Below are positions 1 to 64,000 of a DNA stretch of 64,000 bases, one piece after another (the stretch's first letter is position 1; every line of letters begins with the position of its first letter). The DNA is from Spirulina subsalsa FACHB-351 (lineage in GTDB: Bacteria > Cyanobacteriota > Cyanobacteriia > Cyanobacteriales > Spirulinaceae): positions 1 through 64,000 of the forward strand of contig NZ_JAIHOM010000006.1 in the NCBI RefSeq assembly GCF_026130165.1, in the 5' to 3' direction. Under the pieces are notes generated by a model. The model was not told the DNA's origin and made no database searches. It worked only from the letters and a program-made list of their open reading frames with translations. The translations under genes and the position numbers were made by a program.

Positions 1-836
1 ACCCCAACACCCCCAACCCCCAAGTCTCTGAACTTCCCCCCCTCCTCAACCACGTGCAAAGCGTAATCTACACCGGAGACGTTAACGCATTGCCCCCCTG
101 GATCGACGTAATCGCCCAATACCTCGGCATCGGGAGCGAAACCCTATTATTCGACTTCCGACAGCCTAACGACGATTTAAAAGCCAGTTGGGGCGCTGTA
201 GATGACGTGGTGATGGGGGGAGTCAGTGCCAGTGGGATTCGTTGCCTCGAAGGACGGGCAATCTTCGCGGGAAACGTTTCCACAGCCAACTCCGGGGGGT
301 TTGCCTCAGTCCGTAACCGCAACTTTGACCCTCCCCTCGACCTTTCCCACTACGACGGGATTCAACTGCGCGTTAAAGGAGACGGTCAACGGTACAAACT
401 CATTTTACGCAGTGAGGGGCGTTGGGATGGCGTGAGTTATTGTTACTCCTTCGATACCGTCGCCGGGGACTGGATAACCGTCTCCATTCCCTTTCGGGAT
501 CTTCGTCCCGTTTTCCGCGCCAAAACCCTTACCAATGTAGGGGAATTTGATGCCAGTCGCACCTATTCTTTCCAGATTATGCTGAGTAAATTTGAGTATG
601 ATGGGGCGCTGAATCCTCATTTTACGGCGGGAGGATTTAGTTTAGAAATAGCCACAATTCAAGCCTATGGGGGTGTTGTTACACCTAAGTTAATTGTTTT
701 TACCAATCGTGACTTGCCATCGGTCATTGAGAGTGGTTTAAACCAAAGTGGTTTAGCCTATAAAATCCTTGAAATGGGAGACACCGGAGAAGCCATGGCG
801 GAACAAATTCTTAAGGTTTTATCTCCTGTAAGTTGA
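1..836 (+). CDS. CIA30-family (NADH dehydrogenase intermediate-associated) protein, 5' partial
   Basis: The reading frame is open from base 3 to the left edge, so the gene begins outside the window; the GTG at 54 is only an internal codon. The visible part (about 277 residues) carries a CIA30 domain: a beta-sandwich with WGAVDDVVMGGVS, the SGGFASVRNR strand and YDGIQLRVKGDGQRY. In cyanobacteria this domain is usually inserted in or fused to an atypical short-chain dehydrogenase fold; the tail (TPKLIVFTNRDLPSVIESGL) fits the rest of such a fold. CIA30 in mitochondria assists complex I assembly; the cyanobacterial role is unproven and may concern NDH or another membrane complex. The stop codon at 834-836 lies at the edge of a C-rich hairpin. 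Confidence 0.85.
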   Translation, partial: PNTPNPQVSELPPLLNHVQSVIYTGDVNALPPWIDVIAQYLGIGSETLLFDFRQPNDDLKASWGAVDDVVMGGVSASGIRCLEGRAIFAGNVSTANSGGFASVRNRNFDPPLDLSHYDGIQLRVKGDGQRYKLILRSEGRWDGVSYCYSFDTVAGDWITVSIPFRDLRPVFRAKTLTNVGEFDASRTYSFQIMLSKFEYDGALNPHFTAGGFSLEIATIQAYGGVVTPKLIVFTNRDLPSVIESGLNQSGLAYKILEMGDTGEAMAEQILKVLSPVS

Positions 837-872
837 CATCCCCCCCCACCGTAAACGGACGGGGATTCCATC
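834..872. other. IS200/IS605-end-like hairpin at a gene terminus
   Basis: The sequence TGACATCCCC...CCGT-aaac-GGACGGGGATTCC forms an imperfect stem-loop directly after the CIA30 stop codon. Its layout (GACATCC, C-rich arm, short loop, G-rich arm, GATTCC) matches the subterminal hairpins of cyanobacterial IS200/IS605 elements, but no transposase is nearby. It may be a relic end, or it may now serve as a terminator. Confidence 0.35.
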
Positions 873-1080
873 TATTTCAACAGGTCAAAAATTGACAATT
901 GATAAGATTAGTGTTTCAGTTTTTATAGAGTTTATTAATTTTCGTGCTACCTTAAGATGAAGGAATTTTGGGGCTTGGTCGCCATTTATCCCGTCGCCAA
1001 CGTTCCTTACGGCACGGGCAAAACTTGGCCCCATTCAGATCAGGAAAGAGCCTGTATTGAGGTTTCCTTCCGTCTAGAGC

Positions 1081-1392
1081 ATGGGAGAAGCATTGAGAGT
1101 GAAAACGGCTTATCGTTGGTATCGTCAGACCCTACATAACCCCCAATATCGTTGGTGGTTAATTTTGGGCAGTTTGTTATATCTAATTAGTCCGTTAGAT
1201 TTATCCCCAGATGTGATTCCACTGTTAGGACAAATTGATGATCTCGTCTTGCTGACGATTCTTTTTACGGAAGTCTCACAACTGATTACCGATGCCTTGC
1301 GACCTCGTCCTCTAGAACCTCTGAGACGAGATGATGATCCTCGGGCGATTAACACTGTCGATGTAGATGCGGTAACAGTGCAAGATGACTAG
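1081..1392 (+). CDS. YkvA family (DUF1232) small membrane protein
   Basis: A 103-residue protein with the DUF1232/YkvA signature: YRWWLILGSLLYLISPLDLSPDVIPLLGQIDD, a hydrophobic helix followed by the SPxDLxPDxIPxxGxxDD motif. The function of this family is unknown; it is membrane-associated. The start could be the ATG at 1081 or the in-frame GTG at 1099, which would remove six residues and give the more usual N-terminus. The last 25 residues are acidic and probably disordered. It stands alone between the CIA30 gene and the convergent cbiMN operon. Confidence 0.8.
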   Translation: MGEALRVKTAYRWYRQTLHNPQYRWWLILGSLLYLISPLDLSPDVIPLLGQIDDLVLLTILFTEVSQLITDALRPRPLEPLRRDDDPRAINTVDVDAVTVQDD

Positions 1393-1419
1393 GGGAATGG
1401 GGAGTCGGGAACGGGGGAG

Positions 1420-1512
1420 CGGGGGAGCAGGGGAGCAGGGGAGCAGGGGAGCAGGGGAGAAATTCCCTATTCTCTATTCCCTATTACCTATTCCCTATTC
1501 CCTATTCCCTGT
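1420..1512. repeat. Short tandem repeats (gggagcag octamers, then ctattcc heptamers)
   Basis: About five copies of an octamer (ggggagca) are followed by several copies of a heptamer (ctattcc/ctattac). The same motifs recur at 4980-5130, 7750-7832 and 52180-52300. These are cyanobacterial short tandemly repeated repetitive (STRR) sequences; no coding function is seen. Confidence 0.85.
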
Positions 1513-1550
1513 TCCCTTGTGGATTACAAAACTCAAATGGAAACGCTATA
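1512..1550 (-). repeat. Solitary end of a MITE-like element
   Basis: This 39-bp segment is the reverse complement of the left end of the inverted-repeat element at 48918-49069, with one mismatch. It contains the 13-bp terminal sequence TATAGCGTTTCCA (here TGGAAACGCTATA). No second terminal repeat was found nearby, so it is a solo end or a relic. Confidence 0.65.
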
Positions 1551-1581
1551 TAACCCTGATTAGAGAAATACTAAGCTATCC

Positions 1582-1878
1582 CTACTTGCTCTCATGACGA
1601 CCTTTATAAAGCCCAATGACATAACCTAAAAACCCTGCACCTAATGCCGCTTGAGATACAAATAATAAGCTTTCAATTTCTCCACTCGGCGGCTCAAAAA
1701 TCGACTCAAACCAGGGTTCATAATCCGGTTGAATTTCTGTAATCATTTCTTCACCTAGTCCATCGGCTCCCTCATAGTCTCCTCGAACAAATAGTAAAGG
1801 AGTTAGGGTTAAGACCAGGACAGCGAAAACAAGCCACCAGTTGCCTTGTTTGCTAGGTTTAATGTTAGATTGTGCCAT
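1582..1878 (-). CDS. cbiN: Cobalt ECF transporter small subunit CbiN
   Basis: A 98-residue protein with two transmembrane helices, one near residues 14-31 (WWLVFAVLVLTLTPLLF) and one near the C-terminus (AALGAGFLGYVIGLY). They bracket the conserved extracytoplasmic loop YEGADGLGEEMITEIQPDYEPWF, typical of CbiN. CbiN works with CbiM to load Co2+ in energy-coupling-factor uptake. It is the second gene of a cbiM-cbiN unit, 86 bp after cbiM, under the upstream cobalamin riboswitch. No cbiQ or cbiO follows, so the energising subunits must be elsewhere. Confidence 0.9.
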   Translation of the reverse strand: MAQSNIKPSKQGNWWLVFAVLVLTLTPLLFVRGDYEGADGLGEEMITEIQPDYEPWFESIFEPPSGEIESLLFVSQAALGAGFLGYVIGLYKGRHESK

Positions 1879-1964
1879 GATTAATTCAAGATAGGGTAAG
1901 TGATTTTATCGGATTAAACGGCTCAAAAATTGGATAGTGAGTCCCCGTTTAAAGTAAAAATTCA

Positions 1965-2723
1965 TTAACTTTGAGCAGGTTTTAATAGCTTCAAGGTTTG
2001 CAGTTCTGGGGCGGCATAGGACTGTAACCAGTTCCACACTAAGACGGTTAGAAAACCTTCGGTAATGGCGAGGGGAATTTGAGTGAGGGCAAAAATTCCG
2101 GCAAATTTGACAAAGGCGGCTAAAATGCCACCACTAGCGGCGGGAAAGGCAAGGGCTAACTGGATTGAGGTGACTAAATAGGTGCTTAAGTTGCCCAAGG
2201 CAGCGGCGCTAAAAATGCCGATTTTCTGCTGTCCTAATTTCAGGGCTATTTGATAAACAGCGTAGGCGACCCAAGGACCAACAATGGCCATAGAAAAGAC
2301 GTTTGCTCCCAAGGTTGTAATCCCACCATGTGCTAATAAAAGGGCTTGAAAGATTAACACTAAACTACCTAAAACGGTCATTATGCCGGGCCCAAATAAA
2401 ACGGCACCGAGTCCGGTTCCGGTGGGATGGGAACAACTCCCTGTGACGGAGGGTAATTTAAGAGCAGACAGGACAAAACTAAAGGCTCCTGCGAGTCCGA
2501 GGAGTAATTTTAATTCGGGATTTTGGCGGGTGATCTGAAGGAGCGATCGCAATCCCCAGCCAAAAAAGGGCAATGCCAACACCCACCACAATACAGCCCA
2601 TTGTAGGGGTAAAAACCCTTCCATAATGTGCATCGCTTGGACGGGCTGGGCGGAACCGATTACTAAGTAGGCACTAAGTCCAGCTATGGCAGCTAACTGC
2701 CAACTCTTTTTTCTGTAATTCAT
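1965..2723 (-). CDS. cbiM: Cobalt ECF transporter substrate-specific subunit CbiM
   Basis: A 252-residue polytopic membrane protein. A signal-like N-terminal segment ends with VQA before MHIMEGFLP; in CbiM/NikM the new N-terminal Met-His takes part in metal binding. The conserved [17 protein letters not shown] segment provides a further His ligand, and [24 protein letters not shown] is the family core. Reaction: high-affinity Co2+ (possibly Ni2+) uptake with CbiN and the CbiQO module. The cobalamin riboswitch upstream argues for cobalt rather than nickel, although a Ni-dependent hydrogenase system is encoded later in the window. Confidence 0.93.
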
Positions 2724-2744
2724 CTGTACCTCGCAGATTGATTA

Positions 2745-2900
2745 AAGCGGTTAAGCCTCGGCGGGCATCCTGACTTAGGGATTTGTGTTCCCTTCACAGT
2801 TGCGGGACAGTGCTGGATTTGCACCAGTCTTTCCCCGTTACCTCTAATGGCTGTTCCCCATTAGAACCGAATTGGATTATTGACACTGTACCAGAAACCG
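2745..2900 (-). promoter_or_regulatory. Cobalamin (AdoCbl) riboswitch upstream of cbiMN
   Basis: Read on the minus strand, the leader contains GTGCAAATCCAGCACTG, then TCCCGCAACTGTGA, a variable hairpin, and the B12 box AAGTCAGGATGCCCGCC. These blocks, in this order, are the conserved core of cobalamin riboswitches. The element ends about 22-30 nt before the cbiM start, which suggests control by sequestering the ribosome binding site or by a short terminator. High cobalamin would be expected to shut down cobalt uptake. Confidence 0.93.
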
Positions 2901-3207
2901 GGGGCAGTGAAACCAGAAAAATAGCCTGAGAAACGTTCTCGGGTTTCACGGGGGATTTCAGATTTTTTTTGTATCCTAAAACACTCTTGCCTGCTATACT
3001 GTTGTGAGATGTTGGGAAATCGTACAATTTTCGGCATAAATGGTCGGGATTCCTGACTCCATCAGGCCTGACTAGATCAGGGAGATTAACTGCCCTTAAC
3101 CCAGCTAGTTAAATCAGAGCAATCAAAAACAAAGGAAGGCCGATTAATTCGCCTGTAATGTTCTTCCCCCGTGAAAAACGAGGGTTTTCACACTTACTAA
3201 ATTTGTC

Positions 3208-3504
3208 ATGAAAGGTTCTATTTCTGCCACCCAGATCAAATTCCCGATTTTGTCCGAACCATTACGCCTCGGTAGCGAAGGACGCTTTGTGAAGGTTTTG
3301 CAACTGCAACTGGAGTCTCAAGGCTTTTTTTTAGGTCGTGTTGATGGTGTTTTCGGTAGAAATACCCTCGCTGCCGTCCGTGCCTTTCAAGCTGAGTTTG
3401 GGTTATCTATCGATGGTGTGGTAGGAGCAGCCACTTGGCGCAATTTGGGAGGAGAATACTATGGTCGGGAGAAGGTTGTATTCCCCATGAGTATTTTCTC
3501 TTAA
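3208..3504 (+). CDS. Small peptidoglycan-binding domain protein
   Basis: A 98-residue protein that is almost entirely one PG_binding_1 domain (residues ~18-76): LRLGSEGRFVKVLQLQLESQGFF, VDGVFGRNTLAAVRAFQAEFGLSIDGVVGAATW. The motif G-x-F-G-x-x-T-x-x-A-V-x-x-F-Q is intact. No signal peptide or catalytic domain is visible. Such stand-alone domains are common in cyanobacteria; the biological role is unknown. It lies alone, divergent from the cbiMN riboswitch. Confidence 0.85.
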   Translation: MKGSISATQIKFPILSEPLRLGSEGRFVKVLQLQLESQGFFLGRVDGVFGRNTLAAVRAFQAEFGLSIDGVVGAATWRNLGGEYYGREKVVFPMSIFS

Positions 3505-3606
3505 ATTAGCTCTCCGTCGGATCAGAATCCAGTTGGGCTTGACTTTGATCTCCCTGTCTGCTAAGGTTATTTTGCCAGTGGGGAACAAAGTTTCCTCAAA
3601 GGCAGT

Positions 3607-3724
3607 CTAGGGTTAAGTATCTAGAGTAAAGTTTCTAGAATCAACAACATCTAGAATGAACAACCTCTAGAGTTAACAAACTAGCAAGTTTCCATTCAAC
3701 TTATAGAAATCACCAGTTTCCTAG
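3607..3724. repeat. Cluster of phased CTAG motifs
   Basis: CTAG occurs at 3607, 3621, 3635, 3651, 3667, 3681 and 3721, mostly spaced 14-16 bp. The surrounding sequence (tctagaatgaacaac and variants) looks like a degenerate 14-16 bp tandem repeat. It lies upstream of the aroF leader region; its role is unknown. Confidence 0.5.
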
Positions 3725-3768
3725 ATGAATTTCCCCGGCACCAGCTACTTTTATTTTTGGTTTAGACA

Positions 3769-3858
3769 GGTTCACCGAGGGTGAGTCCCGTTTAGGCTAG
3801 GGAAAGCAAAAGGGAAAACTCGGTGAACCGCAAGCACTTTAAAGGGCCTGCGGTTTTT
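3769..3858 (+). ncRNA. Candidate structured small RNA or upper aroF leader, with terminator-like 3' end
   Basis: A perfect 11-bp stem (GGTTCACCGAG at 3769-3779 with CTCGGTGAACC at 3819-3829) encloses a 39-nt loop. It is followed immediately by a second hairpin, CCGCAAGC...GGCCTGCGG, and TTTTT at 3854-3858, the form of an intrinsic terminator. The two stems share two bases at 3828-3829. I do not recognise the RNA as 6S, Yfr1 or SRP RNA. It may be a free-standing sRNA or part of a longer aroF leader. Confidence 0.45.
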
Positions 3859-3948
3859 GGTGTTTTAGGGGGTTCTACCCAAACACTAGACTCCATCGAT
3901 TAGATTTCTCTCTCTTTTCTCGTTCACCCGTTTATCGCGGAGATACCC

Positions 3949-4008
3949 ATGATCATTCCTTCTCCTGTTTGGTTTTTTGGTTTTTATTTTACTTGGCCTA
4001 CTGGATAG
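3949..4008 (+). CDS. Aromatic-rich attenuator leader peptide of aroF
   Basis: A 19-codon ORF, MIIPSPVWFFGFYFTWPTG, starts at ATG 3949 with a GGAG ribosome binding site at 3939-3942 and ends with TAG at 4006-4008. Seven of 19 residues are aromatic (two Trp, four Phe, one Tyr), clustered at codons 8-16. The stop codon directly abuts the first arm of an antiterminator hairpin. This is the arrangement of amino-acid attenuator leaders such as trpL and pheL. It is inferred to sense charged tRNA-Trp, tRNA-Phe and tRNA-Tyr for the DAHP synthase downstream. Confidence 0.8.
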   Translation: MIIPSPVWFFGFYFTWPTG

Positions 4009-4069
4009 TCCGAGCTTAGATCCTGTTGTATCTCCCTCTTGCTCGGACAGTGATTCCGAGCTTTTTTTT
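4008..4069 (+). promoter_or_regulatory. Transcription attenuator: antiterminator/terminator switch for aroF
   Basis: Three arms are visible: A, TCCGAGC at 4009-4015; B, GCTCGGA at 4041-4047; C, TCCGAGC at 4055-4061, followed by eight T (4062-4069). B:C gives a 7-bp terminator stem with a 7-nt loop and U-tract. A:B gives an alternative 8-bp stem (GTCCGAGC/GCTCGGAC, 4008-4048), with extra AGAT/ATCT pairing inside its loop. A ribosome at the leader stop codon would mask A and allow termination; one stalled earlier on Trp/Phe/Tyr codons would leave A free to block the terminator. Confidence 0.8.
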
Positions 4070-4104
4070 CGTCCATTATTCATGCTTTAAGGAAGGTTCA
4101 CACC

Positions 4105-4959
4105 ATGTCTCATTCTCAACTGATTGCCAAAAAACACGACCAAGATATGACCTTAGTCTCCCTGTCTTCAGAGGTGATTTTCGGGGGGGAAGAAGTGGTG
4201 ATTATTGGCGGGCCTTGTTCGGTGGAAAGTCAGGAACAAATGGATACCGTTGCCGAAAAACTCAGCGCCGCTCCCGTCCAAGCGTTACGGGGGGGCGTTT
4301 ATAAGCCCCGCACGCTGCCTTACTCCTTCCAAGGGTTAGGTCAAGCGGGATTGGAGATTTTAGCGCGAGTGCGTAGGGAGCATCAGATTCCGGTGGTTAC
4401 GGAGGTGATGGCGATCGCACAAATTGAAGAACTCGCCGCCGTTGCCGATCTGCTGCAAGTTGGGAGTCGTAATATGCAGAACTTCGACCTCCTCAAAGCC
4501 CTAGGCCAGGCCGGAAAACCCATCTTACTCAAGCGAGGGTTAGCCGCTACGATTGAGGAATTCCTAGGGGCAGCAGAGTATATTGTCAGTCATGGCAACC
4601 CCCAAGTGGTGTTATGTGAACGAGGAATCCGTAGTTTCGACAACTTCACCCGCAATGTCTTGGATCTTGGGGCCGTGGTTGCCCTGAAACAACTCACCCA
4701 TTTACCCGTAATTGTAGATCCCTCCCACGCCGTTGGGAAGCGGGAATTAGTCGCTCCCTTGGCCAAAGCGGCGATCGCCTGTGGAGCCGATGGGTTAATC
4801 ATCGAGTGCCACCCGGAACCCGAGCAATCTATTTCTGATGCTCGCCAAGCCCTATCCTTAGAAGATATGGTCGCCCTCGTCCACAGTTTACAACCTGTTG
4901 CTGCTGCCATTGGTCGCTCCGTGAGAACTACTCCGGAGCGACAATTATTAGCGGCTTAG
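4105..4959 (+). CDS. aroF: 3-deoxy-7-phosphoheptulonate (DAHP) synthase
   Basis: Catalyses PEP + erythrose 4-phosphate to DAHP, the first step of the shikimate pathway to Phe, Tyr and Trp. The 284-residue protein is the KDO8PS-like class I-beta type. It shows GGPCSVES (35-41), LRGGVYKPRTLPYSFQGLG, ILLKRGLAATIEEF, CERGIRSF, VDPSHAVGKRELV and the metal-binding IIECHPEP. It has only a short N-terminal tail and lacks the ACT-like, ferredoxin-like or chorismate-mutase regulatory domain found in many relatives. AAGGAAGG (4089-4096) precedes the ATG. The missing allosteric domain makes the upstream attenuator the likely main control. Confidence 0.95.
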   Translation: MSHSQLIAKKHDQDMTLVSLSSEVIFGGEEVVIIGGPCSVESQEQMDTVAEKLSAAPVQALRGGVYKPRTLPYSFQGLGQAGLEILARVRREHQIPVVTEVMAIAQIEELAAVADLLQVGSRNMQNFDLLKALGQAGKPILLKRGLAATIEEFLGAAEYIVSHGNPQVVLCERGIRSFDNFTRNVLDLGAVVALKQLTHLPVIVDPSHAVGKRELVAPLAKAAIACGADGLIIECHPEPEQSISDARQALSLEDMVALVHSLQPVAAAIGRSVRTTPERQLLAA

Positions 4960-4975
4960 TTTAGCTGAATCAAGC

Positions 4976-5130
4976 CGGGGGGGAACAGGGAACAGGGAAT
5001 AGGGAATTGATAATTGATAATTGATAATTGATAATTGATAATTGATAATTGTTCCCCCTCTCCCCCTCTCCCCTGCTCCCCTGCTCCCCTGCTCCCCTGC
5101 TCCCCTGCTCCCCTGCTCCCCCGCGAAGAG
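4976..5130. repeat. STRR block (gataatt heptamers and cccctgct octamers)
   Basis: The sequence between aroF and cruA is built of gggaaca/gggaata units, about six consecutive gataatt heptamers, and about six cccctgct octamers. This is pure short tandem repeat DNA between two convergent genes, with no ORF of interest. Confidence 0.9.
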
Positions 5131-5180
5131 AGAAGAGAGAATTGAGAAGTGAGAATTATTCCTGACTCCCGACTCCCGAT

Positions 5181-5212
5181 TGGGGGCCAAAGGGCAACTA
5201 CGAACCCGATTT
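5181..5212 (+). repeat. GCGCAACTACGAACC-type dispersed element (copy 1, diverged)
   Basis: GGGGCCAAAGGGCAACTACGAACCCGATTT resembles the elements at 34122-34152 and 63640-63670, and, inverted, at 16876-16902. It overlaps the 3' end of cruA, whose last eight codons, including the TAG stop, are read from it. Confidence 0.65.
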
Positions 5213-7321
5213 CCGAACTTTTTCAGCCAGCTCTAGTTCCACCGGGGGCGGTGCATTCGCCTCCTGTTGACGACGTAGCACCTGCTGTTGTTGGTCCGAG
5301 GCAAAAGGGGGAGAATTCCCCACCCCCGTTAAACTGTAGCTAAAACTCAACAACCGCAGCCAGAGCGCCGGATAATTCGGCTCTAACCACCTTTGCACCC
5401 CTGCTAATACTTGGGGCAACCAACCGCGAAACGCCCAGGCAATTAGGGAGTCCAGCCCAAACCAGAAATAACTGCCCAGCCAGCGCAGAAAATCCTTAGC
5501 TCCGGCCTGTTTCCAAATCCAAGGAATGAGGGCTGGATTCATAAACGCCGCCTTGATGGCTAAACGGTTAAACGTCAGCCAGTTAAAACGGTCTTTAATG
5601 AACGTATCGGCCACCTCGTAGGGTTCATTAGCCAATAAGCCAAAAAAGGTGTTTAACATGGCATTAATCCGTTCTGGGGGGAGCGTTTGTCCCGTCGGTA
5701 CCATCATCCCCTTAGAAAATAGCCAAGTCACGGCGATATTGCTCTGATAAGCGCGGATTTGGTTCAAGTGTTGAGCTTGGAGTAAATCATGTTTCAGGGC
5801 TGTATCTAATAAATGGGTGAGACGGCCTAAATTGCGCACGAGAGAGCCAAACCCCGTAAACACTAGAGGGGATTGAAGGGAAGCCGCATCCCCAATGGCT
5901 AACAGCCGATCAAACGCCACCTTGCGATCGCCTCCCCCCACCGTAAAATGACCCGGAATATAGCCAAACGTCGCCTTTTTCCAGACCAAGGTTTCAGGAT
6001 CACAACGTCGATATTCCGGCAAAATCGAGAAAAAGTCCTCATACATCTCCAACAACGACCCCGGATTATCCGGGTGGACTTGGTGATAGTGGAACAGATA
6101 CAGCGTTAAATTATCCTCCTCAATCGGGAACAACTCCCAAATCAACTGACGGCCGCGGGAAATATCCCCATGAGAATGGAGAACATCCCCATATTCCGGG
6201 TCCCACACTTGGGGAGAAATGCCCGACAAAACCGCCCCCACCGTCGGACAAACACTATCAAACGCCCGTCCTCCGTTGAGTTGCCAAGCAATCGGGGAAG
6301 CCGTTCCCATCGCATCAATTAGCAACCGTCCCGTCACCGTTTTAGCCCTTCCCGTATCCAACTCCGTCGTCTGGACTTGTACCCCACTTTCCCCAATATC
6401 CACCCGAGAAAATTCGGTAAAATCCCAGATTTCACCCCCAGCGGCTTTTAACTTATCGCCACAAAGCTTTAATAATTTACTAGAATCCACCGCAATATTT
6501 AACACCGTGGGCGTGTAGAGAATATTAGCCTTTAAATGGGGGGGATTATTGCCATCAAAAAATTTACTGAACCCATCCCGATATTCTCGTGCAATAATAG
6601 ATTCAAACTCATCTGGTGAAAAGAGTCCCAAATCGATTAAACTCTGGAACTCTGCCCTAGAAATATTCCACTCTCGGTTCATCCGACCGAAGCCCAGACG
6701 TTCGACCACAAGAACTTTATAGCCCCGCCTGGCCATCACGGCGGCATGAATAACCCCTAAAGCCCCTCCGATATAGATGAGGTCGTATTCTGGGGCAGGG
6801 GTTTGAGCGTTGGTTAAGGGAAAAACAACTGATTTCGGATTTTGCGGGGTGCAAACACTTTCCCGCCAACGCTTCTCCCACCAGTAGGCCCGTTGTAAAT
6901 CCTGTTCCCCGTGGGGCATTTTCTGGAAAAAATGCACCGTCTGGGGGTAGTAGGGCGCAAGGGCGCTAAAAATTGACTGTTGACTGAGATCAATGTCCGG
7001 CGGTGCTGGATACCGTTGCGGGAATTGTTGTCTCAAGTCGGCTTCGAGTTGAGCTAATAGCCGAGATTCTTGGGGGAGGGGGATTTTTCCCCACCGAAAC
7101 ACTTTAAGATAGGTGGTGCGCTGGACTGACCAGAGGAAAATTGATAGTTCAGTCTCTGGAATGTTCTCCCTAGGTTGTGAAGATTTATGGGGAAATTGCC
7201 AGCGAATGCCATCGGGAGTGTTAAGTTTTTGTCCGAGTTCGGGTCGCCATTGGTCATGGAGCCAAGCTAACACCGCTTGAGTTTCCGGTGTCGGAAGTTC
7301 AACATAAAGGAGTTCTTTCAT
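5198..7321 (-). CDS. cruA: Lycopene cyclase CruA-type FAD-dependent oxidoreductase
   Basis: A 707-residue flavoprotein. A Rossmann motif lies near residue 180 (DLIYIGGALGVIHAAVMARRGYKVLVVE), followed by GRMNREWNISRAEF and the conserved FAD-dependent core (LLIDAMGTASPIAWQL, LAIGDAASLQSPLVFTGFGSLVRNL). The REWNIS and FTGFGS motifs are typical of the CruA/CruP carotenoid cyclases. The length, with a long N-terminal region and a C-terminal helical extension, favours CruA over the shorter CruP. It converts lycopene to cyclic carotenes at the membrane. I chose ATG 7321; an in-frame GTG lies five codons upstream. The C-terminus (KVRKSGS) comes from a dispersed repeat. Confidence 0.85.
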   Translation of the reverse strand: MKELLYVELPTPETQAVLAWLHDQWRPELGQKLNTPDGIRWQFPHKSSQPRENIPETELSIFLWSVQRTTYLKVFRWGKIPLPQESRLLAQLEADLRQQFPQRYPAPPDIDLSQQSIFSALAPYYPQTVHFFQKMPHGEQDLQRAYWWEKRWRESVCTPQNPKSVVFPLTNAQTPAPEYDLIYIGGALGVIHAAVMARRGYKVLVVERLGFGRMNREWNISRAEFQSLIDLGLFSPDEFESIIAREYRDGFSKFFDGNNPPHLKANILYTPTVLNIAVDSSKLLKLCGDKLKAAGGEIWDFTEFSRVDIGESGVQVQTTELDTGRAKTVTGRLLIDAMGTASPIAWQLNGGRAFDSVCPTVGAVLSGISPQVWDPEYGDVLHSHGDISRGRQLIWELFPIEEDNLTLYLFHYHQVHPDNPGSLLEMYEDFFSILPEYRRCDPETLVWKKATFGYIPGHFTVGGGDRKVAFDRLLAIGDAASLQSPLVFTGFGSLVRNLGRLTHLLDTALKHDLLQAQHLNQIRAYQSNIAVTWLFSKGMMVPTGQTLPPERINAMLNTFFGLLANEPYEVADTFIKDRFNWLTFNRLAIKAAFMNPALIPWIWKQAGAKDFLRWLGSYFWFGLDSLIAWAFRGWLPQVLAGVQRWLEPNYPALWLRLLSFSYSLTGVGNSPPFASDQQQQVLRRQQEANAPPPVELELAEKVRKSGS

Positions 7322-7461
7322 TGGGATTCTTTTCACTAACCAGAGCGTGGGGATTACTTAAGGATGAGAAGGTCGTAAAATCCTTAGAATGTTTTAAAGA
7401 AAGTTTACACTGTTGCCGTTGCCGATTTTTGACCAGTTACTAGGGTGACTTAGGGTACGCC

Positions 7462-7704
7462 ATGAATTATCCCATTCCTAAGAGTTCAGAAGAAATTCAA
7501 GCCCTCCAGCACCGTCCGGTGAATGAGGAGTTAGTCGCGGCTGCGATCGCAGGAGTGATCCAAATTGCCCGCGCCCAAGGAAAATCCCTCTCCGATCTCA
7601 CGGCAGAGGTCTTGACGGATCATAACCTACTCGATGGCGCTCAACGACGTTGGCTGAGTGAGTTAGTGACCCATGCTTGGTACAGTTTACCGATGGGGGA
7701 ATGA
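7462..7704 (+). CDS. Conserved hypothetical small protein
   Basis: An 80-residue, mostly helical soluble protein (MNYPIPKSSEEIQALQ..., GVIQIARAQGKSLSDLTAEVLTDHNLLDGAQRRWLSELVTHAWYSLP). I do not recognise a named domain. A helical cyanobacterial hypothetical of this size is plausible: the codon usage matches its neighbours and it contains a HIP1 site. It stands alone, divergent from cruA, and ends 14 bp before a MITE-like element. Confidence 0.65.
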   Translation: MNYPIPKSSEEIQALQHRPVNEELVAAAIAGVIQIARAQGKSLSDLTAEVLTDHNLLDGAQRRWLSELVTHAWYSLPMGE

Positions 7705-7718
7705 TCTGGGTTGATAGG

Positions 7719-7855
7719 TAGGGCTTGCTGAATAACTCTACTCGTGGGGCTAGGGAATAGGGAATAGGGAATAGGGAATTTCTCCCCTGCTCCCCTGCTC
7801 CCCCGCTCCCCTGCTCCCCTGCTCCCCTGCCCCCCGAGTTATTCAGCAAGCCCTA
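7719..7855. mobile_element. MITE-like element with perfect 20-bp inverted repeats
   Basis: TAGGGCTTGCTGAATAACTC at 7719-7738 is repeated exactly in inverse orientation at 7836-7855, enclosing 97 bp of STRR sequence (gggaata and cccctgct units). AGGGCTTGCTGAA-type ends are common terminal inverted repeats of cyanobacterial insertion sequences. There is no transposase inside, so this is a non-autonomous miniature element. The right repeat forms the last codons and stop of proC. Partial similar ends occur near 34025 and 43104. Confidence 0.75.
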
Positions 7856-8654
7856 ACTCCTTAGAACGAGCATAGGCGGCTTTAACGGCCTCAATCACTG
7901 CCGAACGAAACCCCTTGGATTCTAATAGGGCAACCCCAGCAATAGTTGTCCCGGCCGGACTCGTTACTTGGTCTTTTAATAGGGCAGGATGTAGCCCCTT
8001 GTCCTGCATTAACTGAGCCGTGCCTAGAACGGTCTGTACGGCCAGTTGTTGGGCAATGCCTCTAGAAAGTCCAGCCGCTACCCCGCCATCGCTCAGAGCT
8101 TCAATCATCAGGGCAACGAAGGCGGGACCAGAACCGGATAATCCGGTCACGGCATCCATTTGACTTTCCGGCACTTGGACAACCTGCCCGACCACGGCAA
8201 AAATGTTCTGAGCGAGGGTGATGTGTTCTGGGCGAGTTTGGGTTCCCGGTGCGATCGCCGTCATCCCAGCCCCCACCATTGCCGGAGTATTCGGCATCAC
8301 CCGAATAACCGCCTGCTGGGGAAAAGCCGCTTCCAGCCTGACCAACGGCACCCCCGCCAAAATCGATAAAACCAACGCCGAACAACCACAACGCGCCTCA
8401 AGGGGCAAATCCTCCACCACCTGATCTAAAACTTGGGGTTTCACAGCCAATAACAACCCCTCAGTCGCCTCCAACGTCTCTACATTATTCCCCGTCACTT
8501 GGACTTGATAGGTCGCCGCCAAAAAATCCCGCCGTTCCCCAGAAGGTTCACTGACAATCACCTCATAGGGAGCATATAAATTCTGAGCTAATAAACGAGA
8601 GAGCAGCGCCTCCCCCATCACACCCCCACCAATGAAACCAAACCGAATCGTCAT
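7839..8654 (-). CDS. proC: Pyrroline-5-carboxylate reductase
   Basis: Reduces 1-pyrroline-5-carboxylate to L-proline with NAD(P)H, the last step of proline synthesis. The 271-residue protein has an N-terminal Rossmann motif (FGFIGGGVMGEALL), AVKPQVLDQV, VIRVMPNTPAMVGAGMTAI and the signature region ALMIEALSDGGVAAGLSRGIAQQLAVQTVLGTAQL...PAGTTIAGVALLE. In cyanobacteria it often follows pipX-pipY-sepF, as here, but a Uma2 gene and a terminator intervene. The final codons (KELGLAE-stop) lie in the MITE inverted repeat, so the native C-terminus may have been replaced. Confidence 0.96.
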   Translation of the reverse strand: MTIRFGFIGGGVMGEALLSRLLAQNLYAPYEVIVSEPSGERRDFLAATYQVQVTGNNVETLEATEGLLLAVKPQVLDQVVEDLPLEARCGCSALVLSILAGVPLVRLEAAFPQQAVIRVMPNTPAMVGAGMTAIAPGTQTRPEHITLAQNIFAVVGQVVQVPESQMDAVTGLSGSGPAFVALMIEALSDGGVAAGLSRGIAQQLAVQTVLGTAQLMQDKGLHPALLKDQVTSPAGTTIAGVALLESKGFRSAVIEAVKAAYARSKELGLAE

Positions 8655-8660
8655 AATTCT

Positions 8661-9431
8661 TCAATCTTCCTCCAAATCCACACCCAAAGCCTGCAAACGT
8701 GCGGCTAAACGTTCGGCTCGTTCCCGCTCCTGTTCGGCTCGTTCCCGCTCCTGTTCGGCTCGTTCCCGTTCCTGTTCGGCTCGTTCCCGCTCCTGTTCAA
8801 TTTGTTCTGCGCCCCATAACAACAACTCTCCCCCTTCATCCCACCAACGCAACCAATAAGCGTTAAAGTTTTCCCGGGTTCCTTGCCAAACGCCAATCAT
8901 TAAGTTCATGGGTTCGATCCAATAACGTCCCTCACTATTGGCTGTTTGTAGGGTGTAGCGTTCTGATTCGAGGCGATAGACTTCGATTTGTCCGGTGTAA
9001 GGGTTAAAAATCACATAGTAGGGGACTTGAAGAATTTGCTCATAAAAAAACCATTTTCCGGGGGGATAGGTGGGTTTATTGGAGTATTCATGACCATCGG
9101 TGTCGGAGAGGAATTCCATGACGATAGTAGGGCGCTCTCCTTGCAACTGGGGTGTATAACTCCGGATGACTTCCTCCATCGGGACGGAAATATTGGCGAT
9201 ATAACACCAGTCTGGGGCTTTAACTACGATTTTGCCGTTAACTGTGGCACAGATACCGTAATTGGTTGTGGCGAGGGTTTGGGCTGAGATGCGACCAGCC
9301 CGCGCTAAACTCTCGGTGAGGGCAAAGGCTAGGGCTGGCTGTTGAATGTTGTCCACAGGATCATCGGGTAAAACGTAGTCGTCGGGAAGTTTTTCCCAAG
9401 TGATTTTATAGGAAATTGGAGTGGCAATCAT
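8661..9431 (-). CDS. Uma2 family (DUF820) putative endonuclease with Glu/Arg-rich tail
   Basis: A 256-residue protein of the Uma2/DUF820 family, a PD-(D/E)XK-like fold that is highly amplified in cyanobacteria and of unknown biological role. Visible features are the N-terminal AL-TESLARAG, PDWCYIANISVPMEEV, GERPTIVMEFLSD (the likely E-x-x-S/D active region) and YYVIFNPYTGQIEVYRL. The C-terminus is a coiled coil of four AEQERER heptads encoded by 21-bp direct repeats (about 8705-8800). It is inserted between sepF and proC and ends 7 bp before the proC start. Confidence 0.85.
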   Translation of the reverse strand: MIATPISYKITWEKLPDDYVLPDDPVDNIQQPALAFALTESLARAGRISAQTLATTNYGICATVNGKIVVKAPDWCYIANISVPMEEVIRSYTPQLQGERPTIVMEFLSDTDGHEYSNKPTYPPGKWFFYEQILQVPYYVIFNPYTGQIEVYRLESERYTLQTANSEGRYWIEPMNLMIGVWQGTRENFNAYWLRWWDEGGELLLWGAEQIEQERERAEQERERAEQERERAEQERERAERLAARLQALGVDLEED

Positions 9432-9511
9432 CGTTCAATTATCCGTTCTTAATGATGAAGCTTACCCCACCTGCAAGGGCGCAAGGGGGGGAATACGGGG
9501 GCGAATCTATT

Positions 9512-9544
9512 AAAAAAGGAGAGAACTGGATGAACTCTCTCCTT
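9512..9544 (-). terminator. Intrinsic terminator downstream of sepF
   Basis: On the minus strand, AAGGAGAGA (9544-9536) and TCTCTCCTT (9524-9516) form a perfect 9-bp stem with an 11-nt loop, followed by a T-run. This should separate the pipX-pipY-sepF transcript from the Uma2-proC part. Confidence 0.85.
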
Positions 9545-9579
9545 GGTCTATTTTATACTATATGTAATTTTGATGTGAA

Positions 9580-10179
9580 CTACTGCACCATGCGACTGGG
9601 ATCCATACCCCAAGCAGAGGACCCAGGGGAGGTGGGACGGACGGCACTTAGGGGAGAGTTGGGGACTTCATGAACTCCACCGGATTGGGTGCTGACTTGG
9701 ACACAACTGGGGGTGAAGAGGAAAATACTCTCGCCGATGCGTTCTTGATGGCCGTCGATGGCGTAGGTGCCACCTGCTACAAAGTCTACGGCCCGTTGTG
9801 CTTCGTCGGGGTCAATTACGGTTAGGTTTAAAACGACGGATTTCCGTTCCCGTAAGGCTTGAATCACTTGGGGCATTTCTTCAAAAGAGCGGGGTTCAAT
9901 GACCACCACTTCAGATATCCCATTCGCTCCCGGCATTCCAATCACGTTGCTCCTCGCTGTTGTTGTAGGTCCCATACTGGTTTCAGGTGTAGTTACGGTT
10001 GGACGTTCTCTTGTCGTCCGTCTGGGGCGTTGACGTTCTTCTTCTACTACCGCAGGGGGGTTTTCCTGTTGATAGAGATTCTGGTAATCGTTCCCGTCCA
10101 TGTCTTCTTCATAATACTCGTATTCCTCGGATTCGTTGAGACCGACAAAATCTCTTAGCTTGGTAAAGATGTTATTCAC
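9580..10179 (-). CDS. sepF: Cell division protein SepF (Ycf50/Cdv2 family)
   Basis: SepF anchors and bundles FtsZ at the division site. The 199-residue protein has an N-terminal amphipathic membrane-targeting helix ([14 protein letters not shown]), an acidic, then Arg/Thr-rich linker, and the C-terminal SepF domain (~residues 85-170): [70 protein letters not shown]. The domain is complete. It lies in the conserved pipX-pipY-sepF order, 279 bp after pipY, and is followed by an intrinsic terminator. Confidence 0.96.
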
Positions 10180-10458
10180 TGTTGACTCCCTAATACTAGA
10201 TTGAGTTCGTTAATCTATTCCGCCTCTGTCGCACTGCCAAGACTAGGGGTAGGCTTTTAGAAAATTACCCGGGACGGGTGCGAGACAAGCCCCGTTTCAC
10301 TGGCTGGCCGCTAAATGCCCCGGATGGGGAATGGTCGGCATATCAACGGGAATTCAATCTCCATCGAAGAAACGGGGGCTGGAAGCATAATTTTCCTCTT
10401 GTTCGATGTATTTTATCCCATCTTGTCTACAGGGACTGGTCGAATTGTCCTGTTTCGG

Positions 10459-11235
10459 TTAGGGCTTGGAGGATGGGTCATTCTCATTCTGAGAGGCTTG
10501 GTGATTCTCATTCTGAGAGGCTTGGCGATTCTCATTCTGAGAGGCTTGGCGATTCTCATTCTGAGAGGCTTCGCGATCGCCAAAAATAATCCGTCCTAAA
10601 CGAATCATCGTGGCTCCGGCTTGGATTGCCCAGGGATAATCCCCAGACATCCCCATAGATAATTCCTCCATCTTGAGGTTAACCCAAGTTTGTTGACCAA
10701 TATTCTCGCGCAAATCCTGTAAATCCTCAAATGCTTTTAATATCTCGGCTGCCGTTAAGCCCAGAGGCAAAATTGTCATCAAACCTTGAATCTTCAAAGC
10801 ATTGAGATGATCTAAGGCTGCGAGATCGGCTTGCAGTTGGGCAGGAGTCCAGCCGTACTTGTCGGGATCGGGGCGAATTTTTACCTGTAGCAAAATGTGG
10901 GGAGACTGGGGGAATTCGGGGGCGATTTGGTTGAGGCGTTGGGCGAGTTTTAGACTGTCGCAGGTGTGAATCCAGTGGAAGTGTTCGAGGGCTTTGCGGG
11001 CTTTATTGGTTTGTAGGTGGCCGATAAAATGCCATTGAATATCGGTTAGGTCTTGTAAGGCTTGTTGTTTGGGGATCGCTTCTTGAATGCGACTTTCGCC
11101 AAAATCCCGGATTCCGGTGGCGTAGGCTTCCCGAATGGCGGCAGGGGGAAAGGTTTTACTGACGGCAATGAGACGCACCGAGGGGGGTACAGTTTGACGC
11201 AAATGGGCGAGGTTTTGGGCGATCGCACTAGACAT
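10459..11235 (-). CDS. pipY: PipY, YggS/PLPBP-family PLP-binding protein, with octapeptide-repeat tail
   Basis: A pyridoxal-phosphate homeostasis protein (PLPBP/COG0325), a single-domain TIM barrel without known enzymatic activity. The PLP lysine is in RLIAVSKTFP (K~28). Other motifs are GIRDFGESRIQEA, WHFIGHLQTNK, LKMEELSMGMSGDYPWAIQAGATMIRLGRIIFG. The canonical protein ends near residue 222. Here an extra tail carries four near-identical copies of QASQNENR, encoded by 24-bp tandem repeats. pipY follows pipX by 16 bp; the pair links PLP balance with nitrogen signalling. Confidence 0.96.
   Translation of the reverse strand: MSSAIAQNLAHLRQTVPPSVRLIAVSKTFPPAAIREAYATGIRDFGESRIQEAIPKQQALQDLTDIQWHFIGHLQTNKARKALEHFHWIHTCDSLKLAQRLNQIAPEFPQSPHILLQVKIRPDPDKYGWTPAQLQADLAALDHLNALKIQGLMTILPLGLTAAEILKAFEDLQDLRENIGQQTWVNLKMEELSMGMSGDYPWAIQAGATMIRLGRIIFGDREASQNENRQASQNENRQASQNENHQASQNENDPSSKP
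10483..10578. repeat. 24-bp tandem repeats inside the 3' end of pipY
   Basis: About four copies of a 24-bp unit (gaggcttggcgattctcatt plus ctga) lie in tandem. In the pipY frame each encodes QASQNENR or a close variant. The distal copy merges with a HIP1 octamer (gcgatcgc). Confidence 0.9.
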
Positions 11236-11251
11236 GAGGACAAGGGGGAAG

Positions 11252-11524
11252 CTAATGGAAGGTGCGCTGATAAATTAAATTCAGCGCGGTGTAGTCTTCA
11301 CTGGCATTTAGACGCCGCAGTTTACGGAGACGATTCTCCACAATTAAACGGGCGTCGGAACGCCCAATGGGGTCAAAAATCAGCCCTTCTGGACTTTGGG
11401 TGACGAGGAAGAATAAACGCTGGGCGTAAAGAGTTGTGAACAACTCTTGATGTTGTTCAATGGGACACACTTGAAAGAGCAAACCAAAGGTAGGATGATT
11501 AATATATGTTTCGTTATTCTTCAT
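11252..11524 (-). CDS. pipX: PipX, PII-interacting coactivator of NtcA
   Basis: PipX binds either the transcription factor NtcA, boosting nitrogen-control genes when 2-oxoglutarate is high, or the PII signal protein when ADP is high. The 90-residue protein is full length and highly typical: an N-terminal Tudor-like domain (YINHPTFGLLFQVCPIEQHQELFTTLYAQRLFFLVT, FDPIGRSDARLIVENRLRKLRR) and a C-terminal helical pair. It is the first gene of the pipX-pipY-sepF cluster. I could not identify an NtcA site in the upstream 216 bp with confidence. Confidence 0.97.
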   Translation of the reverse strand: MKNNETYINHPTFGLLFQVCPIEQHQELFTTLYAQRLFFLVTQSPEGLIFDPIGRSDARLIVENRLRKLRRLNASEDYTALNLIYQRTFH

Positions 11525-11682
11525 TCACTTCACACAGAAGAATGCTCCTGCCCAAATGGGGAGCGTGAAAACGCCAAGTTTTGAAGGGACTGTCATCAAA
11601 ATTTAACATACCGCCTAGCTATAATATCTTGCTTTGGGGTCAGGAGACTAGCCTTTCAGGGAACCAATCATTGAACTCATAT

Positions 11683-11712
11683 CCTAGGGGTAATTTATGG
11701 ATTACCCCTAGG
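11683..11712. terminator. Perfect 12-bp hairpin between convergence-free genes
   Basis: CCTAGGGGTAAT at 11683-11694 pairs perfectly with ATTACCCCTAGG at 11701-11712 around a 6-nt loop. It lies 28 bp after the stop of the 2H phosphoesterase gene on the minus strand. It may terminate that transcript, but no clear U-tract follows on either strand. Confidence 0.5.
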
Positions 11713-11740
11713 ACAACCTATTTAGGATTACTATACAGGC

Positions 11741-12562
11741 TCAAAGTTTAACCGTGGGGAAGTGGGGTTTACGGGAATAACGGGTCATGTCCTCAAAGTG
11801 TTGTAATTCGGCTTGTTCTAAGGTGAACACTTGGGGGTCAGTGCCAATCCAACGGTCGTTAAAGTTGACGAGGATATTAGACAGGCGATCGCGGTCGAGG
11901 GTGGGGGGAATCTGATTAAAGTAACAGAGGGTAATATGGGCGGTAAAGCGATATTGCTGTTCAATGCCTAAACCAATTAGTTCGGCATTTTGATAGAGAG
12001 AACGTCGCAGGGTCCTAAGTTTTTCGTGGGAGGTTTCATTTTGGGGGATGAGTCCCACGGCAACGGCCCGAGGTCGTACAATGACTCCCACCAGTTGAAA
12101 GGTGAGGGGACTTGAATCGGTGAGATGATATTGATACTGTTGGAAACTGTGGGCAATGCGATCGCACAGTTTTTGTTCATACTCTCCATCCTGCGACACG
12201 GCATCCTCATAGGCCCCATCCCAAATCAAATCGGCTAAGGTTAGATGAAAACTATCGGGAGGCACTGGAATCACTAAATCGCCCAATGTGGCGACTAATT
12301 CGGCCTGATCCTGTCTGAGTTGCGCATAAAACCCGTCATTGACCTGATCTTCTGGGCAAGCCGGGCTATTGATAGTGTATCCCGGGAAGGGAGTAGCTTT
12401 CCCCCCCTCAAACTTGGGAGATTTCTGGATGGTTTGGAGTTGACTTTGATAACTGGCAGGTAGCGTCAACTTTGCTACGCGGTTAAGGTATGCTTGATAA
12501 GTTTCGTCCAATCTAAATCGCCTCCGACTTGTTCTAATTGATTGTAGGTTTTTCGGTTGCAA
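11741..12562 (-). CDS. 2H phosphoesterase-like protein (DUF1868)
   Basis: A 273-residue protein with two HxT motifs, FHLTLADL (~105) and AHITLCYF (~210), the hallmark of 2H phosphoesterases (LigT/cyclic phosphodiesterase fold). The PFPGYTINSPACPEDQVNDGFYAQLRQDQ region is typical of DUF1868. The family can act on cyclic nucleotide or RNA 2',3'-phosphates; the real substrate is unknown. Translation appears to begin at TTG 12562, since no ATG occurs in the first 130 codons. It is divergent from holA, with 31 bp between starts. Confidence 0.8.
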   Translation of the reverse strand: MQPKNLQSIRTSRRRFRLDETYQAYLNRVAKLTLPASYQSQLQTIQKSPKFEGGKATPFPGYTINSPACPEDQVNDGFYAQLRQDQAELVATLGDLVIPVPPDSFHLTLADLIWDGAYEDAVSQDGEYEQKLCDRIAHSFQQYQYHLTDSSPLTFQLVGVIVRPRAVAVGLIPQNETSHEKLRTLRRSLYQNAELIGLGIEQQYRFTAHITLCYFNQIPPTLDRDRLSNILVNFNDRWIGTDPQVFTLEQAELQHFEDMTRYSRKPHFPTVKL

Positions 12563-12593
12563 TTAAAAAGTTTTGTAAATTTTTTTCATAATC

Positions 12594-13589
12594 ATGGGTC
12601 TGTATTTGTTTTGGGGCGAGGATGATTTTGCTATGAATGAGGCGATCGCAACCTTAAAAAGCACTATCCTTGACGAAAACTGGGTTCAGTTCAATTATGA
12701 TCAAATCCCCGGAGACAGTCCCGACAATGTTATTCAAGCCCTCAATCAAGCCATGACACCCCCTTTCGGGATGGGAGGTCGTTTGGTCTGGCTGGAAGAA
12801 ACCACCCTGTTTCAACAATGTTCTGATGCCTTGCTGCAAGAACTTCAGCGCACCCTGCCTCATCTTCCCCCGACCTCTACCCTGTTGTTTTCCTGCCGCA
12901 AAAAACCCGACGGCCGCAACAAAGCCACTAAACTCCTACAAAAACACGCTGACATCCGGGAATTTTCTCTCATTCCCCCTTGGAATACCGATGCTATCCT
13001 GAAAAAAGTGCGCCAACAGGTACAGGAAAAGGGCTTACGACTGACCCCAAAAGCGGTTCAAGTCTTAGCGGAGTCCGTAGGTAATGATACCCGCTTTCTC
13101 TATGGGGAATTGGAAAAACTCCGTCTGTACAGTGAAGGGAGTCCTCATCCTCTTGATGAAAATGCGATCGCCCGTTTAGTGGTGGCCAATACCCAAAACA
13201 GTCTACAACTCGCCGCCGCCATTCGAGACGGCAAAACCCCCCAAGCATTAGGGTTAGTGAGTGATTTACTCAACCGCAATGAACCCGCTTTACGCATTGT
13301 CGCCACCCTAATCGGGCAGTTTCGCACCTGGTTGATTGTCAAATTGATGATGGAAAGTGGGGAACGAGATGAAAAGGCGATCGCCTCAGCCGCCGATATT
13401 AGCAACCCCAAACGCATCTATTTCCTGCGCAAAGAAGTGCAATCCCTCCCCTCCGCCAAACTCTTAGCCACCCTTCCCCTCTTTCTCGACCTAGAACTGA
13501 GTTTAAAGCGAGGAGCCGACCCTTTAGAAACCTTAGAGCGTAAAGTTGTTGAATTATGTGCCGTTTGTCGTAGCGAATACCTGCCTTAA
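12594..13589 (+). CDS. holA: DNA polymerase III subunit delta
   Basis: The clamp-loader delta subunit that opens the beta sliding clamp. The 331-residue protein has the N-terminal MGLYLFWGEDDFAMNEAI motif (YLF-G-ED-F), the FGMGGRLVWLEE strand, LLFSCRKKPDGRNKATKLLQKHADIREF, and a C-terminal alpha-helical collar domain with RNEPALRIVATLIGQFRTWLIVKLM and LELSLKRGADPLETLERKVVELC. The length is normal for the family. Monocistronic by position. Confidence 0.95.
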   Translation: MGLYLFWGEDDFAMNEAIATLKSTILDENWVQFNYDQIPGDSPDNVIQALNQAMTPPFGMGGRLVWLEETTLFQQCSDALLQELQRTLPHLPPTSTLLFSCRKKPDGRNKATKLLQKHADIREFSLIPPWNTDAILKKVRQQVQEKGLRLTPKAVQVLAESVGNDTRFLYGELEKLRLYSEGSPHPLDENAIARLVVANTQNSLQLAAAIRDGKTPQALGLVSDLLNRNEPALRIVATLIGQFRTWLIVKLMMESGERDEKAIASAADISNPKRIYFLRKEVQSLPSAKLLATLPLFLDLELSLKRGADPLETLERKVVELCAVCRSEYLP

Positions 13590-13644
13590 ATCCTATTCCC
13601 TATTCCCTTGTTGAGTATAGCGTTATTTTTTTAGCAAGCCCTAG

Positions 13645-15129
13645 TTAACCCTCGGACTCTGGCACATCAATTAAGATTAACTTCCGTACAATAGGCTGTT
13701 GATTATTCGCCCGTTGTAGCCGACGAATTTTAAACAATAGTCGCCAAGTTGCCCAAGAAAAACTCATGGGCAAAGAAAGCTGAAAAGCCTTCAACCAATT
13801 GTGACTCTCTAGTGCCATCTGGATTAAACGAATTTTTAAATAAATTTGCAATTCCCGAATATTTGATAAAGATTGCTCCGCCGTATCATTTAAAAACTTG
13901 GCAAGTTTTAGGACTAATATCTTATTGGGATGAATTTCTTGAATAAATGTAATGTTGTTTTTAACAATTCTGGGAAATAAACACAGAAATAATAATTGCC
14001 AACACAGGAGACTCAAACAGGCAGAGGAGAATAAAATTAAGGCTTGCTTCTTGCTACCCTTTTTAAAAGCGACCAGTCCCCATCTGAGTTTTATATATTT
14101 GCGTAATAATGCTAAACGCTCACAACTCCATTGATAGTCAGCCGTATCTAAGAGAATTTGCGAGGAATATTTAAAGGTAGAATAGTGAGGATAGAGTAAA
14201 AAGTTAACCTGATTTTCATGTTTAAAGCGCTGAAGTAATAACCTCCAAGCCATCAGGGAAAAGGTCGAACCTTTGGAGAGTTGGGCAGCTTTAAAAACCT
14301 TACCTTGTTTCAGGGCAACTAAACTCCAATGAAGTTTTAAATATTCCTCAATATTTTGTAAACTGGGAATCGTAGAACGATATTTTTGATTGACGAGGGC
14401 GTAGATTCGTTTTTTGATAATAATATGGGTATCAAGACGAGTTTTAAGGGAGAATTTTTGGTTATAAGAACCAGTCCAAACCGTGCGATAGGCTAAACAG
14501 GAGTTGATAAAAATAGCATCGCCAAACTGGGTGATTTTCACCCAAGAATCAATGTCATCAAAATTAGCATCTAGGGTAGAATCCCAGCCTCCTGAACGTA
14601 AAAAGGCATCCCGACGAAAGGCCACTTGGACTGGGGTGCCAAAGGGAACCGCTTCTAATAACATTCCGTGATGGATGTCTTCTTGGGGGATGTAAAAGGC
14701 TTTACCGGGGCCGACTTTTTCAGTGATGAATAATAGTTCTTCTTGTTCAGTCACTTGTGCGGCACGACAGGAACAGATGACCGCTTGGGGTCGGAGGGCG
14801 ATCGCACGGCTCATTTCTTCGATACAATTTAAGGCCAAATAATCATCATCGTCCAACCCTTTAATCCAGTCCCCTGTGGCGCGATAGACCCCAGCGTTGA
14901 CGCTTTCAGAATGACCTAAATTCTGCTCATTACGATGATAAATTAAACGATTATCCCCTTGACGAGTCAACTCGGCAACCCGTTGAGTCACATACTCTTG
15001 AGTCCCATCGGAAGAACAATCATCTACGACGACCACTTCACAAGGGACGGTTTGATTGAGAGACGTAGCGATAGCTCGTTTCAACAAAGACAAGCGATTA
15101 TACGTTGTGATGACGATGCTAAATCTCAT
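13645..15129 (-). CDS. Family 2 glycosyltransferase with three helical repeats in its tail
   Basis: A 494-residue protein. Residues 1-250 are a GT-A domain: FSIVITTYNRLSLLKRAI, VVVVDDCSSDGTQEYV, the DxD-type metal motif GLDDDDYL (~91-98) and NFDDIDSWVK as the acceptor-side acidic site. Residues ~263-300, 345-380 and 430-467 are three imperfect repeats of the form Y-(L/I)-K-(L/I)-(H/R)...A-(F/L)...W-(R/Q)-L-L. They are Lys/Trp-rich and probably membrane-associated or helical. The acceptor is unknown; a surface polysaccharide or lipid is likely. No other sugar genes adjoin it. Confidence 0.85.
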   Translation of the reverse strand: MRFSIVITTYNRLSLLKRAIATSLNQTVPCEVVVVDDCSSDGTQEYVTQRVAELTRQGDNRLIYHRNEQNLGHSESVNAGVYRATGDWIKGLDDDDYLALNCIEEMSRAIALRPQAVICSCRAAQVTEQEELLFITEKVGPGKAFYIPQEDIHHGMLLEAVPFGTPVQVAFRRDAFLRSGGWDSTLDANFDDIDSWVKITQFGDAIFINSCLAYRTVWTGSYNQKFSLKTRLDTHIIIKKRIYALVNQKYRSTIPSLQNIEEYLKLHWSLVALKQGKVFKAAQLSKGSTFSLMAWRLLLQRFKHENQVNFLLYPHYSTFKYSSQILLDTADYQWSCERLALLRKYIKLRWGLVAFKKGSKKQALILFSSACLSLLCWQLLFLCLFPRIVKNNITFIQEIHPNKILVLKLAKFLNDTAEQSLSNIRELQIYLKIRLIQMALESHNWLKAFQLSLPMSFSWATWRLLFKIRRLQRANNQQPIVRKLILIDVPESEG

Positions 15130-15228
15130 CTTGTGACCCCTAGCGATAACGGTCTTTGTTCAATCTTACCCAGAAGGAGATAGGATGTGTCTCCTATCTC
15201 CTGTTTAGTCGGGGAGAGTTCCGGTCAA

Positions 15229-16731
15229 TTAGTCCAGAAAATACTCAGGTGTCCAAGTTCCATGTAGTCCATAAGGAATATGGTGTTTTAAGTGTAATGT
15301 AGCGATCGCACCCTGGGCTAAATCCTGAGCATCCAAGATGACCAGCTTAGACCGATGATGACTTGCATCATACACTAAAACCAACAACCATCCCTCATCT
15401 TCAGCCTCCCCCTCCGGTTTCGGCACAAAGATCGGTTCACCCACATAACCCCGAGGAGCAAAAGAATAACAATCGCTCCGTTTCTCCCATAAATCCATCT
15501 TCACCACAGCCTGTAAAGGCGCATTGCCTCCCGTTGCATGGCCTGCCCCGAGATACACATAGCGCGCATTGCGTCCCACCTTCTCAGGATGAACGACGGG
15601 AAACTCACAACAGCGTTCACCCCAACACTCCCGTTTCACCGTTTGCTGGTCTAAATCCAAGTGAAAACGCCACAGCAGCCCCGGTTCCAAAGCCTCAAAA
15701 TCTACCTCGCGGAAATCCACCTCATTTTTCAGTTTCACATAAGAAGCATAACAAACCGAATCTACCGCTATCTTCCGCTCATCCACCTCAAAGGCATTGG
15801 CATGGTGGAAAATAAACCCAGCCGGACTTTCCAAAATTTGCACCCCTTGAGAGGCATTCACATCCCGAGGAATGACAATAATCCGCGTCGGTTGTTCTGT
15901 TTGTAAGTCCATACATTCTCCGGCTCCCCGTAGTCCCAATAAATAGGGCAAAGGATTAAATTTCACCGGATTTTGAAAGAAAATATAGTAGTGGGGCGTG
16001 AGGGCAAAATCATGAATAAAGGCAAAACCCGGCACAGAATGCACCTGTTGCCGCCGTAATTTCCCCTCTAGACTGAACTCATAAACCCGAATCTGAGTCG
16101 AAGCGCCCACTTCAGTAGAGAAATTAACTAAACAGGGTTCACCCCCATCCCAAATCGAAGCTGGGTCTAGGCGAGGGTGTGCCGCAAAGGCCTGTCCGGG
16201 TTTGAGCATCCCCCCAAGATAATCTAACCCCACCGTCTCCAAATTTTTAGGGTCTAAGCGATGAGGTTCTGCCCCTTCCCACAGGGCGAGTAATTTTCCA
16301 CCCCAATATAAAACATTAGTATTGGCAATATTTTTGAACTGCATATCTAATAAATTCGCCAACCAGCCCCCCGGTTTTTGGGTACCGAAGACCCCCCGAT
16401 AGAGGATTTTCCCGGCCGCTTGTTCTTTCAGAAAGCCCTCGGTACGGACAAAGCGATTCTGAAAATGAACCCGCCCCCCGCGAAAACTGAAGGCACAGAC
16501 CATCCCATCCCCATCAAAGGGATGTTTAATACTTTGTCCGCCAATGTCAAATAAACCCGGACCGTTACGGAAGAATGTCCCCTCTAGTTGAGTCGGGACT
16601 TCTCCCTCTACCTCGTCAATCCAGTAGGCCGATTCTTGCCGGAGGGATTCATAACCCCCTTGCCAGTCTTTGAGGTTGTAGGATAGGTTTGAGCGTTGGG
16701 GGGTGGATACAGTGGGCGATAGGTTAACCAT
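15229..16731 (-). CDS. Carotenoid oxygenase (RPE65/CCD family, apocarotenoid oxygenase-like)
   Basis: A 500-residue iron(II) dioxygenase that cleaves carotenoid or apocarotenoid double bonds. The four iron-ligand histidines of the seven-bladed propeller can be placed: AAHPRLD, FIHDFALT, FHHANAFE and HGTWTPEYFLD at the C-terminus. The N-terminal motif EGTFFRNGPGLFDIGG and FDGDGMVCAFSF are also typical. The length equals that of cyanobacterial ACO (Diox1), which makes retinal from apocarotenals. The exact substrate cannot be told from sequence. It starts near the divergent sdhA promoter region. Confidence 0.93.
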   Translation of the reverse strand: MVNLSPTVSTPQRSNLSYNLKDWQGGYESLRQESAYWIDEVEGEVPTQLEGTFFRNGPGLFDIGGQSIKHPFDGDGMVCAFSFRGGRVHFQNRFVRTEGFLKEQAAGKILYRGVFGTQKPGGWLANLLDMQFKNIANTNVLYWGGKLLALWEGAEPHRLDPKNLETVGLDYLGGMLKPGQAFAAHPRLDPASIWDGGEPCLVNFSTEVGASTQIRVYEFSLEGKLRRQQVHSVPGFAFIHDFALTPHYYIFFQNPVKFNPLPYLLGLRGAGECMDLQTEQPTRIIVIPRDVNASQGVQILESPAGFIFHHANAFEVDERKIAVDSVCYASYVKLKNEVDFREVDFEALEPGLLWRFHLDLDQQTVKRECWGERCCEFPVVHPEKVGRNARYVYLGAGHATGGNAPLQAVVKMDLWEKRSDCYSFAPRGYVGEPIFVPKPEGEAEDEGWLLVLVYDASHHRSKLVILDAQDLAQGAIATLHLKHHIPYGLHGTWTPEYFLD

Positions 16732-16875
16732 AGTCTCGAAAACACCAGTGAGTTGTATAGGGTTATTGCTTTTAAGGTAACAAATTGTTAAGACACTCGG
16801 TTCTCTGACAAGGTGATCTCAGCCCAAGGCGATCGCCGCCATTTTTGAGTGGCGGCGAGGGTGCTGCGACCATAA

Positions 16876-16902
16876 CAGGTTCGTAGTTGCGCTTTAGCGC
16901 CA
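16876..16902 (-). repeat. GCGCAACTACGAACC-type dispersed element (inverted copy)
   Basis: The complement reads TGGCGCTAAAGCGCAACTACGAACCTG, matching the copies at 34122 and 63640 over the GCGCAACTACGAACCTG core. It lies in the 296-bp gap between the carotenoid oxygenase and sdhA starts; the rest of this gap shows no other recognisable feature. Confidence 0.7.
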
Positions 16903-17027
16903 AATACAGGTTCTCTGTGATTTGGTGGGATGAGGATGTCAAAAACCTAAAGAATTTAACAAACTTCTGCCTTCTGTTTCCAGACATCCGTCACGATAGA
17001 AAACAGAACGCTTATATAAATTTGACC

Positions 17028-18755
17028 ATGTTAGAACATGATGTAATTATTGTAGGTGGTGGTTTAGCGGGCTGTCGCGCTGCCCTAGAAATTAAAAAAA
17101 TTAACCCCAGCTTAAATGTGGGTTTAGTGGCAAAAACCCATCCTATCCGCTCCCACTCCGTCGCAGCCCAGGGGGGGATTGCGGCAACGTTGAAGAATGT
17201 GGATCCCGAGGATAGTTGGGAAGCCCATGCTTTTGATACAGTGAAGGGATCCGATTATCTGGCCGATCAGGATGCGGTGGAGATTCTGACCAAGGAAGCG
17301 CCCGATGTAATTATTGATTTAGAACACATGGGGGTACTTTTTTCCCGCTTACCCGATGGTCATATTGCCCAGCGCGCCTTTGGGGGCCATTCCCACAAAC
17401 GGACCTGTTACGCGGCCGATAAGACGGGTCACGCCATTTTACATGAGTTGGTCAGCAATCTCCGCCGTTATGGGGTACAGATTTATGATGAGTGGTATGT
17501 GATGCGCCTGATTTTGGAGGAGGATGAGGCGAAAGGGGTGGTGATGTTCCATATTCTGGACGGTCATCTAGAGGTGGTGCGGGCGAAGGTGGTGATGTTT
17601 GCGACAGGGGGCTATGGTCGGGTATTTAACACTACCTCTAATGATTTTGCCTCCACAGGAGACGGTCTAGCCATGTGTGCAATGGCGGGATTGCCTCTGG
17701 AAGATATGGAGTTTGTGCAGTTTCACCCGACGGGGTTGTATCCGGTGGGGGTGTTGATTTCTGAGGCGGTACGGGGGGAGGGGGCTTATTTACGCAACAG
17801 TGAAGGCGATCGCTTTATGGCCAATTATGCGCCCAACCAAATGGAGTTAGCCCCTCGGGATATTACCTCCCGGGCCATTACCCTAGAAATTCGTGCCGGG
17901 CGAGGAATCCATCCCGATGGCAGCGCCGGAGGGCCCTTTGTCCATCTCGACTTACGCCACATGGGGGAAGAAAAAATCATGAGTCGGGTTCCCTTCTGTT
18001 GGGAAGAAGCCCATCGTTTAGTCGGAGTCGATGCGGTTCATGAACCCATGCCTGTGCGCCCAACAGCCCACTATTCTATGGGGGGAATTCCAGTCAATAC
18101 GGATGGACAGGTGCGACGCAGTGGCGATCGCCTCGTTGAGGGATTTTTCGCCGCCGGAGAATGTGCCTGTGTGTCCGTCCATGGCGCTAACCGTTTAGGC
18201 AGTAACTCCCTCTTAGAATGTATCGTTTATGGCCGTCGCACCGGACGCTCTATTGCAGAATATGTCCAGACCCGCAAAATGCCCACATTCGACGCGCAAT
18301 TCTACATCACAGAAGCCGAAAAACGCATTCAAGGCCTATTGAACCAAAACGGGACCATGCGCATCGGAGCCCTACGTTCTGCCTTTCAAGACTGTATGAC
18401 CGAACATTGCGGCGTATTCCGCACAGAATCCGTCATGGCACAAGGATTAGAGGCCATTCAAGAACTCCAAGCCCAATATCCCCAAGTTTATCTAGATGAC
18501 AAAGGAACTCACTGGAATACAGAGTTAATTGAGGCCTTAGAATTAGGTCATTTAATGGTCGTCGGGGAAATGATTTTAACCTCCGCCTTGCACCGGAAAG
18601 AAAGCCGGGGAGCGCACTCCCGGGAGGATTATCCTCAACGCCATGATGGGGAATTTCTCAAACACACTTTAAGTTATTATTCCGCCGCCGGAATTGATTT
18701 GGAATATATGCCCGTAGTAGTGAATCGTTTTGAACCCAAGGAACGAAAATATTAG
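17028..18755 (+). CDS. sdhA: Succinate dehydrogenase/fumarate reductase flavoprotein subunit
   Basis: Catalyses succinate to fumarate with covalently bound FAD. I chose ATG 17028 (MLEHDVIIVGGGLAGCRAAL), which gives 575 residues; upstream in-frame codons lack similarity. Visible are the FAD Rossmann motif, the flavinylation region (RSHSVAAQGGIAA), FGGHSHKRTCYAADKTGHAILHEL, the active-site RDITSRAI and HYSMGGIPVN, and GANRLGSNSLLECIVYGRRTGRSIAEY. In cyanobacteria sdhA is typically separate from sdhB and no SdhC/D is recognised, as here. It feeds electrons to the thylakoid plastoquinone pool in the dark. Confidence 0.95.
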   Translation: MLEHDVIIVGGGLAGCRAALEIKKINPSLNVGLVAKTHPIRSHSVAAQGGIAATLKNVDPEDSWEAHAFDTVKGSDYLADQDAVEILTKEAPDVIIDLEHMGVLFSRLPDGHIAQRAFGGHSHKRTCYAADKTGHAILHELVSNLRRYGVQIYDEWYVMRLILEEDEAKGVVMFHILDGHLEVVRAKVVMFATGGYGRVFNTTSNDFASTGDGLAMCAMAGLPLEDMEFVQFHPTGLYPVGVLISEAVRGEGAYLRNSEGDRFMANYAPNQMELAPRDITSRAITLEIRAGRGIHPDGSAGGPFVHLDLRHMGEEKIMSRVPFCWEEAHRLVGVDAVHEPMPVRPTAHYSMGGIPVNTDGQVRRSGDRLVEGFFAAGECACVSVHGANRLGSNSLLECIVYGRRTGRSIAEYVQTRKMPTFDAQFYITEAEKRIQGLLNQNGTMRIGALRSAFQDCMTEHCGVFRTESVMAQGLEAIQELQAQYPQVYLDDKGTHWNTELIEALELGHLMVVGEMILTSALHRKESRGAHSREDYPQRHDGEFLKHTLSYYSAAGIDLEYMPVVVNRFEPKERKY

Positions 18756-19059
18756 CACCCCCCTATTTCAGGTCGGCTTCATTAGTCTGCATAACCCCAC
18801 TCTCCGATAACAGTCATCAATTCATCCCACGCTGCCCTATCGGGTCAGACGTGGGGCTTCTTGTGGAAGACGCTAAAACCGGATCGTTTCAACCCGAAAT
18901 TGCTATAGTGAACAGTTAAGACTGAACTAAATTTCATTCAGTTTAATCCATGACCCTATAACCCTCTGATTTCTTACTCCCACTCCAGTAAAGATGCAAC
19001 GCATTGAAATACGAGCTAGTCCCTTGATTTAAAGTCAATCAGGAAATAAATTTCTTCTG
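18756..19059. other. 304-bp gap with an IS200/IS605-end-like hairpin
   Basis: The only clear structure is at 18826-18855: CCCACG...CGTGGG, with inner CTGCCC/GGGTCAG pairing and a TATC loop, flanked by CAATTCATCC and GCTTCTTG. This matches the pattern of IS200/IS605 subterminal hairpins and could also act as the sdhA terminator. No gene is seen in the remainder. Confidence 0.45.
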
Positions 19060-19089
19060 TTGTACTCCTCAAAAATTCAGGATTACAGG

Positions 19090-21249
19090 ATGTCCAATCA
19101 ACCAGATAAAAACGCCCAAGCCCTTCGCATGAGTGAAAACAGACTCCGTTTAGTTACTAATGCTTTACCTGTTTGTATTTCCTACATCGATCGAGAGTTG
19201 CGCTATCAATTTGCCAACCAAACCTATCAAAAATGGTTTGGACGCTCTCCCGATGAAATTGTTAATCAATACCTCTGGGATGTTATTGGTCAAGCTGCCT
19301 ATGAAAGGGTGAAATCTAAGATTGAGCGAGTGTTTCGCGGGGAAACGGTGGAATATGAAGCAGAGATGGTTTATTCTCCTCATCATGTTCGTTATGTTTC
19401 CGCTACCCTAGTCCCTGACCTAGCAGAAGATGGTCAAATCTTAGGGTATTATGCCCTAATTGAAGACCGCTCCAATCAACGCAAAACCGAAGCCGAATTA
19501 AAAGACCTCGCCCAACGAATGTTAACGGTTATTGAAACGGTGGGGGAAGGTATTACCCTCAGTAATTTAGGCGGAGAATTTATGATTCTCAATTCTAAAT
19601 TAGAGCAAATTACAGGCTATAGTCGCGAAGAGGTGAGAAGTTTTGAGGATTTTTTAATTTATCTTTATCCTGATTTGCAAGAACGGCAACGAGTCGCCCA
19701 AGAAATTCAAGATGTTTTACGGGTTGGGGTGCGAGAAAATATTGAAACCCAAATTATTACTAAATCCGGTAAACGAAAAACTTTATTAGTCTCTACATCT
19801 CGCCTAGAAATTAATAATGAACCTTGGCTATTAAGTGCTTATCGAGATATTACAGAACGTCAAGTTATTGAATTACAATTACGGGATAGCGAAGCACGAT
19901 TGCAAACAATTGTCAACAATACCTTTGATGGGATTTTAATTTTGGATGGTCAGGGAATTGTCCGTTTTGCTAATCCGGCTGTTACCCGTTTATTTAATAA
20001 ATCGATTGAACAAATTATGGGGAGTGAATTAGGTCGTCCCATTGTAGTGGGAGGGTCGGCAGAAATTGAGCTACATTCTCCGGGTCAAGAGGTCAAATAT
20101 GCAGAAATGACTGTGGCAGAAGCGCAATGGGAAGGGGAAAATGTTTACATTGTTTCCTTACGAGATATTAGTGAACGGAAACAGGCTGAACGGGCTTTAC
20201 GCGAGAGTGAGGAACGGTTTCGCCGGGCTTTTCGTGACTCTGCTATTGGGATGGCTTTGGTGACAATTGAGGGGGAATTTTTGCGGGTGAATCGTTCTTT
20301 ATGTGAGATTTTAGGCTATAGTGAGGCAGAGTTTAACCACTTAACATTACAGGGGATTACTCACCCTGAAGATTGGTCGATGAGTGAGCGCTATCAACAG
20401 CAAGTTATCCGGGGAGAAATTCGCTATTTTCAACAAGAAAAGCGGTATTTTAATCGGCAAGGTCAAGCGGTTTGGGTGTTGGTTTCTGCCTCTTTAGTTC
20501 GGGATAGTGAAGGTGAGCCTTTGTATCTCATTGCCCAAGTGCAAGATATTAGTGAACAACGGGCAATCGACCAGATGAAACATGAATTTATTTCCATTGT
20601 TAGTCACGAGTTACGCACTCCTTTGACGGCCATTGAGGGGGCTTTAGGTTTATTAGCAACGGGTATTTATAATAATAAACCGGAGAAAGCGCAACGAATG
20701 CTAGAAATTGCCCGGACTGATTGCGATCGCCTTGTGCGCTTGGTCAATGATATCTTGAGCTTGGAACGCTTGGACTCTGGGCAGTTTCAGTTAGAGATGG
20801 CCCCCTGTTCCGTGACCCACTTAATGGAACAGTCCGTGGAAGTGATGCAGGCGATCGCCAATACCGTCCCTATTACCCTCACAACTCGACCCATTGAAGC
20901 CCAAGTCTGGGCCGCGGCTGACTCCATTTTACAAACCCTCACCAACCTCCTCAACAATGCCATCAAATTCTCCCCTCCCCATACCACTGTCACCGTCTCA
21001 GCCCAAGATTATGGGGCCAGCATCTGTTTTTGTGTCCAAGATCAAGGTCGCGGCATCCCCCCCGACAAACTACACAGCATTTTCCGGCGTTTCCAACAAG
21101 TAGATGTGTCCGATGCCCGTCAGAAAGGAGGTACAGGACTAGGACTCGCCATCTGTCAGAAAATTATTGAACAACACGGCGGACGAATTTGGGCAGAAAG
21201 TCAATTAGGACAAGGGACTTGTTTTTATTTCACCCTGCCTAAAGCTTAA
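19090..21249 (+). CDS. Multi-PAS sensor histidine kinase
   Basis: About 719 residues from ATG 19090; an upstream TTG at 19060 would add ten. There are four PAS modules: ~10-130 (NRLRLVTNALPVCISYID), ~140-265 (AEGITLSNLGGEFMILN-type core), ~275-365 and ~370-495, the last ending in a PAC segment. Then follow HisKA with the phosphorylated His in SIVSHELRTPLTAIEG, and HATPase with N box LTNLLNNAIKFSP, G1 DQGRGIP and G2 GTGLGLAI. It has no transmembrane segment, so it is cytoplasmic. No response regulator adjoins it; it is an orphan kinase whose signal is unknown. Confidence 0.93.
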   Translation: MSNQPDKNAQALRMSENRLRLVTNALPVCISYIDRELRYQFANQTYQKWFGRSPDEIVNQYLWDVIGQAAYERVKSKIERVFRGETVEYEAEMVYSPHHVRYVSATLVPDLAEDGQILGYYALIEDRSNQRKTEAELKDLAQRMLTVIETVGEGITLSNLGGEFMILNSKLEQITGYSREEVRSFEDFLIYLYPDLQERQRVAQEIQDVLRVGVRENIETQIITKSGKRKTLLVSTSRLEINNEPWLLSAYRDITERQVIELQLRDSEARLQTIVNNTFDGILILDGQGIVRFANPAVTRLFNKSIEQIMGSELGRPIVVGGSAEIELHSPGQEVKYAEMTVAEAQWEGENVYIVSLRDISERKQAERALRESEERFRRAFRDSAIGMALVTIEGEFLRVNRSLCEILGYSEAEFNHLTLQGITHPEDWSMSERYQQQVIRGEIRYFQQEKRYFNRQGQAVWVLVSASLVRDSEGEPLYLIAQVQDISEQRAIDQMKHEFISIVSHELRTPLTAIEGALGLLATGIYNNKPEKAQRMLEIARTDCDRLVRLVNDILSLERLDSGQFQLEMAPCSVTHLMEQSVEVMQAIANTVPITLTTRPIEAQVWAAADSILQTLTNLLNNAIKFSPPHTTVTVSAQDYGASICFCVQDQGRGIPPDKLHSIFRRFQQVDVSDARQKGGTGLGLAICQKIIEQHGGRIWAESQLGQGTCFYFTLPKA

Positions 21250-21383
21250 CTTTTACTCTTTATTTTTGCCAATGTCAACCGCAAAAAATAACAAAATAAA
21301 GCCTTTATTTTACTCTAACTAATGAGGATTTTTTATTATTTTGTGATACCATAAAAAATACAATACATTGAAAAGTTTTTGCC

Positions 21384-22199
21384 ATGATTGACCCCAATTT
21401 AATTGATAAAATACCTGAAGAACTTGCTGAAGTTAAACCTTTTTTAAAAAGTAACTTATTGCCTTATATCGCAATAACGTGCCAAGATCAAGGTTGGATT
21501 AGAAATGCTTCTGACCCAGATTTATTGCCACCTTGGGAGACAAAATTAGGAGGATATCCTTACTTACCCAAAGATATGGACTACCCTAAAGATGCAGAAA
21601 CCGATCGGTTTTTAATGTTTTTAGGTCAGATTGATTGTGCTGACGTGCCGGAGTTACCGGGCTTTAACTTGCCGAAACAGGGACTTTTGCAATTTTACAC
21701 AGGATACGTCGTCCCGATGGGAGAGTGGGAGTCAACACAACATTATATTCGCTACTTTCCAGAGTTTTCTAAAGATGAAGGAGATTTAATCACCGATTTT
21801 AGTTTTTTGGAAGAAGAACGGAGTTATAATCACTGGTATGACCATGTTTATCGCTTAAGTTTCTCGCTAGAGTCTGATGTTTTCTTAGACTACCGTAGCG
21901 GTTTTTCAGTGTTTCATCCCTTAGACGAACCCGAACATCTACCGATCTGGGAAGAATTTTATTATGAGTGGTTTTATGAACAAGACGAGTATATGGCACT
22001 CAAAGGGAATGGGAAATTAGGGGGATATCCTGAAGTTCATTCCTACGTTCCGGAGACACTAGACAAGGCAGAGGGTCAGCTTTTGTTAGAGTTAGATCAT
22101 CCCGATGATGATGGGGTTTATTTCTACTTTTTTATTGACCCAGAAAAACTAAGTCAGGCTGATTTTAGTCAGGTTAGTTCTTATCTTGTAGCCGTTTGA
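21384..22199 (+). CDS. DUF1963 (YwqG-like) protein, copy 1
   Basis: A 271-residue acidic protein of the DUF1963/YwqG family. Characteristic segments are LPPWETKLGGYPYLPKDMDYP, DRFLMFLGQIDCADVPELPGFNLPKQGLLQFY and KLGGYPEVHSYVPETLDKAEGQLLLELDHPDDDGVYFYFFIDPEKL. The family's function is unknown. It is followed 40 bp later by a close paralogue; the two are co-directional and probably co-transcribed. Confidence 0.85.
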   Translation: MIDPNLIDKIPEELAEVKPFLKSNLLPYIAITCQDQGWIRNASDPDLLPPWETKLGGYPYLPKDMDYPKDAETDRFLMFLGQIDCADVPELPGFNLPKQGLLQFYTGYVVPMGEWESTQHYIRYFPEFSKDEGDLITDFSFLEEERSYNHWYDHVYRLSFSLESDVFLDYRSGFSVFHPLDEPEHLPIWEEFYYEWFYEQDEYMALKGNGKLGGYPEVHSYVPETLDKAEGQLLLELDHPDDDGVYFYFFIDPEKLSQADFSQVSSYLVAV

Positions 22200-22239
22200 T
22201 GGGTTCTTCCTTAATACAATTTGTGAGAAACTTGTTGCA

Positions 22240-23058
22240 ATGATTGATCCTAACTTAATTGCCAAAATACCTCAAGAATTTGCCCAAGTCAAACCTTTCT
22301 TAGAACAGAACTTACTCCCTTATATTGCCATAACCTGTGAAGAACAAGGATCCCTTGATAGTGCTTGTGACCCAGATTTATTGCTACCTTGGGAGACAAA
22401 ATTAGGGGGATATCCTTATTTACCCAAAGGAATGGACTACCCCAAAGATGAAGAAACCGATCGATTTTTAATGTTTTTAGGTCAGATTGATTGTGCTGAT
22501 GTGCCGGAATTGCCGGGCTTTAACTTGCCGAAACAGGGACTGTTGCAATTCTACACAGGATACATTCCCACTATGGGGGAATGGAGATCCACACAACACT
22601 ATATTCGTTACTTTCCAGAAGTTTCTAAAGACGAAGGGGACTTGATTACTGATTTTAGCTTTCTAGAAGAAGAACGGAGTTATAATGAGTGGTACTATGA
22701 TGTTTATCGTTTAAGGTTTTCTCTAGAAAATGACGTTTTCTTTGATTATCGAAGTTCTGCATTTAAGGTCTTTCATCCTTTAGATACACCCGAGGAGTTA
22801 AAATCGGTATGGGAAGAATTTTACTATGACTGGTTTTATGAACAAAAAGAACATATGACACTCAAAGGGAATGGGAAGTTAGGGGGATATCCTGAAGTTC
22901 ACTCCTATGTGCCGGAGACACTAGAATCAGCCGAAGGTCAGCTTTTATTGGAGTTAGAGCATCCCTATGATGGAGTGTATTTCTACTTTTTTATTGACCC
23001 GCAAAAATTAACTCAGGCAGATTTTAGTGAGGTAAGTTCTTATGTCGTAGCGGGTTGA
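22240..23058 (+). CDS. DUF1963 (YwqG-like) protein, copy 2
   Basis: A 272-residue tandem paralogue of the preceding gene, with most residues identical along its whole length (for example LFLGQIDCADVPELPGFNLP is shared exactly). Differences concentrate near residues 25-35, 105-115 and 155-185. It converges on the ABC exporter gene, with 53 bp between stops. Confidence 0.85.
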   Translation: MIDPNLIAKIPQEFAQVKPFLEQNLLPYIAITCEEQGSLDSACDPDLLLPWETKLGGYPYLPKGMDYPKDEETDRFLMFLGQIDCADVPELPGFNLPKQGLLQFYTGYIPTMGEWRSTQHYIRYFPEVSKDEGDLITDFSFLEEERSYNEWYYDVYRLRFSLENDVFFDYRSSAFKVFHPLDTPEELKSVWEEFYYDWFYEQKEHMTLKGNGKLGGYPEVHSYVPETLESAEGQLLLELEHPYDGVYFYFFIDPQKLTQADFSEVSSYVVAG

Positions 23059-23111
23059 ACAGTTTATATAATAGAGCCTTATTCCCCTTCTTGAGCCGAG
23101 GAAATCTATAC

Positions 23112-25166
23112 TTAATCTATAGATTTTGCACCATGTTCCTCAAAATAAGAGAGGGTTTTGAGCAATCCAAGGGCGGCAGCATAGGATTCTTCGATCAGTT
23201 CTTGTTTTTCTTCTGGGGTATCTACGAGGTCATCGGTGGCTAATTGCAGGGTGCCTAACATTGCATTAAGACTGGTGCGAACTTCGTAGGAAAGACGGGT
23301 GCGCAGTTCGTGGGAAGCGCGGATAGAAGCGCGAATTAAAGCGGCATTGGTGGGGAGAACGACTTTTTTAGATTTTTTCTTGCCAAACTGCATGGCGTGA
23401 AGATTGGCATATTGTCCATTGAGGGCTAACAGTTCTTCGTGATCGCCAAATTCTATAATGCGACCTTTTTCCATCACGGCAATTTTATAGGCTTGTTGGA
23501 CGGTGGAGAGACGGTGGGCAATCACAAGGGTGGTGCGATCGCGGCATAATTCATCAATGGCCTCCTGCACTAGCCGTTCCGAGACGGTATCTAGGGCGCT
23601 AGTGGCTTCATCTAAAATCAGAATATCGGGATCTCGTAACAGGGCCCGAGCAATGGCAATCCGTTGTCTTTGGCCTCCCGAAAGCATTACCCCGCGATCG
23701 CCAATATCCGTATCAAAGCCATTAGAGAGTTCCATAATAAAATCATAGGCGTTGGCTCGTTTAGCCGCCATGATGATTTCCTCTGGGGTCGCATCTTCTT
23801 TACCATAGGAGATATTATAGGCAATGGTGTTATTAAACAAAAACGTATCCTGACTCACCACCCCCATCGCCCGTCTCAGGTCATACATATTAAAATCTTT
23901 CAGATCAATACCATCCAAAGTAATCCGCCCTTCAATCGGGTCATAATATCGTGGTACCAAATCCACTAAAGTCGATTTTCCGGCTCCAGAAGATCCCACT
24001 AAAGCCACCGTTTTCCCCTTCGGTACCCATAAGTTAATGTCATCTAGCACCTTGTCCTGACTGCCGGGATAGGCAAAACTCACATTCTCAAAGCGAATCC
24101 CCTCTTGAATCCGATGGTAGGGCTGTTGACCATTGCTCATAATGGGCTTGTTCTTACGACTCAAGAACTGGGCAACAATTTCAGCACTGGGCGCAGCATT
24201 GGCGAAACGACTGCGATTATTATTTAACTGACCCACAACAGGAATCAGACGGAACAACGTCACCAGATAAATTAATAAAATCGTAGATAGAGATTCTAGT
24301 TGTTCGGCAAAAATATAGCGACCTAATACAACAATCGCCAAGATAGTCATAATCCCGAGGCATTCATTTAGAGGCGAAATAGCGGCAAAGGTGGCATTAG
24401 ATTTTAGTTCTGCTTCTTCTCGTTCTCGGATAAACTGCTTGATGATTTTATATTCCGCTTCCTCAGTGCTAACGGTTTTAATTAACCGAATACCAGACAA
24501 GATTTCAATGAGTTTCCCGGTATATTGACCTGATTTATCTGATAAAATTTTTCCGTATTTTTTAGCACTCATAATCAAATACTGATTACTGAGAGCGACT
24601 AAACCCAATAAAACAGTGGAGATCAGAGTTAATTGCCAAGACAAGGAAACTAAAATAGCTGTAAACACTAATATTGTAATGGCTACTGTTAAGATTTCAA
24701 TAGCAATTTTAATTGAGCTAATCGCTCGACCAACCTCTTGATTAATACAGTTTACAATGTCCCCTAATTTTGTTTTACTAAAGAAGTCTAAATCAATTTC
24801 TAGTAAAAGCTGAATTCCTTGTAGACGCATATTTATGATCAAGGAACGATTCAAATAAGAACCCACAATAGTGGTTAAATAAATGGCAGTATTTTTAAGT
24901 AAAATTGCCAGAAAAACCGTCCCGATCATTGCAATAAATTTAAAATCCCCGGGAAATCTTTCAAAAAATAACATCAGTTGCTGTAGGGGGGCTGGACCCC
25001 GTTGTAATAGCCCGGTTTCTTGTCCGAGGAAACCTAAGAGTAACGGGACAATCAAGGCCGTGCTAATACCGTTAAAAATAGCCCCAGAAAACCCCAAAAC
25101 AACGGTAAGAACCATTAATAATGGGTATTGCAGAGCAAATTGGAGCAACAGTCGATTAGGGGTCAT
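23112..25166 (-). CDS. ABC exporter (fused permease-ATPase) with histidine-kinase-like C-terminal tail
   Basis: About 684 residues from ATG 25166; a TTG at 25220 would add 18. The N-terminal half is a six-helix exporter membrane domain. The ATPase domain has Walker A GSSGAGKSTLVDLVPRYYDP, signature LSGGQRQRIAIARALL, Walker B ILILDEATSALD and the switch AHRLSTV. The last ~75 residues, after the normal end of the domain, resemble a HisKA dimerisation helix: SHELRTRLSYEVRTSLNAML...TLQLATDDL. The exporter part is similar to MsbA/HepA-like lipid or glycan exporters; the substrate is unknown. Confidence 0.88.
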   Translation of the reverse strand: MTPNRLLLQFALQYPLLMVLTVVLGFSGAIFNGISTALIVPLLLGFLGQETGLLQRGPAPLQQLMLFFERFPGDFKFIAMIGTVFLAILLKNTAIYLTTIVGSYLNRSLIINMRLQGIQLLLEIDLDFFSKTKLGDIVNCINQEVGRAISSIKIAIEILTVAITILVFTAILVSLSWQLTLISTVLLGLVALSNQYLIMSAKKYGKILSDKSGQYTGKLIEILSGIRLIKTVSTEEAEYKIIKQFIREREEAELKSNATFAAISPLNECLGIMTILAIVVLGRYIFAEQLESLSTILLIYLVTLFRLIPVVGQLNNNRSRFANAAPSAEIVAQFLSRKNKPIMSNGQQPYHRIQEGIRFENVSFAYPGSQDKVLDDINLWVPKGKTVALVGSSGAGKSTLVDLVPRYYDPIEGRITLDGIDLKDFNMYDLRRAMGVVSQDTFLFNNTIAYNISYGKEDATPEEIIMAAKRANAYDFIMELSNGFDTDIGDRGVMLSGGQRQRIAIARALLRDPDILILDEATSALDTVSERLVQEAIDELCRDRTTLVIAHRLSTVQQAYKIAVMEKGRIIEFGDHEELLALNGQYANLHAMQFGKKKSKKVVLPTNAALIRASIRASHELRTRLSYEVRTSLNAMLGTLQLATDDLVDTPEEKQELIEESYAAALGLLKTLSYFEEHGAKSID

Positions 25167-25232
25167 AAATTTAGTTTGTTCTGAATTATCAATATTAATG
25201 GCTCGGGAGCAATGGCACAAAAGCCACGATTC

Positions 25233-25501
25233 CTAGGGGGCAGTCAAGTCGGTGATGACATGGCTTAATACATGGGCTGTACTCTCCAAACTATAATACT
25301 GAATACACCTCTCCCTAGCACGATGACCCGCTAACTGAGCTTGATCGTAACTCGTCTGTGTGGGTTGGTTCATGGCTGAGTCATTAGATTGAGAACCCGG
25401 TGGGTTGTTACCACTGGCGTAACTCCCGTGTCAATTTTAGCCGCTAGATCGGTGAGTGAAACATTAATTTCTGGCCAAGTGCCTCCACTGCACCAATCCA
25501 T
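25233..25501 (-). pseudogene. Two overlapping small ORFs, possible gene remnant
   Basis: On the minus strand, a 43-codon ORF (ATG 25501 to TGA 25370; MDWCSGGTWPEINVSLTDLA...) overlaps by ATGA a 46-codon ORF (ATG 25373 to TAG 25233; MNQPTQTSYDQAQLAGHRAR...). Both look protein-like in composition. They may be two translationally coupled microproteins or one gene split by a frameshift; the second resembles the C-terminal tail of a glycosyltransferase only vaguely. I do not recognise a family. Confidence 0.3.
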
Positions 25502-25517
25502 CCCCCATAATAACCAA

Positions 25518-25551
25518 GGATCAATCTAATCGTTATGGATTAGATTGATCC
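25518..25551. repeat. Perfect 14-bp inverted repeat downstream of rpaA
   Basis: GGATCAATCTAATC (25518-25531) and GATTAGATTGATCC (25538-25551) pair perfectly around a 6-nt loop. It lies 76 bp beyond the rpaA stop on the minus strand and may be its terminator or processing site. No U-tract follows. Confidence 0.55.
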
Positions 25552-25626
25552 TCGTGCTTGATTCAACTGGGTGAATCGCTCAAAATTGCGGTGGTTTCGA
25601 CCAATTTCTCTGCCCGAGAAGTTGAC

Positions 25627-26370
25627 CTAAACCGCTTCCTCGGAATTGGCATCCACCGCGACTTGATCAGAACTTGGGAGTTCTAAACAATAACCCGCCC
25701 CATAAACCGTTTTAATGTATTGGGGATGACGAGGGTCCGGTTCGAGTTTCGTTCTCAAATGGCGAATATGAACCCGAATGGTTTCAATATCATCATTGGG
25801 ATCATATCCCCAAACTTCTTTGAGAATTTCACTGGGGGATACGGTTTGTCCGTGACGCTGGAGAAGGCAGTGTAATAACTCAAATTCCAAATGGGTGAGC
25901 TTGACGGTTTTGTTAAACCAAATCGCCTCAAATCGCTCTGGAATCAGGGTTAAAGGCCCATAATTGAGGATTTCAGAGTGTTTGGCAGCTTGAGGGATGC
26001 GGTCGGTTCGACGGAGTAAAGCCCGCACTCGTGCTAGCATTTCTTCGAGTTCAAAGGGCTTTGTCATATAGTCATCTGCACCAGCATTGAACCCACCCAC
26101 TTTATCTTGAGTTTGATCTAAAGCGGTGAGCATCAGGACTGGAATATCTGCTGTCCGTTCGTCTCGACGCAACCGTTGACAAACTGTGAAGCCATCAACT
26201 TTGGGGAGCATTAAGTCCAGCATAATCAAGTCAGGTTGTAGTTGAACGGCAAGGGCCTGACCTTTTACTCCATCACTGGCTAGATTTACGTCATAGCCAG
26301 CCATTTCTAAATTAATGGAGACAAGTTCTGAAATTGCGGGATCATCGTCAATGACCAAGATTCGGGGCAT
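25627..26370 (-). CDS. rpaA: Response regulator RpaA (OmpR family)
   Basis: The master output regulator of the cyanobacterial circadian clock (phosphorylated via SasA and dephosphorylated via CikA), also linked to phycobilisome energy transfer. The 247-residue protein has a receiver domain ([15 protein letters not shown], phospho-Asp in [26 protein letters not shown]) and a winged-helix domain ([64 protein letters not shown]). The linker [16 protein letters not shown]...[10 protein letters not shown] separates RpaA from the paralogue RpaB. It is monocistronic, with a 389-bp region upstream. Confidence 0.95.
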
Positions 26371-26759
26371 GACCAGAGAGTGTTAGCTATTGCTGTATTT
26401 GTTGATTTGTTACGGTTCTCAAAGAACTGTAAGGGGTAGATTAAGAAATCTGTATTGATTATAAAGGGTAATTCTCAATTCAGTTGCACTCGGGGGAATT
26501 TTTTTGGTTGCCTTTATACAAAGGGGGGGCTTTGTCAAGGGGCGAATTGTTAAAGATTGCAACAGTTCGTTAACCCTTAGTAACTCTGGGTTTCAGGCAG
26601 GCTCAGTCCAGAAACTCAACCGGGGGAATCTGCGGAGGATTCCTCGGTTCGAGTTGTTCTTGACACCAGGAACATAATTTTGACCTTTATACTTTTATAA
26701 GATTTGTGAGAGGGTCATCCTTCTCTCTCCATATAGCTTTATTGAAATGAAGACAATTA
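26371..26759. other. Divergent promoter region between rpaA and an alpha/beta hydrolase gene
   Basis: This 389-bp region serves two divergent genes. It is AT-rich near the hydrolase start and includes a G-rich segment (agggggggctttgtcaagggg). TTGACA-like hexamers occur near 26660 and 26681, but I see no well-spaced -10 partner and cannot assign a promoter. No ORF is seen. Confidence 0.4.
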
Positions 26760-27869
26760 ATGATTGAATCTACTTATCAAGCGCCTTGGTATTTACGACA
26801 GGGATTAGTCCATACCCTCTGGGCGAGTCGGTGGTATGGGAGACAATGGGAGGAGCAGGGAGAACAGGCGGCTTGGCTGCGGAATTTTCCGCCCATGAAT
26901 TGGCGAGAACAGGTGTTTAGGGGGGCGGATGATGTGCCGTTGTGGGGGGTGTGGAGTTGTCCCCCTCGGGCGAAGGGGACGCTGATTATCACCTATGGGA
27001 TTACGGGGACAGTAGAACAGGCCTGGTATGCTCAGACCTTGGCGCGCAAGGCCTATCAACAGGGTTGGGCGGTTCTGCTGTATGATTGGCGGTTTCATGG
27101 TAAGACGGCGAAACTGTCTGGGGTGCCTTGTTCTGATGGTTGGCGGGAAGGTTGGGATCAGGTGCGACTGGCGGAACAGTTGGTGGAGTTGGGTTGTCCT
27201 CCTTTTGTGGGTTTGGTGGGGTTTTCTTTGGGGGGACAGTTGGCGTTGTGGGGTTTGAAGGCGGCTCAGTTGGACCAAAGCTCGTTAATTCGCTTTGGGG
27301 CGGTTTTATGTCCGGCGTTAGAGTCGAATCGTTCTCTGACTTGGCTACAAACGACGTGGGTGGGACGCAGGATTGAGCGGGTGTTAACCCAGGAGTTAAG
27401 GACTTTTGTGGCCGAGCAGTGTGCTTTTTACGACCGGGTAGGCGATCGCCTGCCAGAACACCTGTCGCCGGAAGTCGTGAACCGTATTGATTCCATCATG
27501 GGCTTTGATCGGGAAATTGTTATTAATTATTACGGGTTTCCCTCGGTGAGGGATTACTATGAACAAACAAGTGCTTTGTACCTGCTCGATCAAATTCAAC
27601 AACCTTATTTAGTAATTTATGCGGCCGATGATCCTATGTTTGAGCCGGGTTTAGTCCCGGAGATGGAGGAGCGCATGGCAGGGCATCCGGCGGGGACATT
27701 GTTGCTCACCGCTCACGGAGGCCATCTAGGTCATCTGACCCATCCCACCAGACAAGAGGACGAGTTTTGGGGGTTGAATCGCTTGTTAGAATTTGCCCAA
27801 CACCAATGGGAGCAGCAAGTTGGACAAGGAGGATCACCCTATCAGTTAACCGCCAGCACCCTGCTCTGA
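26760..27869 (+). CDS. Alpha/beta hydrolase (YheT-like)
   Basis: A 369-residue serine hydrolase of the YheT/ABHD1-type group. The nucleophile elbow is GFSLGGQ (~residue 152), the acid is in YAADDPMFEPG and the catalytic His in HGGHLGHL near the end. The oxyanion region TLIITYGITGTVEQAWYAQTL precedes it. It probably acts on a lipid or ester; the substrate cannot be deduced. The N-terminal ~60 residues form a helical cap. It is separated from the next gene by STRR heptamers. Confidence 0.88.
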   Translation: MIESTYQAPWYLRQGLVHTLWASRWYGRQWEEQGEQAAWLRNFPPMNWREQVFRGADDVPLWGVWSCPPRAKGTLIITYGITGTVEQAWYAQTLARKAYQQGWAVLLYDWRFHGKTAKLSGVPCSDGWREGWDQVRLAEQLVELGCPPFVGLVGFSLGGQLALWGLKAAQLDQSSLIRFGAVLCPALESNRSLTWLQTTWVGRRIERVLTQELRTFVAEQCAFYDRVGDRLPEHLSPEVVNRIDSIMGFDREIVINYYGFPSVRDYYEQTSALYLLDQIQQPYLVIYAADDPMFEPGLVPEMEERMAGHPAGTLLLTAHGGHLGHLTHPTRQEDEFWGLNRLLEFAQHQWEQQVGQGGSPYQLTASTLL

Positions 27870-27978
27870 AGAGACGGCGCTTCATGCCTCCATCTTCAGA
27901 TACCTGAACCAGCCTAAGTCCTATCAGGTCTTAGTTCGATTCCCTACTCAAGCCCTGCAAAATTCTGAAATCTCCGGC

Positions 27979-28012
27979 ACTGATTACTGATTACTGATTA
28001 CTGATTACTGAA
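27979..28012. repeat. gattact heptamer tandem repeat
   Basis: About four and a half consecutive copies of the heptamer gattact lie directly upstream of the PEP-synthase-like gene, leaving only seven bases to its ATG. The repeat therefore occupies the expected ribosome binding site. Confidence 0.85.
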
Positions 28013-28019
28013 ATGTGGC

Positions 28020-30383
28020 ATGGGCAAGTTTTACTGGCTTGAGGAAATTGAGCCAACTGAGGTGAATTTAGTCGGGGAAAAAGCCCTCGCCCTGAGTCAA
28101 TTGGGACGTTTGGGCTATCCTATTGTGCCGGGTTTTGTGATTCCCTCCACGACACTCAAGGCTTTTTTAAAACGTCTCGGAGAATCGGAACCCCTGTTAG
28201 TGGATTTAGCCGATTCTTCTCTCTATGTGGATGTGGATGATTACCAAGCCTTGCAAACATTGACCCGCCATATTCGGGTGGCCATTTCAAGCACCCCTTT
28301 AGAACCGGATTGGTTAGAGGATTTGAGTCAAGAAATCAAGAAGTTGGGGACTCCGACCTTGATTATTCGTCCTTCGGTGACGCTTCCTCAAAAGCGGGAG
28401 GAACACCTACATGGGGTGTTAATGGCTCAAGTTTGTAATAATGATCCCAAGGTTTTGGAAGGGGCGATTAAGCAATTATGGGCGGATTTGTTCTCGGCGA
28501 AAAGTTTGTTCTATCGGCAACGAATGGCGATCGCACGTTTACCCATTCACTGTGCCTTATTAGTCCAACCCCTCTCCAATGTGGTAGCCTCCGGCACTCT
28601 CACCACTGATGAGCAAACCTGGTCTATCCAATCGAGTTGGGGATTAGGACAGAGTTGGGTAAGGGGAGAAGTCGATCCCGATACCTATTCCATTAAAGCC
28701 AGTCAAGGCATCTTAAGCGCTAAACACCTCGGCCATAAAACCCGAGCCTATGAGATTTTAGCCCAATCGGACGGCCGGGCTAACCCCTTAGATGTCATTG
28801 CCCTTACAGAAGCCCAACAAAATGACTATGCCTTAGACCAGCAAAACCTACAGGACTTAATTGAACTGTCTCGTCGTCTTTTGGAGGAAGGAAAACAGCA
28901 TTTCTCCCTGGAATGGATTCTCTGTTCTGAGTCGGACAAGTTACAGTTATACCTGACTCAATTCACCCCAGAACGCACTCCCTATTATCGCCCTCCTCCT
29001 CTGGTAATGGAACAGTCCCCCGTTTTAGTGACAGGGATACCTGCATCTCCGGGGCGGGTGATTGCTCCGGCGATGGTGATTTTAGGGAATCAAAAACCGC
29101 GACCCCAAATTCCCCCCGGTTCTATTTTAGTGACTCAGGGGTTAACCTCAGATTGGTTGCCCCTGCTTCAGCATTCCATCGGCATTGTGCTAGAAATGGG
29201 AGGAATGACCAGTCATGGGGCCATTATGGCCCGAGAATTAGGCATTCCCGCCTTAGTGGGGGCTGCCCATGCCACCCAGCAGATTCAAACGGGAGAATTA
29301 ATCCTCTTAGATGCCACTCGGGGTGAGGTGTCTCGCTATACGGGAATATCTGACCCCCTAGAGGAGCAGGAAGACCGAATGACCCCGGCACATTCCCCCT
29401 CCCCTTCTTTTGTTCCGCCCTTTCCAAGAGGAGCTAGGGGGGATACTGCCCCAGCGCCTGAAGAGTTGGACGAGGCGGAAAATGACTGGCTGGGAACGCA
29501 ATTGTGGGCGAGTATCAGTCAACCGGATTTAGCTGAAGAAGTTGCACAAGGTCGGGTGGATGGGGTGGGTTTGTTGCGCGCTGAGATGATGATGCTGGGG
29601 TTGCTCCATCAAAAATCTTTAGCCCAGTGGTTGGAAGATCCCCAGGCCTTAGTGGATGGCATTCGTCAACGTTTAGAACAGTTTGCAGTGGCCTTTATGC
29701 CCCGTCCGATTTTTTACCGCACGACGGACTGGCGTTTCCCAGAATATCCGGCATTAGGGGAGAATTGGTCTGAGGGGGTAAATCCTTTAATGGGGTTACG
29801 GGGAACCTATCACTATCAATTTCATCCGGCCTTGTTTGAGGCGGAATTAAAGGCATTACAGGCGATTCAGGGACGTTATGGGAATTTTCGGGTGATTTTG
29901 CCGTTTGTGCGCAGTGTGGCGGAATTTCGGTACTGTCGCGATCGCCTGGTGGAGATGGGATTATTGCGATCGCCAACCTTCCAACTTTGGATCATGGCCG
30001 AAGTGCCGTCGGTATTATTCCTCCTACGGGACTATATTGAGGCCGGAGTCCAAGGGATTGCCATTGGCACCAATGATTTAAGCCAGTTACTGCTAGGAGT
30101 AGACCGGGAAAACCCTCCACTCGCCCGGTTTTATGATCAAGATGCCACAGCCTTAAAAAGGATGCTACAACAGTTAATCACCCAAGCCCAAACCTATCAG
30201 ATTCCCTGTTCTATTTGTGGGCAAGGGGTGTTAGAAATTCCGGACTTAGTGGATCATTTAGTGGAATGGGGAGTGACCGCTATTTCCGTAGAACCCCATG
30301 CCCTAGAGTCCACTTATCAAACCCTAGCCCGGGCCGAAAAACGTTTACTCTTAGCGGCTGCCCGGTTGAAAATGGACGGGTAG
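28020..30383 (+). CDS. Phosphoenolpyruvate synthase-like (PEP-utilising) enzyme
   Basis: A 787-residue three-part enzyme: an N-terminal PPDK/ATP-binding domain (LVGEKALALSQLGRLGYPIVPGFVI; WSIQSSWGLGQSWVRGEVDPD), a swivelling phosphohistidine domain with catalytic His in GGMTSHGAIMARELGIPALVG, and a C-terminal PEP-binding barrel (GLLRAEMMMLG, NPLMGLRGTYHY, GIAIGTNDLSQLLLGVDRENP, SICGQG). PEP synthase converts pyruvate + ATP to PEP + AMP + Pi. Divergence from canonical PpsA in the ATP domain leaves the true substrate open. The linker (~435-480) contains an in-frame copy of a dispersed DNA repeat. Confidence 0.85.
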   Translation: MGKFYWLEEIEPTEVNLVGEKALALSQLGRLGYPIVPGFVIPSTTLKAFLKRLGESEPLLVDLADSSLYVDVDDYQALQTLTRHIRVAISSTPLEPDWLEDLSQEIKKLGTPTLIIRPSVTLPQKREEHLHGVLMAQVCNNDPKVLEGAIKQLWADLFSAKSLFYRQRMAIARLPIHCALLVQPLSNVVASGTLTTDEQTWSIQSSWGLGQSWVRGEVDPDTYSIKASQGILSAKHLGHKTRAYEILAQSDGRANPLDVIALTEAQQNDYALDQQNLQDLIELSRRLLEEGKQHFSLEWILCSESDKLQLYLTQFTPERTPYYRPPPLVMEQSPVLVTGIPASPGRVIAPAMVILGNQKPRPQIPPGSILVTQGLTSDWLPLLQHSIGIVLEMGGMTSHGAIMARELGIPALVGAAHATQQIQTGELILLDATRGEVSRYTGISDPLEEQEDRMTPAHSPSPSFVPPFPRGARGDTAPAPEELDEAENDWLGTQLWASISQPDLAEEVAQGRVDGVGLLRAEMMMLGLLHQKSLAQWLEDPQALVDGIRQRLEQFAVAFMPRPIFYRTTDWRFPEYPALGENWSEGVNPLMGLRGTYHYQFHPALFEAELKALQAIQGRYGNFRVILPFVRSVAEFRYCRDRLVEMGLLRSPTFQLWIMAEVPSVLFLLRDYIEAGVQGIAIGTNDLSQLLLGVDRENPPLARFYDQDATALKRMLQQLITQAQTYQIPCSICGQGVLEIPDLVDHLVEWGVTAISVEPHALESTYQTLARAEKRLLLAAARLKMDG

Positions 30384-30570
30384 GGTGTAATAGGGAATGG
30401 GCAATCTTAACTTGTCAAGGTCAGGGAATGGGAAATAGGGAATCGGGGGAGCGGGGCTTAGATCCCCTGAACAAGCAAAAGATACAGTAAGGTATTATGG
30501 GCAGAACTGAGCCCAAGTTCGCTAAACTCGACTAGATAGCCGTGATCCCTGTCGTTTCCTCACAAAACTC

Positions 30571-31614
30571 ATGACTGAACTGTACACTGCGTTCACGCTC
30601 TTTTTGAGCTTATTGGTAGAAGCTCTACCGTTTCTGCTGTTGGGGGTTCTGCTCTCCAGTGCTTTACTTTTTTTCATCGATGAACGCCAGTTAGTGGCCA
30701 AAATGCCCCGTAATCCCTTATTAGGGGCTTTATTTGGCAGTTGTGCCGGTTTTCTATTTCCGGTCTGTGAATGTGGTAATGTTCCCGTCGCTCGTCGTCT
30801 TTTAACTCAAGGGGCCCCCACTTCAGTAGCCATTGGGTTTTTGCTAGCCGCCCCGACGATTAACCCCATTGTGATGTGGTCTACTTGGGCGGCCTTTCCC
30901 CATCAGCCGGGGATGGTATTTTGGCGAATTCTCTTCTCGTTGATTATTGCCACCATTGTGGGCTGTGTATTTAGCTTTCAGAAAGATCCCTGGCCCCTCA
31001 TGCAGCCGGATTTAGCCAAGCGGGTGATGAATCAACGGGCGAATCAAACCTCAACGAGTTCGGCCCTCTGGACAAAACCGGATCCCCTGCCGACGTTATT
31101 ACAATCCGGGACATTTTTATTAGGTGAGGGATCCGAACCGGTGCGCTTGGATGATGCGGCCACCGGAGCAGTTGCCTTGCCTTATCAGAAAGCCTTTCAA
31201 CGCTTTTCTCGCCACAGAGTCCGCCTGTTTTTAAACAATATTGTCCAAGAAATGCGGGAACTTGGGGCAATGTTAGTCTTGGGAAGTGCCACAGCGGCCG
31301 CGATTCAGGTGTTGGCCCCTCGGGAGTTGGTGCTGAGTTTAGGTCAGGGTCCGGTGACTTCGATTTTAGCCATGATGTTATTGGCGGCGTTGGTGTCCAT
31401 TTGTTCGACGGTTGACGCTTTCTTTGTTTTAGCCTTTGCTTCTACCTTTACTACGGGGTCCCTCCTAGCCTTTTTAGTCTTTGGCCCCATGATTGACATT
31501 AAAGCCATTGGCTTGATGATCTCGATTTTTAAACCCAAGGTGATCCTTTATTTATTTGCGATCGCCGCTCAACTCACCCTCATCCTTACCTTGTCTTATA
31601 GTTACTTCTTCTAA
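30571..31614 (+). CDS. Permease of the YraQ/DUF318 family
   Basis: A 347-residue membrane protein with eight or so helices. The family motif is FPVCECGNVPVARRLLTQGAPTSVAIGFLLAAPTINPIVMWSTWAAF (ending at ~residue 110), and the second half repeats the theme (SICSTVDAFFVLAFASTFTTGSLLAFLVFGPMIDIKAI). Relatives include ArsP, an efflux permease for organoarsenicals, but most members are unassigned. It is the first gene of a three-gene unit, 5 bp ahead of its TIGR03943 partner, a pairing conserved in other bacteria. Confidence 0.88.
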   Translation: MTELYTAFTLFLSLLVEALPFLLLGVLLSSALLFFIDERQLVAKMPRNPLLGALFGSCAGFLFPVCECGNVPVARRLLTQGAPTSVAIGFLLAAPTINPIVMWSTWAAFPHQPGMVFWRILFSLIIATIVGCVFSFQKDPWPLMQPDLAKRVMNQRANQTSTSSALWTKPDPLPTLLQSGTFLLGEGSEPVRLDDAATGAVALPYQKAFQRFSRHRVRLFLNNIVQEMRELGAMLVLGSATAAAIQVLAPRELVLSLGQGPVTSILAMMLLAALVSICSTVDAFFVLAFASTFTTGSLLAFLVFGPMIDIKAIGLMISIFKPKVILYLFAIAAQLTLILTLSYSYFF

Positions 31615-31619
31615 CACTC

Positions 31620-32453
31620 ATGAAGACCTTTAAACGAGTTCGCCTCCAATGGCGTTCCCATCCTCTCTGGAGTCGATACATCTCCCCTCTGGGCAAGATG
31701 TATCTTAACGTGGTTCCGTGGTTAGATATCTTAACCATGCTGGCCTGGGGGGTACTCTTCCTCAAGTATTTTGTGATTGGTCGCCTCCAACTGCTCATCC
31801 ACCCCAACTATTTCGCACTGGTTTTAGTCGCAGGCATCGTCCTAGTAGTCCTCGCTGGGGTCAATACTTGGAATCAACTGGCTGAAAAACAGGGAAAAAT
31901 CCCCCCCCTCACGGCCGCCGAAACCCAACACTTAACCCTCTTTCCTCCCGGTATCGGAACCGGTTTACTCTTAATTGTTGCCCTGTCGGGTTTTATTATT
32001 CCCCCCAAAATCCTCGCTAGTGATGCAGCCTTACAACGGGGGCTAAGTGAAACCCTCCCCTACACCCGCACCGAAGCCCAAACCTTTTACAGTGCCATTA
32101 AACCTGAAGAACGCTCCCTCTTAGATTGGGTGCGCACCTTTAACGCCTATCCTGAACCCGATGCCTACCGAGGACAACCCGCCAATGTAACCGGATTTGT
32201 GGTTCATTCCCCCACCCTGAGCAATGAATATATCCTAATCTCCCGTTTTGTCATCACCTGCTGCGCGGTGGATGCCTACCCCGTGGGTTTACCCGTCAAA
32301 CTCCCCCCCGGCACCCCACGCTATGAACAAGATATCTGGTTAGAAATTCAAGGGGAAATGAGTACCGAAACCTTTGGCGAACACCGTCAACTGGTCATTG
32401 CGGCTAAAACCATTGAACAAATTCCCACCCCTAGTAATCCTTACGAGTTCTGA
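31620..32453 (+). CDS. TIGR03943 (DUF1980) putative permease partner
   Basis: A 277-residue protein with an N-terminal membrane region (helices near 35-50, 60-80 and 112-125) and a C-terminal soluble domain holding VTGFVVHSPTLSNEYILISRFVITCCAVDAYPVGLPV. The CC pair and the RF-x-I-T-C-C-A-x-D-A motif define the family and may bind metal. It is always found with YraQ-type permeases, as here, so the two likely form one transporter. The cargo is unknown. Confidence 0.88.
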   Translation: MKTFKRVRLQWRSHPLWSRYISPLGKMYLNVVPWLDILTMLAWGVLFLKYFVIGRLQLLIHPNYFALVLVAGIVLVVLAGVNTWNQLAEKQGKIPPLTAAETQHLTLFPPGIGTGLLLIVALSGFIIPPKILASDAALQRGLSETLPYTRTEAQTFYSAIKPEERSLLDWVRTFNAYPEPDAYRGQPANVTGFVVHSPTLSNEYILISRFVITCCAVDAYPVGLPVKLPPGTPRYEQDIWLEIQGEMSTETFGEHRQLVIAAKTIEQIPTPSNPYEF

Positions 32454-32465
32454 GGAGTCAATCTT

Positions 32466-34019
32466 ATGACTATTCCCAATCGTTATCCCGTTCTTTATCC
32501 CATTGACCGCATTTCCTTGGGGTTAATGACCCTGTTTTCTGTGGTGATTGGGCTGTTAATTTTAGGCGGTAGTTTTTGTACAGGCGAGCGCTGCCTCTTT
32601 CACACTGGCCCCCGGGTGAATCAATTCTCTTGGGAAAACCGCGTGATTGACTACCGAGATCAAGCTTTTATCTTGGGGTTTAATCGCCCCATGGATCAAG
32701 AAAGTGTTGAAGAAAACATCAAGATAACCATTCCCGATCAACCTGATGTAAAGAACCCGCTGCCCGGAAAAACCAGTTGGGCCGGACGACGGATGGCCTA
32801 CACCTTAGATTTTCCGGCACCCTACGGGACAAAATACCGTTTTGAACTGGAAAACGCCCAAGAACGCTTTATCAATCAACAGCAAGAGGGGGCTGCCATT
32901 CAACCTTATCAAGCCGAATTCCGTACCCCTGACCGGGCCTTGGCTTATATTGGGCTAGAAGGGGCGGAACGGGGGCGTTTGGTCATTTTTGACTTCACCA
33001 CTCAAGAAAAGCGGATCATCACGCCAGAACAGTTGGTTGTCACCGAATTTAGAATTGATCGCGATCGCGCCCAGATTGTTTTTAGCGCCGTAGAACGCAA
33101 TAGCACCCGAGAGGGAATTCTCGACCAACAAATCTACCGGGTGAATACCGGACTCACCCGAGAAAAATCCGGCTTTCAAACCGGAAAAGACATCGGCAAA
33201 ATTGATTTAATTCTGGACAATGAGGGCTACAACAACCTCAAATTTGACCTTTCCGAAGACGGGGAACTGCTCGCAGTGCAACGAGTAAACAAAGAAGATC
33301 CCGCCGATTTTGGCCTATGGGTTATACAAGATGGCAAACAACCTAAACCCCTGAAAAATGAACCCGGTGGGTTGTTTCTGATTGCCCCAGACAATGAAAC
33401 CATTGCCAGCACCCAAGGAGAAGGGATTGCCATACTTTCCTTAGAACCTGCCGCCCAACCCCTTGACTTTTTAGCCCAATTTGGCATGGTGTTAGGGTTC
33501 TCCCCCGATGGTCGATCGGCCGCTATGGTAGATTTTAATAAAAATAACCCCGATTTGCTCTATACCCGCTCTCTTTATTTGGTCAACAATCAGGGCGTGC
33601 AAGAAAAAATCTTTGATACTCAAGGCTCTATTCTCGATTGTCAGTTTCAGGCCAAAGGTGAACAGATGTTTTGTCTCATGACTAATTTAGTGGAGGATAC
33701 GGAATATATAGAACAGCCTTACATTGCTATGGTCGATGTCAGAGAGAAAAAAGTCGCGCCCTTGATTACCTTGCCGAAATATCAAGACATCAACATCAGT
33801 TTAGCTCCTGATGGCTTAGGGTTACTCTTTGACCAAATCCGCACCGATCCCACCAATGAGCAAGAAAGTTTCTTAAAAACCAGTTCAGGAGAGGCGTTAC
33901 TCGATGGGCAAATTTGGTTATTAATTCCCCCTCGTTCTTTACCGGAGCAGGGTCAAGGGACTTCTCCTCAGTTGGAAGAGTTGCCGTTTGTTGGTTTTCA
34001 GCCTCGATGGTTCCCCTAA
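32466..34019 (+). CDS. Membrane-anchored protein with Ig-like and beta-propeller repeats
   Basis: A 517-residue protein: a single N-terminal membrane anchor (~18-38, LGLMTLFSVVIGLLILGG), an Ig-like domain (~55-155: VIDYRDQAFILGFNRPMDQESVEENIKI...TKYRFELEN, Big_5-like), then TolB/WD40-like propeller blades (LSEDGELLAVQR, LIAPDNETIASTQGEG, FSPDGRSAAMVD, LAPDGLGLLFDQ). It starts 12 bp after the TIGR03943 gene, so it belongs to that operon and probably acts outside the cytoplasmic membrane with the permease. I do not know a named function. Confidence 0.75.
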   Translation: MTIPNRYPVLYPIDRISLGLMTLFSVVIGLLILGGSFCTGERCLFHTGPRVNQFSWENRVIDYRDQAFILGFNRPMDQESVEENIKITIPDQPDVKNPLPGKTSWAGRRMAYTLDFPAPYGTKYRFELENAQERFINQQQEGAAIQPYQAEFRTPDRALAYIGLEGAERGRLVIFDFTTQEKRIITPEQLVVTEFRIDRDRAQIVFSAVERNSTREGILDQQIYRVNTGLTREKSGFQTGKDIGKIDLILDNEGYNNLKFDLSEDGELLAVQRVNKEDPADFGLWVIQDGKQPKPLKNEPGGLFLIAPDNETIASTQGEGIAILSLEPAAQPLDFLAQFGMVLGFSPDGRSAAMVDFNKNNPDLLYTRSLYLVNNQGVQEKIFDTQGSILDCQFQAKGEQMFCLMTNLVEDTEYIEQPYIAMVDVREKKVAPLITLPKYQDINISLAPDGLGLLFDQIRTDPTNEQESFLKTSSGEALLDGQIWLLIPPRSLPEQGQGTSPQLEELPFVGFQPRWFP

Positions 34020-34058
34020 AATAGGGTCTGCTGAATAACTTGGGGAGTTGGGAGCGGG

Positions 34059-34112
34059 GAATTGATAATTGATAATTGATAATTGACAATTGACAATTAT
34101 TTCCGATTCCCG
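34059..34112. repeat. gataatt/gacaatt STRR heptamers
   Basis: Several heptamers of gataatt and gacaatt are followed by ttcccga units. They fill the gap between the convergent propeller-protein and GGDEF-EAL genes, next to a dispersed element. A partial MITE end (TCTGCTGAATAACT) occurs at 34025-34040. Confidence 0.85.
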
Positions 34113-34121
34113 ATTCCCGAT

Positions 34122-34152
34122 TGGGCGCCCAAGCGCAACTACGAACCTGATT
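34122..34152 (+). repeat. GCGCAACTACGAACC-type dispersed element (copy)
   Basis: TGGGCGCCCAAGCGCAACTACGAACCTGATT matches 63640-63670 almost exactly. It is flanked by gattccc/gactccc repeats at both sites. Confidence 0.75.
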
Positions 34153-34172
34153 CCTGACTCCCGATTCCCTAA

Positions 34173-35882
34173 TTATGGTGCTTGGCGAGCTTCCCAAAAA
34201 CGGGTAAACTCCAGCGCGGGCATGGGACGGCCAAAATAATAGCCTTGGAATTTATGGCAACCTAGATTGTGTAAAAAGGTGGCTTGTTCTGCGGTTTCCA
34301 CCCCTTCGGCAATGACATCTAATTGTAAACTCTGGGCTAAGGCAATGACAGAACGAACAATGGCGGTGTCGTTGCTATCTTGGGGAATTCCTCGCACAAA
34401 GGACTGATCAATTTTGAGAAAGTTTAGGGGAAAGCGTTTGAGGTAACTTAAGGAAGAATACCCGGTTCCGAAATCATCTAGGGCTACGGTTACGCCTAAA
34501 TCTCGGAAACTTTGAAGGATTTTGATGGCACTTTGCACATCATTCATTAATAAACCCTCGGTGATTTCTAACTCCAAAAGATCGGGATTATGGTGGGTGT
34601 TTTCTAGGGTAGTCGCTACTAATTCCACGAGATTGGGCTGTTGGAACTGAAGGGCGGAGAGATTTACAGCTACTCGTAAACCATGTAATCCTCCTAGTTG
34701 CCAGAGGTGGTTTTGCTGACAGGCTTTTTGTAATACCCATTCGCCAATGGGGATAATTAAACCGCTCATTTCAGCGACAGGGATAAATTCACCGGGGGAA
34801 ATAAAGCCTTCTTGGGGATGTCGCCAACGGAGCAAGACTTCTGCTCCCATACAGTCGCCTCCGTCGGTGTGATAGTCTATTTGGGGCTGATAAAAGAGTT
34901 CGAGTTCTTCTCGTTCTAAAGCGCTGCGCAAATCCCGTTCTAGGGCTAACCGACGGCGCAATTGTTCGGTCATTTCTGAGGAGTAAAAATGATAGTTCCC
35001 GACTCCTGCGGCTTTGGCTGAACGGAGGGCGGTGTCGGCATGGGTGAGTAAGTCTTCTGCTTGTTCTCCGTCGCTGGGATAAATAGCAATGCCTACGTTA
35101 GCTGTCGGATAGAGTTTTTCGCTTTCGAGGATAAAGGGTTCTGCTAAGAGGTTGATCAGGGTTTGGGAGTGCTGAATGACTTGTTCTATGCCTTGAATTG
35201 GACTGTAGAGAAAGCCAAATTCATCGCTGCCGACTCGTGCCATGAGATGACAGGAATCGCCTTGATCTAGACGACGGGCTATTTGCCGGAGTAACCAGTC
35301 GCCTTTGTCTTGTCCTAGGCTGTTGTTGTAGCTGGAAAAATCCTTAATATCCAGTAGAAGGATGGCGAGAATGGTGTGTTCTCGTTGAGCGAGGGCGATC
35401 GCCTCTTCTAGACGATATTGGAGAAAATCCCGGTTGGGGAGGGCGGTGAGGGGATCATAGTTTTTGAGTTGGTGGATGGATTCGTCGAGTTTGGCGATCG
35501 CATACATGGTATCACTCATCAAAATCCCCACTTCATCTTTAAACTCGGTGGGTAGGTTGGGGAGAACACTTTTTTCGAGATAATGACGGAGACTCAGGAA
35601 GGTGGCTCGAATGGGGGAGAGTAATTGTTGTAAGGTGAATAGGGTGATTCCGGTGCCGATTAAGGTGGCAATCAAGGCTACCACGAGAATCCGCACTTTG
35701 ATCTCAAGGTCAATATTGGCTGAGGCGATCGCATAAAAAAACAACGTCAGTAGGGGAATATGGGTGCCAATAAAGGCCACTAACATGATTTTCCCCAAGT
35801 AACTCTGAGGGAGCTTTAAACGAGCTAGGAAAGAATAAACTTGCAACTTAGGGATCTTCCGTCCGGGGGTTTGGGTTGTCAT
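34173..35882 (-). CDS. Membrane GGDEF-EAL protein (cyclic-di-GMP metabolism)
   Basis: A 569-residue protein: two N-terminal transmembrane helices (~31-50 and 62-80) with a HAMP-like linker, GGDEF domain (~140-300) and EAL domain (~310-560). The GGDEF site reads GSDEF (RVGSDEFGF), so one active-site Gly is Ser and cyclase activity is uncertain. In the EAL domain the signature is EVL (GAEVLLRWRHP), keeping the metal-binding Glu. Downstream catalytic motifs ALDDFGTGYSSLSYL, LKIDQSFV and IAEGVET are intact. It is therefore more likely a phosphodiesterase. Confidence 0.9.
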   Translation of the reverse strand: MTTQTPGRKIPKLQVYSFLARLKLPQSYLGKIMLVAFIGTHIPLLTLFFYAIASANIDLEIKVRILVVALIATLIGTGITLFTLQQLLSPIRATFLSLRHYLEKSVLPNLPTEFKDEVGILMSDTMYAIAKLDESIHQLKNYDPLTALPNRDFLQYRLEEAIALAQREHTILAILLLDIKDFSSYNNSLGQDKGDWLLRQIARRLDQGDSCHLMARVGSDEFGFLYSPIQGIEQVIQHSQTLINLLAEPFILESEKLYPTANVGIAIYPSDGEQAEDLLTHADTALRSAKAAGVGNYHFYSSEMTEQLRRRLALERDLRSALEREELELFYQPQIDYHTDGGDCMGAEVLLRWRHPQEGFISPGEFIPVAEMSGLIIPIGEWVLQKACQQNHLWQLGGLHGLRVAVNLSALQFQQPNLVELVATTLENTHHNPDLLELEITEGLLMNDVQSAIKILQSFRDLGVTVALDDFGTGYSSLSYLKRFPLNFLKIDQSFVRGIPQDSNDTAIVRSVIALAQSLQLDVIAEGVETAEQATFLHNLGCHKFQGYYFGRPMPALEFTRFWEARQAP

Positions 35883-36177
35883 AAGTGTTTAAAGGTAAAA
35901 ATTAAACTCTCAACTCTGTCAAACTTCACTCTGACCCGTTCCACAGTTGGGAGGTCTTCTAGGAAAAAGCTTAAGACTGAATAATAACCGGGAAACCATG
36001 ATTTAATAAATTTTAGTATAAAACTTGACAGATATTTTTTCATGAAACCCCCTCTAAGCCGTGGGAAAATCATGATAGGGATTGATGCCGCCCCCAATCG
36101 ATTAGACCCACGTTCAGGGTGACACTGGCTCAATTTATGCCCCATCTGGGCTGATCAATTCTTGACAATTTTCACAG

Positions 36178-36693
36178 ATGAATTTACCCACTTGGATTAC
36201 AGTTTCCCGCTTGTTAGGGGTGCCGATTTTACTCTATTGGTTAGCGAATCCTACCCCCCAAAACCGTTGGCTTGCCTTGATTGTGTTCCTCATTGCGGCT
36301 GGAACCGATTGGCTTGATGGTTATTTAGCCCGTCGTCTGAATCAGGTGACAGATTTGGGCAAATTTTTAGATCCCCTCGTGGATAAGTTATTAGTGTTAG
36401 CGCCGTTATTAGCGATGATTGCTTGGGGGGTGATTCCCGCGTGGGGGGTGTTTCTGATTTTGGGGCGAGAATTGGCGATCGCAGGATGGCGCGTCAATCA
36501 AACCACCATCACGGGGGCGAATCTTTGGGGCAAACTCAAAACCGTCACCCAAATCATCGCCATTGCCCTCCTGATCTCTCCTCTGCCCTCCCCTTGGCCC
36601 GGAGTCGCCATCATTGCCTTTTGGTGTGCTGTCCTCCTCACTCTCGTTTCCGGGGGAATTTATTTTCTCAAACCAGAGGAAACTCTTGACTAG
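36178..36693 (+). CDS. pgsA: CDP-diacylglycerol-glycerol-3-phosphate 3-phosphatidyltransferase
   Basis: Makes phosphatidylglycerophosphate, the precursor of phosphatidylglycerol, the only phospholipid of thylakoids. The 171-residue membrane protein has the full CDP-alcohol phosphotransferase motif DGYLARRLNQVTDLGKFLDPLVDK (~43-66) with all catalytic Asp residues. Four or five helices are seen. It is followed by a short STRR and a 66-bp palindromic repeat, then rsmB. Confidence 0.95.
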   Translation: MNLPTWITVSRLLGVPILLYWLANPTPQNRWLALIVFLIAAGTDWLDGYLARRLNQVTDLGKFLDPLVDKLLVLAPLLAMIAWGVIPAWGVFLILGRELAIAGWRVNQTTITGANLWGKLKTVTQIIAIALLISPLPSPWPGVAIIAFWCAVLLTLVSGGIYFLKPEETLD

Positions 36694-36718
36694 GGAATTG
36701 ATAATTGATAATTGACAT

Positions 36719-36784
36719 GAGAAACCGGGTTTTTGCTAGGGTGTATCGAGAAAACTAGACAATGAATGCAACCCGGTTTCTGGC
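36719..36784. repeat. 66-bp palindrome-ended dispersed element (copy 1)
   Basis: GAGAAACCGGGTTTTTGC at one end and GCAACCCGGTTTCTGGC at the other form inverted arms. The 66-bp unit matches 63555-63620 at 62 of 66 positions. It lies between pgsA and rsmB. Confidence 0.85.
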
Positions 36785-36846
36785 TAAGTCAAAGTTAGTC
36801 AATGACCTTACACCCGACTCCCCTGCTCCCCTGCTCCCTAACTCCA

Positions 36847-38178
36847 ATGAATGCCCGCCAACTCGCCTTTCTGGCCTTAAAACAAATTGACCGCCAATCC
36901 GCCTATACCGATGTTGTTTTAGATCGCACCCTACGCCAACAAAAAAGCTTAAAACCCGAAGATCGGGGCTTATTTACCGAGTTAGTCTATGGCATAGTTC
37001 GACGACAGCGCTCTCTCGATGCCCTGATTGATCAACTGGGCAAAAAAAAAGCCCGACAACAACCCCCTGATTTACGCCTCATCCTCCAGATCGGACTCTA
37101 TCAACTGCGCTATCTGGATCATATTCCCCCCTCTGCGGCCGTTAACACCACCGTGGAGTTAGCGAAAACCAACAGCTTTAAACACCTCTCGGGGGTAGTC
37201 AACGGCATTTTACGGCAGTATGAACGATTAGCCCAAGAGGGGGATCCCTTAAAATTACCCCGAGATCCCATCCCACGCCTTGGATTGTTGCATAGTTTCC
37301 CCGATTGGATCATTCAATTGTGGTGGGAGGAGTGGGGAGAAGAGGAAACCGAAAAGCTTTGTATTTGGTTCAATAAGACCCCTTACTTGGATTTACGCAT
37401 CAACCCCTTACAAACGACTCGGGAAGCCGTCCAAGAGGCTTTAAACGCCCAATCCTTGAATGTTTATGCTCTCTCTGGCCTCCCCCAAGGGTTACGAGTG
37501 GAGGGGAAAACGGGGCCGATTGCCCTGTTACCGGGTTATGGGGAGGGGTGGTGGACTGTGCAGGATGGTAGCGCCCAGTTGGTGGCCCACTTGCTCGATC
37601 CTCAACCGGGGGAGGTGGTGATTGATGCCTGTGCTGCCCCCGGTGGGAAAACCACCCATATCGCTGAGTTGATGGGTGATCGGGGGGAAATTTGGGCTTG
37701 CGATCGCGCCCTCAAACGTCTAAATCATATTACAGGGAATCAACAACGGCTCAAACTGCACAATATCCAAACTTGTGGGGGGGATAGTCGGCAATTTGAG
37801 CAGTTTATCGGTAAAGGCGATCGCGTCCTCCTCGATGCTCCTTGTTCCGGTTTAGGTACTCTCCACCGTCATCCCGATATTCGGTGGCGACAAACCCCCG
37901 AAAAGCTCGCCGAATTAGTGCAACTGCAACGGGAACTATTAAACCATACCGCCACTTGGGTTAAACCGGGGGGGTGTTTGGTCTATTCTACCTGTACCCT
38001 TAACCCCCAAGAAAATGAAGCCCTGGTGCAGGACTTTTTAGCCACTCACCCCCAGTGGCACCTGCAACCCCCTCCCCCCAACTTTCCTGTTCAAAATCCA
38101 GCCGGATGGGTTAAGATCCTACCGACGAAACAGGATATGGACGGCTTCTTTATGGCTAAACTTGTCCTAGAACAGTAA
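36847..38178 (+). CDS. rsmB: 16S rRNA (cytosine-967-C5) methyltransferase
   Basis: Methylates C967 of 16S rRNA. I prefer ATG 36847 (MNARQLAFLALKQI), giving 443 residues; the ATG at 36802 would translate STRR DNA (PLLPCSLTP). It has an N-terminal NusB-like RNA-binding domain (~1-135, LTELVYGIVRRQ, LRLILQIGLYQL) and a C-terminal Rossmann methyltransferase. The latter shows VIDACAAPGGKTTHIAELM (SAM), LLDAPCSGLGTLHRHPDIRW and VYSTCTLNPQENE, with both catalytic Cys present. Confidence 0.95.
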   Translation: MNARQLAFLALKQIDRQSAYTDVVLDRTLRQQKSLKPEDRGLFTELVYGIVRRQRSLDALIDQLGKKKARQQPPDLRLILQIGLYQLRYLDHIPPSAAVNTTVELAKTNSFKHLSGVVNGILRQYERLAQEGDPLKLPRDPIPRLGLLHSFPDWIIQLWWEEWGEEETEKLCIWFNKTPYLDLRINPLQTTREAVQEALNAQSLNVYALSGLPQGLRVEGKTGPIALLPGYGEGWWTVQDGSAQLVAHLLDPQPGEVVIDACAAPGGKTTHIAELMGDRGEIWACDRALKRLNHITGNQQRLKLHNIQTCGGDSRQFEQFIGKGDRVLLDAPCSGLGTLHRHPDIRWRQTPEKLAELVQLQRELLNHTATWVKPGGCLVYSTCTLNPQENEALVQDFLATHPQWHLQPPPPNFPVQNPAGWVKILPTKQDMDGFFMAKLVLEQ

Positions 38179-38207
38179 GAGCCATAACGGATACAGAGAA
38201 ACAGGGC

Positions 38208-40568
38208 ATGGTGAAGCGATCGCTCATAGCCTCTTCCACCGGGGTTGAAAAAGCAAAAAAAGCCTTTAAACGTAAGGGATGGACGCAAGAATATTTAGCG
38301 GCCGAAGTTGGGTTACAAACCCGTCAACCCATTTGGAAATTCTTTTCCGGTAAACCCATTTATCGCCACGTTTTCATAGAAATTTGTTTCGCCCTCGACT
38401 TAAACCCTGAAGAAATTGCCCTAGCCTCCGAAGAGAATTTAAACCAAAATACAGACCATCAAAATCTGGATCTTTGGGTGGAAAATTTGCGTCAAAGTCA
38501 AGCTAAAACCCTACAATATCAATGTGGTTTAGTGCAGATGTTAGATGTCACTCGTCCCATTGAATTAGAAGATATTTATGTAGATGTAAATATCTTGCCA
38601 GAAATTCCCCATCGACGCTGGTTAGAAATCTCTGACTTTCCCAGTGCCAGTGAGTACAGTCGGCTAGGACTGATTAAAATTCCCCAACAACGAATTCCAG
38701 TTATTACCGTTTTAGAACAATACAAACATCTCGTCATTTTAGGTCAACCGGGTGCCGGGAAAACAACCCTTTTGCAAGCCTTGGCGATCCAGTGTAATCA
38801 GGGCAGTTGGCGAAAAGATTTGCTCCCCATTTTTATCCGACTTAAAAATCTATCAGAAGATACCCTTAGACTCAACTCAAATAATTTTTTAAATGATTTA
38901 TTCAGCTATTCTCCGGCTGAAAATATCGCACAACTTGAACAACTTTTACTAAAGGGCAAAGTGCTTTTATTGCTCGATGGACTCGATGAAGTCCCGGCAA
39001 AATCTCAAATCTTACTCATCCAAAAACTACAGAATTTCTTTGAAAAATACTATAACATTACCTGTTTAATTACTTGCCGACCTGCGGCCTATCAATACCG
39101 CTTGCCAAACTTTACAGAAATTGAACTAGCAGACTTTACCGACCAACAAATCTCTAGCTTTGTATCTAAATTCTTTCAAATTGTTAACCACTGTTCTCTC
39201 TTTAGTCGAACTTGTTCTAACCCTGAAATTCTGGCTCAACAGTTTTTACAACAAATTCAAAAAAACGAAAATCGCTCGATTCGAGAACTCATTAAAACGC
39301 CGATCTTACTTAACTTAAGTTGCCTTGTTTTCCAACAAAAAGCCGAATTTCCTCATAATTTAATCAAACTGTACCAACAGGGTTTAGATATATTACTTAA
39401 TCGTTGGGATATTACAAGAGGGATTCAGCGAGATAGTGAACAATGCAACTTTTCTGTCCCAGAAAAACTAAGTCTATTAAGTTATTTAGCCTATGTTATG
39501 CTCAAAAAAGACCAATATTTTATTGAGCAGAAGAACCTACAAAAATATGTAATTTATTATTTAATTCATCACAAAAAAAGCCAAAAAGATAGGAATGAGC
39601 TAGAGCAATATGTTATCAAAATACTCAAAACGATTGAAAGTCAACATGGGATTTTAGTCGAACAAGCTCGGGGGATTTACTCTTTTTCCCATCTCACCTT
39701 TCAAGAGTATTTAGCCAGTCATTGGATTGCTCATCATCCCGAAACTTCCGTTTTCCAAACCCTGATTAATCATCTCTACAATCCCAATTGGCGCAATATT
39801 ATCTTAATGACTTGTTCCTTGCTACCCAATAGTGAAACCTTCTTGACAGCAATTCAACAAAAAATTCAACAAGATATTGCCCAAGATTTAGAATGTGTTT
39901 TGTTTTTAAGGTGGGTACAACAACAAGCAAAACCTTGGCAAGATAGTAAAAAGTTGATTCTAGTTCAGGGAGTATTATTTAGTTTTGGAATGTTGCGCAA
40001 TGTACGATTACAACAACGTAGTTTAAAAGGGTTAACTTTAGCCATTGCCTTGTTGCAAGAACTTTTATTTTGGGTTGATTTTCAGCGTATAATTACCCCA
40101 TTACGGGTGGAAAATTTAGCCGAAGCTTGGTTAAAAGGACGGGAATTAGCCAACCAATGGGGTGAAAATTTACAGGTGCAACTCTCCTCTCGGAAAATTT
40201 CTTATGTGCGCGTTCAACAGAGTATGTTAAAGCGGGATTTACAAGGACTTTGTGAACTCAGTTTAGGGGGAGAGTTAGCGGTAAGTTTAAATGATCTCAT
40301 CATGGACTTACCGAGTTTAGAGATGAAAACGGAACCCCTGAAAAAATGGTGGGAGACGGAAGGCAATATCTGGTTAGAAAAACTCCAGAATGTCTTATCC
40401 CAACAGGGATATGGTCAAGTATTGATGCCTTTGGGCGATCGCCAGCGACAAGCTTTGTTACAATTCTATTCGGCTCAAGTCTTACTGGTGGAGGGTTTGG
40501 AGCGGGCGATAGACCTTTCCCCCGATGTGCGATCGCACTTTGAATCAAAACTCTTTCACGTGGCTTAA
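38208..40568 (+). CDS. HTH-NACHT STAND NTPase
   Basis: A 786-residue protein with three visible parts. The first is an N-terminal helix-turn-helix-like domain (~12-75, KKAFKRKGWTQEYLAAEVGL...GKPIYRHVFIEICFALDLNPEEIAL). The second is a NACHT ATPase with Walker A LGQPGAGKTTLLQALAI (~178-194), Walker B LLLLDGLDEVP (~252-262) and sensor region LITCRPAAYQY; YSFSHLTFQEYLASHWI is the winged-helix end. The third is a long helical C-terminus (~500-786) that may be the sensor. Such NLR-like proteins are abundant in filamentous cyanobacteria and several bacterial NACHT proteins are anti-phage. The function here is inferred only. Confidence 0.85.
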   Translation: MVKRSLIASSTGVEKAKKAFKRKGWTQEYLAAEVGLQTRQPIWKFFSGKPIYRHVFIEICFALDLNPEEIALASEENLNQNTDHQNLDLWVENLRQSQAKTLQYQCGLVQMLDVTRPIELEDIYVDVNILPEIPHRRWLEISDFPSASEYSRLGLIKIPQQRIPVITVLEQYKHLVILGQPGAGKTTLLQALAIQCNQGSWRKDLLPIFIRLKNLSEDTLRLNSNNFLNDLFSYSPAENIAQLEQLLLKGKVLLLLDGLDEVPAKSQILLIQKLQNFFEKYYNITCLITCRPAAYQYRLPNFTEIELADFTDQQISSFVSKFFQIVNHCSLFSRTCSNPEILAQQFLQQIQKNENRSIRELIKTPILLNLSCLVFQQKAEFPHNLIKLYQQGLDILLNRWDITRGIQRDSEQCNFSVPEKLSLLSYLAYVMLKKDQYFIEQKNLQKYVIYYLIHHKKSQKDRNELEQYVIKILKTIESQHGILVEQARGIYSFSHLTFQEYLASHWIAHHPETSVFQTLINHLYNPNWRNIILMTCSLLPNSETFLTAIQQKIQQDIAQDLECVLFLRWVQQQAKPWQDSKKLILVQGVLFSFGMLRNVRLQQRSLKGLTLAIALLQELLFWVDFQRIITPLRVENLAEAWLKGRELANQWGENLQVQLSSRKISYVRVQQSMLKRDLQGLCELSLGGELAVSLNDLIMDLPSLEMKTEPLKKWWETEGNIWLEKLQNVLSQQGYGQVLMPLGDRQRQALLQFYSAQVLLVEGLERAIDLSPDVRSHFESKLFHVA

Positions 40569-40569
40569 T

Positions 40570-41163
40570 TTAATTAGCCACTTCTGCCATTTCAATAACC
40601 CGTTCCTCAATATCTTTGACTAAGAAATTGATGGGTTTTTTACTACGAACTTTAAACCGTAAACGGCGAGATTGTACCCGCAAAAGAAGTGTTTCCAAAC
40701 ATTCCCGATCAAAACAGACATGACGCTGACGGTTTTTATGACCGTAAGTTGCCCCAGAAATCACATGAAGTTGAGTGTTTTTCTTCAGTTGATACCATAA
40801 GCCCTCACTCCCCCCCATTGTACTGGTTAAAGCACTCGGAGCAGGGGTAGCAGACAGATAAAGAGGATCTAAACTCGCCGCGCCCAAACTTTGCTCATAA
40901 TTGTAATAGTAATGTAGGGGAACATCCGCCACAGGCAAATTTAATAACCCTTCGTAGAATTCCTTAGCAATTTGCAAATCCGACACCATGATTGTATGGA
41001 CTTTTGGCGCACTCGACAGGAACATCCACATAGCCCCCGCATAGGCAACCAAGAGCATTACCATAATACCTTGGGTCGAAAAGAGACTGTCAAGGGCGGG
41101 TAAAAGCGCCCCAAGCACAGAAGTTGCTGACATGGTGTAGTTCAAAAACATCAATAACGTCAT
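40570..41163 (-). CDS. Glyoxalase/VOC-superfamily-like protein with membrane helix
   Basis: A 197-residue protein. A hydrophobic N-terminal segment (~30-50, GIMVMLLVAYAGAMWMFL) precedes a VOC-like domain starting KVHTIMVSDLQIAKEFYEGLLNLPVADVPLHYYYNYE and ending near NFLVKDIEERVIEMAEV. The glyoxalase metal ligands are not obvious, so enzymatic activity is doubtful. It converges with the NACHT gene, with one base between the two stop codons. Confidence 0.65.
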   Translation of the reverse strand: MTLLMFLNYTMSATSVLGALLPALDSLFSTQGIMVMLLVAYAGAMWMFLSSAPKVHTIMVSDLQIAKEFYEGLLNLPVADVPLHYYYNYEQSLGAASLDPLYLSATPAPSALTSTMGGSEGLWYQLKKNTQLHVISGATYGHKNRQRHVCFDRECLETLLLRVQSRRLRFKVRSKKPINFLVKDIEERVIEMAEVAN

Positions 41164-41756
41164 TTAAGCAATTGTAACGGTTTTCAGGGATCAGTGATCA
41201 GTCAACCCATCTCAATTCCCCACAGTCCACCCCCTAAAACAGTGTCTAGACATCCAGTCTCCGTTATCTGTTGTCACTCCCCTCTGCATGGGGAAAACTT
41301 GATTTTTTGTTTTGTTGGGTTTTGTTGAGTTGCGCTGTCGCTTCACCCAATCTACAAATTACTGTTGACTATTTACTATTTTGTTGGGTTGCGTTATCGC
41401 GTCACCCAAAGGATAGATTATGCTCATTCTCTATAATTTATTGTCAATTTATTGTCGTCAGGAAACCCACCCCCTAAGTACAATTCTTTAGCGTTGGTTA
41501 GTTCACATTTTGGGATGCGTTAGATTAGGGGGCTATTCATCCGGAAAAAGTCTGTATCGGTTTGAAGCCTCAATATAGAGAGTTTGCATTCAATTGATCA
41601 ATTAAGGGTTAACTCACTCGATTGTATTTGTCAAGAGAGACATGACGTATTTTGGTAATTCAAATGACGTAATCTCTGAAAATCTCTGTTTAGTCGTACT
41701 GATCCCTTGACCCTTGACAAACTCATCTCACTGTAGAATTCAATTGAGTCTAAATT
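41164..41756. other. 593-bp intergenic region with palindromic dispersed repeats
   Basis: Two related repeats are visible, TTTGTTGGGTT...TTCACCCAATC at 41311-41352 and TTTGTTGGGTTGCGTT...CACCCAAAG at 41379-41410. Both have GTTGGGT/ACCCAA-type inverted arms, a pattern common between cyanobacterial genes. The stretch 41500-41756 is AT-rich and precedes the hydroxylase gene; no convincing ORF or promoter is identified. Confidence 0.6.
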
Positions 41757-42518
41757 ATGGAAGTTTTCAGATTATTTATATCGGTTTACTTCATTTCCTT
41801 TGCCTTGACAAATCTTGCCTATTTTATCACAGCTATCTTAGGTTTTGTAACGGTTCAACTCTGGCTTAAAAAACATCGAAAAAGGATCTCAAAAAAAACT
41901 TTTCTAAATCAACAAATCAAACAAGAAATGCTTCAATCTTTCCAATCAAATAGCATTTTTTCTTTATTTTGGACAATAACTTGGTTGAAAGTAACTCCCC
42001 ACAATCAACTTTATTTTGACTTTGCAGAATGGGGTTGGCAATACTGGGTTTTGAGCTTCATCGTGCTGCTTATTCTACACGATACCTATGTCTATTGGGT
42101 TCATCGTTTAATGCACCACCCAAAACTGTACCGCTATTTACACCAAAAGCATCATATTTCAGTAGATGCGTCTCCTTTTTCAGGCTATTCTTTAAATCAG
42201 AGTGAAGCCATAATTCATGCTCTATTTTTTGGGGTTGTCAGCCATATTTTTCCGATTCATTGCTTGGTGATTGTTTTAATAATGGGATTTTCCATATTGG
42301 CCAACGTTATTGGACATTTAGGCTACGAAGCAATGCCTAAAAATTGGCTAAAGTTTGGCGGTTTACTGTTCAATACTACAACTCACCATGATATTCATCA
42401 TCTTTATGGAGGTCGCTATAACTATGGAGTGTATTTCCGCTTCTGGGATTGGATAATGGACACAGAATCCCCGAATTACCAGCAGACCTTTGACCAAGCC
42501 ACTCGTTCTATTGATTGA
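41757..42518 (+). CDS. Fatty acid hydroxylase/sterol desaturase family protein
   Basis: A 253-residue integral membrane di-iron enzyme. Histidine boxes are HDTYVYWVHRLMHHPKLYRYLHQKHH (HxxxH-type plus HxxHH, ~103-131) and TTHHDIHHLYGG (~218-229). Four hydrophobic segments are seen. Likely reaction: O2-dependent hydroxylation or desaturation of a lipid, possibly a carotenoid or fatty acid. Base composition is richer in A+T than in the neighbours, so recent acquisition is possible. Confidence 0.88.
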   Translation: MEVFRLFISVYFISFALTNLAYFITAILGFVTVQLWLKKHRKRISKKTFLNQQIKQEMLQSFQSNSIFSLFWTITWLKVTPHNQLYFDFAEWGWQYWVLSFIVLLILHDTYVYWVHRLMHHPKLYRYLHQKHHISVDASPFSGYSLNQSEAIIHALFFGVVSHIFPIHCLVIVLIMGFSILANVIGHLGYEAMPKNWLKFGGLLFNTTTHHDIHHLYGGRYNYGVYFRFWDWIMDTESPNYQQTFDQATRSID

Positions 42519-42646
42519 GACTAAAAGGAACAACAAACAACTTCAACTGTTTACTGTTGAATATGGTGCGTCAGGACTACAGTCATTCTTACTAAACTTA
42601 AGTCTCTGGGTCTGTCGTACCCTACTATTGATTACTGTCCCCCCAC

Positions 42647-43102
42647 TCACACCGTTTTCTCTAGAATAGAACGACTCAACTCAACCAATTCCCCTTGTTC
42701 TGGCCAAAAGAGAGGGGGTAACTGGTCAAAGGTGAACCAATGGGTTTCATAATAGCGATGGGGATCGGTTGGTTTTACGTCAATTTGTTGAGTAGAAAAT
42801 AGAAAATAATGGGTTACTTTCCAATCAGTTTTAGCATAATTAAAACGCTCTCGAATGCCTAATTTTGTAATGAGTTCCAGTTGAGAAAATCCCGCCTCTT
42901 CTTCGATTTCTCGCCGTGCTGCTTGTTCTAAGGTTTCTCCGGGTTCTAGATGCCCTTTGGGTAAAATATACTCACTATACTTTTCCCCCCGGACTAACGC
43001 TAGATAAACTTGCTTTCCTTCCCAACGCACAACAACACCCCCGGCTGAAATGGAGGTAGGAGCATTTTCGGTGTTTTGATACCAAGTTTGATCAATTATC
43101 AT
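42647..43102 (-). CDS. NUDIX hydrolase
   Basis: A 151-residue protein with the complete Nudix box, GHLEPGETLEQAARREIEEEAG (~52-73), after SAGGVVVRWEGKQVYLALVRG. The LPKGHLEPGE form resembles Ap4A/diadenosine polyphosphate-type members, but the substrate cannot be fixed. It lies immediately upstream of a partial MITE-type end (AGGGCTGGCTGAAT at 43104-43117) and 116 bp from tRNA-Phe. Confidence 0.9.
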   Translation of the reverse strand: MIIDQTWYQNTENAPTSISAGGVVVRWEGKQVYLALVRGEKYSEYILPKGHLEPGETLEQAARREIEEEAGFSQLELITKLGIRERFNYAKTDWKVTHYFLFSTQQIDVKPTDPHRYYETHWFTFDQLPPLFWPEQGELVELSRSILEKTV

Positions 43103-43217
43103 TAGGGCTGGCTGAATAGGGTTCTAATCAATGTTATACAAGACGTTCAGCCCTTTAATACCAAAAATACCCTCAAGCGTGAAACGCTGGGAGCTTTGAG
43201 GGGATTAGCTTTTAGGA

Positions 43218-43290
<73 letters not shown>

Positions 43291-43367
43291 GACAGGGTGT
43301 TTTTTCACTGCTTTATTAATCTAGCAAAAACCGTGAATCTTGACAAGCCCTTAACCGAAATATTTTT

Positions 43368-44864
43368 TCACTTGGCGGTCTTGCGTCCAGTGAGCCAATA
43401 GGTGGTCATTTTGCCTTTACCTTTGACGGCAATCAAGCCCCGTTCTTCTAGGTGATATTGGCCTTGTAGGCGTTTGTAGGTGGCGGCGGTGACTTGGATT
43501 TTACTGGGTAAACCGGAGGATTCCATGCGTGAAGCTACGTTGACGGCATCTCCCCACAGATCATAGATAAATTTGCGGGTGCCGATGACTCCGGCGACGA
43601 CGGTTCCGGTGTTGATGCCGATGCGAATATGGAGGGGGATTCCTTGGCGGGTGCGGAAGGATTGGAGGGCGGTGATCATGTCGAGGGCCATTTCTGCGAT
43701 CGCCTCGGCATGATCATCCCGCGCTACAGGTAAACCACTAGCGACCATGTAAGCGTCTCCAATGGTTTTGATTTTTTCCACCCCATGACGATCGGCTAAT
43801 TCATCAAAGGCGGAAAAAATTTGATTGAGCAGACTAATTAACTCTAGAGGCTGCATTTGTGCCGCTAGGGTCGTAAAACCGACAATATCAGCAAATAAGA
43901 TGCTGACTTCGGGGAACTGTTCGGCGAGGGTGCCTTGACATTGTTTGAGTTGTTGGACAATGGAGCGGGGGAGAACGTTGAGTAGAAGGCGTTCGGATTT
44001 GGCTTTTTCTAAGCGTAGGGCTTGTTCGGCATTAATGCGATCGCTAATATCGGTTTGCACGCCAACAAAGTGGGTTAATTCTTGTTGGGAGTTATAAATC
44101 GGGGAGATGGTTAACTCATTCCAGAAGGGGGTGCCATCCTTGCGTTGATTGAGCAGGGTGACGGTACAGTGTTTTCCGGCTTTAATCGCTTCCCGGAGTC
44201 GTTGCAATTCGTTTTGATCGGTCTGATCACATTGGAGAAAACGGCAGTTGAGGCCTAAGACTTCTTCCGCAGAATATCCGGTAATCTGTTCAAAAGCCGG
44301 ATTGACGTAAATCAGGGGCATATCGGGCAAACGAGTGTTAGCAATGACAATTCCCACACTACTAGCGGCGATGGCCTGATCTCGCAGTTTGAGGGCTTCT
44401 TGCACTCCAGCCCGGTAGAGTTCGCTATTTTGCCAGTAGTTGTCTGTGACATCTTGGGCTATGCCGAAACTTTGGCCTTGTTGATAGGGGGATAAACGCC
44501 AAGATAACCAACGATAGCCGCCATTTTTAGAGAGATAGCGGTTTTGATGTTTGATCGGGCTAGAGGCGTGATGACATTGTTCTTCAATTTCTAGGGTAGC
44601 TATGAGGTCGTCGGGGTGAACAAAATCCACCCAAGGGCGCGATCGCAATTCTTCCAAACTCCAGCCGAGGATTTCTGTCCACAGGGCATTGAGGTGGGTA
44701 AAATATCCCTTGTGATGACGCACACAGAGGAGATCGGGGGAAAGGTCAAAAAATGCAGTTAAGGCCGGATCTGAATGATAAGAGTCTGGCTGATCTTCTG
44801 TCCACACAACGGTTCTCCCCTTATTCTGCAATAAGATATTCTCATAGCACCCTTGATTACTCAT
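43368..44864 (-). CDS. PAS-PAS class III adenylate cyclase
   Basis: A 498-residue soluble signalling enzyme making cAMP from ATP. PAS1 (~30-140, FFDLSPDLLCVRHHKGYFTHLN) and PAS2 (~155-280, SVGIVIANTRLPDMPLIYVNPAFEQITGYSAEEVLGLNCRFLQC) precede the cyclase domain (~310-495). The cyclase shows SILFADIVGFTTLA (metal Asp), EKIKTIGDAYMVA (adenine-selecting Lys), the second Asp in FIYDLWGDAVNVASRM, and the Arg of the same motif. PAS2 has NCRFLQ, a sequence typical of flavin-binding LOV domains (GxNCRFLQ), so it may sense blue light. Confidence 0.92.
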   Translation of the reverse strand: MSNQGCYENILLQNKGRTVVWTEDQPDSYHSDPALTAFFDLSPDLLCVRHHKGYFTHLNALWTEILGWSLEELRSRPWVDFVHPDDLIATLEIEEQCHHASSPIKHQNRYLSKNGGYRWLSWRLSPYQQGQSFGIAQDVTDNYWQNSELYRAGVQEALKLRDQAIAASSVGIVIANTRLPDMPLIYVNPAFEQITGYSAEEVLGLNCRFLQCDQTDQNELQRLREAIKAGKHCTVTLLNQRKDGTPFWNELTISPIYNSQQELTHFVGVQTDISDRINAEQALRLEKAKSERLLLNVLPRSIVQQLKQCQGTLAEQFPEVSILFADIVGFTTLAAQMQPLELISLLNQIFSAFDELADRHGVEKIKTIGDAYMVASGLPVARDDHAEAIAEMALDMITALQSFRTRQGIPLHIRIGINTGTVVAGVIGTRKFIYDLWGDAVNVASRMESSGLPSKIQVTAATYKRLQGQYHLEERGLIAVKGKGKMTTYWLTGRKTAK

Positions 44865-44998
44865 TATTGCAGGGCAAACGGCGATCGCAAGTCTATCAGG
44901 GGAACGAAATTCCTCTCAGAAGAGTTTCAGGAAGATTGCCCCAACCCAGTGAAAACTGTAAATTAATATGAAGACAACCTCAGATTTAATCAAAACAG

Positions 44999-45826
44999 GT
45001 GAAAGCTCAACTCTCTCTCCCTCTGCAATCCCTTCCCCAACGCTCCCAACTGCAAACTCTCTGGTCTGATACCCTGACCATTTTCTGGGGGGACTGGCTG
45101 GATTTACGGGTACGCATTGCCCAAGTGGCGGCTACTGGCTTAATTTCCCCCCTAATTTATATCATCGGCTTTGGTTTGGGGCTAGGCAGTGCGCTAGATC
45201 GGGCGATGGCTCCCCCGGCCGGGGATTCTTATTTAGAGTTTATCCTGCCCGGCATGGTAGCCCTATCTTCTATGACCATTAGTTTTGGGGGAACAACGTT
45301 CTCTATTTGTGGCGATCGCCTTTTTACCAAAACTTTTGAGGAATTACTCCTCATGCCCGTTCACCCCCTCGCTTTATACTTAGGGAAAATGTTGGCGGGT
45401 ATTGTTCGGGGTTTAATGACCTCCGCTTCGGTGCTAATCATTGCCATTCTCTTTACTGGCAAAATTTTTAGCTTCCTCAATCCCCTATTTTTAGGCATTC
45501 TCATCCTGAATTGCGCGGTTTTTGCTGGGTTAGGGGTCATTACCGGATTAAGCGTCAAATCCCTAGAAAGTGTGGGACTCTATAACAACTTCCTGATTGT
45601 TCCCATGTCCTTCCTCGGGGCCACCTTTTTTGATCCCAGCACCCTCCCCTCTGTCCTCAAGGTGATTGTCTACTGCCTCCCCCTGACCTACACCAGTATT
45701 AGTTTAAGATCGGCCGCCTATCTGCCTCTGAATCAGTTTCCCTGGTACTCTTTCCCGGTGTTGTTATCTGTAGCCATTGCTCTAGCCTTTTGGGGGGCCT
45801 ATCGTTTCTCCCACCAACAGGACTAA
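44999..45826 (+). CDS. ABC-2 type transporter permease
   Basis: A 275-residue membrane protein of the NodJ/daunorubicin-exporter permease type. It has six helices and the family motif LEFILPGMVALSSMTISFGGTTFSI, and a conserved FEELLLMPVHPLALYLGKMLAGI cytoplasmic loop. It starts at GTG 44999. No ATPase subunit lies in the window, so it must pair with one elsewhere. Its last four bases overlap the convergent FAH-family gene. Confidence 0.88.
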   Translation: MKAQLSLPLQSLPQRSQLQTLWSDTLTIFWGDWLDLRVRIAQVAATGLISPLIYIIGFGLGLGSALDRAMAPPAGDSYLEFILPGMVALSSMTISFGGTTFSICGDRLFTKTFEELLLMPVHPLALYLGKMLAGIVRGLMTSASVLIIAILFTGKIFSFLNPLFLGILILNCAVFAGLGVITGLSVKSLESVGLYNNFLIVPMSFLGATFFDPSTLPSVLKVIVYCLPLTYTSISLRSAAYLPLNQFPWYSFPVLLSVAIALAFWGAYRFSHQQD

Positions 45827-46608
45827 ACCCCACGAGGACTGGCTTGGAGGGGGTTCTCCAGTTCACCAATGCCCTCAATTTCCACCCGCACGCGATCGCC
45901 CACCTCCAACGGCCCCACCCCTTCGGGGGTTCCCGTGAGAATCACATCCCCCGGCAACAGCGTCATAATCTGGGAAATGTAGGACACCAGAACATGAGGC
46001 GCAAACACCATCTGTTCCGTAGAAACCGACTGACGGGGAGTCGTTTCTTGATTAACAAAGGTTTGGAGACGCGCCCCAGCGCTCAATTCCCGCACAATCC
46101 AAGGCCCCAGAGGGCAGAACGTATCAAACCCCTTCCCCCGAGTCCACTGGCCATCCTTGCGCTGTAAATCCCGCGCTGTGACATCATTGGCGATGGTGTA
46201 GCCCCAGATCCGACTCTGCGCTTGTTCAGGAGAACATTGAGAAGTGCGATCGCCAATCACTAACGCCAACTCCCCCTCATATTCCACCTGCTGAGATTGG
46301 GGAGGATAGATAATCGGCCGACCCGCCGCAATAATCGCCGTCGGTGGCTTCAAAAATAACAGAGGTTCATCCGGCACCGGAGTCCCCATTTCCGCCGCGT
46401 GGGCCGCGTAATTCTTGCCCACAGCCACAATTTTAGATGGCGCACAGGGAGCCAAGAGGGTATAATCCTCCACCTCTAAAATTAACTCTGTCCCCTTCCC
46501 CCCCAACCAAGGCGGAGCATCCAATACTTGAACACTGCGGTTGAGTTGAAGCAAACCATAAAAGGTTTGTCCTTGAGAACTACTCACTCGAACGTAGCGT
46601 TGCGCCAT
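45823..46608 (-). CDS. Fumarylacetoacetate hydrolase (FAH) family protein
   Basis: A 261-residue protein with the FAH fold: KIVAVGKNYAAHAAEMG, PLLFLKPPTAI, VEYEGELALVIGDR (metal-binding Glu pair), IWGYTIANDVTARDLQRKDGQWTRGKGFDTFCPLGPWIV and LLPGDVILTGTPEGVGPLEVGDRV. Members include acylpyruvases, oxaloacetate decarboxylases and isomerases of aromatic catabolism. The YcgM/FAHD1-like length suggests acylpyruvase or oxaloacetate decarboxylase activity. Confidence 0.93.
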   Translation of the reverse strand: MAQRYVRVSSSQGQTFYGLLQLNRSVQVLDAPPWLGGKGTELILEVEDYTLLAPCAPSKIVAVGKNYAAHAAEMGTPVPDEPLLFLKPPTAIIAAGRPIIYPPQSQQVEYEGELALVIGDRTSQCSPEQAQSRIWGYTIANDVTARDLQRKDGQWTRGKGFDTFCPLGPWIVRELSAGARLQTFVNQETTPRQSVSTEQMVFAPHVLVSYISQIMTLLPGDVILTGTPEGVGPLEVGDRVRVEIEGIGELENPLQASPRGV

Positions 46609-46880
46609 AAGTCTAGAAACTGCTTGTCAATTTAAACGACAATTATAGAACAGTCCCGCTCCTGCTCAGGGTAAGTTTTGGACTAGGGGGAATTGCCCAA
46701 AAAATGTTAGGATGAGATCCGGCCTGTCACCACCCCACCCATTCATTCAGGCAGGGGAACAGTGCCGATCCTTGCTTCTGCCTGTGGGCTGCATCTTTGC
46801 CGAATTCAGCCGGGAAAACCCCCCAGAGCAAAAGAAGCCATTTTGTTCATAACATTTTGTCCACAAGGAGTAAAATCACC

Positions 46881-47219
46881 ATGACGACTCGTAGCTACGA
46901 AATGATGTATGTCCTGCGTCCTGACTTATCTGAGGATCAAGTTAACGAAGCCACCCGCAAATATCAAGAAATGTTGGCCAATTTAGGCGCAACGTCGATT
47001 CAAAATAAAATCTGGGGCCGCCGACGTTTAGCCTATGAAATCCAACGTTTCCAAGATGGTATTTATGTGTTAATTCATTACCAAGGCGATGGTTCTCAAA
47101 TTGCTCCTGTTGAACGGGCAATGCGTTTAAGTGAAGAGGTCATTCGCTATATTACCTTAAAGTTGGATGAGGAAAAACCTGAAGCTGAAGATTCAGAACC
47201 TGTCGCAGTAGAAGCTTAA
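46881..47219 (+). CDS. rpsF: 30S ribosomal protein bS6
   Basis: A small-subunit protein that binds bS18 on 16S rRNA. I chose ATG 46881, preceded by AAGGAG (46865-46870), giving 112 residues; the upstream in-frame ATG at 46797 has no similarity. The core [18 protein letters not shown]...[26 protein letters not shown] is canonical. The last ~15 residues are a Glu-rich tail, common in cyanobacterial S6. Confidence 0.97.
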
Positions 47220-47392
47220 GTTAAAATTTCAGTTGAAATTTTAGTTGGAATTTGAACCGGGGGCTTTACAGGTCTGTCTGCATTTTGTCAAGCCCCTACT
47301 CAATTATCAATACTCATTTTCCCTACAGCAAAGATTGACAAGTTAAGCCATTTGTCCGCTCATTTTTACTATTTTCTTAAATCCTTGACTTA

Positions 47393-48337
47393 ATGTCTCC
47401 TTTAATTTTATGGTTACTGGTTCTTGTGATCAGTTTAGCCGTTTTAGCCAAAGCCTCTGACATTTTCATTGAAGCGGCTGAGAAAATTGGTCTTTATTTG
47501 CGTCTTCCCGCCTTTATTGTTGGTGTAACTATTGTTGCCATCGGCACATCGTTACCGGAATTAGTGTCCTCTATTTTAGCCGTCCTCCAAAATTCCTCAG
47601 AAATTGTTTTTGGGAATGTAGTGGGGTCAAATATTGCTAATATTTTCCTGATTATTGGAGCGGCTTCCGTTCTCCATCGGAAATTAAAGATTCAATTTGA
47701 ACTCATTCATGTTGATTTACCCCTATTTGTGGGGTCTGCTTTTTTATGGGCGTTAATGGTCAGCGATCGCCATTTTTCCATTTTTGAGGCTCTGCTCTGC
47801 ATTGCCGGGTATATCACCTATTCCATTTATACCGTCAGCAGTCGAGAAGAAGAAAACGCCGAAGCTTGCGACTTAGAACTTCCTCGGGGCTTTCTCTGGC
47901 AACAAATCGGCTGGATTGTCCTCAGTGCCACGGCCATCTTTTTCGGGGCAAAATACACCGTTGAATCCGTCATTGAACTCGCAGAAATCTTACAAATTGG
48001 CACCGCCGTTATTGCTGTAAGTGTTGTGGCTATCGGCACATCCTTACCCGAGTTTTTTGTGAGTTTTAGTGCCGCCCGCAAAGGCAATATAGAGATTGCC
48101 GTGGGCAATGTTTTAGGCTCGAATATTTTTAATACCTTAGTCGTGATGGGAATTCCCCGTTTAGTCGGCAAGCTTATCATTCCCCCAGAACTACTATTTC
48201 ATGGCATGGCAACCATGTTAGCCGGAACCTTAATGTTTTTCTTTGTCACCCAAGATAAACAGATTACTCGGTGGGAAGGGTGGTTATTTTTTATTTTTTA
48301 TCTCTGGTTTATCGGCAGTTTGTTCGAGTTTATCTAA
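47393..48337 (+). CDS. Ca2+/cation antiporter (CaCA family, YrbG-like)
   Basis: A 314-residue exchanger with about ten helices and the two alpha repeats: GTSLPELVSSILAVLQNSSEIVFGNVVGSNIAN (~58-90) and GTSLPEFFVSFSAARKGNIEIAVGNVLGSNIFN (~218-250). The acidic GTSLPE residues bind cation. It exchanges Na+ or H+ for Ca2+ or a similar ion at the plasma membrane. Its 3' end overlaps the next minus-strand gene by 54 bp. Confidence 0.92.
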   Translation: MSPLILWLLVLVISLAVLAKASDIFIEAAEKIGLYLRLPAFIVGVTIVAIGTSLPELVSSILAVLQNSSEIVFGNVVGSNIANIFLIIGAASVLHRKLKIQFELIHVDLPLFVGSAFLWALMVSDRHFSIFEALLCIAGYITYSIYTVSSREEENAEACDLELPRGFLWQQIGWIVLSATAIFFGAKYTVESVIELAEILQIGTAVIAVSVVAIGTSLPEFFVSFSAARKGNIEIAVGNVLGSNIFNTLVVMGIPRLVGKLIIPPELLFHGMATMLAGTLMFFFVTQDKQITRWEGWLFFIFYLWFIGSLFEFI

Positions 48338-48823
48338 GGCATCTAAAGGAGCAGAGGAACTACTAGGACTTTTCGCCTTCCCTCCCCGTTGACGCGCTAA
48401 TTGCTCAATAGTATCCCCAATCACCGCCGTAAGACTTTTACGGGTGTTTACATGGTTTTCCTGTTCGAGTTTCAGGGACTCTAAGGCGCGATCGCGTTCC
48501 TGCATCACCGTCATCAGCATTTGTTTGAGATGGGTGACATCCTCAATCCCCTCCAACTCCGGGAATCCCTCCACCTCAGCCTCAATAGTATTCCCTCGAA
48601 TCAGCAGAGGACCATCTTGGAGTTTCCCTAATTCCCGTTGCAGACGATTCTGTTCCTCTTGGGCCAGTCGGGCCTCGGTGCGTCTTTGTCTGGCCTCAAT
48701 ATTGTACAGTTTGCGCCAGTGGGCGGCACTTTCTAGAGCGGTGTCGCGATCGCGTTCAGCTTGGGTCAATTGTTGCCGCAATGCCCGAATTTCCGCCAAC
48801 CATTGCATCAATTCTTCACTCAT
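48284..48823 (-). CDS. Conserved hypothetical coiled-coil protein
   Basis: A 179-residue, highly charged protein. Residues 1-70 are a long coiled coil (RALRQQLTQAERDRDTALESAAHWRKLYNIEARQRRTEARLAQEEQNRLQREL); a second helical segment lies at ~105-145. The C-terminus is a Ser/Lys-rich tail. I do not recognise a named family. The last 18 codons run into the 3' end of the antiporter gene on the other strand. Confidence 0.75.
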   Translation of the reverse strand: MSEELMQWLAEIRALRQQLTQAERDRDTALESAAHWRKLYNIEARQRRTEARLAQEEQNRLQRELGKLQDGPLLIRGNTIEAEVEGFPELEGIEDVTHLKQMLMTVMQERDRALESLKLEQENHVNTRKSLTAVIGDTIEQLARQRGGKAKSPSSSSAPLDALDKLEQTADKPEIKNKK

Positions 48824-48917
48824 TGGTTATGCTCACACCTTGCCATTCTCCGCTTTACTTTAGCACTATTACCTAGGGGTGACAATTGTCTCTGCACGGC
48901 TTGCGATTGCTCTGTAC

Positions 48918-49069
48918 TATAGCGTTTCCATTTGAGTTTTGTCATCCACAAGGGAAAGCCAAGGGAACAGGGAACACCGGATCTGGGAACAGTATACAAG
49001 GGTTACAAAGAGCTTGAAGTATTATGAAAAACTGCTCTGAGAGTTGATCAATGATTTGGAAACGCTATA
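48918..49069. mobile_element. MITE-like element with 13-bp inverted repeats
   Basis: TATAGCGTTTCCA at 48918-48930 and its complement TGGAAACGCTATA at 49057-49069 enclose 126 bp without an ORF. GTAC flanks both sides (48914-48917 and 49071-49074) and may be a target duplication. A 39-bp relative of the left end occurs at 1512-1550. No transposase is inside. It lies 650 bp upstream of adhE. Confidence 0.65.
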
Positions 49070-49480
49070 AGTACCATGAGTTTGAATGGCACCTCGTTAC
49101 TCAGATTGCCAAGGCAAAGAGCAAGGCTGACAAGTTAAGCCTGAATGTCCTTTTGTCCAGGTTAGGAAATAATTAACAATTAATAATTATCAATTCCCAC
49201 ATTTTACTCTTCACTGTTTACTGGAACTGAATATCCCGTTTATTTTAACACAAAATGGGTTAAAAAAATCAGCCCAGTCATCAGCTATTTAGACCAAAAA
49301 ACAGGTAGCAACCCAGAAAAATTGCCCTAGGCAATCCTTAACCAGAGATTAAGAAACCCGCACCGTATTGAAAATCACCCCACTAATTGAGAGTAGAACG
49401 ATAACATGAGAGGTGGAGGTAGATCACCTCCCAATGTACTCAACCACGTTTCATCCACAACTTAGGAGCAGACAAATCCT
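49070..49480. other. Long upstream region of adhE
   Basis: The 411 bp before adhE hold no ORF. A small perfect hairpin, GGAGGT (49415-49420) with ACCTCC (49426-49431), lies about 50 bp before the start codon and could occlude translation or act as an operator. AGGAG at about 49464 is the ribosome binding site. I could not place a promoter or a regulator site with confidence. Confidence 0.4.
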
Positions 49481-52159
49481 ATGGTATTGACTGTTAACAG
49501 TACAGAAAGCTTAGAAGCCCTCGTAGAACGAGTCAGAACCGCACAACAAGCCTACGCCAGTTATAGTCAAGAACAAGTTGATTATATCTTTAAAAAAGCG
49601 GCTCTTGCGGCTAATGCAGCTCGGATTCCGTTAGCTAAAATGGCTGTTGCTGAAACAGGCATGGGGATAGTTGAAGACAAAGTGATTAAAAATCACTTTG
49701 CCTCCGAGATTATATACAACAAATACAAAGGTGAAAAAACCTGTGGGGTAATCGAAGAAGATAAATCCTTTGGCATTCAAAGAATCGCCGAACCTGTAGG
49801 AATTTTAGCCGGAATTGTCCCCACGACAAACCCCACCTCGACCGCCATTTTTAAAGCCTTAATTGCCCTAAAAACCCACAACGGGATTATTTTCTCTCCT
49901 CACCCTCGGGCAAAAGGTTGCACCACAGAAGCCGCTAAAATTGTCTTAAAAGCGGCAGTGGAAGCAGGCGCACCGGATGGAATTATTGGCTGGATTGATG
50001 AGCCAACGGTGCCTTTATCTCAGGCCTTAATGCAGCATCCTGATGTGAAATTAATTCTCGCCACTGGGGGGCCAGGGATGGTGAAAGCGGCCTACTCTTC
50101 CGGGAATCCTTCCTTGGGAGTGGGTGCGGGGAATACTCCGGCATTAATTGACTCCACGGCTCATATTAAAATGGCCGTTTCGTCCATTATCTTAAGTAAG
50201 ACCTTTGATAATGGGATGATCTGCGCCAGTGAACAATCAGTGATTGTGGTAGAAGATGTTTATGAGCAAGTGCGTCAGGAATTTTGCGATCGCGGCGCTT
50301 ACTTCCTCACCCCCGACGAAAAGCAGCGACTAGGTGAAAAAATCATCATCAACGGCCGCTTAAATGGCGACATTGTAGGTCAGCCTGTAGAACAAATTGC
50401 TGCCCTCGCTGGGATTACCTTGCCCCCCCGAACTCGGGTTATTATTGGCGAAGCCGAAACCATCGGCTCAGAAGAACCCTTTGCCTACGAAAAACTCTCC
50501 CCCGTCTTAGCCATGTATCGGGCAAAAGATTACGAAGATGCCGTAAGCAAAGCCTCTCAATTAGTCCAATTTGGAGGCAGAGGACACACAGCCGCCCTCT
50601 ATACCAACCCCGGCAATATTGACCATATTAAAGCCTTTGAAGACCGCGTAGAAACCGCCCGAGTTTTGATTAATACCCCCTCCTCTCAAGGAGCCATTGG
50701 GGATTTATACAACTTCCGCTTAGACCCATCCTTAACCCTCGGTTGTGGGACATGGGGCGGGAATTCCATCAGCGAAAACGTCGAACCCCATCACCTGTTA
50801 AACATCAAAACCGTGGCCGAACGTCGGGAGAATATGTTATGGTTCCGCGTTCCCCCCAAAGTGTATTTCAAATACGGTTCTCTCCCCGTTGCCTTGAAAG
50901 AATTAGCCGGAAAACGTCGGGCCTTCATTGTCACCGACAAACCCCTCTATGATTTAGGCATGACCGGACCGGTGGAAGATGTTTTAGACGAAATTGGTCT
51001 AAAATATGACACCTTTTATGATGTCGAACCCGACCCCTCTTTAGACACCGTTGAACGGGGGTTAGTGCTAATGAAAACCTTTAACCCCGACGTAATTATT
51101 GCCTTGGGGGGAGGTTCGCCCATGGATGCGGCTAAAATTATGTGGTTAATGTATGAACATCCCGACATTGAATTTGAAGGGTTGGCCATGCGTTTTATGG
51201 ACATTCGTAAGCGGGTTTATGATTTGCCCCCCTTGGGAGAAAAAGCCATTATGGTGGCCATTCCTACCACCTCCGGCACAGGTTCAGAAGTGACCCCCTT
51301 TGCGGTTGTTACCGACCGTCGCAATAATATTAAATATCCTTTGGCGGACTATGCCTTAACCCCCAATATGGCGATTATTGACCCCCAATTGGTGTTAAAT
51401 ATGCCCAAAAGTTTAACCGCTTTTGGGGGCATTGATGCTTTAACCCATGCCATAGAAGCCTATGTTTCGGTGTTGGCCTCGGAATATACCAATGGGTTAG
51501 CCTTAGAGGCCATTCGGTTGTTGTTTAAATACTTACCCAGTGCCTATGAAAATGGGGCAAAAGACCTCAAAGCACGGGAAAAAGTACACTATGCGGCTAC
51601 AATGGCTGGGATGGCATTTGCTAACGGTTTCTTGGGAATTTGTCACTCCATTGCTCACCAATTAGGCGGCACATTCCACATCCCCCACGGGTTAGCAAAT
51701 GCTTTCATGATCTCCCATATCATCCGTTACAATGCCACGGATGTTCCTTTTAAACAGGCAACCTTCTCCCAATATAAATATCCTAATGCGAAATGGCGCT
51801 ATTCTCGTATTGCTGATCATTTGAAGTTAGGCGGTGAGACGGAAGATGAAAAGGTGGATCTACTTATTGCGGCTGTGGAAGATTTGAAGGCAAAAGTAGG
51901 AATTCCTAAGAGTATGAAGGAATGGCTAAAAGATGATCCCAGTGTCTTTTATGCTCAGTTAGATATAGTGGCAGATCAAGCATTTGATGACCAATGTACG
52001 GGGGCAAATCCTCGTTATCCCTTGATTCAAGATTTGAAACAATTAATCATTGATGCTTACGAAGGAAAACCTTTAGTGAGTCAAGATATCAAGGTAGAAA
52101 TTAGTGGCAATGGTCATCAACCGGAGTTAAATGTATTACCGGAGATGATTCTGTCTTAG
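49481..52159 (+). CDS. adhE: Bifunctional aldehyde-alcohol dehydrogenase AdhE
   Basis: Converts acetyl-CoA to acetaldehyde to ethanol with two NADH, the ethanol branch of dark fermentation. The 892-residue protein has a CoA-acylating aldehyde dehydrogenase half (~1-440; GILAGIVPTTNPTSTAIFKALIALK, catalytic Cys in NGMICASEQS near residue 248). A linker follows, then an iron-dependent alcohol dehydrogenase half (~455-860; GGGSPMDAAKIMW, PTTSGTGSEVTPFAV, iron ligands in AHQLGGTFHIPHGLANAF). AdhE forms spirosome filaments in other bacteria. It directly precedes the ferredoxin-PAS-phosphatase-hyp operon, with a 152-bp STRR-filled gap. Confidence 0.97.
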   Translation: MVLTVNSTESLEALVERVRTAQQAYASYSQEQVDYIFKKAALAANAARIPLAKMAVAETGMGIVEDKVIKNHFASEIIYNKYKGEKTCGVIEEDKSFGIQRIAEPVGILAGIVPTTNPTSTAIFKALIALKTHNGIIFSPHPRAKGCTTEAAKIVLKAAVEAGAPDGIIGWIDEPTVPLSQALMQHPDVKLILATGGPGMVKAAYSSGNPSLGVGAGNTPALIDSTAHIKMAVSSIILSKTFDNGMICASEQSVIVVEDVYEQVRQEFCDRGAYFLTPDEKQRLGEKIIINGRLNGDIVGQPVEQIAALAGITLPPRTRVIIGEAETIGSEEPFAYEKLSPVLAMYRAKDYEDAVSKASQLVQFGGRGHTAALYTNPGNIDHIKAFEDRVETARVLINTPSSQGAIGDLYNFRLDPSLTLGCGTWGGNSISENVEPHHLLNIKTVAERRENMLWFRVPPKVYFKYGSLPVALKELAGKRRAFIVTDKPLYDLGMTGPVEDVLDEIGLKYDTFYDVEPDPSLDTVERGLVLMKTFNPDVIIALGGGSPMDAAKIMWLMYEHPDIEFEGLAMRFMDIRKRVYDLPPLGEKAIMVAIPTTSGTGSEVTPFAVVTDRRNNIKYPLADYALTPNMAIIDPQLVLNMPKSLTAFGGIDALTHAIEAYVSVLASEYTNGLALEAIRLLFKYLPSAYENGAKDLKAREKVHYAATMAGMAFANGFLGICHSIAHQLGGTFHIPHGLANAFMISHIIRYNATDVPFKQATFSQYKYPNAKWRYSRIADHLKLGGETEDEKVDLLIAAVEDLKAKVGIPKSMKEWLKDDPSVFYAQLDIVADQAFDDQCTGANPRYPLIQDLKQLIIDAYEGKPLVSQDIKVEISGNGHQPELNVLPEMILS

Positions 52160-52179
52160 GGGGGTGAATTTTAGGTAAT

Positions 52180-52300
52180 CAGGAATGGGTAATAGTTATT
52201 AATTATTAATTCCCTATTCCCCATTACCTATTCCCTATTCCCCATTACCTATTCCCCATTACCTATTCCCTATTCCCTATTACCCATTACCTATTACCTT
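52180..52300. repeat. Heptamer STRR block between adhE and the ferredoxin gene
   Basis: About 15 near-consecutive heptamers of ccctatt, cccatta and cctatta fill this gap and end 11 bp before the next start codon. They may space or separate the adhE and regulatory transcripts. Confidence 0.9.
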
Positions 52301-52311
52301 AATGTGGAGTC

Positions 52312-52590
52312 ATGGAAAAACGCAATCTTTATCTTTGTATGGGGTCTGCTTGTCATCAAATGGGGGTCTATGAAGTCCTCCCGAAGTTACAAGAATTACT
52401 GGCAGAATATAACCTTAATGATAAAATTGAACTGAAAGGTTCTTTTTGTTTAGAAACTTGTAGCTATGGCATTGTGATGAAGTTTGAAGAACAACATTTT
52501 GTGAGTATTAATCCGCAAAATGTGGAGAAAAAGTTCATTCAAGAGATTTTACCCGCGATTAAAGAAACAAAGAAAAATGTCAGAAAATAA
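52312..52590 (+). CDS. Thioredoxin-like [2Fe-2S] ferredoxin (NuoE-like)
   Basis: A 92-residue protein of the thioredoxin-like [2Fe-2S] ferredoxin family. Cluster ligands are CMGSAC (C9, C14) and CLETC (C46, C50), the C-x4-C ... C-x3-C pattern of NuoE/HoxE. It lacks the N-terminal helical domain of true NuoE. It overlaps the following PAS gene by 14 bp, which points to translational coupling. Similar small ferredoxins sit beside [FeFe]-hydrogenase and SpoIIE-type genes in Firmicutes (recalled). It may pass redox state to the PAS protein. Confidence 0.88.
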   Translation: MEKRNLYLCMGSACHQMGVYEVLPKLQELLAEYNLNDKIELKGSFCLETCSYGIVMKFEEQHFVSINPQNVEKKFIQEILPAIKETKKNVRK

Positions 52591-53086
52591 TCAAGATCAT
52601 CTGTGGCAATTAATCTGGAAATATGACCCTAATGCTTTAATTGTTGTGGATGCCGATATGCACGTTAAGCTGGTGAATCCGGCATTTTGTACTATGTTTA
52701 ATCTGCAAACAACAGACATTATTGATCAGCCTGTGTCTTTATTTTTAGATGAGGATGATATTGAAAATTTTAAGCAGGTGTGGGAGACAAATGAGGTAAT
52801 TCGAGGCAAGGAAAAGGAATATTCCCAGTATCATTTGTATGTCAATCAGGTCATTTTTCCCATTGAAGATCAGAGTATTGTGGCCTGTATTATGGTCAAT
52901 ATGACCCACGAGTTAGACCAAAAGCGGGAGTTACGCAAAATCAAGAATGAAACCATTAAGAAGGTTAACGAGGTAGTTGACAATCAGATGAAAGTGGTGC
53001 AAGAAATTGCGGGATTATTAGGAGAAACGACGGCGGAAACGAAGGTTAGTTTGTTAAAAATCATTCAAATGTTGGAACGGGAATAA
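52577..53086 (+). CDS. Single-PAS protein with C-terminal helical segment
   Basis: I chose ATG 52577 (MSENNQDHLWQLIWKYDPNALIVVDADMHVKLVNPAFC), giving 169 residues; it starts inside the ferredoxin gene. PAS domain at ~10-115. C-terminal amphipathic helices (KIKNETIKKVNEVVDNQMKVVQEIAGLLGETTAETKVSLLKIIQML) resemble the Fe-S/hydrogenase-associated PAS proteins of Clostridia. There is no kinase or output domain, so it probably acts by binding a partner, most likely the phosphatase encoded next. C38 lies in the PAS core and might bind a cofactor. Confidence 0.8.
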   Translation: MSENNQDHLWQLIWKYDPNALIVVDADMHVKLVNPAFCTMFNLQTTDIIDQPVSLFLDEDDIENFKQVWETNEVIRGKEKEYSQYHLYVNQVIFPIEDQSIVACIMVNMTHELDQKRELRKIKNETIKKVNEVVDNQMKVVQEIAGLLGETTAETKVSLLKIIQMLERE

Positions 53087-53101
53087 TAAGTGTAAAGCTC
53101 T

Positions 53102-54268
53102 ATGACTGTTGATAATTTCCTAGATATTTATACTCGCAGCTTAAATAAACAGGGTGAGGAACTCTGTGGGGATAAGGTTAAGTTTATTAAGGCTGAGAAG
53201 AAAACCACGGTGGTGATTTCTGATGGGTTGGGGAGTGGGGTAAAGGCGAATATTTTGGCGACGCTGACGACGGAAATTCTGTCTACGATGTTAAATGCAG
53301 ATGTGCCGTTGGAGGAGGTGTTAAAAACGATTATTGCGACGCTACCAATCTGTCAGGTGCGGAAAATTGCCTATTCGACGTTTACGATTATTCAAATTGA
53401 TAATCAGACCAATCATTTCAAGGTGATTAATTTTGATAATCCGCCTTGTTTTTATTTCCGTAAGGGGAAGGCGCAGCAATTAGATTTACAAACTGAGTTA
53501 ATTTTAGATCGTAAGATTAAGGTGGCGGAAGGGTATTTAGAGCGGGGGGATTTTTTAGGGGCAATTAGTGATGGGGTGCTGTATGCGGGGATGGGGGTTG
53601 AGTTGAATTTTGGTTGGGGCTGGGACAATATTGCTAAACATATTGAGTCGGTTTTTTTGAAGGATGGCAATACGTCTCAACGCATTGTTCAAGATGTTAT
53701 TAAAGAAACCCATAAGTTATATCATGACAAAATAGGGGATGATGCGACGTTTGTGGGGGTTTATGTTCGACAACGGAATCCGGTGATGATTTTTACGGGG
53801 CCGCCGTTGGATAATAAACGGGATGGGGAGTATGTGCGGCGTTTGTTGGAGTTTGAGGGGCGTAAGGTGATTTGTGGGGGGACGACGGGGAATATTGTGG
53901 CGACCTATTTGGGCGATCGCATTGAAATGGATATTAGCACCATGCGCAAGGAATTACCCCCCATTGGGCTGTTAAAAGGGGTGGATTTGGTGACGGAGGG
54001 GATTCTAACCATTTCTAAGGCTACGGAGTATATTAAGGCCTGTAATTGTGACTTAACTCGTCTGTCTTCGGATACCAATGGGGCTTATTTGTTAGCGCGG
54101 GAGATTTTACAGGCCGATTCGATCTTGTTTTTAGTGGGTCAGAAGATTAACGAATTCTATCAAAACCCCTTGCTGCCGAAAAATATCTCTATCCGACGCA
54201 GCTTAATTGAAGATTTAGTTAAATTTTTGCGCGATCGCCAGAAAGAAGTTGACATTGAGTATTGTTAA
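53102..54268 (+). CDS. SpoIIE-family (PP2C-type) protein phosphatase
   Basis: A 388-residue PP2C-like Ser/Thr phosphatase. Metal-binding Asp motifs are VVISDGLGSGVKANILATLT (D41), GAISDGVLYAGMG and KIGDDATFVGVYV, all intact. The second half (~225-388, IFTGPPLDNKRDGEYVRRLLEFEGRKVICGGTTGNIVA...PPIGLLKGVDLVTEGILTIS) is an extra domain found in the Firmicute proteins adjacent to [FeFe]-hydrogenases (family recall). It has no receiver or sensor of its own, so input likely comes from the PAS protein and ferredoxin. The dephosphorylation target, perhaps an anti-sigma-factor antagonist, is not in the window. Confidence 0.88.
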   Translation: MTVDNFLDIYTRSLNKQGEELCGDKVKFIKAEKKTTVVISDGLGSGVKANILATLTTEILSTMLNADVPLEEVLKTIIATLPICQVRKIAYSTFTIIQIDNQTNHFKVINFDNPPCFYFRKGKAQQLDLQTELILDRKIKVAEGYLERGDFLGAISDGVLYAGMGVELNFGWGWDNIAKHIESVFLKDGNTSQRIVQDVIKETHKLYHDKIGDDATFVGVYVRQRNPVMIFTGPPLDNKRDGEYVRRLLEFEGRKVICGGTTGNIVATYLGDRIEMDISTMRKELPPIGLLKGVDLVTEGILTISKATEYIKACNCDLTRLSSDTNGAYLLAREILQADSILFLVGQKINEFYQNPLLPKNISIRRSLIEDLVKFLRDRQKEVDIEYC

Positions 54269-54284
54269 CCCCCATTAACCCAGA

Positions 54285-54746
54285 ATGCAGTCACTCCCTC
54301 CCCTTTCTACCCTAATTATCGGCTACGGTAACACCCTGCGCAGTGACGACGGGGCCGGGCAGGCCATCGCCGAAACCGTGGAAAGTTGGGGCTTAGAGGG
54401 CGTTTCTAGTTTAGCCGTCCACCAACTCACCCCCGAATTAGCGGCCGAGATGGCCCAATCCCGACAGGTGATTTTTGTGGATGTGTATCCTAGCACAAGG
54501 GACTCGCCCCAAGGAGTACAAGTGACCGCAATTGCTCCCGGAGAGAAGAACCCCACCCTAGGCCATGCCAGTAGTCCCCAATCCTTACTGGCCCTGTGTC
54601 AAGTCCTCTATCAGACCACTCCGGTCAGTTATTGGGTGTTAGTCCCGGCCGAAAACTTCGAGTTTGGGGAAAGCTTTTCCCCTCTCACCACCCAGAATAT
54701 CCCTTTGGCCTTAGAAGAGATTCAAACGCTGTTGAGTTGCCGCTAA
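54285..54746 (+). CDS. hoxW: [NiFe]-hydrogenase maturation protease
   Basis: Cleaves the C-terminal peptide of the hydrogenase large subunit after nickel insertion. The 153-residue protein shows LIIGYGNTLRSDDGAG (Ni-sensing Asp/Glu at ~19-20), VIFVDVYPS (second Asp) and GHASSP (His), the three nickel-contact residues of HybD-type proteases. Its place before hypA-hypB, and the lack of uptake-hydrogenase genes, suggest HoxW for the bidirectional HoxEFUYH enzyme; HupW cannot be excluded. It starts 17 bp after the phosphatase gene. Confidence 0.88.
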   Translation: MQSLPPLSTLIIGYGNTLRSDDGAGQAIAETVESWGLEGVSSLAVHQLTPELAAEMAQSRQVIFVDVYPSTRDSPQGVQVTAIAPGEKNPTLGHASSPQSLLALCQVLYQTTPVSYWVLVPAENFEFGESFSPLTTQNIPLALEEIQTLLSCR

Positions 54747-54749
54747 ATT

Positions 54750-55091
54750 ATGCACGAAGTCAGTTTAATGGAACAAACCTTAGCGATCGCCTTCGATCAT
54801 GCCCAACAGCAAAACGCCCAGCGCATTCATCGGCTCAAAATGCGCATCGGGGCAGTGTCTGGAGTCGTTCCCGAGGCCTTAAGTTTTGCCTTTGATGTGG
54901 TGGCCTCCGGCACCATTGCCGAAGGAGCGACCCTAGAAATTGAAAACATCCCCGTCACCTGTTTTTGTCCCGACTGTGACCTGTTATTCAATCCCCCCGA
55001 CTTATTTTATCAATGCCCCCACTGTGGCAGCTATATCCAGAAACCCCTAGCCGGGCAAGAAATAGAACTTACATCCTTGGAGGTATCCTAA
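54750..55091 (+). CDS. hypA: Hydrogenase nickel incorporation protein HypA
   Basis: A nickel metallochaperone. The 113-residue protein begins MHEVSLMEQ, with the N-terminal Met-His that binds Ni2+, and has a zinc ribbon with CPDC (~74-77) and CPHC (~91-94). The length is normal. It starts 4 bp after hoxW and ends 3 bp before hypB, so it is translationally coupled. It hands Ni2+ to the hydrogenase large subunit with HypB. Confidence 0.96.
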
Positions 55092-55093
55092 CT

Positions 55094-55897
55094 ATGTGTG
55101 GAAATTGCGGTTGTCACGAACATCCTGAAATCGGCATTCACATCCATGAACACCCTCACCATCACCATGGTCATGACCACCATCATGACCATGACCATCA
55201 CCACCACCATGAACACCCCCAAGACACCCCCACCAAAACCGTCGATGTAGCCCAAGCGGTTCTCAGTAAAAATGATCGCCTGGCTGAACGGAATCGGGGT
55301 TATTTTTTAGCGAAAAATCTCTGGGTGTTAAACCTTTTATCGGCTCCGGGATCTGGGAAAACTACCTTGTTAGAGCGCACCATCAGCGACTTACAGGGGA
55401 AAATTGCCACGGGGGTAGTAGTGGGGGACTTAGAAACCGATAACGACGCTCAACGATTGCGCGATCGCGGTATTCCCTCCATCCAAATCACCACCGGGAC
55501 CCTCTGCCATCTTGAAGCAGATATGGTCCTCCATGCCGCCCAACACTTAGACCTCGATCATCTGGATTTATTAGTCATTGAAAACGTCGGCAATCTCGTT
55601 TGTCCCGCCGCCTACGATTTAGGGGAAAATTGGCGCGTAGCCCTGCTTTCCACCACCGAAGGCGAAGATAAACCCTTAAAATACCCCACCCTTTTTAAAT
55701 CCGCCGATGTAGTCATTATTAACAAAATCGACATCGCCGAAGTCGTTGGTTTTGACCAAGAAAAAGCCCTGAATAACATCCGTCGCATCGCCCCCCAAGC
55801 CCAAATCTTCGCCCTCTCCGCCCGCACGGGGGAAGGGATGGAACAATGGTATGAGGCCTTGTGTCACAAAGTGCAAGCCCTCTCTCCAGTGGGCTAG
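55094..55897 (+). CDS. hypB: Hydrogenase nickel incorporation GTPase HypB
   Basis: I chose ATG 55094, with GGAGG at 55079-55083, giving 267 residues. The N-terminus carries CGNCGC (high-affinity Ni site, CxxCxC) and a very His-rich stretch (~residues 8-36, over 15 His) for nickel storage. The G domain has [16 protein letters not shown] (P-loop), [12 protein letters not shown] (switch), [16 protein letters not shown] (Ni/Zn site) and NKIDIAE (guanine specificity). GTP hydrolysis drives Ni delivery. It is the last gene of the operon, followed by a terminator. Confidence 0.97.
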
Positions 55898-55923
55898 TTG
55901 CCTTGGAAAATGCTCAATCCTTG

Positions 55924-55957
55924 CCCCGTCAAATTTTAGGTTTGACGGGGTTGTTGT
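55924..55957 (+). terminator. Intrinsic terminator of the hypB operon
   Basis: CCCCGTCAAA (55924-55933) pairs perfectly with TTTGACGGGG (55941-55950) around a 7-nt loop, followed by TTGTTGT. It lies 26 bp after the hypB stop. Confidence 0.8.
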
Positions 55958-55997
55958 GAGGTAGCTTACTAGGCAACAATAACAGAGGACAAATTTC

Positions 55998-56034
55998 CAA
56001 CAGCCATCCTAGAAGGACGGGGCTTTAAACCCAG
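55998..56034. other. IS200/IS605-end-like hairpin
   Basis: CAACAGCCATCCTAGAAGGACGGGGCTTTAAACCC has the GCCATCC...GGACGGGGCTTT layout seen at the ends of IS200/IS605-type elements. No transposase is near. It is one of four such hairpins in the window. Confidence 0.4.
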
Positions 56035-56181
56035 TTTTTGGGCAATAGTCGCCATAGGGGGATTGATGTCAACGCGCCAAAATATACTTCAAAATATACA
56101 TTCTCTTGCCATACTGCAAAAAACCAGTTGATTAACACCCCTTTTTCTCATCAACCGTCAGATGTCAAGGAAATTCTAACC

Positions 56182-57330
56182 ATGAATCCTGTCAAACTCA
56201 TGATTATTGATGCAGATCAGCAGATTCTGCATAAACTTGAACCCCTTTTAAGCGAAATGGGGTATCAAGTTGCTTGTCTAGTAGATAGGAGAGAAGACAC
56301 TCTAGAACAAATCCTCCACTATACTCCTGATTTGCTATTAGTTGGAAAATCCTTCATCTCGTCTAGTCAAAATCAAACCTTGATCTTGACCTTAGCCCAC
56401 GACTACCACTTACCTATTATTTTTGTCACCGATTCTATTGAGCAAACCACCTTACATCACACCACAGGAATTAACCCAGTTGGTTATTTAACCCACCCCT
56501 TCGAGAAAACCGAAATTTTTCCTATTATTGAAATTGCTTTAGCACGCTCACAAGCTCAACTGGAAGTTCGCAAAGCCTTAGCGAAAGAGCAAGAACTCAA
56601 TGAGCTAAAGTCTCGGTTAATTACCATGATTTCTCATTATTTTCGCACCCCTTTATCTACTATTGTTTTTTCGGCTGGATTACTCAACAGTTATGGCTAT
56701 CAATGCTCAGAAGACAAGCTAAAAGTTCATCTAGACCGCATTCAATCTGGGGCGAAATCTCTCACAGACTTACTCGATAAAATTTTAGTTTTCAGTAAAG
56801 CAGAATCTCGGGAAATTCCTCTACAGATTAAACCCATTAATATTCATCAATTCTGCTTAGAGTTACAGGAAGAGATAAAAACCTTATATCCCTTAGTTAA
56901 CCTAAAATTAACCTTGGCTCACCCAATGACTGAGGCTAATCTTGATCCGAAAATAATTAAACAGATTTTGCTTTATGTTTTAGTCAATTCGATTCAATAT
57001 TCTCACCCTGAAACCCCAATCTATCTGTCTGTTAAACAAACTAAAAACCAAGTTATTTTTAACATTATTGATCACGGAATTGGAATTCCAGTGGAAGATA
57101 GAAGTCAAATTTTTGACCTTTTCCATCGGGGGAGCAATGTGGGGAGTATTCCGGGAACAGGTTTGGGCTTATCCATTGTCCAACAATTGCTAGAACTGCA
57201 TCAAGGCAGTATCTTTTTACAAAGTGAACTGAATGTCGGCACGACTGTTACACTCTGCTTTGCTAAAAATGGGTTGCCTAAAATGCTCTGTCAATGCCAT
57301 GAGTTGATCCCGAAAAAAACAGTAGTTTAA
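56182..57330 (+). CDS. Sensor kinase with degenerate receiver, HisKA and HATPase
   Basis: I chose ATG 56182 (MNPVKLMIIDADQQILHKLE), giving 382 residues. The N-terminal receiver-like domain lacks the phosphoacceptor Asp: the site reads PDLLLVGKSF where PDLILxDIxMP is expected. It may bind a ligand or partner instead. HisKA has MISHYFRTPLSTIVFS (His intact); HATPase has YVLVNSIQYSHPETPI, IDHGIGIPVED and GTGLGLSIVQQLL. It precedes a second receiver-kinase gene by 21 bp, so the two probably work together. Confidence 0.88.
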   Translation: MNPVKLMIIDADQQILHKLEPLLSEMGYQVACLVDRREDTLEQILHYTPDLLLVGKSFISSSQNQTLILTLAHDYHLPIIFVTDSIEQTTLHHTTGINPVGYLTHPFEKTEIFPIIEIALARSQAQLEVRKALAKEQELNELKSRLITMISHYFRTPLSTIVFSAGLLNSYGYQCSEDKLKVHLDRIQSGAKSLTDLLDKILVFSKAESREIPLQIKPINIHQFCLELQEEIKTLYPLVNLKLTLAHPMTEANLDPKIIKQILLYVLVNSIQYSHPETPIYLSVKQTKNQVIFNIIDHGIGIPVEDRSQIFDLFHRGSNVGSIPGTGLGLSIVQQLLELHQGSIFLQSELNVGTTVTLCFAKNGLPKMLCQCHELIPKKTVV

Positions 57331-57351
57331 CAGTCTATTCTAGGGGATAAA

Positions 57352-58440
57352 ATGACCACTATTTTAGTAATTGAAGATGAAGAACCGATCCGTGAAAATA
57401 TTATCGAGTTATTAGAGTCAGAAGATTTTCAAGTTCTGGCCGCAGATAGTGGAGTGCAGGGATTAGCCTTAGCACAAACCTATTTACCGGACTTAATTCT
57501 CTGTGATATTATGATCCCGGAGTTGGATGGTTATGAGGTTTTGCAACAACTGCGTCAAAATTCAGCAACGGCGACTATTCCTCTAATTTTTTTAACAGCT
57601 TTATCTGACCAAAGAGATACTCGTCGGGGGATGGAATTGGGTGCCGATGATTATTTAACTAAACCTTGTACTCCTGATGGTTTATTGAGGGCGATTGCCT
57701 CTCGTTTGGCAAGAAAGGCATTATTTGAACAACAAACGGTTACGAAACTCAATGAGTTACGCACGAATATTAACCACTCTTTACCCCATGAATTACGCAC
57801 GCCTTTGAATACGATTTTAGGGTTTACTGAATTGTTAATGGCAGATTTAGAGGAGTTAGCGTTACCGGAAATTCGGGAAATGATGGAGCAAATTCACCGC
57901 TCTGGTCTATTGTTATATCAGTTAATCCAAAATTTCTTACTTTATGCGGAATTAGAACTGATTGCCACCCAGCCGGAACAGATTACCTCCTTACAAAATA
58001 GTTGCACAGAACAGACGGAACGATATCTCGAAGAAATTGCCCGACAGGAAGCCCAAAAAGTAGGGCGAGAAGGGGATTTACAGCTAGAAATTATTCCCAG
58101 TTCTGCCCAAATTTCTGTTAATCATTTTAAAAAACTCTTGACAGAAATCATCAATAATGCTTTTAAATTTTCAGCCTCTCAAACCCCTGTACAGGTTAAG
58201 AGTCAACGGGAGGAACAATTTTTGAGTATTACAGTGAGTAATTATGGGCGGGGTTTAACGGTGGAGCAGATCCAAAATATTGGGGGGTATATGCAGTTTG
58301 AGCGGAAATTATATGAACAATCGGGGTCAGGTTTAGGTTTGGCGATCGCACAGCGCCTAGTGGAGTTGTACGGGGGCAGTTTTACAGTAGAGAGTATCCC
58401 GGAACAGATCACGACCCTACGGATTCTCTTACCCATCTAA
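57352..58440 (+). CDS. Receiver-histidine kinase hybrid
   Basis: A 362-residue protein: a canonical receiver (ILVIEDEEPIRENII, phospho-Asp in DLILCDIMIPELDGYEV, T and K in FLTALSDQRDTRRGMELGADDYLTKPC), then HisKA with HSLPHELRTPLNTILG and HATPase with LTEIINNAFKFSASQTPV and GSGLGLAIAQRLVELYGG. A receiver placed before a kinase is common in cyanobacteria. Its receiver could accept phosphate from the kinase encoded just upstream. Confidence 0.92.
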   Translation: MTTILVIEDEEPIRENIIELLESEDFQVLAADSGVQGLALAQTYLPDLILCDIMIPELDGYEVLQQLRQNSATATIPLIFLTALSDQRDTRRGMELGADDYLTKPCTPDGLLRAIASRLARKALFEQQTVTKLNELRTNINHSLPHELRTPLNTILGFTELLMADLEELALPEIREMMEQIHRSGLLLYQLIQNFLLYAELELIATQPEQITSLQNSCTEQTERYLEEIARQEAQKVGREGDLQLEIIPSSAQISVNHFKKLLTEIINNAFKFSASQTPVQVKSQREEQFLSITVSNYGRGLTVEQIQNIGGYMQFERKLYEQSGSGLGLAIAQRLVELYGGSFTVESIPEQITTLRILLPI

Positions 58441-58456
58441 AATGCTAAGGTAGAGC

Positions 58457-59764
58457 GTGAATCCCTACCTTGCCCTAATAACTGTGAAGGTTTTTAGAAC
58501 ATTAGCCCCAGAAACTCAACGGAATCTCTTATTTCTCTTTTTGACTGGATTATGCTTCTGGACCAGTTTAACCGCCCTTTTGCCCACCCTACCCCTCTAT
58601 ATTGAATTTGCCGGAGCCACTCAGCAACAGGTGGGCTTAGTGATGGGGAGTTTTGCCATTGGGTTGTTATTATCTCGGGGCATCTTGGGACAGTGGGCCG
58701 ACCAACGGAGTCGTAAACTGGTGGTACAGGTAGGAACGCTGGCCGTGGCGATCGCACCCTTTGGCTATGCTCTGTTTACCAGTCTCCCCCTACTGGTCGC
58801 CATCCGGGCCTTTCACGGGATTAGTGTTGCCGGACTGACTACAGGATACAGCGCCCTAGTGGTAGACTTATCCCCCCCCGAAAAACGGGGCGAAATCATC
58901 GGTTATATGAGTTTAGGCGTTCCCCTTGGCATGGCACTCGGTCCGGCCTTGGGGGGCTATTTAGCGGAAATCTTTGGCTATGGCTTTTTGTTCCTACTTT
59001 GTGGACTGCTGGGCATTTTAGGCTTAATTTGTGCGGGTCAAGTACGGGAAGAATTGCGCTACAAAGTCCGGTTGTCCCCGAAAACCGCCGCCCCTCCCGT
59101 TAAACTCTCCCGTCGTTTCTTCAAAGCCCTTGTCGGGATGCGCTGGTCTTTAGTCAAAAGTCCCCGTCTACGCATTCCAGCGATTATTTTACTCTTCGTG
59201 GGGCTAGTATTTGGGGGACTGACGGCGTTCATCCCGGCTTATATTCGGGATAGTAATGTGGGCTTAAATGCAGGGTTATTTTACACGGCCGTTGCGATCG
59301 CCAGTTTTATCATTCGTTTACTGGCCGGACGAGCCTCAGATCGCTTAGGTCGCGGCTTTTTTATTACCTGTAGTCTCTGTTGTTACGTCCTAGCCATGAT
59401 GATCCTAGCCATTTCCCAATATAACTGGCAATTTTTACTAGCGGGTCTAGCCCAAGGCGCTGGGGGAGGGACACTCCTCCCCATGATGACCGCCTTGGTC
59501 GCCGATCGCTCTAACATAGATGAACGGGGTCAATCTTACGCCTTCTGTGTGGGGGGGTTTGATGTGGGAATTGCCCTCGGTGCGCCCCTTGCCGGACTGA
59601 TGATGACGGTGGTCAACTATCGCGGTTTATTTACCCTCTCCGCTGGTTTCCTGACCTTTGCCCTCTGGATTTTTATCACCTTATCCAGCAAGGATATTGA
59701 ACATTCAATGCGCTTTGCTTTTGGTCGGGGAGAGGATGCCTATTCTTTAATCCAGAAACAGTGA
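58457..59764 (+). CDS. MFS transporter
   Basis: A 435-residue, twelve-helix major facilitator. The loop-2 motif is present (GILGQWADQRSRKLVV, G-x-x-x-D-R-x-x-R/K) and is repeated at loop 8 (LLAGRASDRLGRGFFI). Motif C-like GMALGPALGGYLAEIFGY suggests a drug/H+ antiporter type. Translation starts at GTG 58457, 16 bp after the kinase gene. The substrate is unknown. Confidence 0.9.
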   Translation: MNPYLALITVKVFRTLAPETQRNLLFLFLTGLCFWTSLTALLPTLPLYIEFAGATQQQVGLVMGSFAIGLLLSRGILGQWADQRSRKLVVQVGTLAVAIAPFGYALFTSLPLLVAIRAFHGISVAGLTTGYSALVVDLSPPEKRGEIIGYMSLGVPLGMALGPALGGYLAEIFGYGFLFLLCGLLGILGLICAGQVREELRYKVRLSPKTAAPPVKLSRRFFKALVGMRWSLVKSPRLRIPAIILLFVGLVFGGLTAFIPAYIRDSNVGLNAGLFYTAVAIASFIIRLLAGRASDRLGRGFFITCSLCCYVLAMMILAISQYNWQFLLAGLAQGAGGGTLLPMMTALVADRSNIDERGQSYAFCVGGFDVGIALGAPLAGLMMTVVNYRGLFTLSAGFLTFALWIFITLSSKDIEHSMRFAFGRGEDAYSLIQKQ

Positions 59765-59886
59765 ATGACCTCCCCATGTCGCCGGAGATTCTTGAGTTGT
59801 TAGCCATTTTGGATTGACCAACAAGCCTTGATAATTGATAATTAATTATTGATCACTGATTTCCGGGGCTTGAACATAAAACAATT

Positions 59887-60192
59887 ATGCCTGAAGCAGT
59901 TGCGGTTATTGAAACGATGGGCTTTCCCGCCATTTTAGCGGCGGCGGATGCGATGGTAAAAGCGGGGCGTGTTACGCTGGTTTGGTTTGATAAGGCCGAA
60001 AGTGGGCGCTTTGTGGTGGCCATTCGGGGGCCAGTGTCCGAGGTGAACATGGCACAGGCCGCGGGGATTGAAGCAGGAGAAAGTGTTTTCGGGGGGGAAG
60101 TTCTCACCCATTATATTGTGCCGAACCCACCGGAAAATGTGATTAATGTTCTCCCCCTCGAATATACCGAGGCGGTGGAACGCTTCCGATAG
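59887..60192 (+). CDS. ccmK3: Carboxysome shell protein CcmK3
   Basis: A 101-residue BMC-domain shell subunit. The domain is complete (AVIETMGFPAILAAADAMVKAGRVTLVWF...VAIRGPVSEVNMAQAAGIEAGE). The central pore segment reads KAESGR rather than KIGSGR (CcmK1/K2) or R(V/A)GSAR (CcmK4), which marks CcmK3. In other species CcmK3 does not form homohexamers but joins CcmK4 in heterohexamers that may alter shell permeability. It has a weak ribosome binding site, in contrast to ccmK4, fitting a lower dose. Confidence 0.9.
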   Translation: MPEAVAVIETMGFPAILAAADAMVKAGRVTLVWFDKAESGRFVVAIRGPVSEVNMAQAAGIEAGESVFGGEVLTHYIVPNPPENVINVLPLEYTEAVERFR

Positions 60193-60269
60193 CTCAAGGG
60201 CGGTAAAATAAACCTTGGCTGATCTTGGATGTCAATGTGATACAAGTTTTTAAAAGAAGGAGAATCTGA

Positions 60270-60608
60270 ATGCCAGAGGCCGTTGGATCATTAGAAACGA
60301 AGGGATTCCCCCCTGTACTGGCTGCTGCTGATGCAATGGTCAAAGCAGGCCGTGTAACGTTGGTGGGGTATATTCGCGTGGGGAGTGCGCGTTTTACGGT
60401 GAATATTCGGGGGGATGTGTCTGAGGTGAAGACTGCCATGGAAGCAGGGATTGAGGCGGCTAAAAATACCCCCGGCGGGACTCTAGAAACTTGGGTGATT
60501 ATCCCTAGACCCCATGAGAATGTAGTGGCGGTTCTACCGATTGATTATAGCGAAGGGGTAGAGGTGTATCGTCAAGCGGTGTCTCAACCTCGGATTTTTA
60601 ACCGTTAA
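60270..60608 (+). CDS. ccmK4: Carboxysome shell protein CcmK4
   Basis: A 112-residue BMC-domain protein with the pore motif RVGSAR and the CcmK4-typical GYIRVGSARFTVNIRGDVSEVK. AAGGAG lies at about 60256-60261 before the ATG. It follows ccmK3 by 77 bp in the usual satellite ccmK3-ccmK4 pair, away from the main ccm operon, as in beta-cyanobacteria. The shell admits bicarbonate and RuBP and retains CO2. Confidence 0.93.
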   Translation: MPEAVGSLETKGFPPVLAAADAMVKAGRVTLVGYIRVGSARFTVNIRGDVSEVKTAMEAGIEAAKNTPGGTLETWVIIPRPHENVVAVLPIDYSEGVEVYRQAVSQPRIFNR

Positions 60609-60732
60609 GGTTGATCCATTTTCTGTTAATTATCAATTATCAATGATTATTAAGTATTAATTGAAGGGGAACTAGACCACTCTACTAGCGAGAGGGGGCA
60701 TTCTAGGCAATCTTGTTTACTCATTAGGTGAA

Positions 60733-61572
60733 TTGAGCCAAATTGGGCGAAGTTTCCCCCGTAAATTCTCCCAAGATTTGACTTTTCTTAATATACTAGG
60801 CTCATTAAACCTATTGATAAAATCAGCAGTGTTATTACTGAATCAGAAAAATTTGGGTGAGGAAGCGCTGAATAAAATTGCGCGACTGGCTTTGAAAAGT
60901 CAAATTAGGAAGGCGCAAGATTTGACGGTCCGGGTCAAAACGGATCCTAACCTCTTGGCGCAAGGTAAGTTAGAGTCCCTGTTAATCGATGGGACAGGTC
61001 TGGTGATGGGGCAAAATCTCCGCATGGAGGAGATGCGTCTCCATATGAAAACCATTGCAGTTAGTCCGTTTAAGGCACTGATGGGCAATATTGAGTTAAC
61101 TCAACCCACGAATGGGACGGCCTGCATTCGTTTGACAGAGGCGGACTTTAATCGGGCGTTTAATACTAAACTGTTGAGCGATCGCATTCAAGCCCTACCC
61201 ACCCGCCAAAACCAACACCCCATTACCCTAACGCCCCAGAGCATTCATTGTCATCTCCTCGCTACAGGTAAAATCGCCATTGATGTAGATTTGACTGTCT
61301 CTCCCACGGGGGAACGCCAACAGGTGACTCTAGAAGCGACTCCCACGATGTTGGGGCAAGAAGTTGTCCTAGCCAATTGTCACTATAGTCAAGGGGTTGA
61401 ACCCTACCCAGAATTCACCGAGATATTGCGCCAGAAGGCTCTAGATGTGCTGAATTTACGAGATTTTGAAATTCAAGGCATTTCTCTGTATATCGAAGAA
61501 TTAACCGTGGAATCGGGGCAGTTAACGGTTTGTGCGATCGCCAAAATGACCCACTTTCCGGGCAAACGTTAA
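60733..61572 (+). CDS. DUF2993 (LmeA-like) protein
   Basis: A 279-residue protein of the DUF2993/LmeA family (lipid-binding beta-rich fold). Typical elements are VRVKTDPNLLAQGKLESLLIDGTGLVM, LRMEEMRLHMKTIAVSPFKALMGNIELTQPT and CIRLTEADFNRAFNT. In actinobacteria LmeA binds phospholipids; in cyanobacteria it is unassigned. Translation appears to start at TTG 60733, since no ATG or GTG gives a better N-terminus. It is followed 3 bp later by the DUF2809 gene. Confidence 0.8.
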   Translation: MSQIGRSFPRKFSQDLTFLNILGSLNLLIKSAVLLLNQKNLGEEALNKIARLALKSQIRKAQDLTVRVKTDPNLLAQGKLESLLIDGTGLVMGQNLRMEEMRLHMKTIAVSPFKALMGNIELTQPTNGTACIRLTEADFNRAFNTKLLSDRIQALPTRQNQHPITLTPQSIHCHLLATGKIAIDVDLTVSPTGERQQVTLEATPTMLGQEVVLANCHYSQGVEPYPEFTEILRQKALDVLNLRDFEIQGISLYIEELTVESGQLTVCAIAKMTHFPGKR

Positions 61573-61575
61573 CCT

Positions 61576-61995
61576 GTGCTGCGTTTCACCCATCGCCCTC
61601 GTTTCCTAACCCTACTCTACCTCCTCCTGATCATTACCCTTGGGTTATCTGCAAAATTTTATCAGGGGTGGGGTTCGGCCTGGGTCAATGATTCCTTTAG
61701 CAGCATCTTCTATGAGATGGCCTGGTGTTTGGTCTTTTTCCTGCTTTTCCCCCGTCGTCAAGCCATTTGGCCCATCGCTCTCGGGGTCTTCCTCGGCACA
61801 TCGATTTTAGAGTTTCTCCAACTCTGGCATCCCCCTTGGTTACAGGCCATTCGTGCCACTCTCCTCGGTCGTCTGATTTTGGGGGTTGCTTTCGATTGGT
61901 CAGATTTTATTTATTACATCATCGGCAGTATTGCAGGGGGTTTCCTCCTCCAACACATTGGGAATGTGACATCCTCCCCCTCTAGCAAAGCTTAG
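61576..61995 (+). CDS. DUF2809 membrane protein
   Basis: A 139-residue protein with four transmembrane helices, of the DUF2809 family (FYQGWGSAWVNDSFSSIFYEMAW, FLGTSILEFLQLWHPPWLQAIRATLLGRLILGVAFDWSDFIYYIIG). The E-x-x-Q-x-W and L-G-x-x-x-x-F-D-x-x-D motifs are conserved in the family; the function is unknown. It starts at GTG 61576. Its last residues (SSPSSKA) are read from a C-rich hairpin. Confidence 0.85.
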   Translation: MLRFTHRPRFLTLLYLLLIITLGLSAKFYQGWGSAWVNDSFSSIFYEMAWCLVFFLLFPRRQAIWPIALGVFLGTSILEFLQLWHPPWLQAIRATLLGRLILGVAFDWSDFIYYIIGSIAGGFLLQHIGNVTSSPSSKA

Positions 61996-62001
61996 AGGGG
62001 G
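61976..62001. terminator. Hairpin between convergent DUF2809 and futA genes
   Basis: CCCCCTCTA (61976-61984) pairs with TAGAGGGGG (61993-62001) over an 8-nt loop. The preceding GACATCCT gives it an IS200/IS605-end appearance. It can terminate either convergent gene, although the U-tract is poor. Confidence 0.5.
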
Positions 62002-62056
62002 AAATTTGAATTGATAATTATTAACTATCAATTATCAATTCCTGTTGCGTGACCGC

Positions 62057-63127
62057 TTATTTCCAGCCCACTTGATCCATCAGTCTCACAGCATCAGCAT
62101 TCCGTTCACCGTAGACCTCCACATTCAGACCGGATGCTTGGAAATCGCCAAAACCTTTGACAAACTCGTTCTCTTCCACGTTTGCCGTCACCGGATATTC
62201 ATTGTTTGCCGAGGCAAAGATTTTTTGCGCTTCTGGGGTGGTGAGAAATTCGAGGAACGTTACCGCATTTTCCTTATTGGGTGCATTGGCCACGACACCC
62301 GCACCACTCACATTAATATGAGTCCCTCCGGTGTCTTGGTTGGGGAAAAAGACGGCGATGTTGGCGGTAACTTCCCGGTCTTTGGGGTCTTCAGATGCCA
62401 GGAGACGACCCACATAATAACTATTGGCGATCGCAACATCACATTGTCCCGAGGCAACCGCTTGAATTTGAGCCGTATCATTACCCTCGGGATCCCGGGC
62501 AAAGTTAGCCACTAAACCCCTTAACCATGTTTCTGTTCGTTCCGTCCCCCATTCTTCCAATTTCGCAGCCACCAGAGACTGATTATAAATATTACTAGAA
62601 CTGCGCATACAAACCCGTCCCTGCCATTGGGGTTCCGCCAGTGCCTCATAGGTGGAAAGTTCGTCCGGTTGGACTTTATCGGTGTTATAGACGATAATCC
62701 GAGCGCGTTTGGTCAGAGCAAACCAGTAACCCTCATCCTCCCGCAAATTCTCGGGAATCGCCGCCTTGAGAGTCGCCGAAGAAACAGGCTGAAAAACCCC
62801 CGCTTCTTGGGCTTGCCACAGGTTGCCCGCATCCACTGTCATAAACACATCGGCCGGACTGTTCGCCCCTTCACTTTGAATCCGTTCTAGCAATTCTTCC
62901 GCTTTCCCCTCAATCACATTCACCTTAATCCCTGTGGCTTCAGTAAATTGGCTATAGAGGTCTGAATCCACGTCATAGTGACGGGCGGTGTATAGGTTCA
63001 CTTCTCCCTCCCCACTGGGGCGGCCTGCGGTGTCTGTGGGGGCTTCGGTCGTCGTCGCACAGCCTGTTCCCCACAACATCACGAGTCCAGCGCTTAAGGT
63101 GAGGATGTGTTTCCGGTTAATGGTCAT
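62057..63127 (-). CDS. futA: Iron(III) ABC transporter substrate-binding lipoprotein (FutA/IdiA)
   Basis: A 356-residue periplasmic iron-binding protein. A signal peptide with lipobox (LVMLWGTGC, Cys ~22) is followed by EVNLYTARHYDVDSDLYSQF, the start of FutA, with its iron-contacting Tyr and His. Further Tyr ligands lie in NSYYVGRLL. ANIAVFFPNQDTGGTHINVSGAGVVANAPNKENAVTFLEFL is the typical C-lobe. It feeds FutB/FutC for Fe3+ import, or protects photosystem II as IdiA. I chose ATG 63127; a TTG lies four codons upstream. No Fur box is identified with confidence. Confidence 0.92.
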   Translation of the reverse strand: MTINRKHILTLSAGLVMLWGTGCATTTEAPTDTAGRPSGEGEVNLYTARHYDVDSDLYSQFTEATGIKVNVIEGKAEELLERIQSEGANSPADVFMTVDAGNLWQAQEAGVFQPVSSATLKAAIPENLREDEGYWFALTKRARIIVYNTDKVQPDELSTYEALAEPQWQGRVCMRSSSNIYNQSLVAAKLEEWGTERTETWLRGLVANFARDPEGNDTAQIQAVASGQCDVAIANSYYVGRLLASEDPKDREVTANIAVFFPNQDTGGTHINVSGAGVVANAPNKENAVTFLEFLTTPEAQKIFASANNEYPVTANVEENEFVKGFGDFQASGLNVEVYGERNADAVRLMDQVGWK

Positions 63128-63283
63128 GATTCGTCTCAACGGTTTTTTGCTTTGCGATTTCTTATTGTACGCTTAATGCGACAAATTCTTAATTAAATAG
63201 CAAAATTTTTTCTAAAAATTTGCAAAAAGGGCGAGGGTAAGGGGCGGGGATAAAATGGAGAGGGTTCAATCGAGGAGAAAACA

Positions 63284-63554
63284 TTGCTAGAAGAACGGGC
63301 GTACTGGTTAGCGTGGTTAAAAGTGGAGGGAGTGGGGGCAGTATTAAGCCAACGTCTCTATGAGTATTTCGGCAGTTTAGGCAAGGCGTGGGGCTGAAAT
63401 TATTGGGGGCGATTGAGGGGGGGCGATCGCACATTGACCCAGAAAACTACTCAAAGATTGTCAAGACAAAGGGTTTCAGTTTTGGATTCCCCCGGATCCC
63501 GAATCCCCCCGGTTATTGCTAGATATTCCTAGTTTACCCCCCATCTCCCGAGAT
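63284..63554 (+). pseudogene. dprA: dprA (DNA processing protein A) remnant
   Basis: From TTG 63284, with GAGGAG upstream, the frame reads LLEERAYWLAWLKVEGVGAVLSQRLYEYFGSLGKAWG-stop, the N-terminus of DprA. After a frameshift the sequence resumes, and near 63478 a third frame gives FQFWIPPDPESPRLLLDIPSLPPISR, the conserved segment before the Rossmann domain. Homology stops exactly where a 66-bp palindromic element begins (63555). The catalytic-fold DprA domain is absent, so the gene is dead; DprA loads RecA on incoming DNA in transformation. Confidence 0.85.
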
Positions 63555-63620
63555 GAGAAACCGGGTTTTTGCTAAGGTGTACCGAGAAAACTAGACATTG
63601 AACGCAACCCGGTTTCTGGC
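63555..63620. repeat. 66-bp palindrome-ended dispersed element (copy 2)
   Basis: Matches 36719-36784 at 62 of 66 positions, with arms GAGAAACCGGGTTTTTGC and GCAACCCGGTTTCTGGC. It abuts the broken end of the dprA remnant. Confidence 0.85.
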
Positions 63621-63639
63621 GAGAAACTGGCTAGAGTTA

Positions 63640-63670
63640 GGCGCCCAAGCGCAACTACGAACCTGATTTC
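63640..63670 (+). repeat. GCGCAACTACGAACC-type dispersed element (copy)
   Basis: GGCGCCCAAGCGCAACTACGAACCTGATTT repeats the element at 34122-34152. The GCGC-ccaa-GCGC part can fold on itself. It is followed by gactcccc-type repeats and then the hsdM start. Confidence 0.75.
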
Positions 63671-63712
63671 TGACTCCCCCTTTCCTGTACTTAAACATTA
63701 ATCTCAGAAAAA

Positions 63713-64000
63713 ATGGCTGTTAAAAAAACCCAACTCTATAGTTCCCTCTGGGCAGGTTGTGACGAACTCCGGGGGGGAATGGATGCCTCCCAATATAAGG
63801 ATTATGTCCTCACCCTGCTATTCCTTAAATACGTTTCTGATAAATATGCCGGGAAACCCAACGGCCTGATTATTGTTCCCCAAGGAGCCGCCTTTAGCGA
63901 CTTGGTGAAGCTGAAAGGTGATAAAGAAATCGGCGATAAAATTAACAAAGTTATCGACAACCTCGCCGCCGAAAATGACCTTAAAGGCGTGATTGATATT
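63713..64000 (+). CDS. hsdM: Type I restriction-modification methyltransferase subunit HsdM, 3' partial
   Basis: Ninety-six codons are visible before the right edge. MAVKKTQLYSSLWAGCDELRGGMDASQYKDYVLTLLFLKYVSDKYAG is the N-terminal helical domain of HsdM (HsdM_N), which contacts the HsdS specificity subunit. The SAM-binding domain with NPPF lies outside the window. It starts a probable hsdM-hsdS-hsdR locus, right after the dprA remnant and two dispersed repeats. Confidence 0.92.
   Translation, partial: MAVKKTQLYSSLWAGCDELRGGMDASQYKDYVLTLLFLKYVSDKYAGKPNGLIIVPQGAAFSDLVKLKGDKEIGDKINKVIDNLAAENDLKGVIDI

Follow-up and report, generated by a model that had tools for sequence, protein, structure and literature searches.

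Ribosome-mediated attenuation of transcription is textbook knowledge in E. coli, where the trpL and pheL leaders form alternative antiterminator and terminator structures. Their leader peptides are rich in cognate codons and stalling of the ribosome leads to read-through, as outlined in the available part of PMC11802643. The same part describes AroR of Corynebacterium glutamicum, an aromatic leader peptide with Phe and Tyr codons upstream of the DAHP synthase gene aroF; transcription of aroF is increased under Phe limitation (PMC11802643, citing Neshat 2014), yet Tyr availability is described there as being without effect. A motif called uORFC-13-1, proposed to be a uORF attenuator, is found only upstream of aroF, with 24 representatives in Acholeplasma and environmental sequences (sections available of PMC8632094). 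Two tandem short ORFs, mgtM and mgtP, each lying within an attenuator, are reported for the leader of the Salmonella virulence operon mgtCBR, and the last codons of mgtP form one of the arms (PMC3641672, in excerpt).

Upstream of a cyanobacterial aroF gene we found an arrangement that resembles trpL and pheL in its leader peptides rich in cognate codons, in its alternative antiterminator and terminator, and in the predicted outcome of stalling. It differs from these in having two complete units in series with three aromatic amino acids per leader, and unlike in E. coli the target is a common-pathway enzyme and the host a cyanobacterium. AroR shares the aromatic leader peptide and the DAHP synthase gene, but is a single leader with Phe-Tyr-Phe in an actinobacterium; this comparison was made by description. 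The uORFC-13-1 motif likewise precedes aroF, but has one uORF in which the U run encodes at least one Phe, and the excerpt of its source mentions no tandem copy. As in mgtCBR, two ORFs are present, each with its own alternative arms, and the last codons of leader 1 form an arm. In contrast to mgtCBR, where the signals are different (ATP and proline), both cyanobacterial leaders carry the same codon class and the target is biosynthetic.

For cyanobacteria, no amino acid attenuator was found among the open-access PMC matches listed, which is weak evidence of absence. A survey from 2016 speaks of no reliable data on attenuation in cyanobacteria (PMC4833913, in part), a table from 2005 contains predicted attenuators before tyrA operons (PMC1173090, in part) and the available sections of PMC4448311, PMC8750797 and PMC7997468 make no mention of such a leader. 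The initial annotation knew of no ribosome-mediated aromatic attenuator described for cyanobacterial aroF, which apparently holds; for a DAHP synthase attenuator as such, AroR and uORFC-13-1 are precedents. With mgtCBR as a third precedent the type of attenuation is known, and what is apparently new is the tandem all-aromatic form in cyanobacteria.

The window, i.e. the whole stretch of 64,000 nucleotides from Spirulina subsalsa FACHB-351 that was analysed, contains the aromatic leader noticed originally at 3949–4069 (element 2). Its 19-codon ORF with ribosome binding site, seven aromatic residues and a stop codon abutting arm A was found exactly as annotated, and so were the three mutually complementary arms with eight T after the last one. 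The element is real, but it is only one unit of a tandem and not the single attenuator it had been taken for: another ORF for an aromatic leader peptide, likewise followed by three arms with mutually exclusive pairings and by a T-run, had been missed. This whole unit (element 1) is located upstream at 3725–3858. The pairings of B1 with A1 and with C1 exclude each other over 3825–3829. In terminator 1 of the window the U-tract is imperfect and interrupted (TTTTTGGTGTTTT). Judging from the sequence, we consider it very likely that two tandem ribosome-mediated transcription attenuators sensing charged tRNA-Trp, -Phe and -Tyr control aroF.

Table. Features of the tandem leader region and aroF in the window.
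Feature	Position	Strand	Remarks
Leader peptide 1 ORF, MNFPGTSYFYFWFRQVHRG and stop, 7/19 aromatic	3725..3784	+	no Shine-Dalgarno seen
Arm A1, GGTTCACCGAG, within last codons of leader 1	3769..3779	+	pairs with 3819–3829; covariation
Arm B1, CTCGGTGAACCGCA	3819..3832	+	3819–3829 pairs with A1, 3825–3832 with C1
Arm C1, TGCGGTTT (3849–3856), and T-run 3854–3858, terminator 1	3849..3858	+	fold, alignment pairing
Shine-Dalgarno GGAG of leader 2	3939..3942	+	6 nt 5' of ATG
Leader peptide 2 ORF, MIIPSPVWFFGFYFTWPTG and stop, 7/19 residues aromatic	3949..4008	+	read in window
Arm A2, TCCGAGC	4009..4015	+	starts directly 3' of leader 2 TAG
Arm B2, GCTCGGA	4041..4047	+	complementary to A2 and C2
Arm C2, TCCGAGC, and eight T, terminator 2	4055..4069	+	C2 4055–4061, T 4062–4069
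aroF, DAHP synthase, 284 aa, catalytic domain only	4105..4959	+	PF00793 263 bits, TIGR01361 356 bits

In the proposed mechanism RNA polymerase would transcribe leader 1 with a ribosome behind it. If charged tRNA-Phe, -Tyr or -Trp is scarce, the ribosome would stall in the aromatic run and leave A1 free, A1:B1 would form and terminator 1 would fail. With adequate charging the ribosome would reach the stop codon and cover A1, and B1:C1 would end transcription. Transcripts past terminator 1 would then reach leader 2 and undergo the same test with its own arms. AroF would be made mainly when charging of the aromatic tRNAs drops, and two gates in series, whose effects may multiply, would sharpen the response.

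Folding of the individual segments gave -28.2 kcal/mol (z -5.2) for A1:B1 (3768–3829) and -14.1 kcal/mol (z -2.1) for terminator 1 (3825–3856); in element 2 the values were -11.6 kcal/mol (z -3.1) for A:B and -11.4 kcal/mol (z -3.9) for B:C. Folds of the whole region were unremarkable (z -1.45 and -0.38), as is expected when structures compete. A generic terminator scan of 3500–4600 returned 2 matches compared to 1.6 in shuffles. A strict rule, composed after the element had been seen, required a short ORF rich in aromatic codons together with A/B/C arms and a T-run. It matched three times on both strands of the 64 kb (element 2 twice due to an overlapping frame, and element 1) and twice in total in 10 Markov resamples of the window. 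Taken by itself the window makes a case that is suggestive only; conservation decides.

Relatives were drawn from 59 related genomes and 80 contigs of named genomes, with a few species present in both sets. Including the window there were 100 aroF-orthologue loci, 96 of them with at least 448 nt upstream; 11 loci with a paralogous or more distant DAHP synthase (L002, L022–L031) were left out of the counts, as were L048, L066, L084 and L090, which are too close to a contig end. Leader 1 is present in 94 of the 96 loci, leader 2 in 95 and both in 93. Only element 1 is found in L013 and only element 2 in L017 and L018; by genome, the one-module relatives are G003 (element 1) and G034, G054 and G182 (element 2), and they offer natural controls. 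Models R1 and R2, both with the window locus among their training set, match the window at 3728–3864 (E 7.5e-14) and 3952–4067 (E 1.3e-11), respectively. Loss of the ORF or the arms in relatives had been named as a sign against the attenuator; both are kept, with covariation, across diverse cyanobacteria.

In relatives leader 1 typically reads M-x-x-x-N-S-Y-F-Y-F-W-F-R-V-V-H-R-E and leader 2 M-T-Y-F-S-S-W-F-Y-G-F-Y-F-W-P-R-A-S-S-G. Phe, Tyr and Trp codons occur in both, which points to one shared signal class. The aromatic cores show mostly silent changes (TAT/TAC, some TTT/TTC) with a pN/pS of 0.032 for leader 1 and 0.099 for leader 2, values that are biased downwards because the cores were chosen by amino acid pattern (85/94 and 90/95 loci). 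Non-majority bases at codon positions 1/2/3 amounted to 0/1/26 of 425 in the core of leader 1 and to 14/19/80 of 630 in that of leader 2. The first core position of leader 2 is W in 83, Y in 6 and F in 2 of 93 loci. This interchange bears on an arrest of the TnaC type, in which a free aromatic amino acid would stall the ribosome on the completed peptide; TnaC is a Trp-sensing leader (PMC8429421, in part). Leader 2 of most relatives does carry FWPR before its conserved end, but reading of codons tolerates an exchange of Trp, Tyr and Phe, whereas a specific arrest should not. Moreover, since stalling would lead to antitermination here, an excess of aromatic amino acids would raise AroF under such an arrest, against biosynthetic logic, and we regard this explanation as very improbable.

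An SD-like motif lies 3–22 nt upstream of leader 2 in 72 of 95 loci and of leader 1 in 0 of 94; cyanobacteria often start translation without SD. The stop codon abutting arm A, part of the original description of element 2, is true of the window but not of most relatives, in which A overlaps the last codons and the stop; length and stop position of leader 2 in the window are unlike those of most relatives. Leader 1 of L014 stops early, 5' of arm A, and that of L051 one codon early, while L038 and L050 have no clear U-tract 2 by the rule used. The common form of the arms of element 2 is TCCGGG/CCCGGA/TCCGGG. The window and its congener have TCCGAGC/GCTCGGA/TCCGAGC instead, with the same position altered in each of the three arms and complementarity preserved. 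In many Nostoc-type loci a ATAGCGTCATG-like stretch is well kept just 3' of the leader 2 stop, in the region that separates arm A from arm B; it is not present in the window.

The arm A1 end of leader 1 is under the opposite constraint to the core, the RNA being preserved while the amino acids vary. The codon preceding GTT occurs in 12 forms, among them GTG, GCG, CAG and AAG, and its third base is G in 89 of 94 loci. CAC/CGC (His/Arg) varies jointly with its partner in arm B. We determined covariation in two alignments: A1 with 50 sequences, obtained from 94 by removing near-duplicates (similarity ratio >0.94), and A2 with 51, obtained from 93 with end found via 52 by removing L088 by hand because its start had been placed too far upstream. 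A mutually exclusive antiterminator and intrinsic terminator are present in both elements. Antiterminator 1 including its inner hairpin has 89.3% of cells paired (A:B helix alone 94.5%, inner hairpin 79.7%) and 38 two-sided changes compared to 10.6 in shuffles and 8–18 when slid. Terminator 1 is paired in 98.5% of cells (50 sequences) with 4 two-sided changes compared to 0.2 in shuffles, and terminator 2 in 96.3% with 17 compared to 6.2. For antiterminator 2 98.5% of cells are paired, and its covariation is thin, as the 2 two-sided changes (0.1 in shuffles) are fewer than the 5 in the helix slid by one column; the number of pair types in this helix was not above shuffles. The share of paired cells in all four helices far exceeds that of slid versions, pairing is also above shuffles in each of them, and compensatory changes are strongest in element 1.

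Since shuffles take no account of relatedness, we additionally mapped the changes onto a tree of AroF proteins built from 58 loci by a quick method. One A1:B1 pair switched between A-U and G-C at least five times. With G-U steps counted, three neighbouring A1:B1 pairs require 3, 5 and 4 changes, and the outer pair of terminator 2 requires 13. These data also bear on the question whether a single module does the attenuating and the other one, with element 1 as the likeliest candidate, is a constitutive partial terminator or a relic. The existence of single-module loci, the interrupted U-tract 1 of the window and the missing SD of leader 1 would be compatible with such a division. Element 1, however, surpasses element 2 in antiterminator covariation, has the lower pN/pS of the two and occurs in 94 of 96 loci, indicating that selection maintains it as a switch, and we therefore consider a single active module unlikely.

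The effect of a ribosome on the pairing of both elements was assessed in silico. When whole elements with a masked ribosome were folded to equilibrium (8 loci), element 2 switched cleanly in three cases, the window, its congener and L052; otherwise the result was mixed, with the antiterminator cleanly favored only in some. We therefore changed to folds ending before arm C, in which the mask extended 12 nt beyond the first nucleotide of the A-site codon and folding continued until just before that arm. A distance of 12 nt from the A-site codon is nearer to toeprint geometry than 15 nt. L051 was not caught by the arm finder in these runs. With the 12-nt mask A:B was likely (P>0.5) at 537 of 608 aromatic codons in leader 1 and at 782 of 790 in leader 2, and at the stop codon its probability fell below 0.5 in 93 of 93 loci for each leader.

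Averaged over 93 loci, the chance of A:B in leader 2 stayed at 1.00 up to and including the codon after the last conserved Trp (-7), then fell to 0.59 at -5 and to 0.08 at the stop codon; in the window, too, leader 2 switched within two codons after the last Trp. In leader 1 the mean over 93 loci was 0.97 up to -9 and 0.80 at Trp (-8). It dropped to 0.26 at the last aromatic codon (-7), for which coverage is predicted, and to 0.03 at the stop codon. A ribosome at the stop codon hence blocks the antiterminator in these folds and one at a control codon does not, with the exception of codon -7 of leader 1. A 15-nt mask moved the switch one codon further upstream. In the model a clean switch requires folds that end before arm C, i.e. 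co-transcriptional folding. A:B also forms without any ribosome (mean P 0.94 in element 1 and 0.92 in element 2), so that an untranslated leader is predicted to read through. The E. coli trp leader differs in this respect, as it is not read through when untranslated.

A search of 386 genomes from the phylum gave aroF matches with an E of 1e-95 or lower in 39. Of these, 38 belong to the window's class or nearer and are 69–100% identical over the aligned part; the remaining one lies outside this class and is 57% identical. R1 and R2 each match 37 of the 38 genomes and both match in 36, element 1 being absent from G182 and element 2 from G003. According to the listed coordinates element 2 ends at most 185 nt from the aroF match in 36 of 37 cases. 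In G415 (contig 1, 3950374–3957513) a distance of about 6.3 kb separates the leaders from an aroF piece listed without its first 70 residues; the gap is perhaps an insertion inside aroF. Throughout the 386 genomes elements were found only beside aroF with one exception, G083, in which element 1 precedes a decayed aroF (L135 1255–1620, minus strand) and the two seem to decay together. The absence elsewhere is not proof, since the stricter filters of large genome searches lose weak matches. The linkage to this one gene spans ten cyanobacterial family codes.

Upstream of trpE (16 loci, one with 3 nt and one with 253 nt upstream) and pheA (15 loci) from 15 related genomes no aromatic leaders were detected by a search rule that recovers the leaders of aroF at all 8 control loci. 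The DNA pattern for YFYFW matched 118 times in 59 genomes; 38 matches were inspected, two of which are aroF leaders. The other inspected matches were rejected as chance, judged by eye alone and without comparing arms.

Alternatively, the ORFs could encode functional small peptides, each followed by an ordinary intrinsic terminator, with the A arms being accidental. Strongly conserved peptide cores and a terminator-like hairpin 3' of each ORF agree with this, but the C-terminal codons of leader 1 are kept as RNA and not as protein, A1 covaries with B1, and no elements away from aroF were found in the 386 genomes; there is thus very little room for this explanation. Control by a riboswitch or T-box without translation would account for a long structured 5' region with terminators, but offers no explanation for the conservation at the coding level. 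No Rfam family reached the gathering score in the window at 3725–4105 or at the elements of ten loci, the best match below threshold having an E of 0.12, which makes this type of control hardly credible.

Two other RNA families were encountered during these searches. A HEARO RNA (RF02033, 138 bits) is located at L109 801–1033 on the minus strand, upstream of the attenuators in Microseira wollei. In the window a cobalamin riboswitch (Rfam RF00174, 58.9 bits) occupies 2743–2886 on the minus strand, upstream of a minus-strand ORF at 1965–2723, which we take by its motif to resemble a CbiM-type cobalt transporter.

Of the 94 loci with leader 1, 90 have a promoter-like pattern TTGAM...TAnnnT upstream of it, while a control region shows the pattern in 2 of 92 and shuffles give a mean of 2.5; it is absent at this position in the window, its congener, L008 and L106. 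Both leaders are therefore probably part of the aroF 5' UTR in most relatives, and the promoter-like sites suggest that both units are carried by one transcript.

The ribosome binding region of aroF at 4090–4104 (AGGAAGGTTCACACC) includes GGTTCAC, which repeats a portion of arm A1 and with which B1 could in principle pair. This motif is found near the aroF start in 2 of 95 loci, the window and its congener only. Immediately 3' of aroF, at 5010–5130, the window contains runs of ATTGATA and CTCCCCTG repeats.

AroF of the window had been described as a DAHP synthase without an allosteric domain, and domain searches agree: it gave no match to PF18152 up to E 1, and this ferredoxin-like domain is carried by a second DAHP synthase of 352 aa in the same genome. 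In related DAHP synthases PF18152 provides allosteric control. The comparison with the paralogue supports control of AroF at the level of expression in place of allostery, and attenuation would account for the control of a DAHP synthase that has no regulatory domain.

We lean slightly towards a more far-reaching view, in which ribosome-mediated attenuation operates in cyanobacteria and the charging of aromatic tRNAs is judged by each of two ribosomes following one another on a single nascent transcript, resulting in a multiplicative, near-digital gate for aroF while the domain-bearing isozyme covers basal flux. If this is true, transcription and translation would be closely coupled in these cyanobacterial cells. 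The tandem attenuator would fill a gap in what is known on attenuation in cyanobacteria and would provide a natural test of such coupling. It would also be a practical target for the production of aromatic compounds, as the terminators, besides feedback on the enzyme, would limit aroF.
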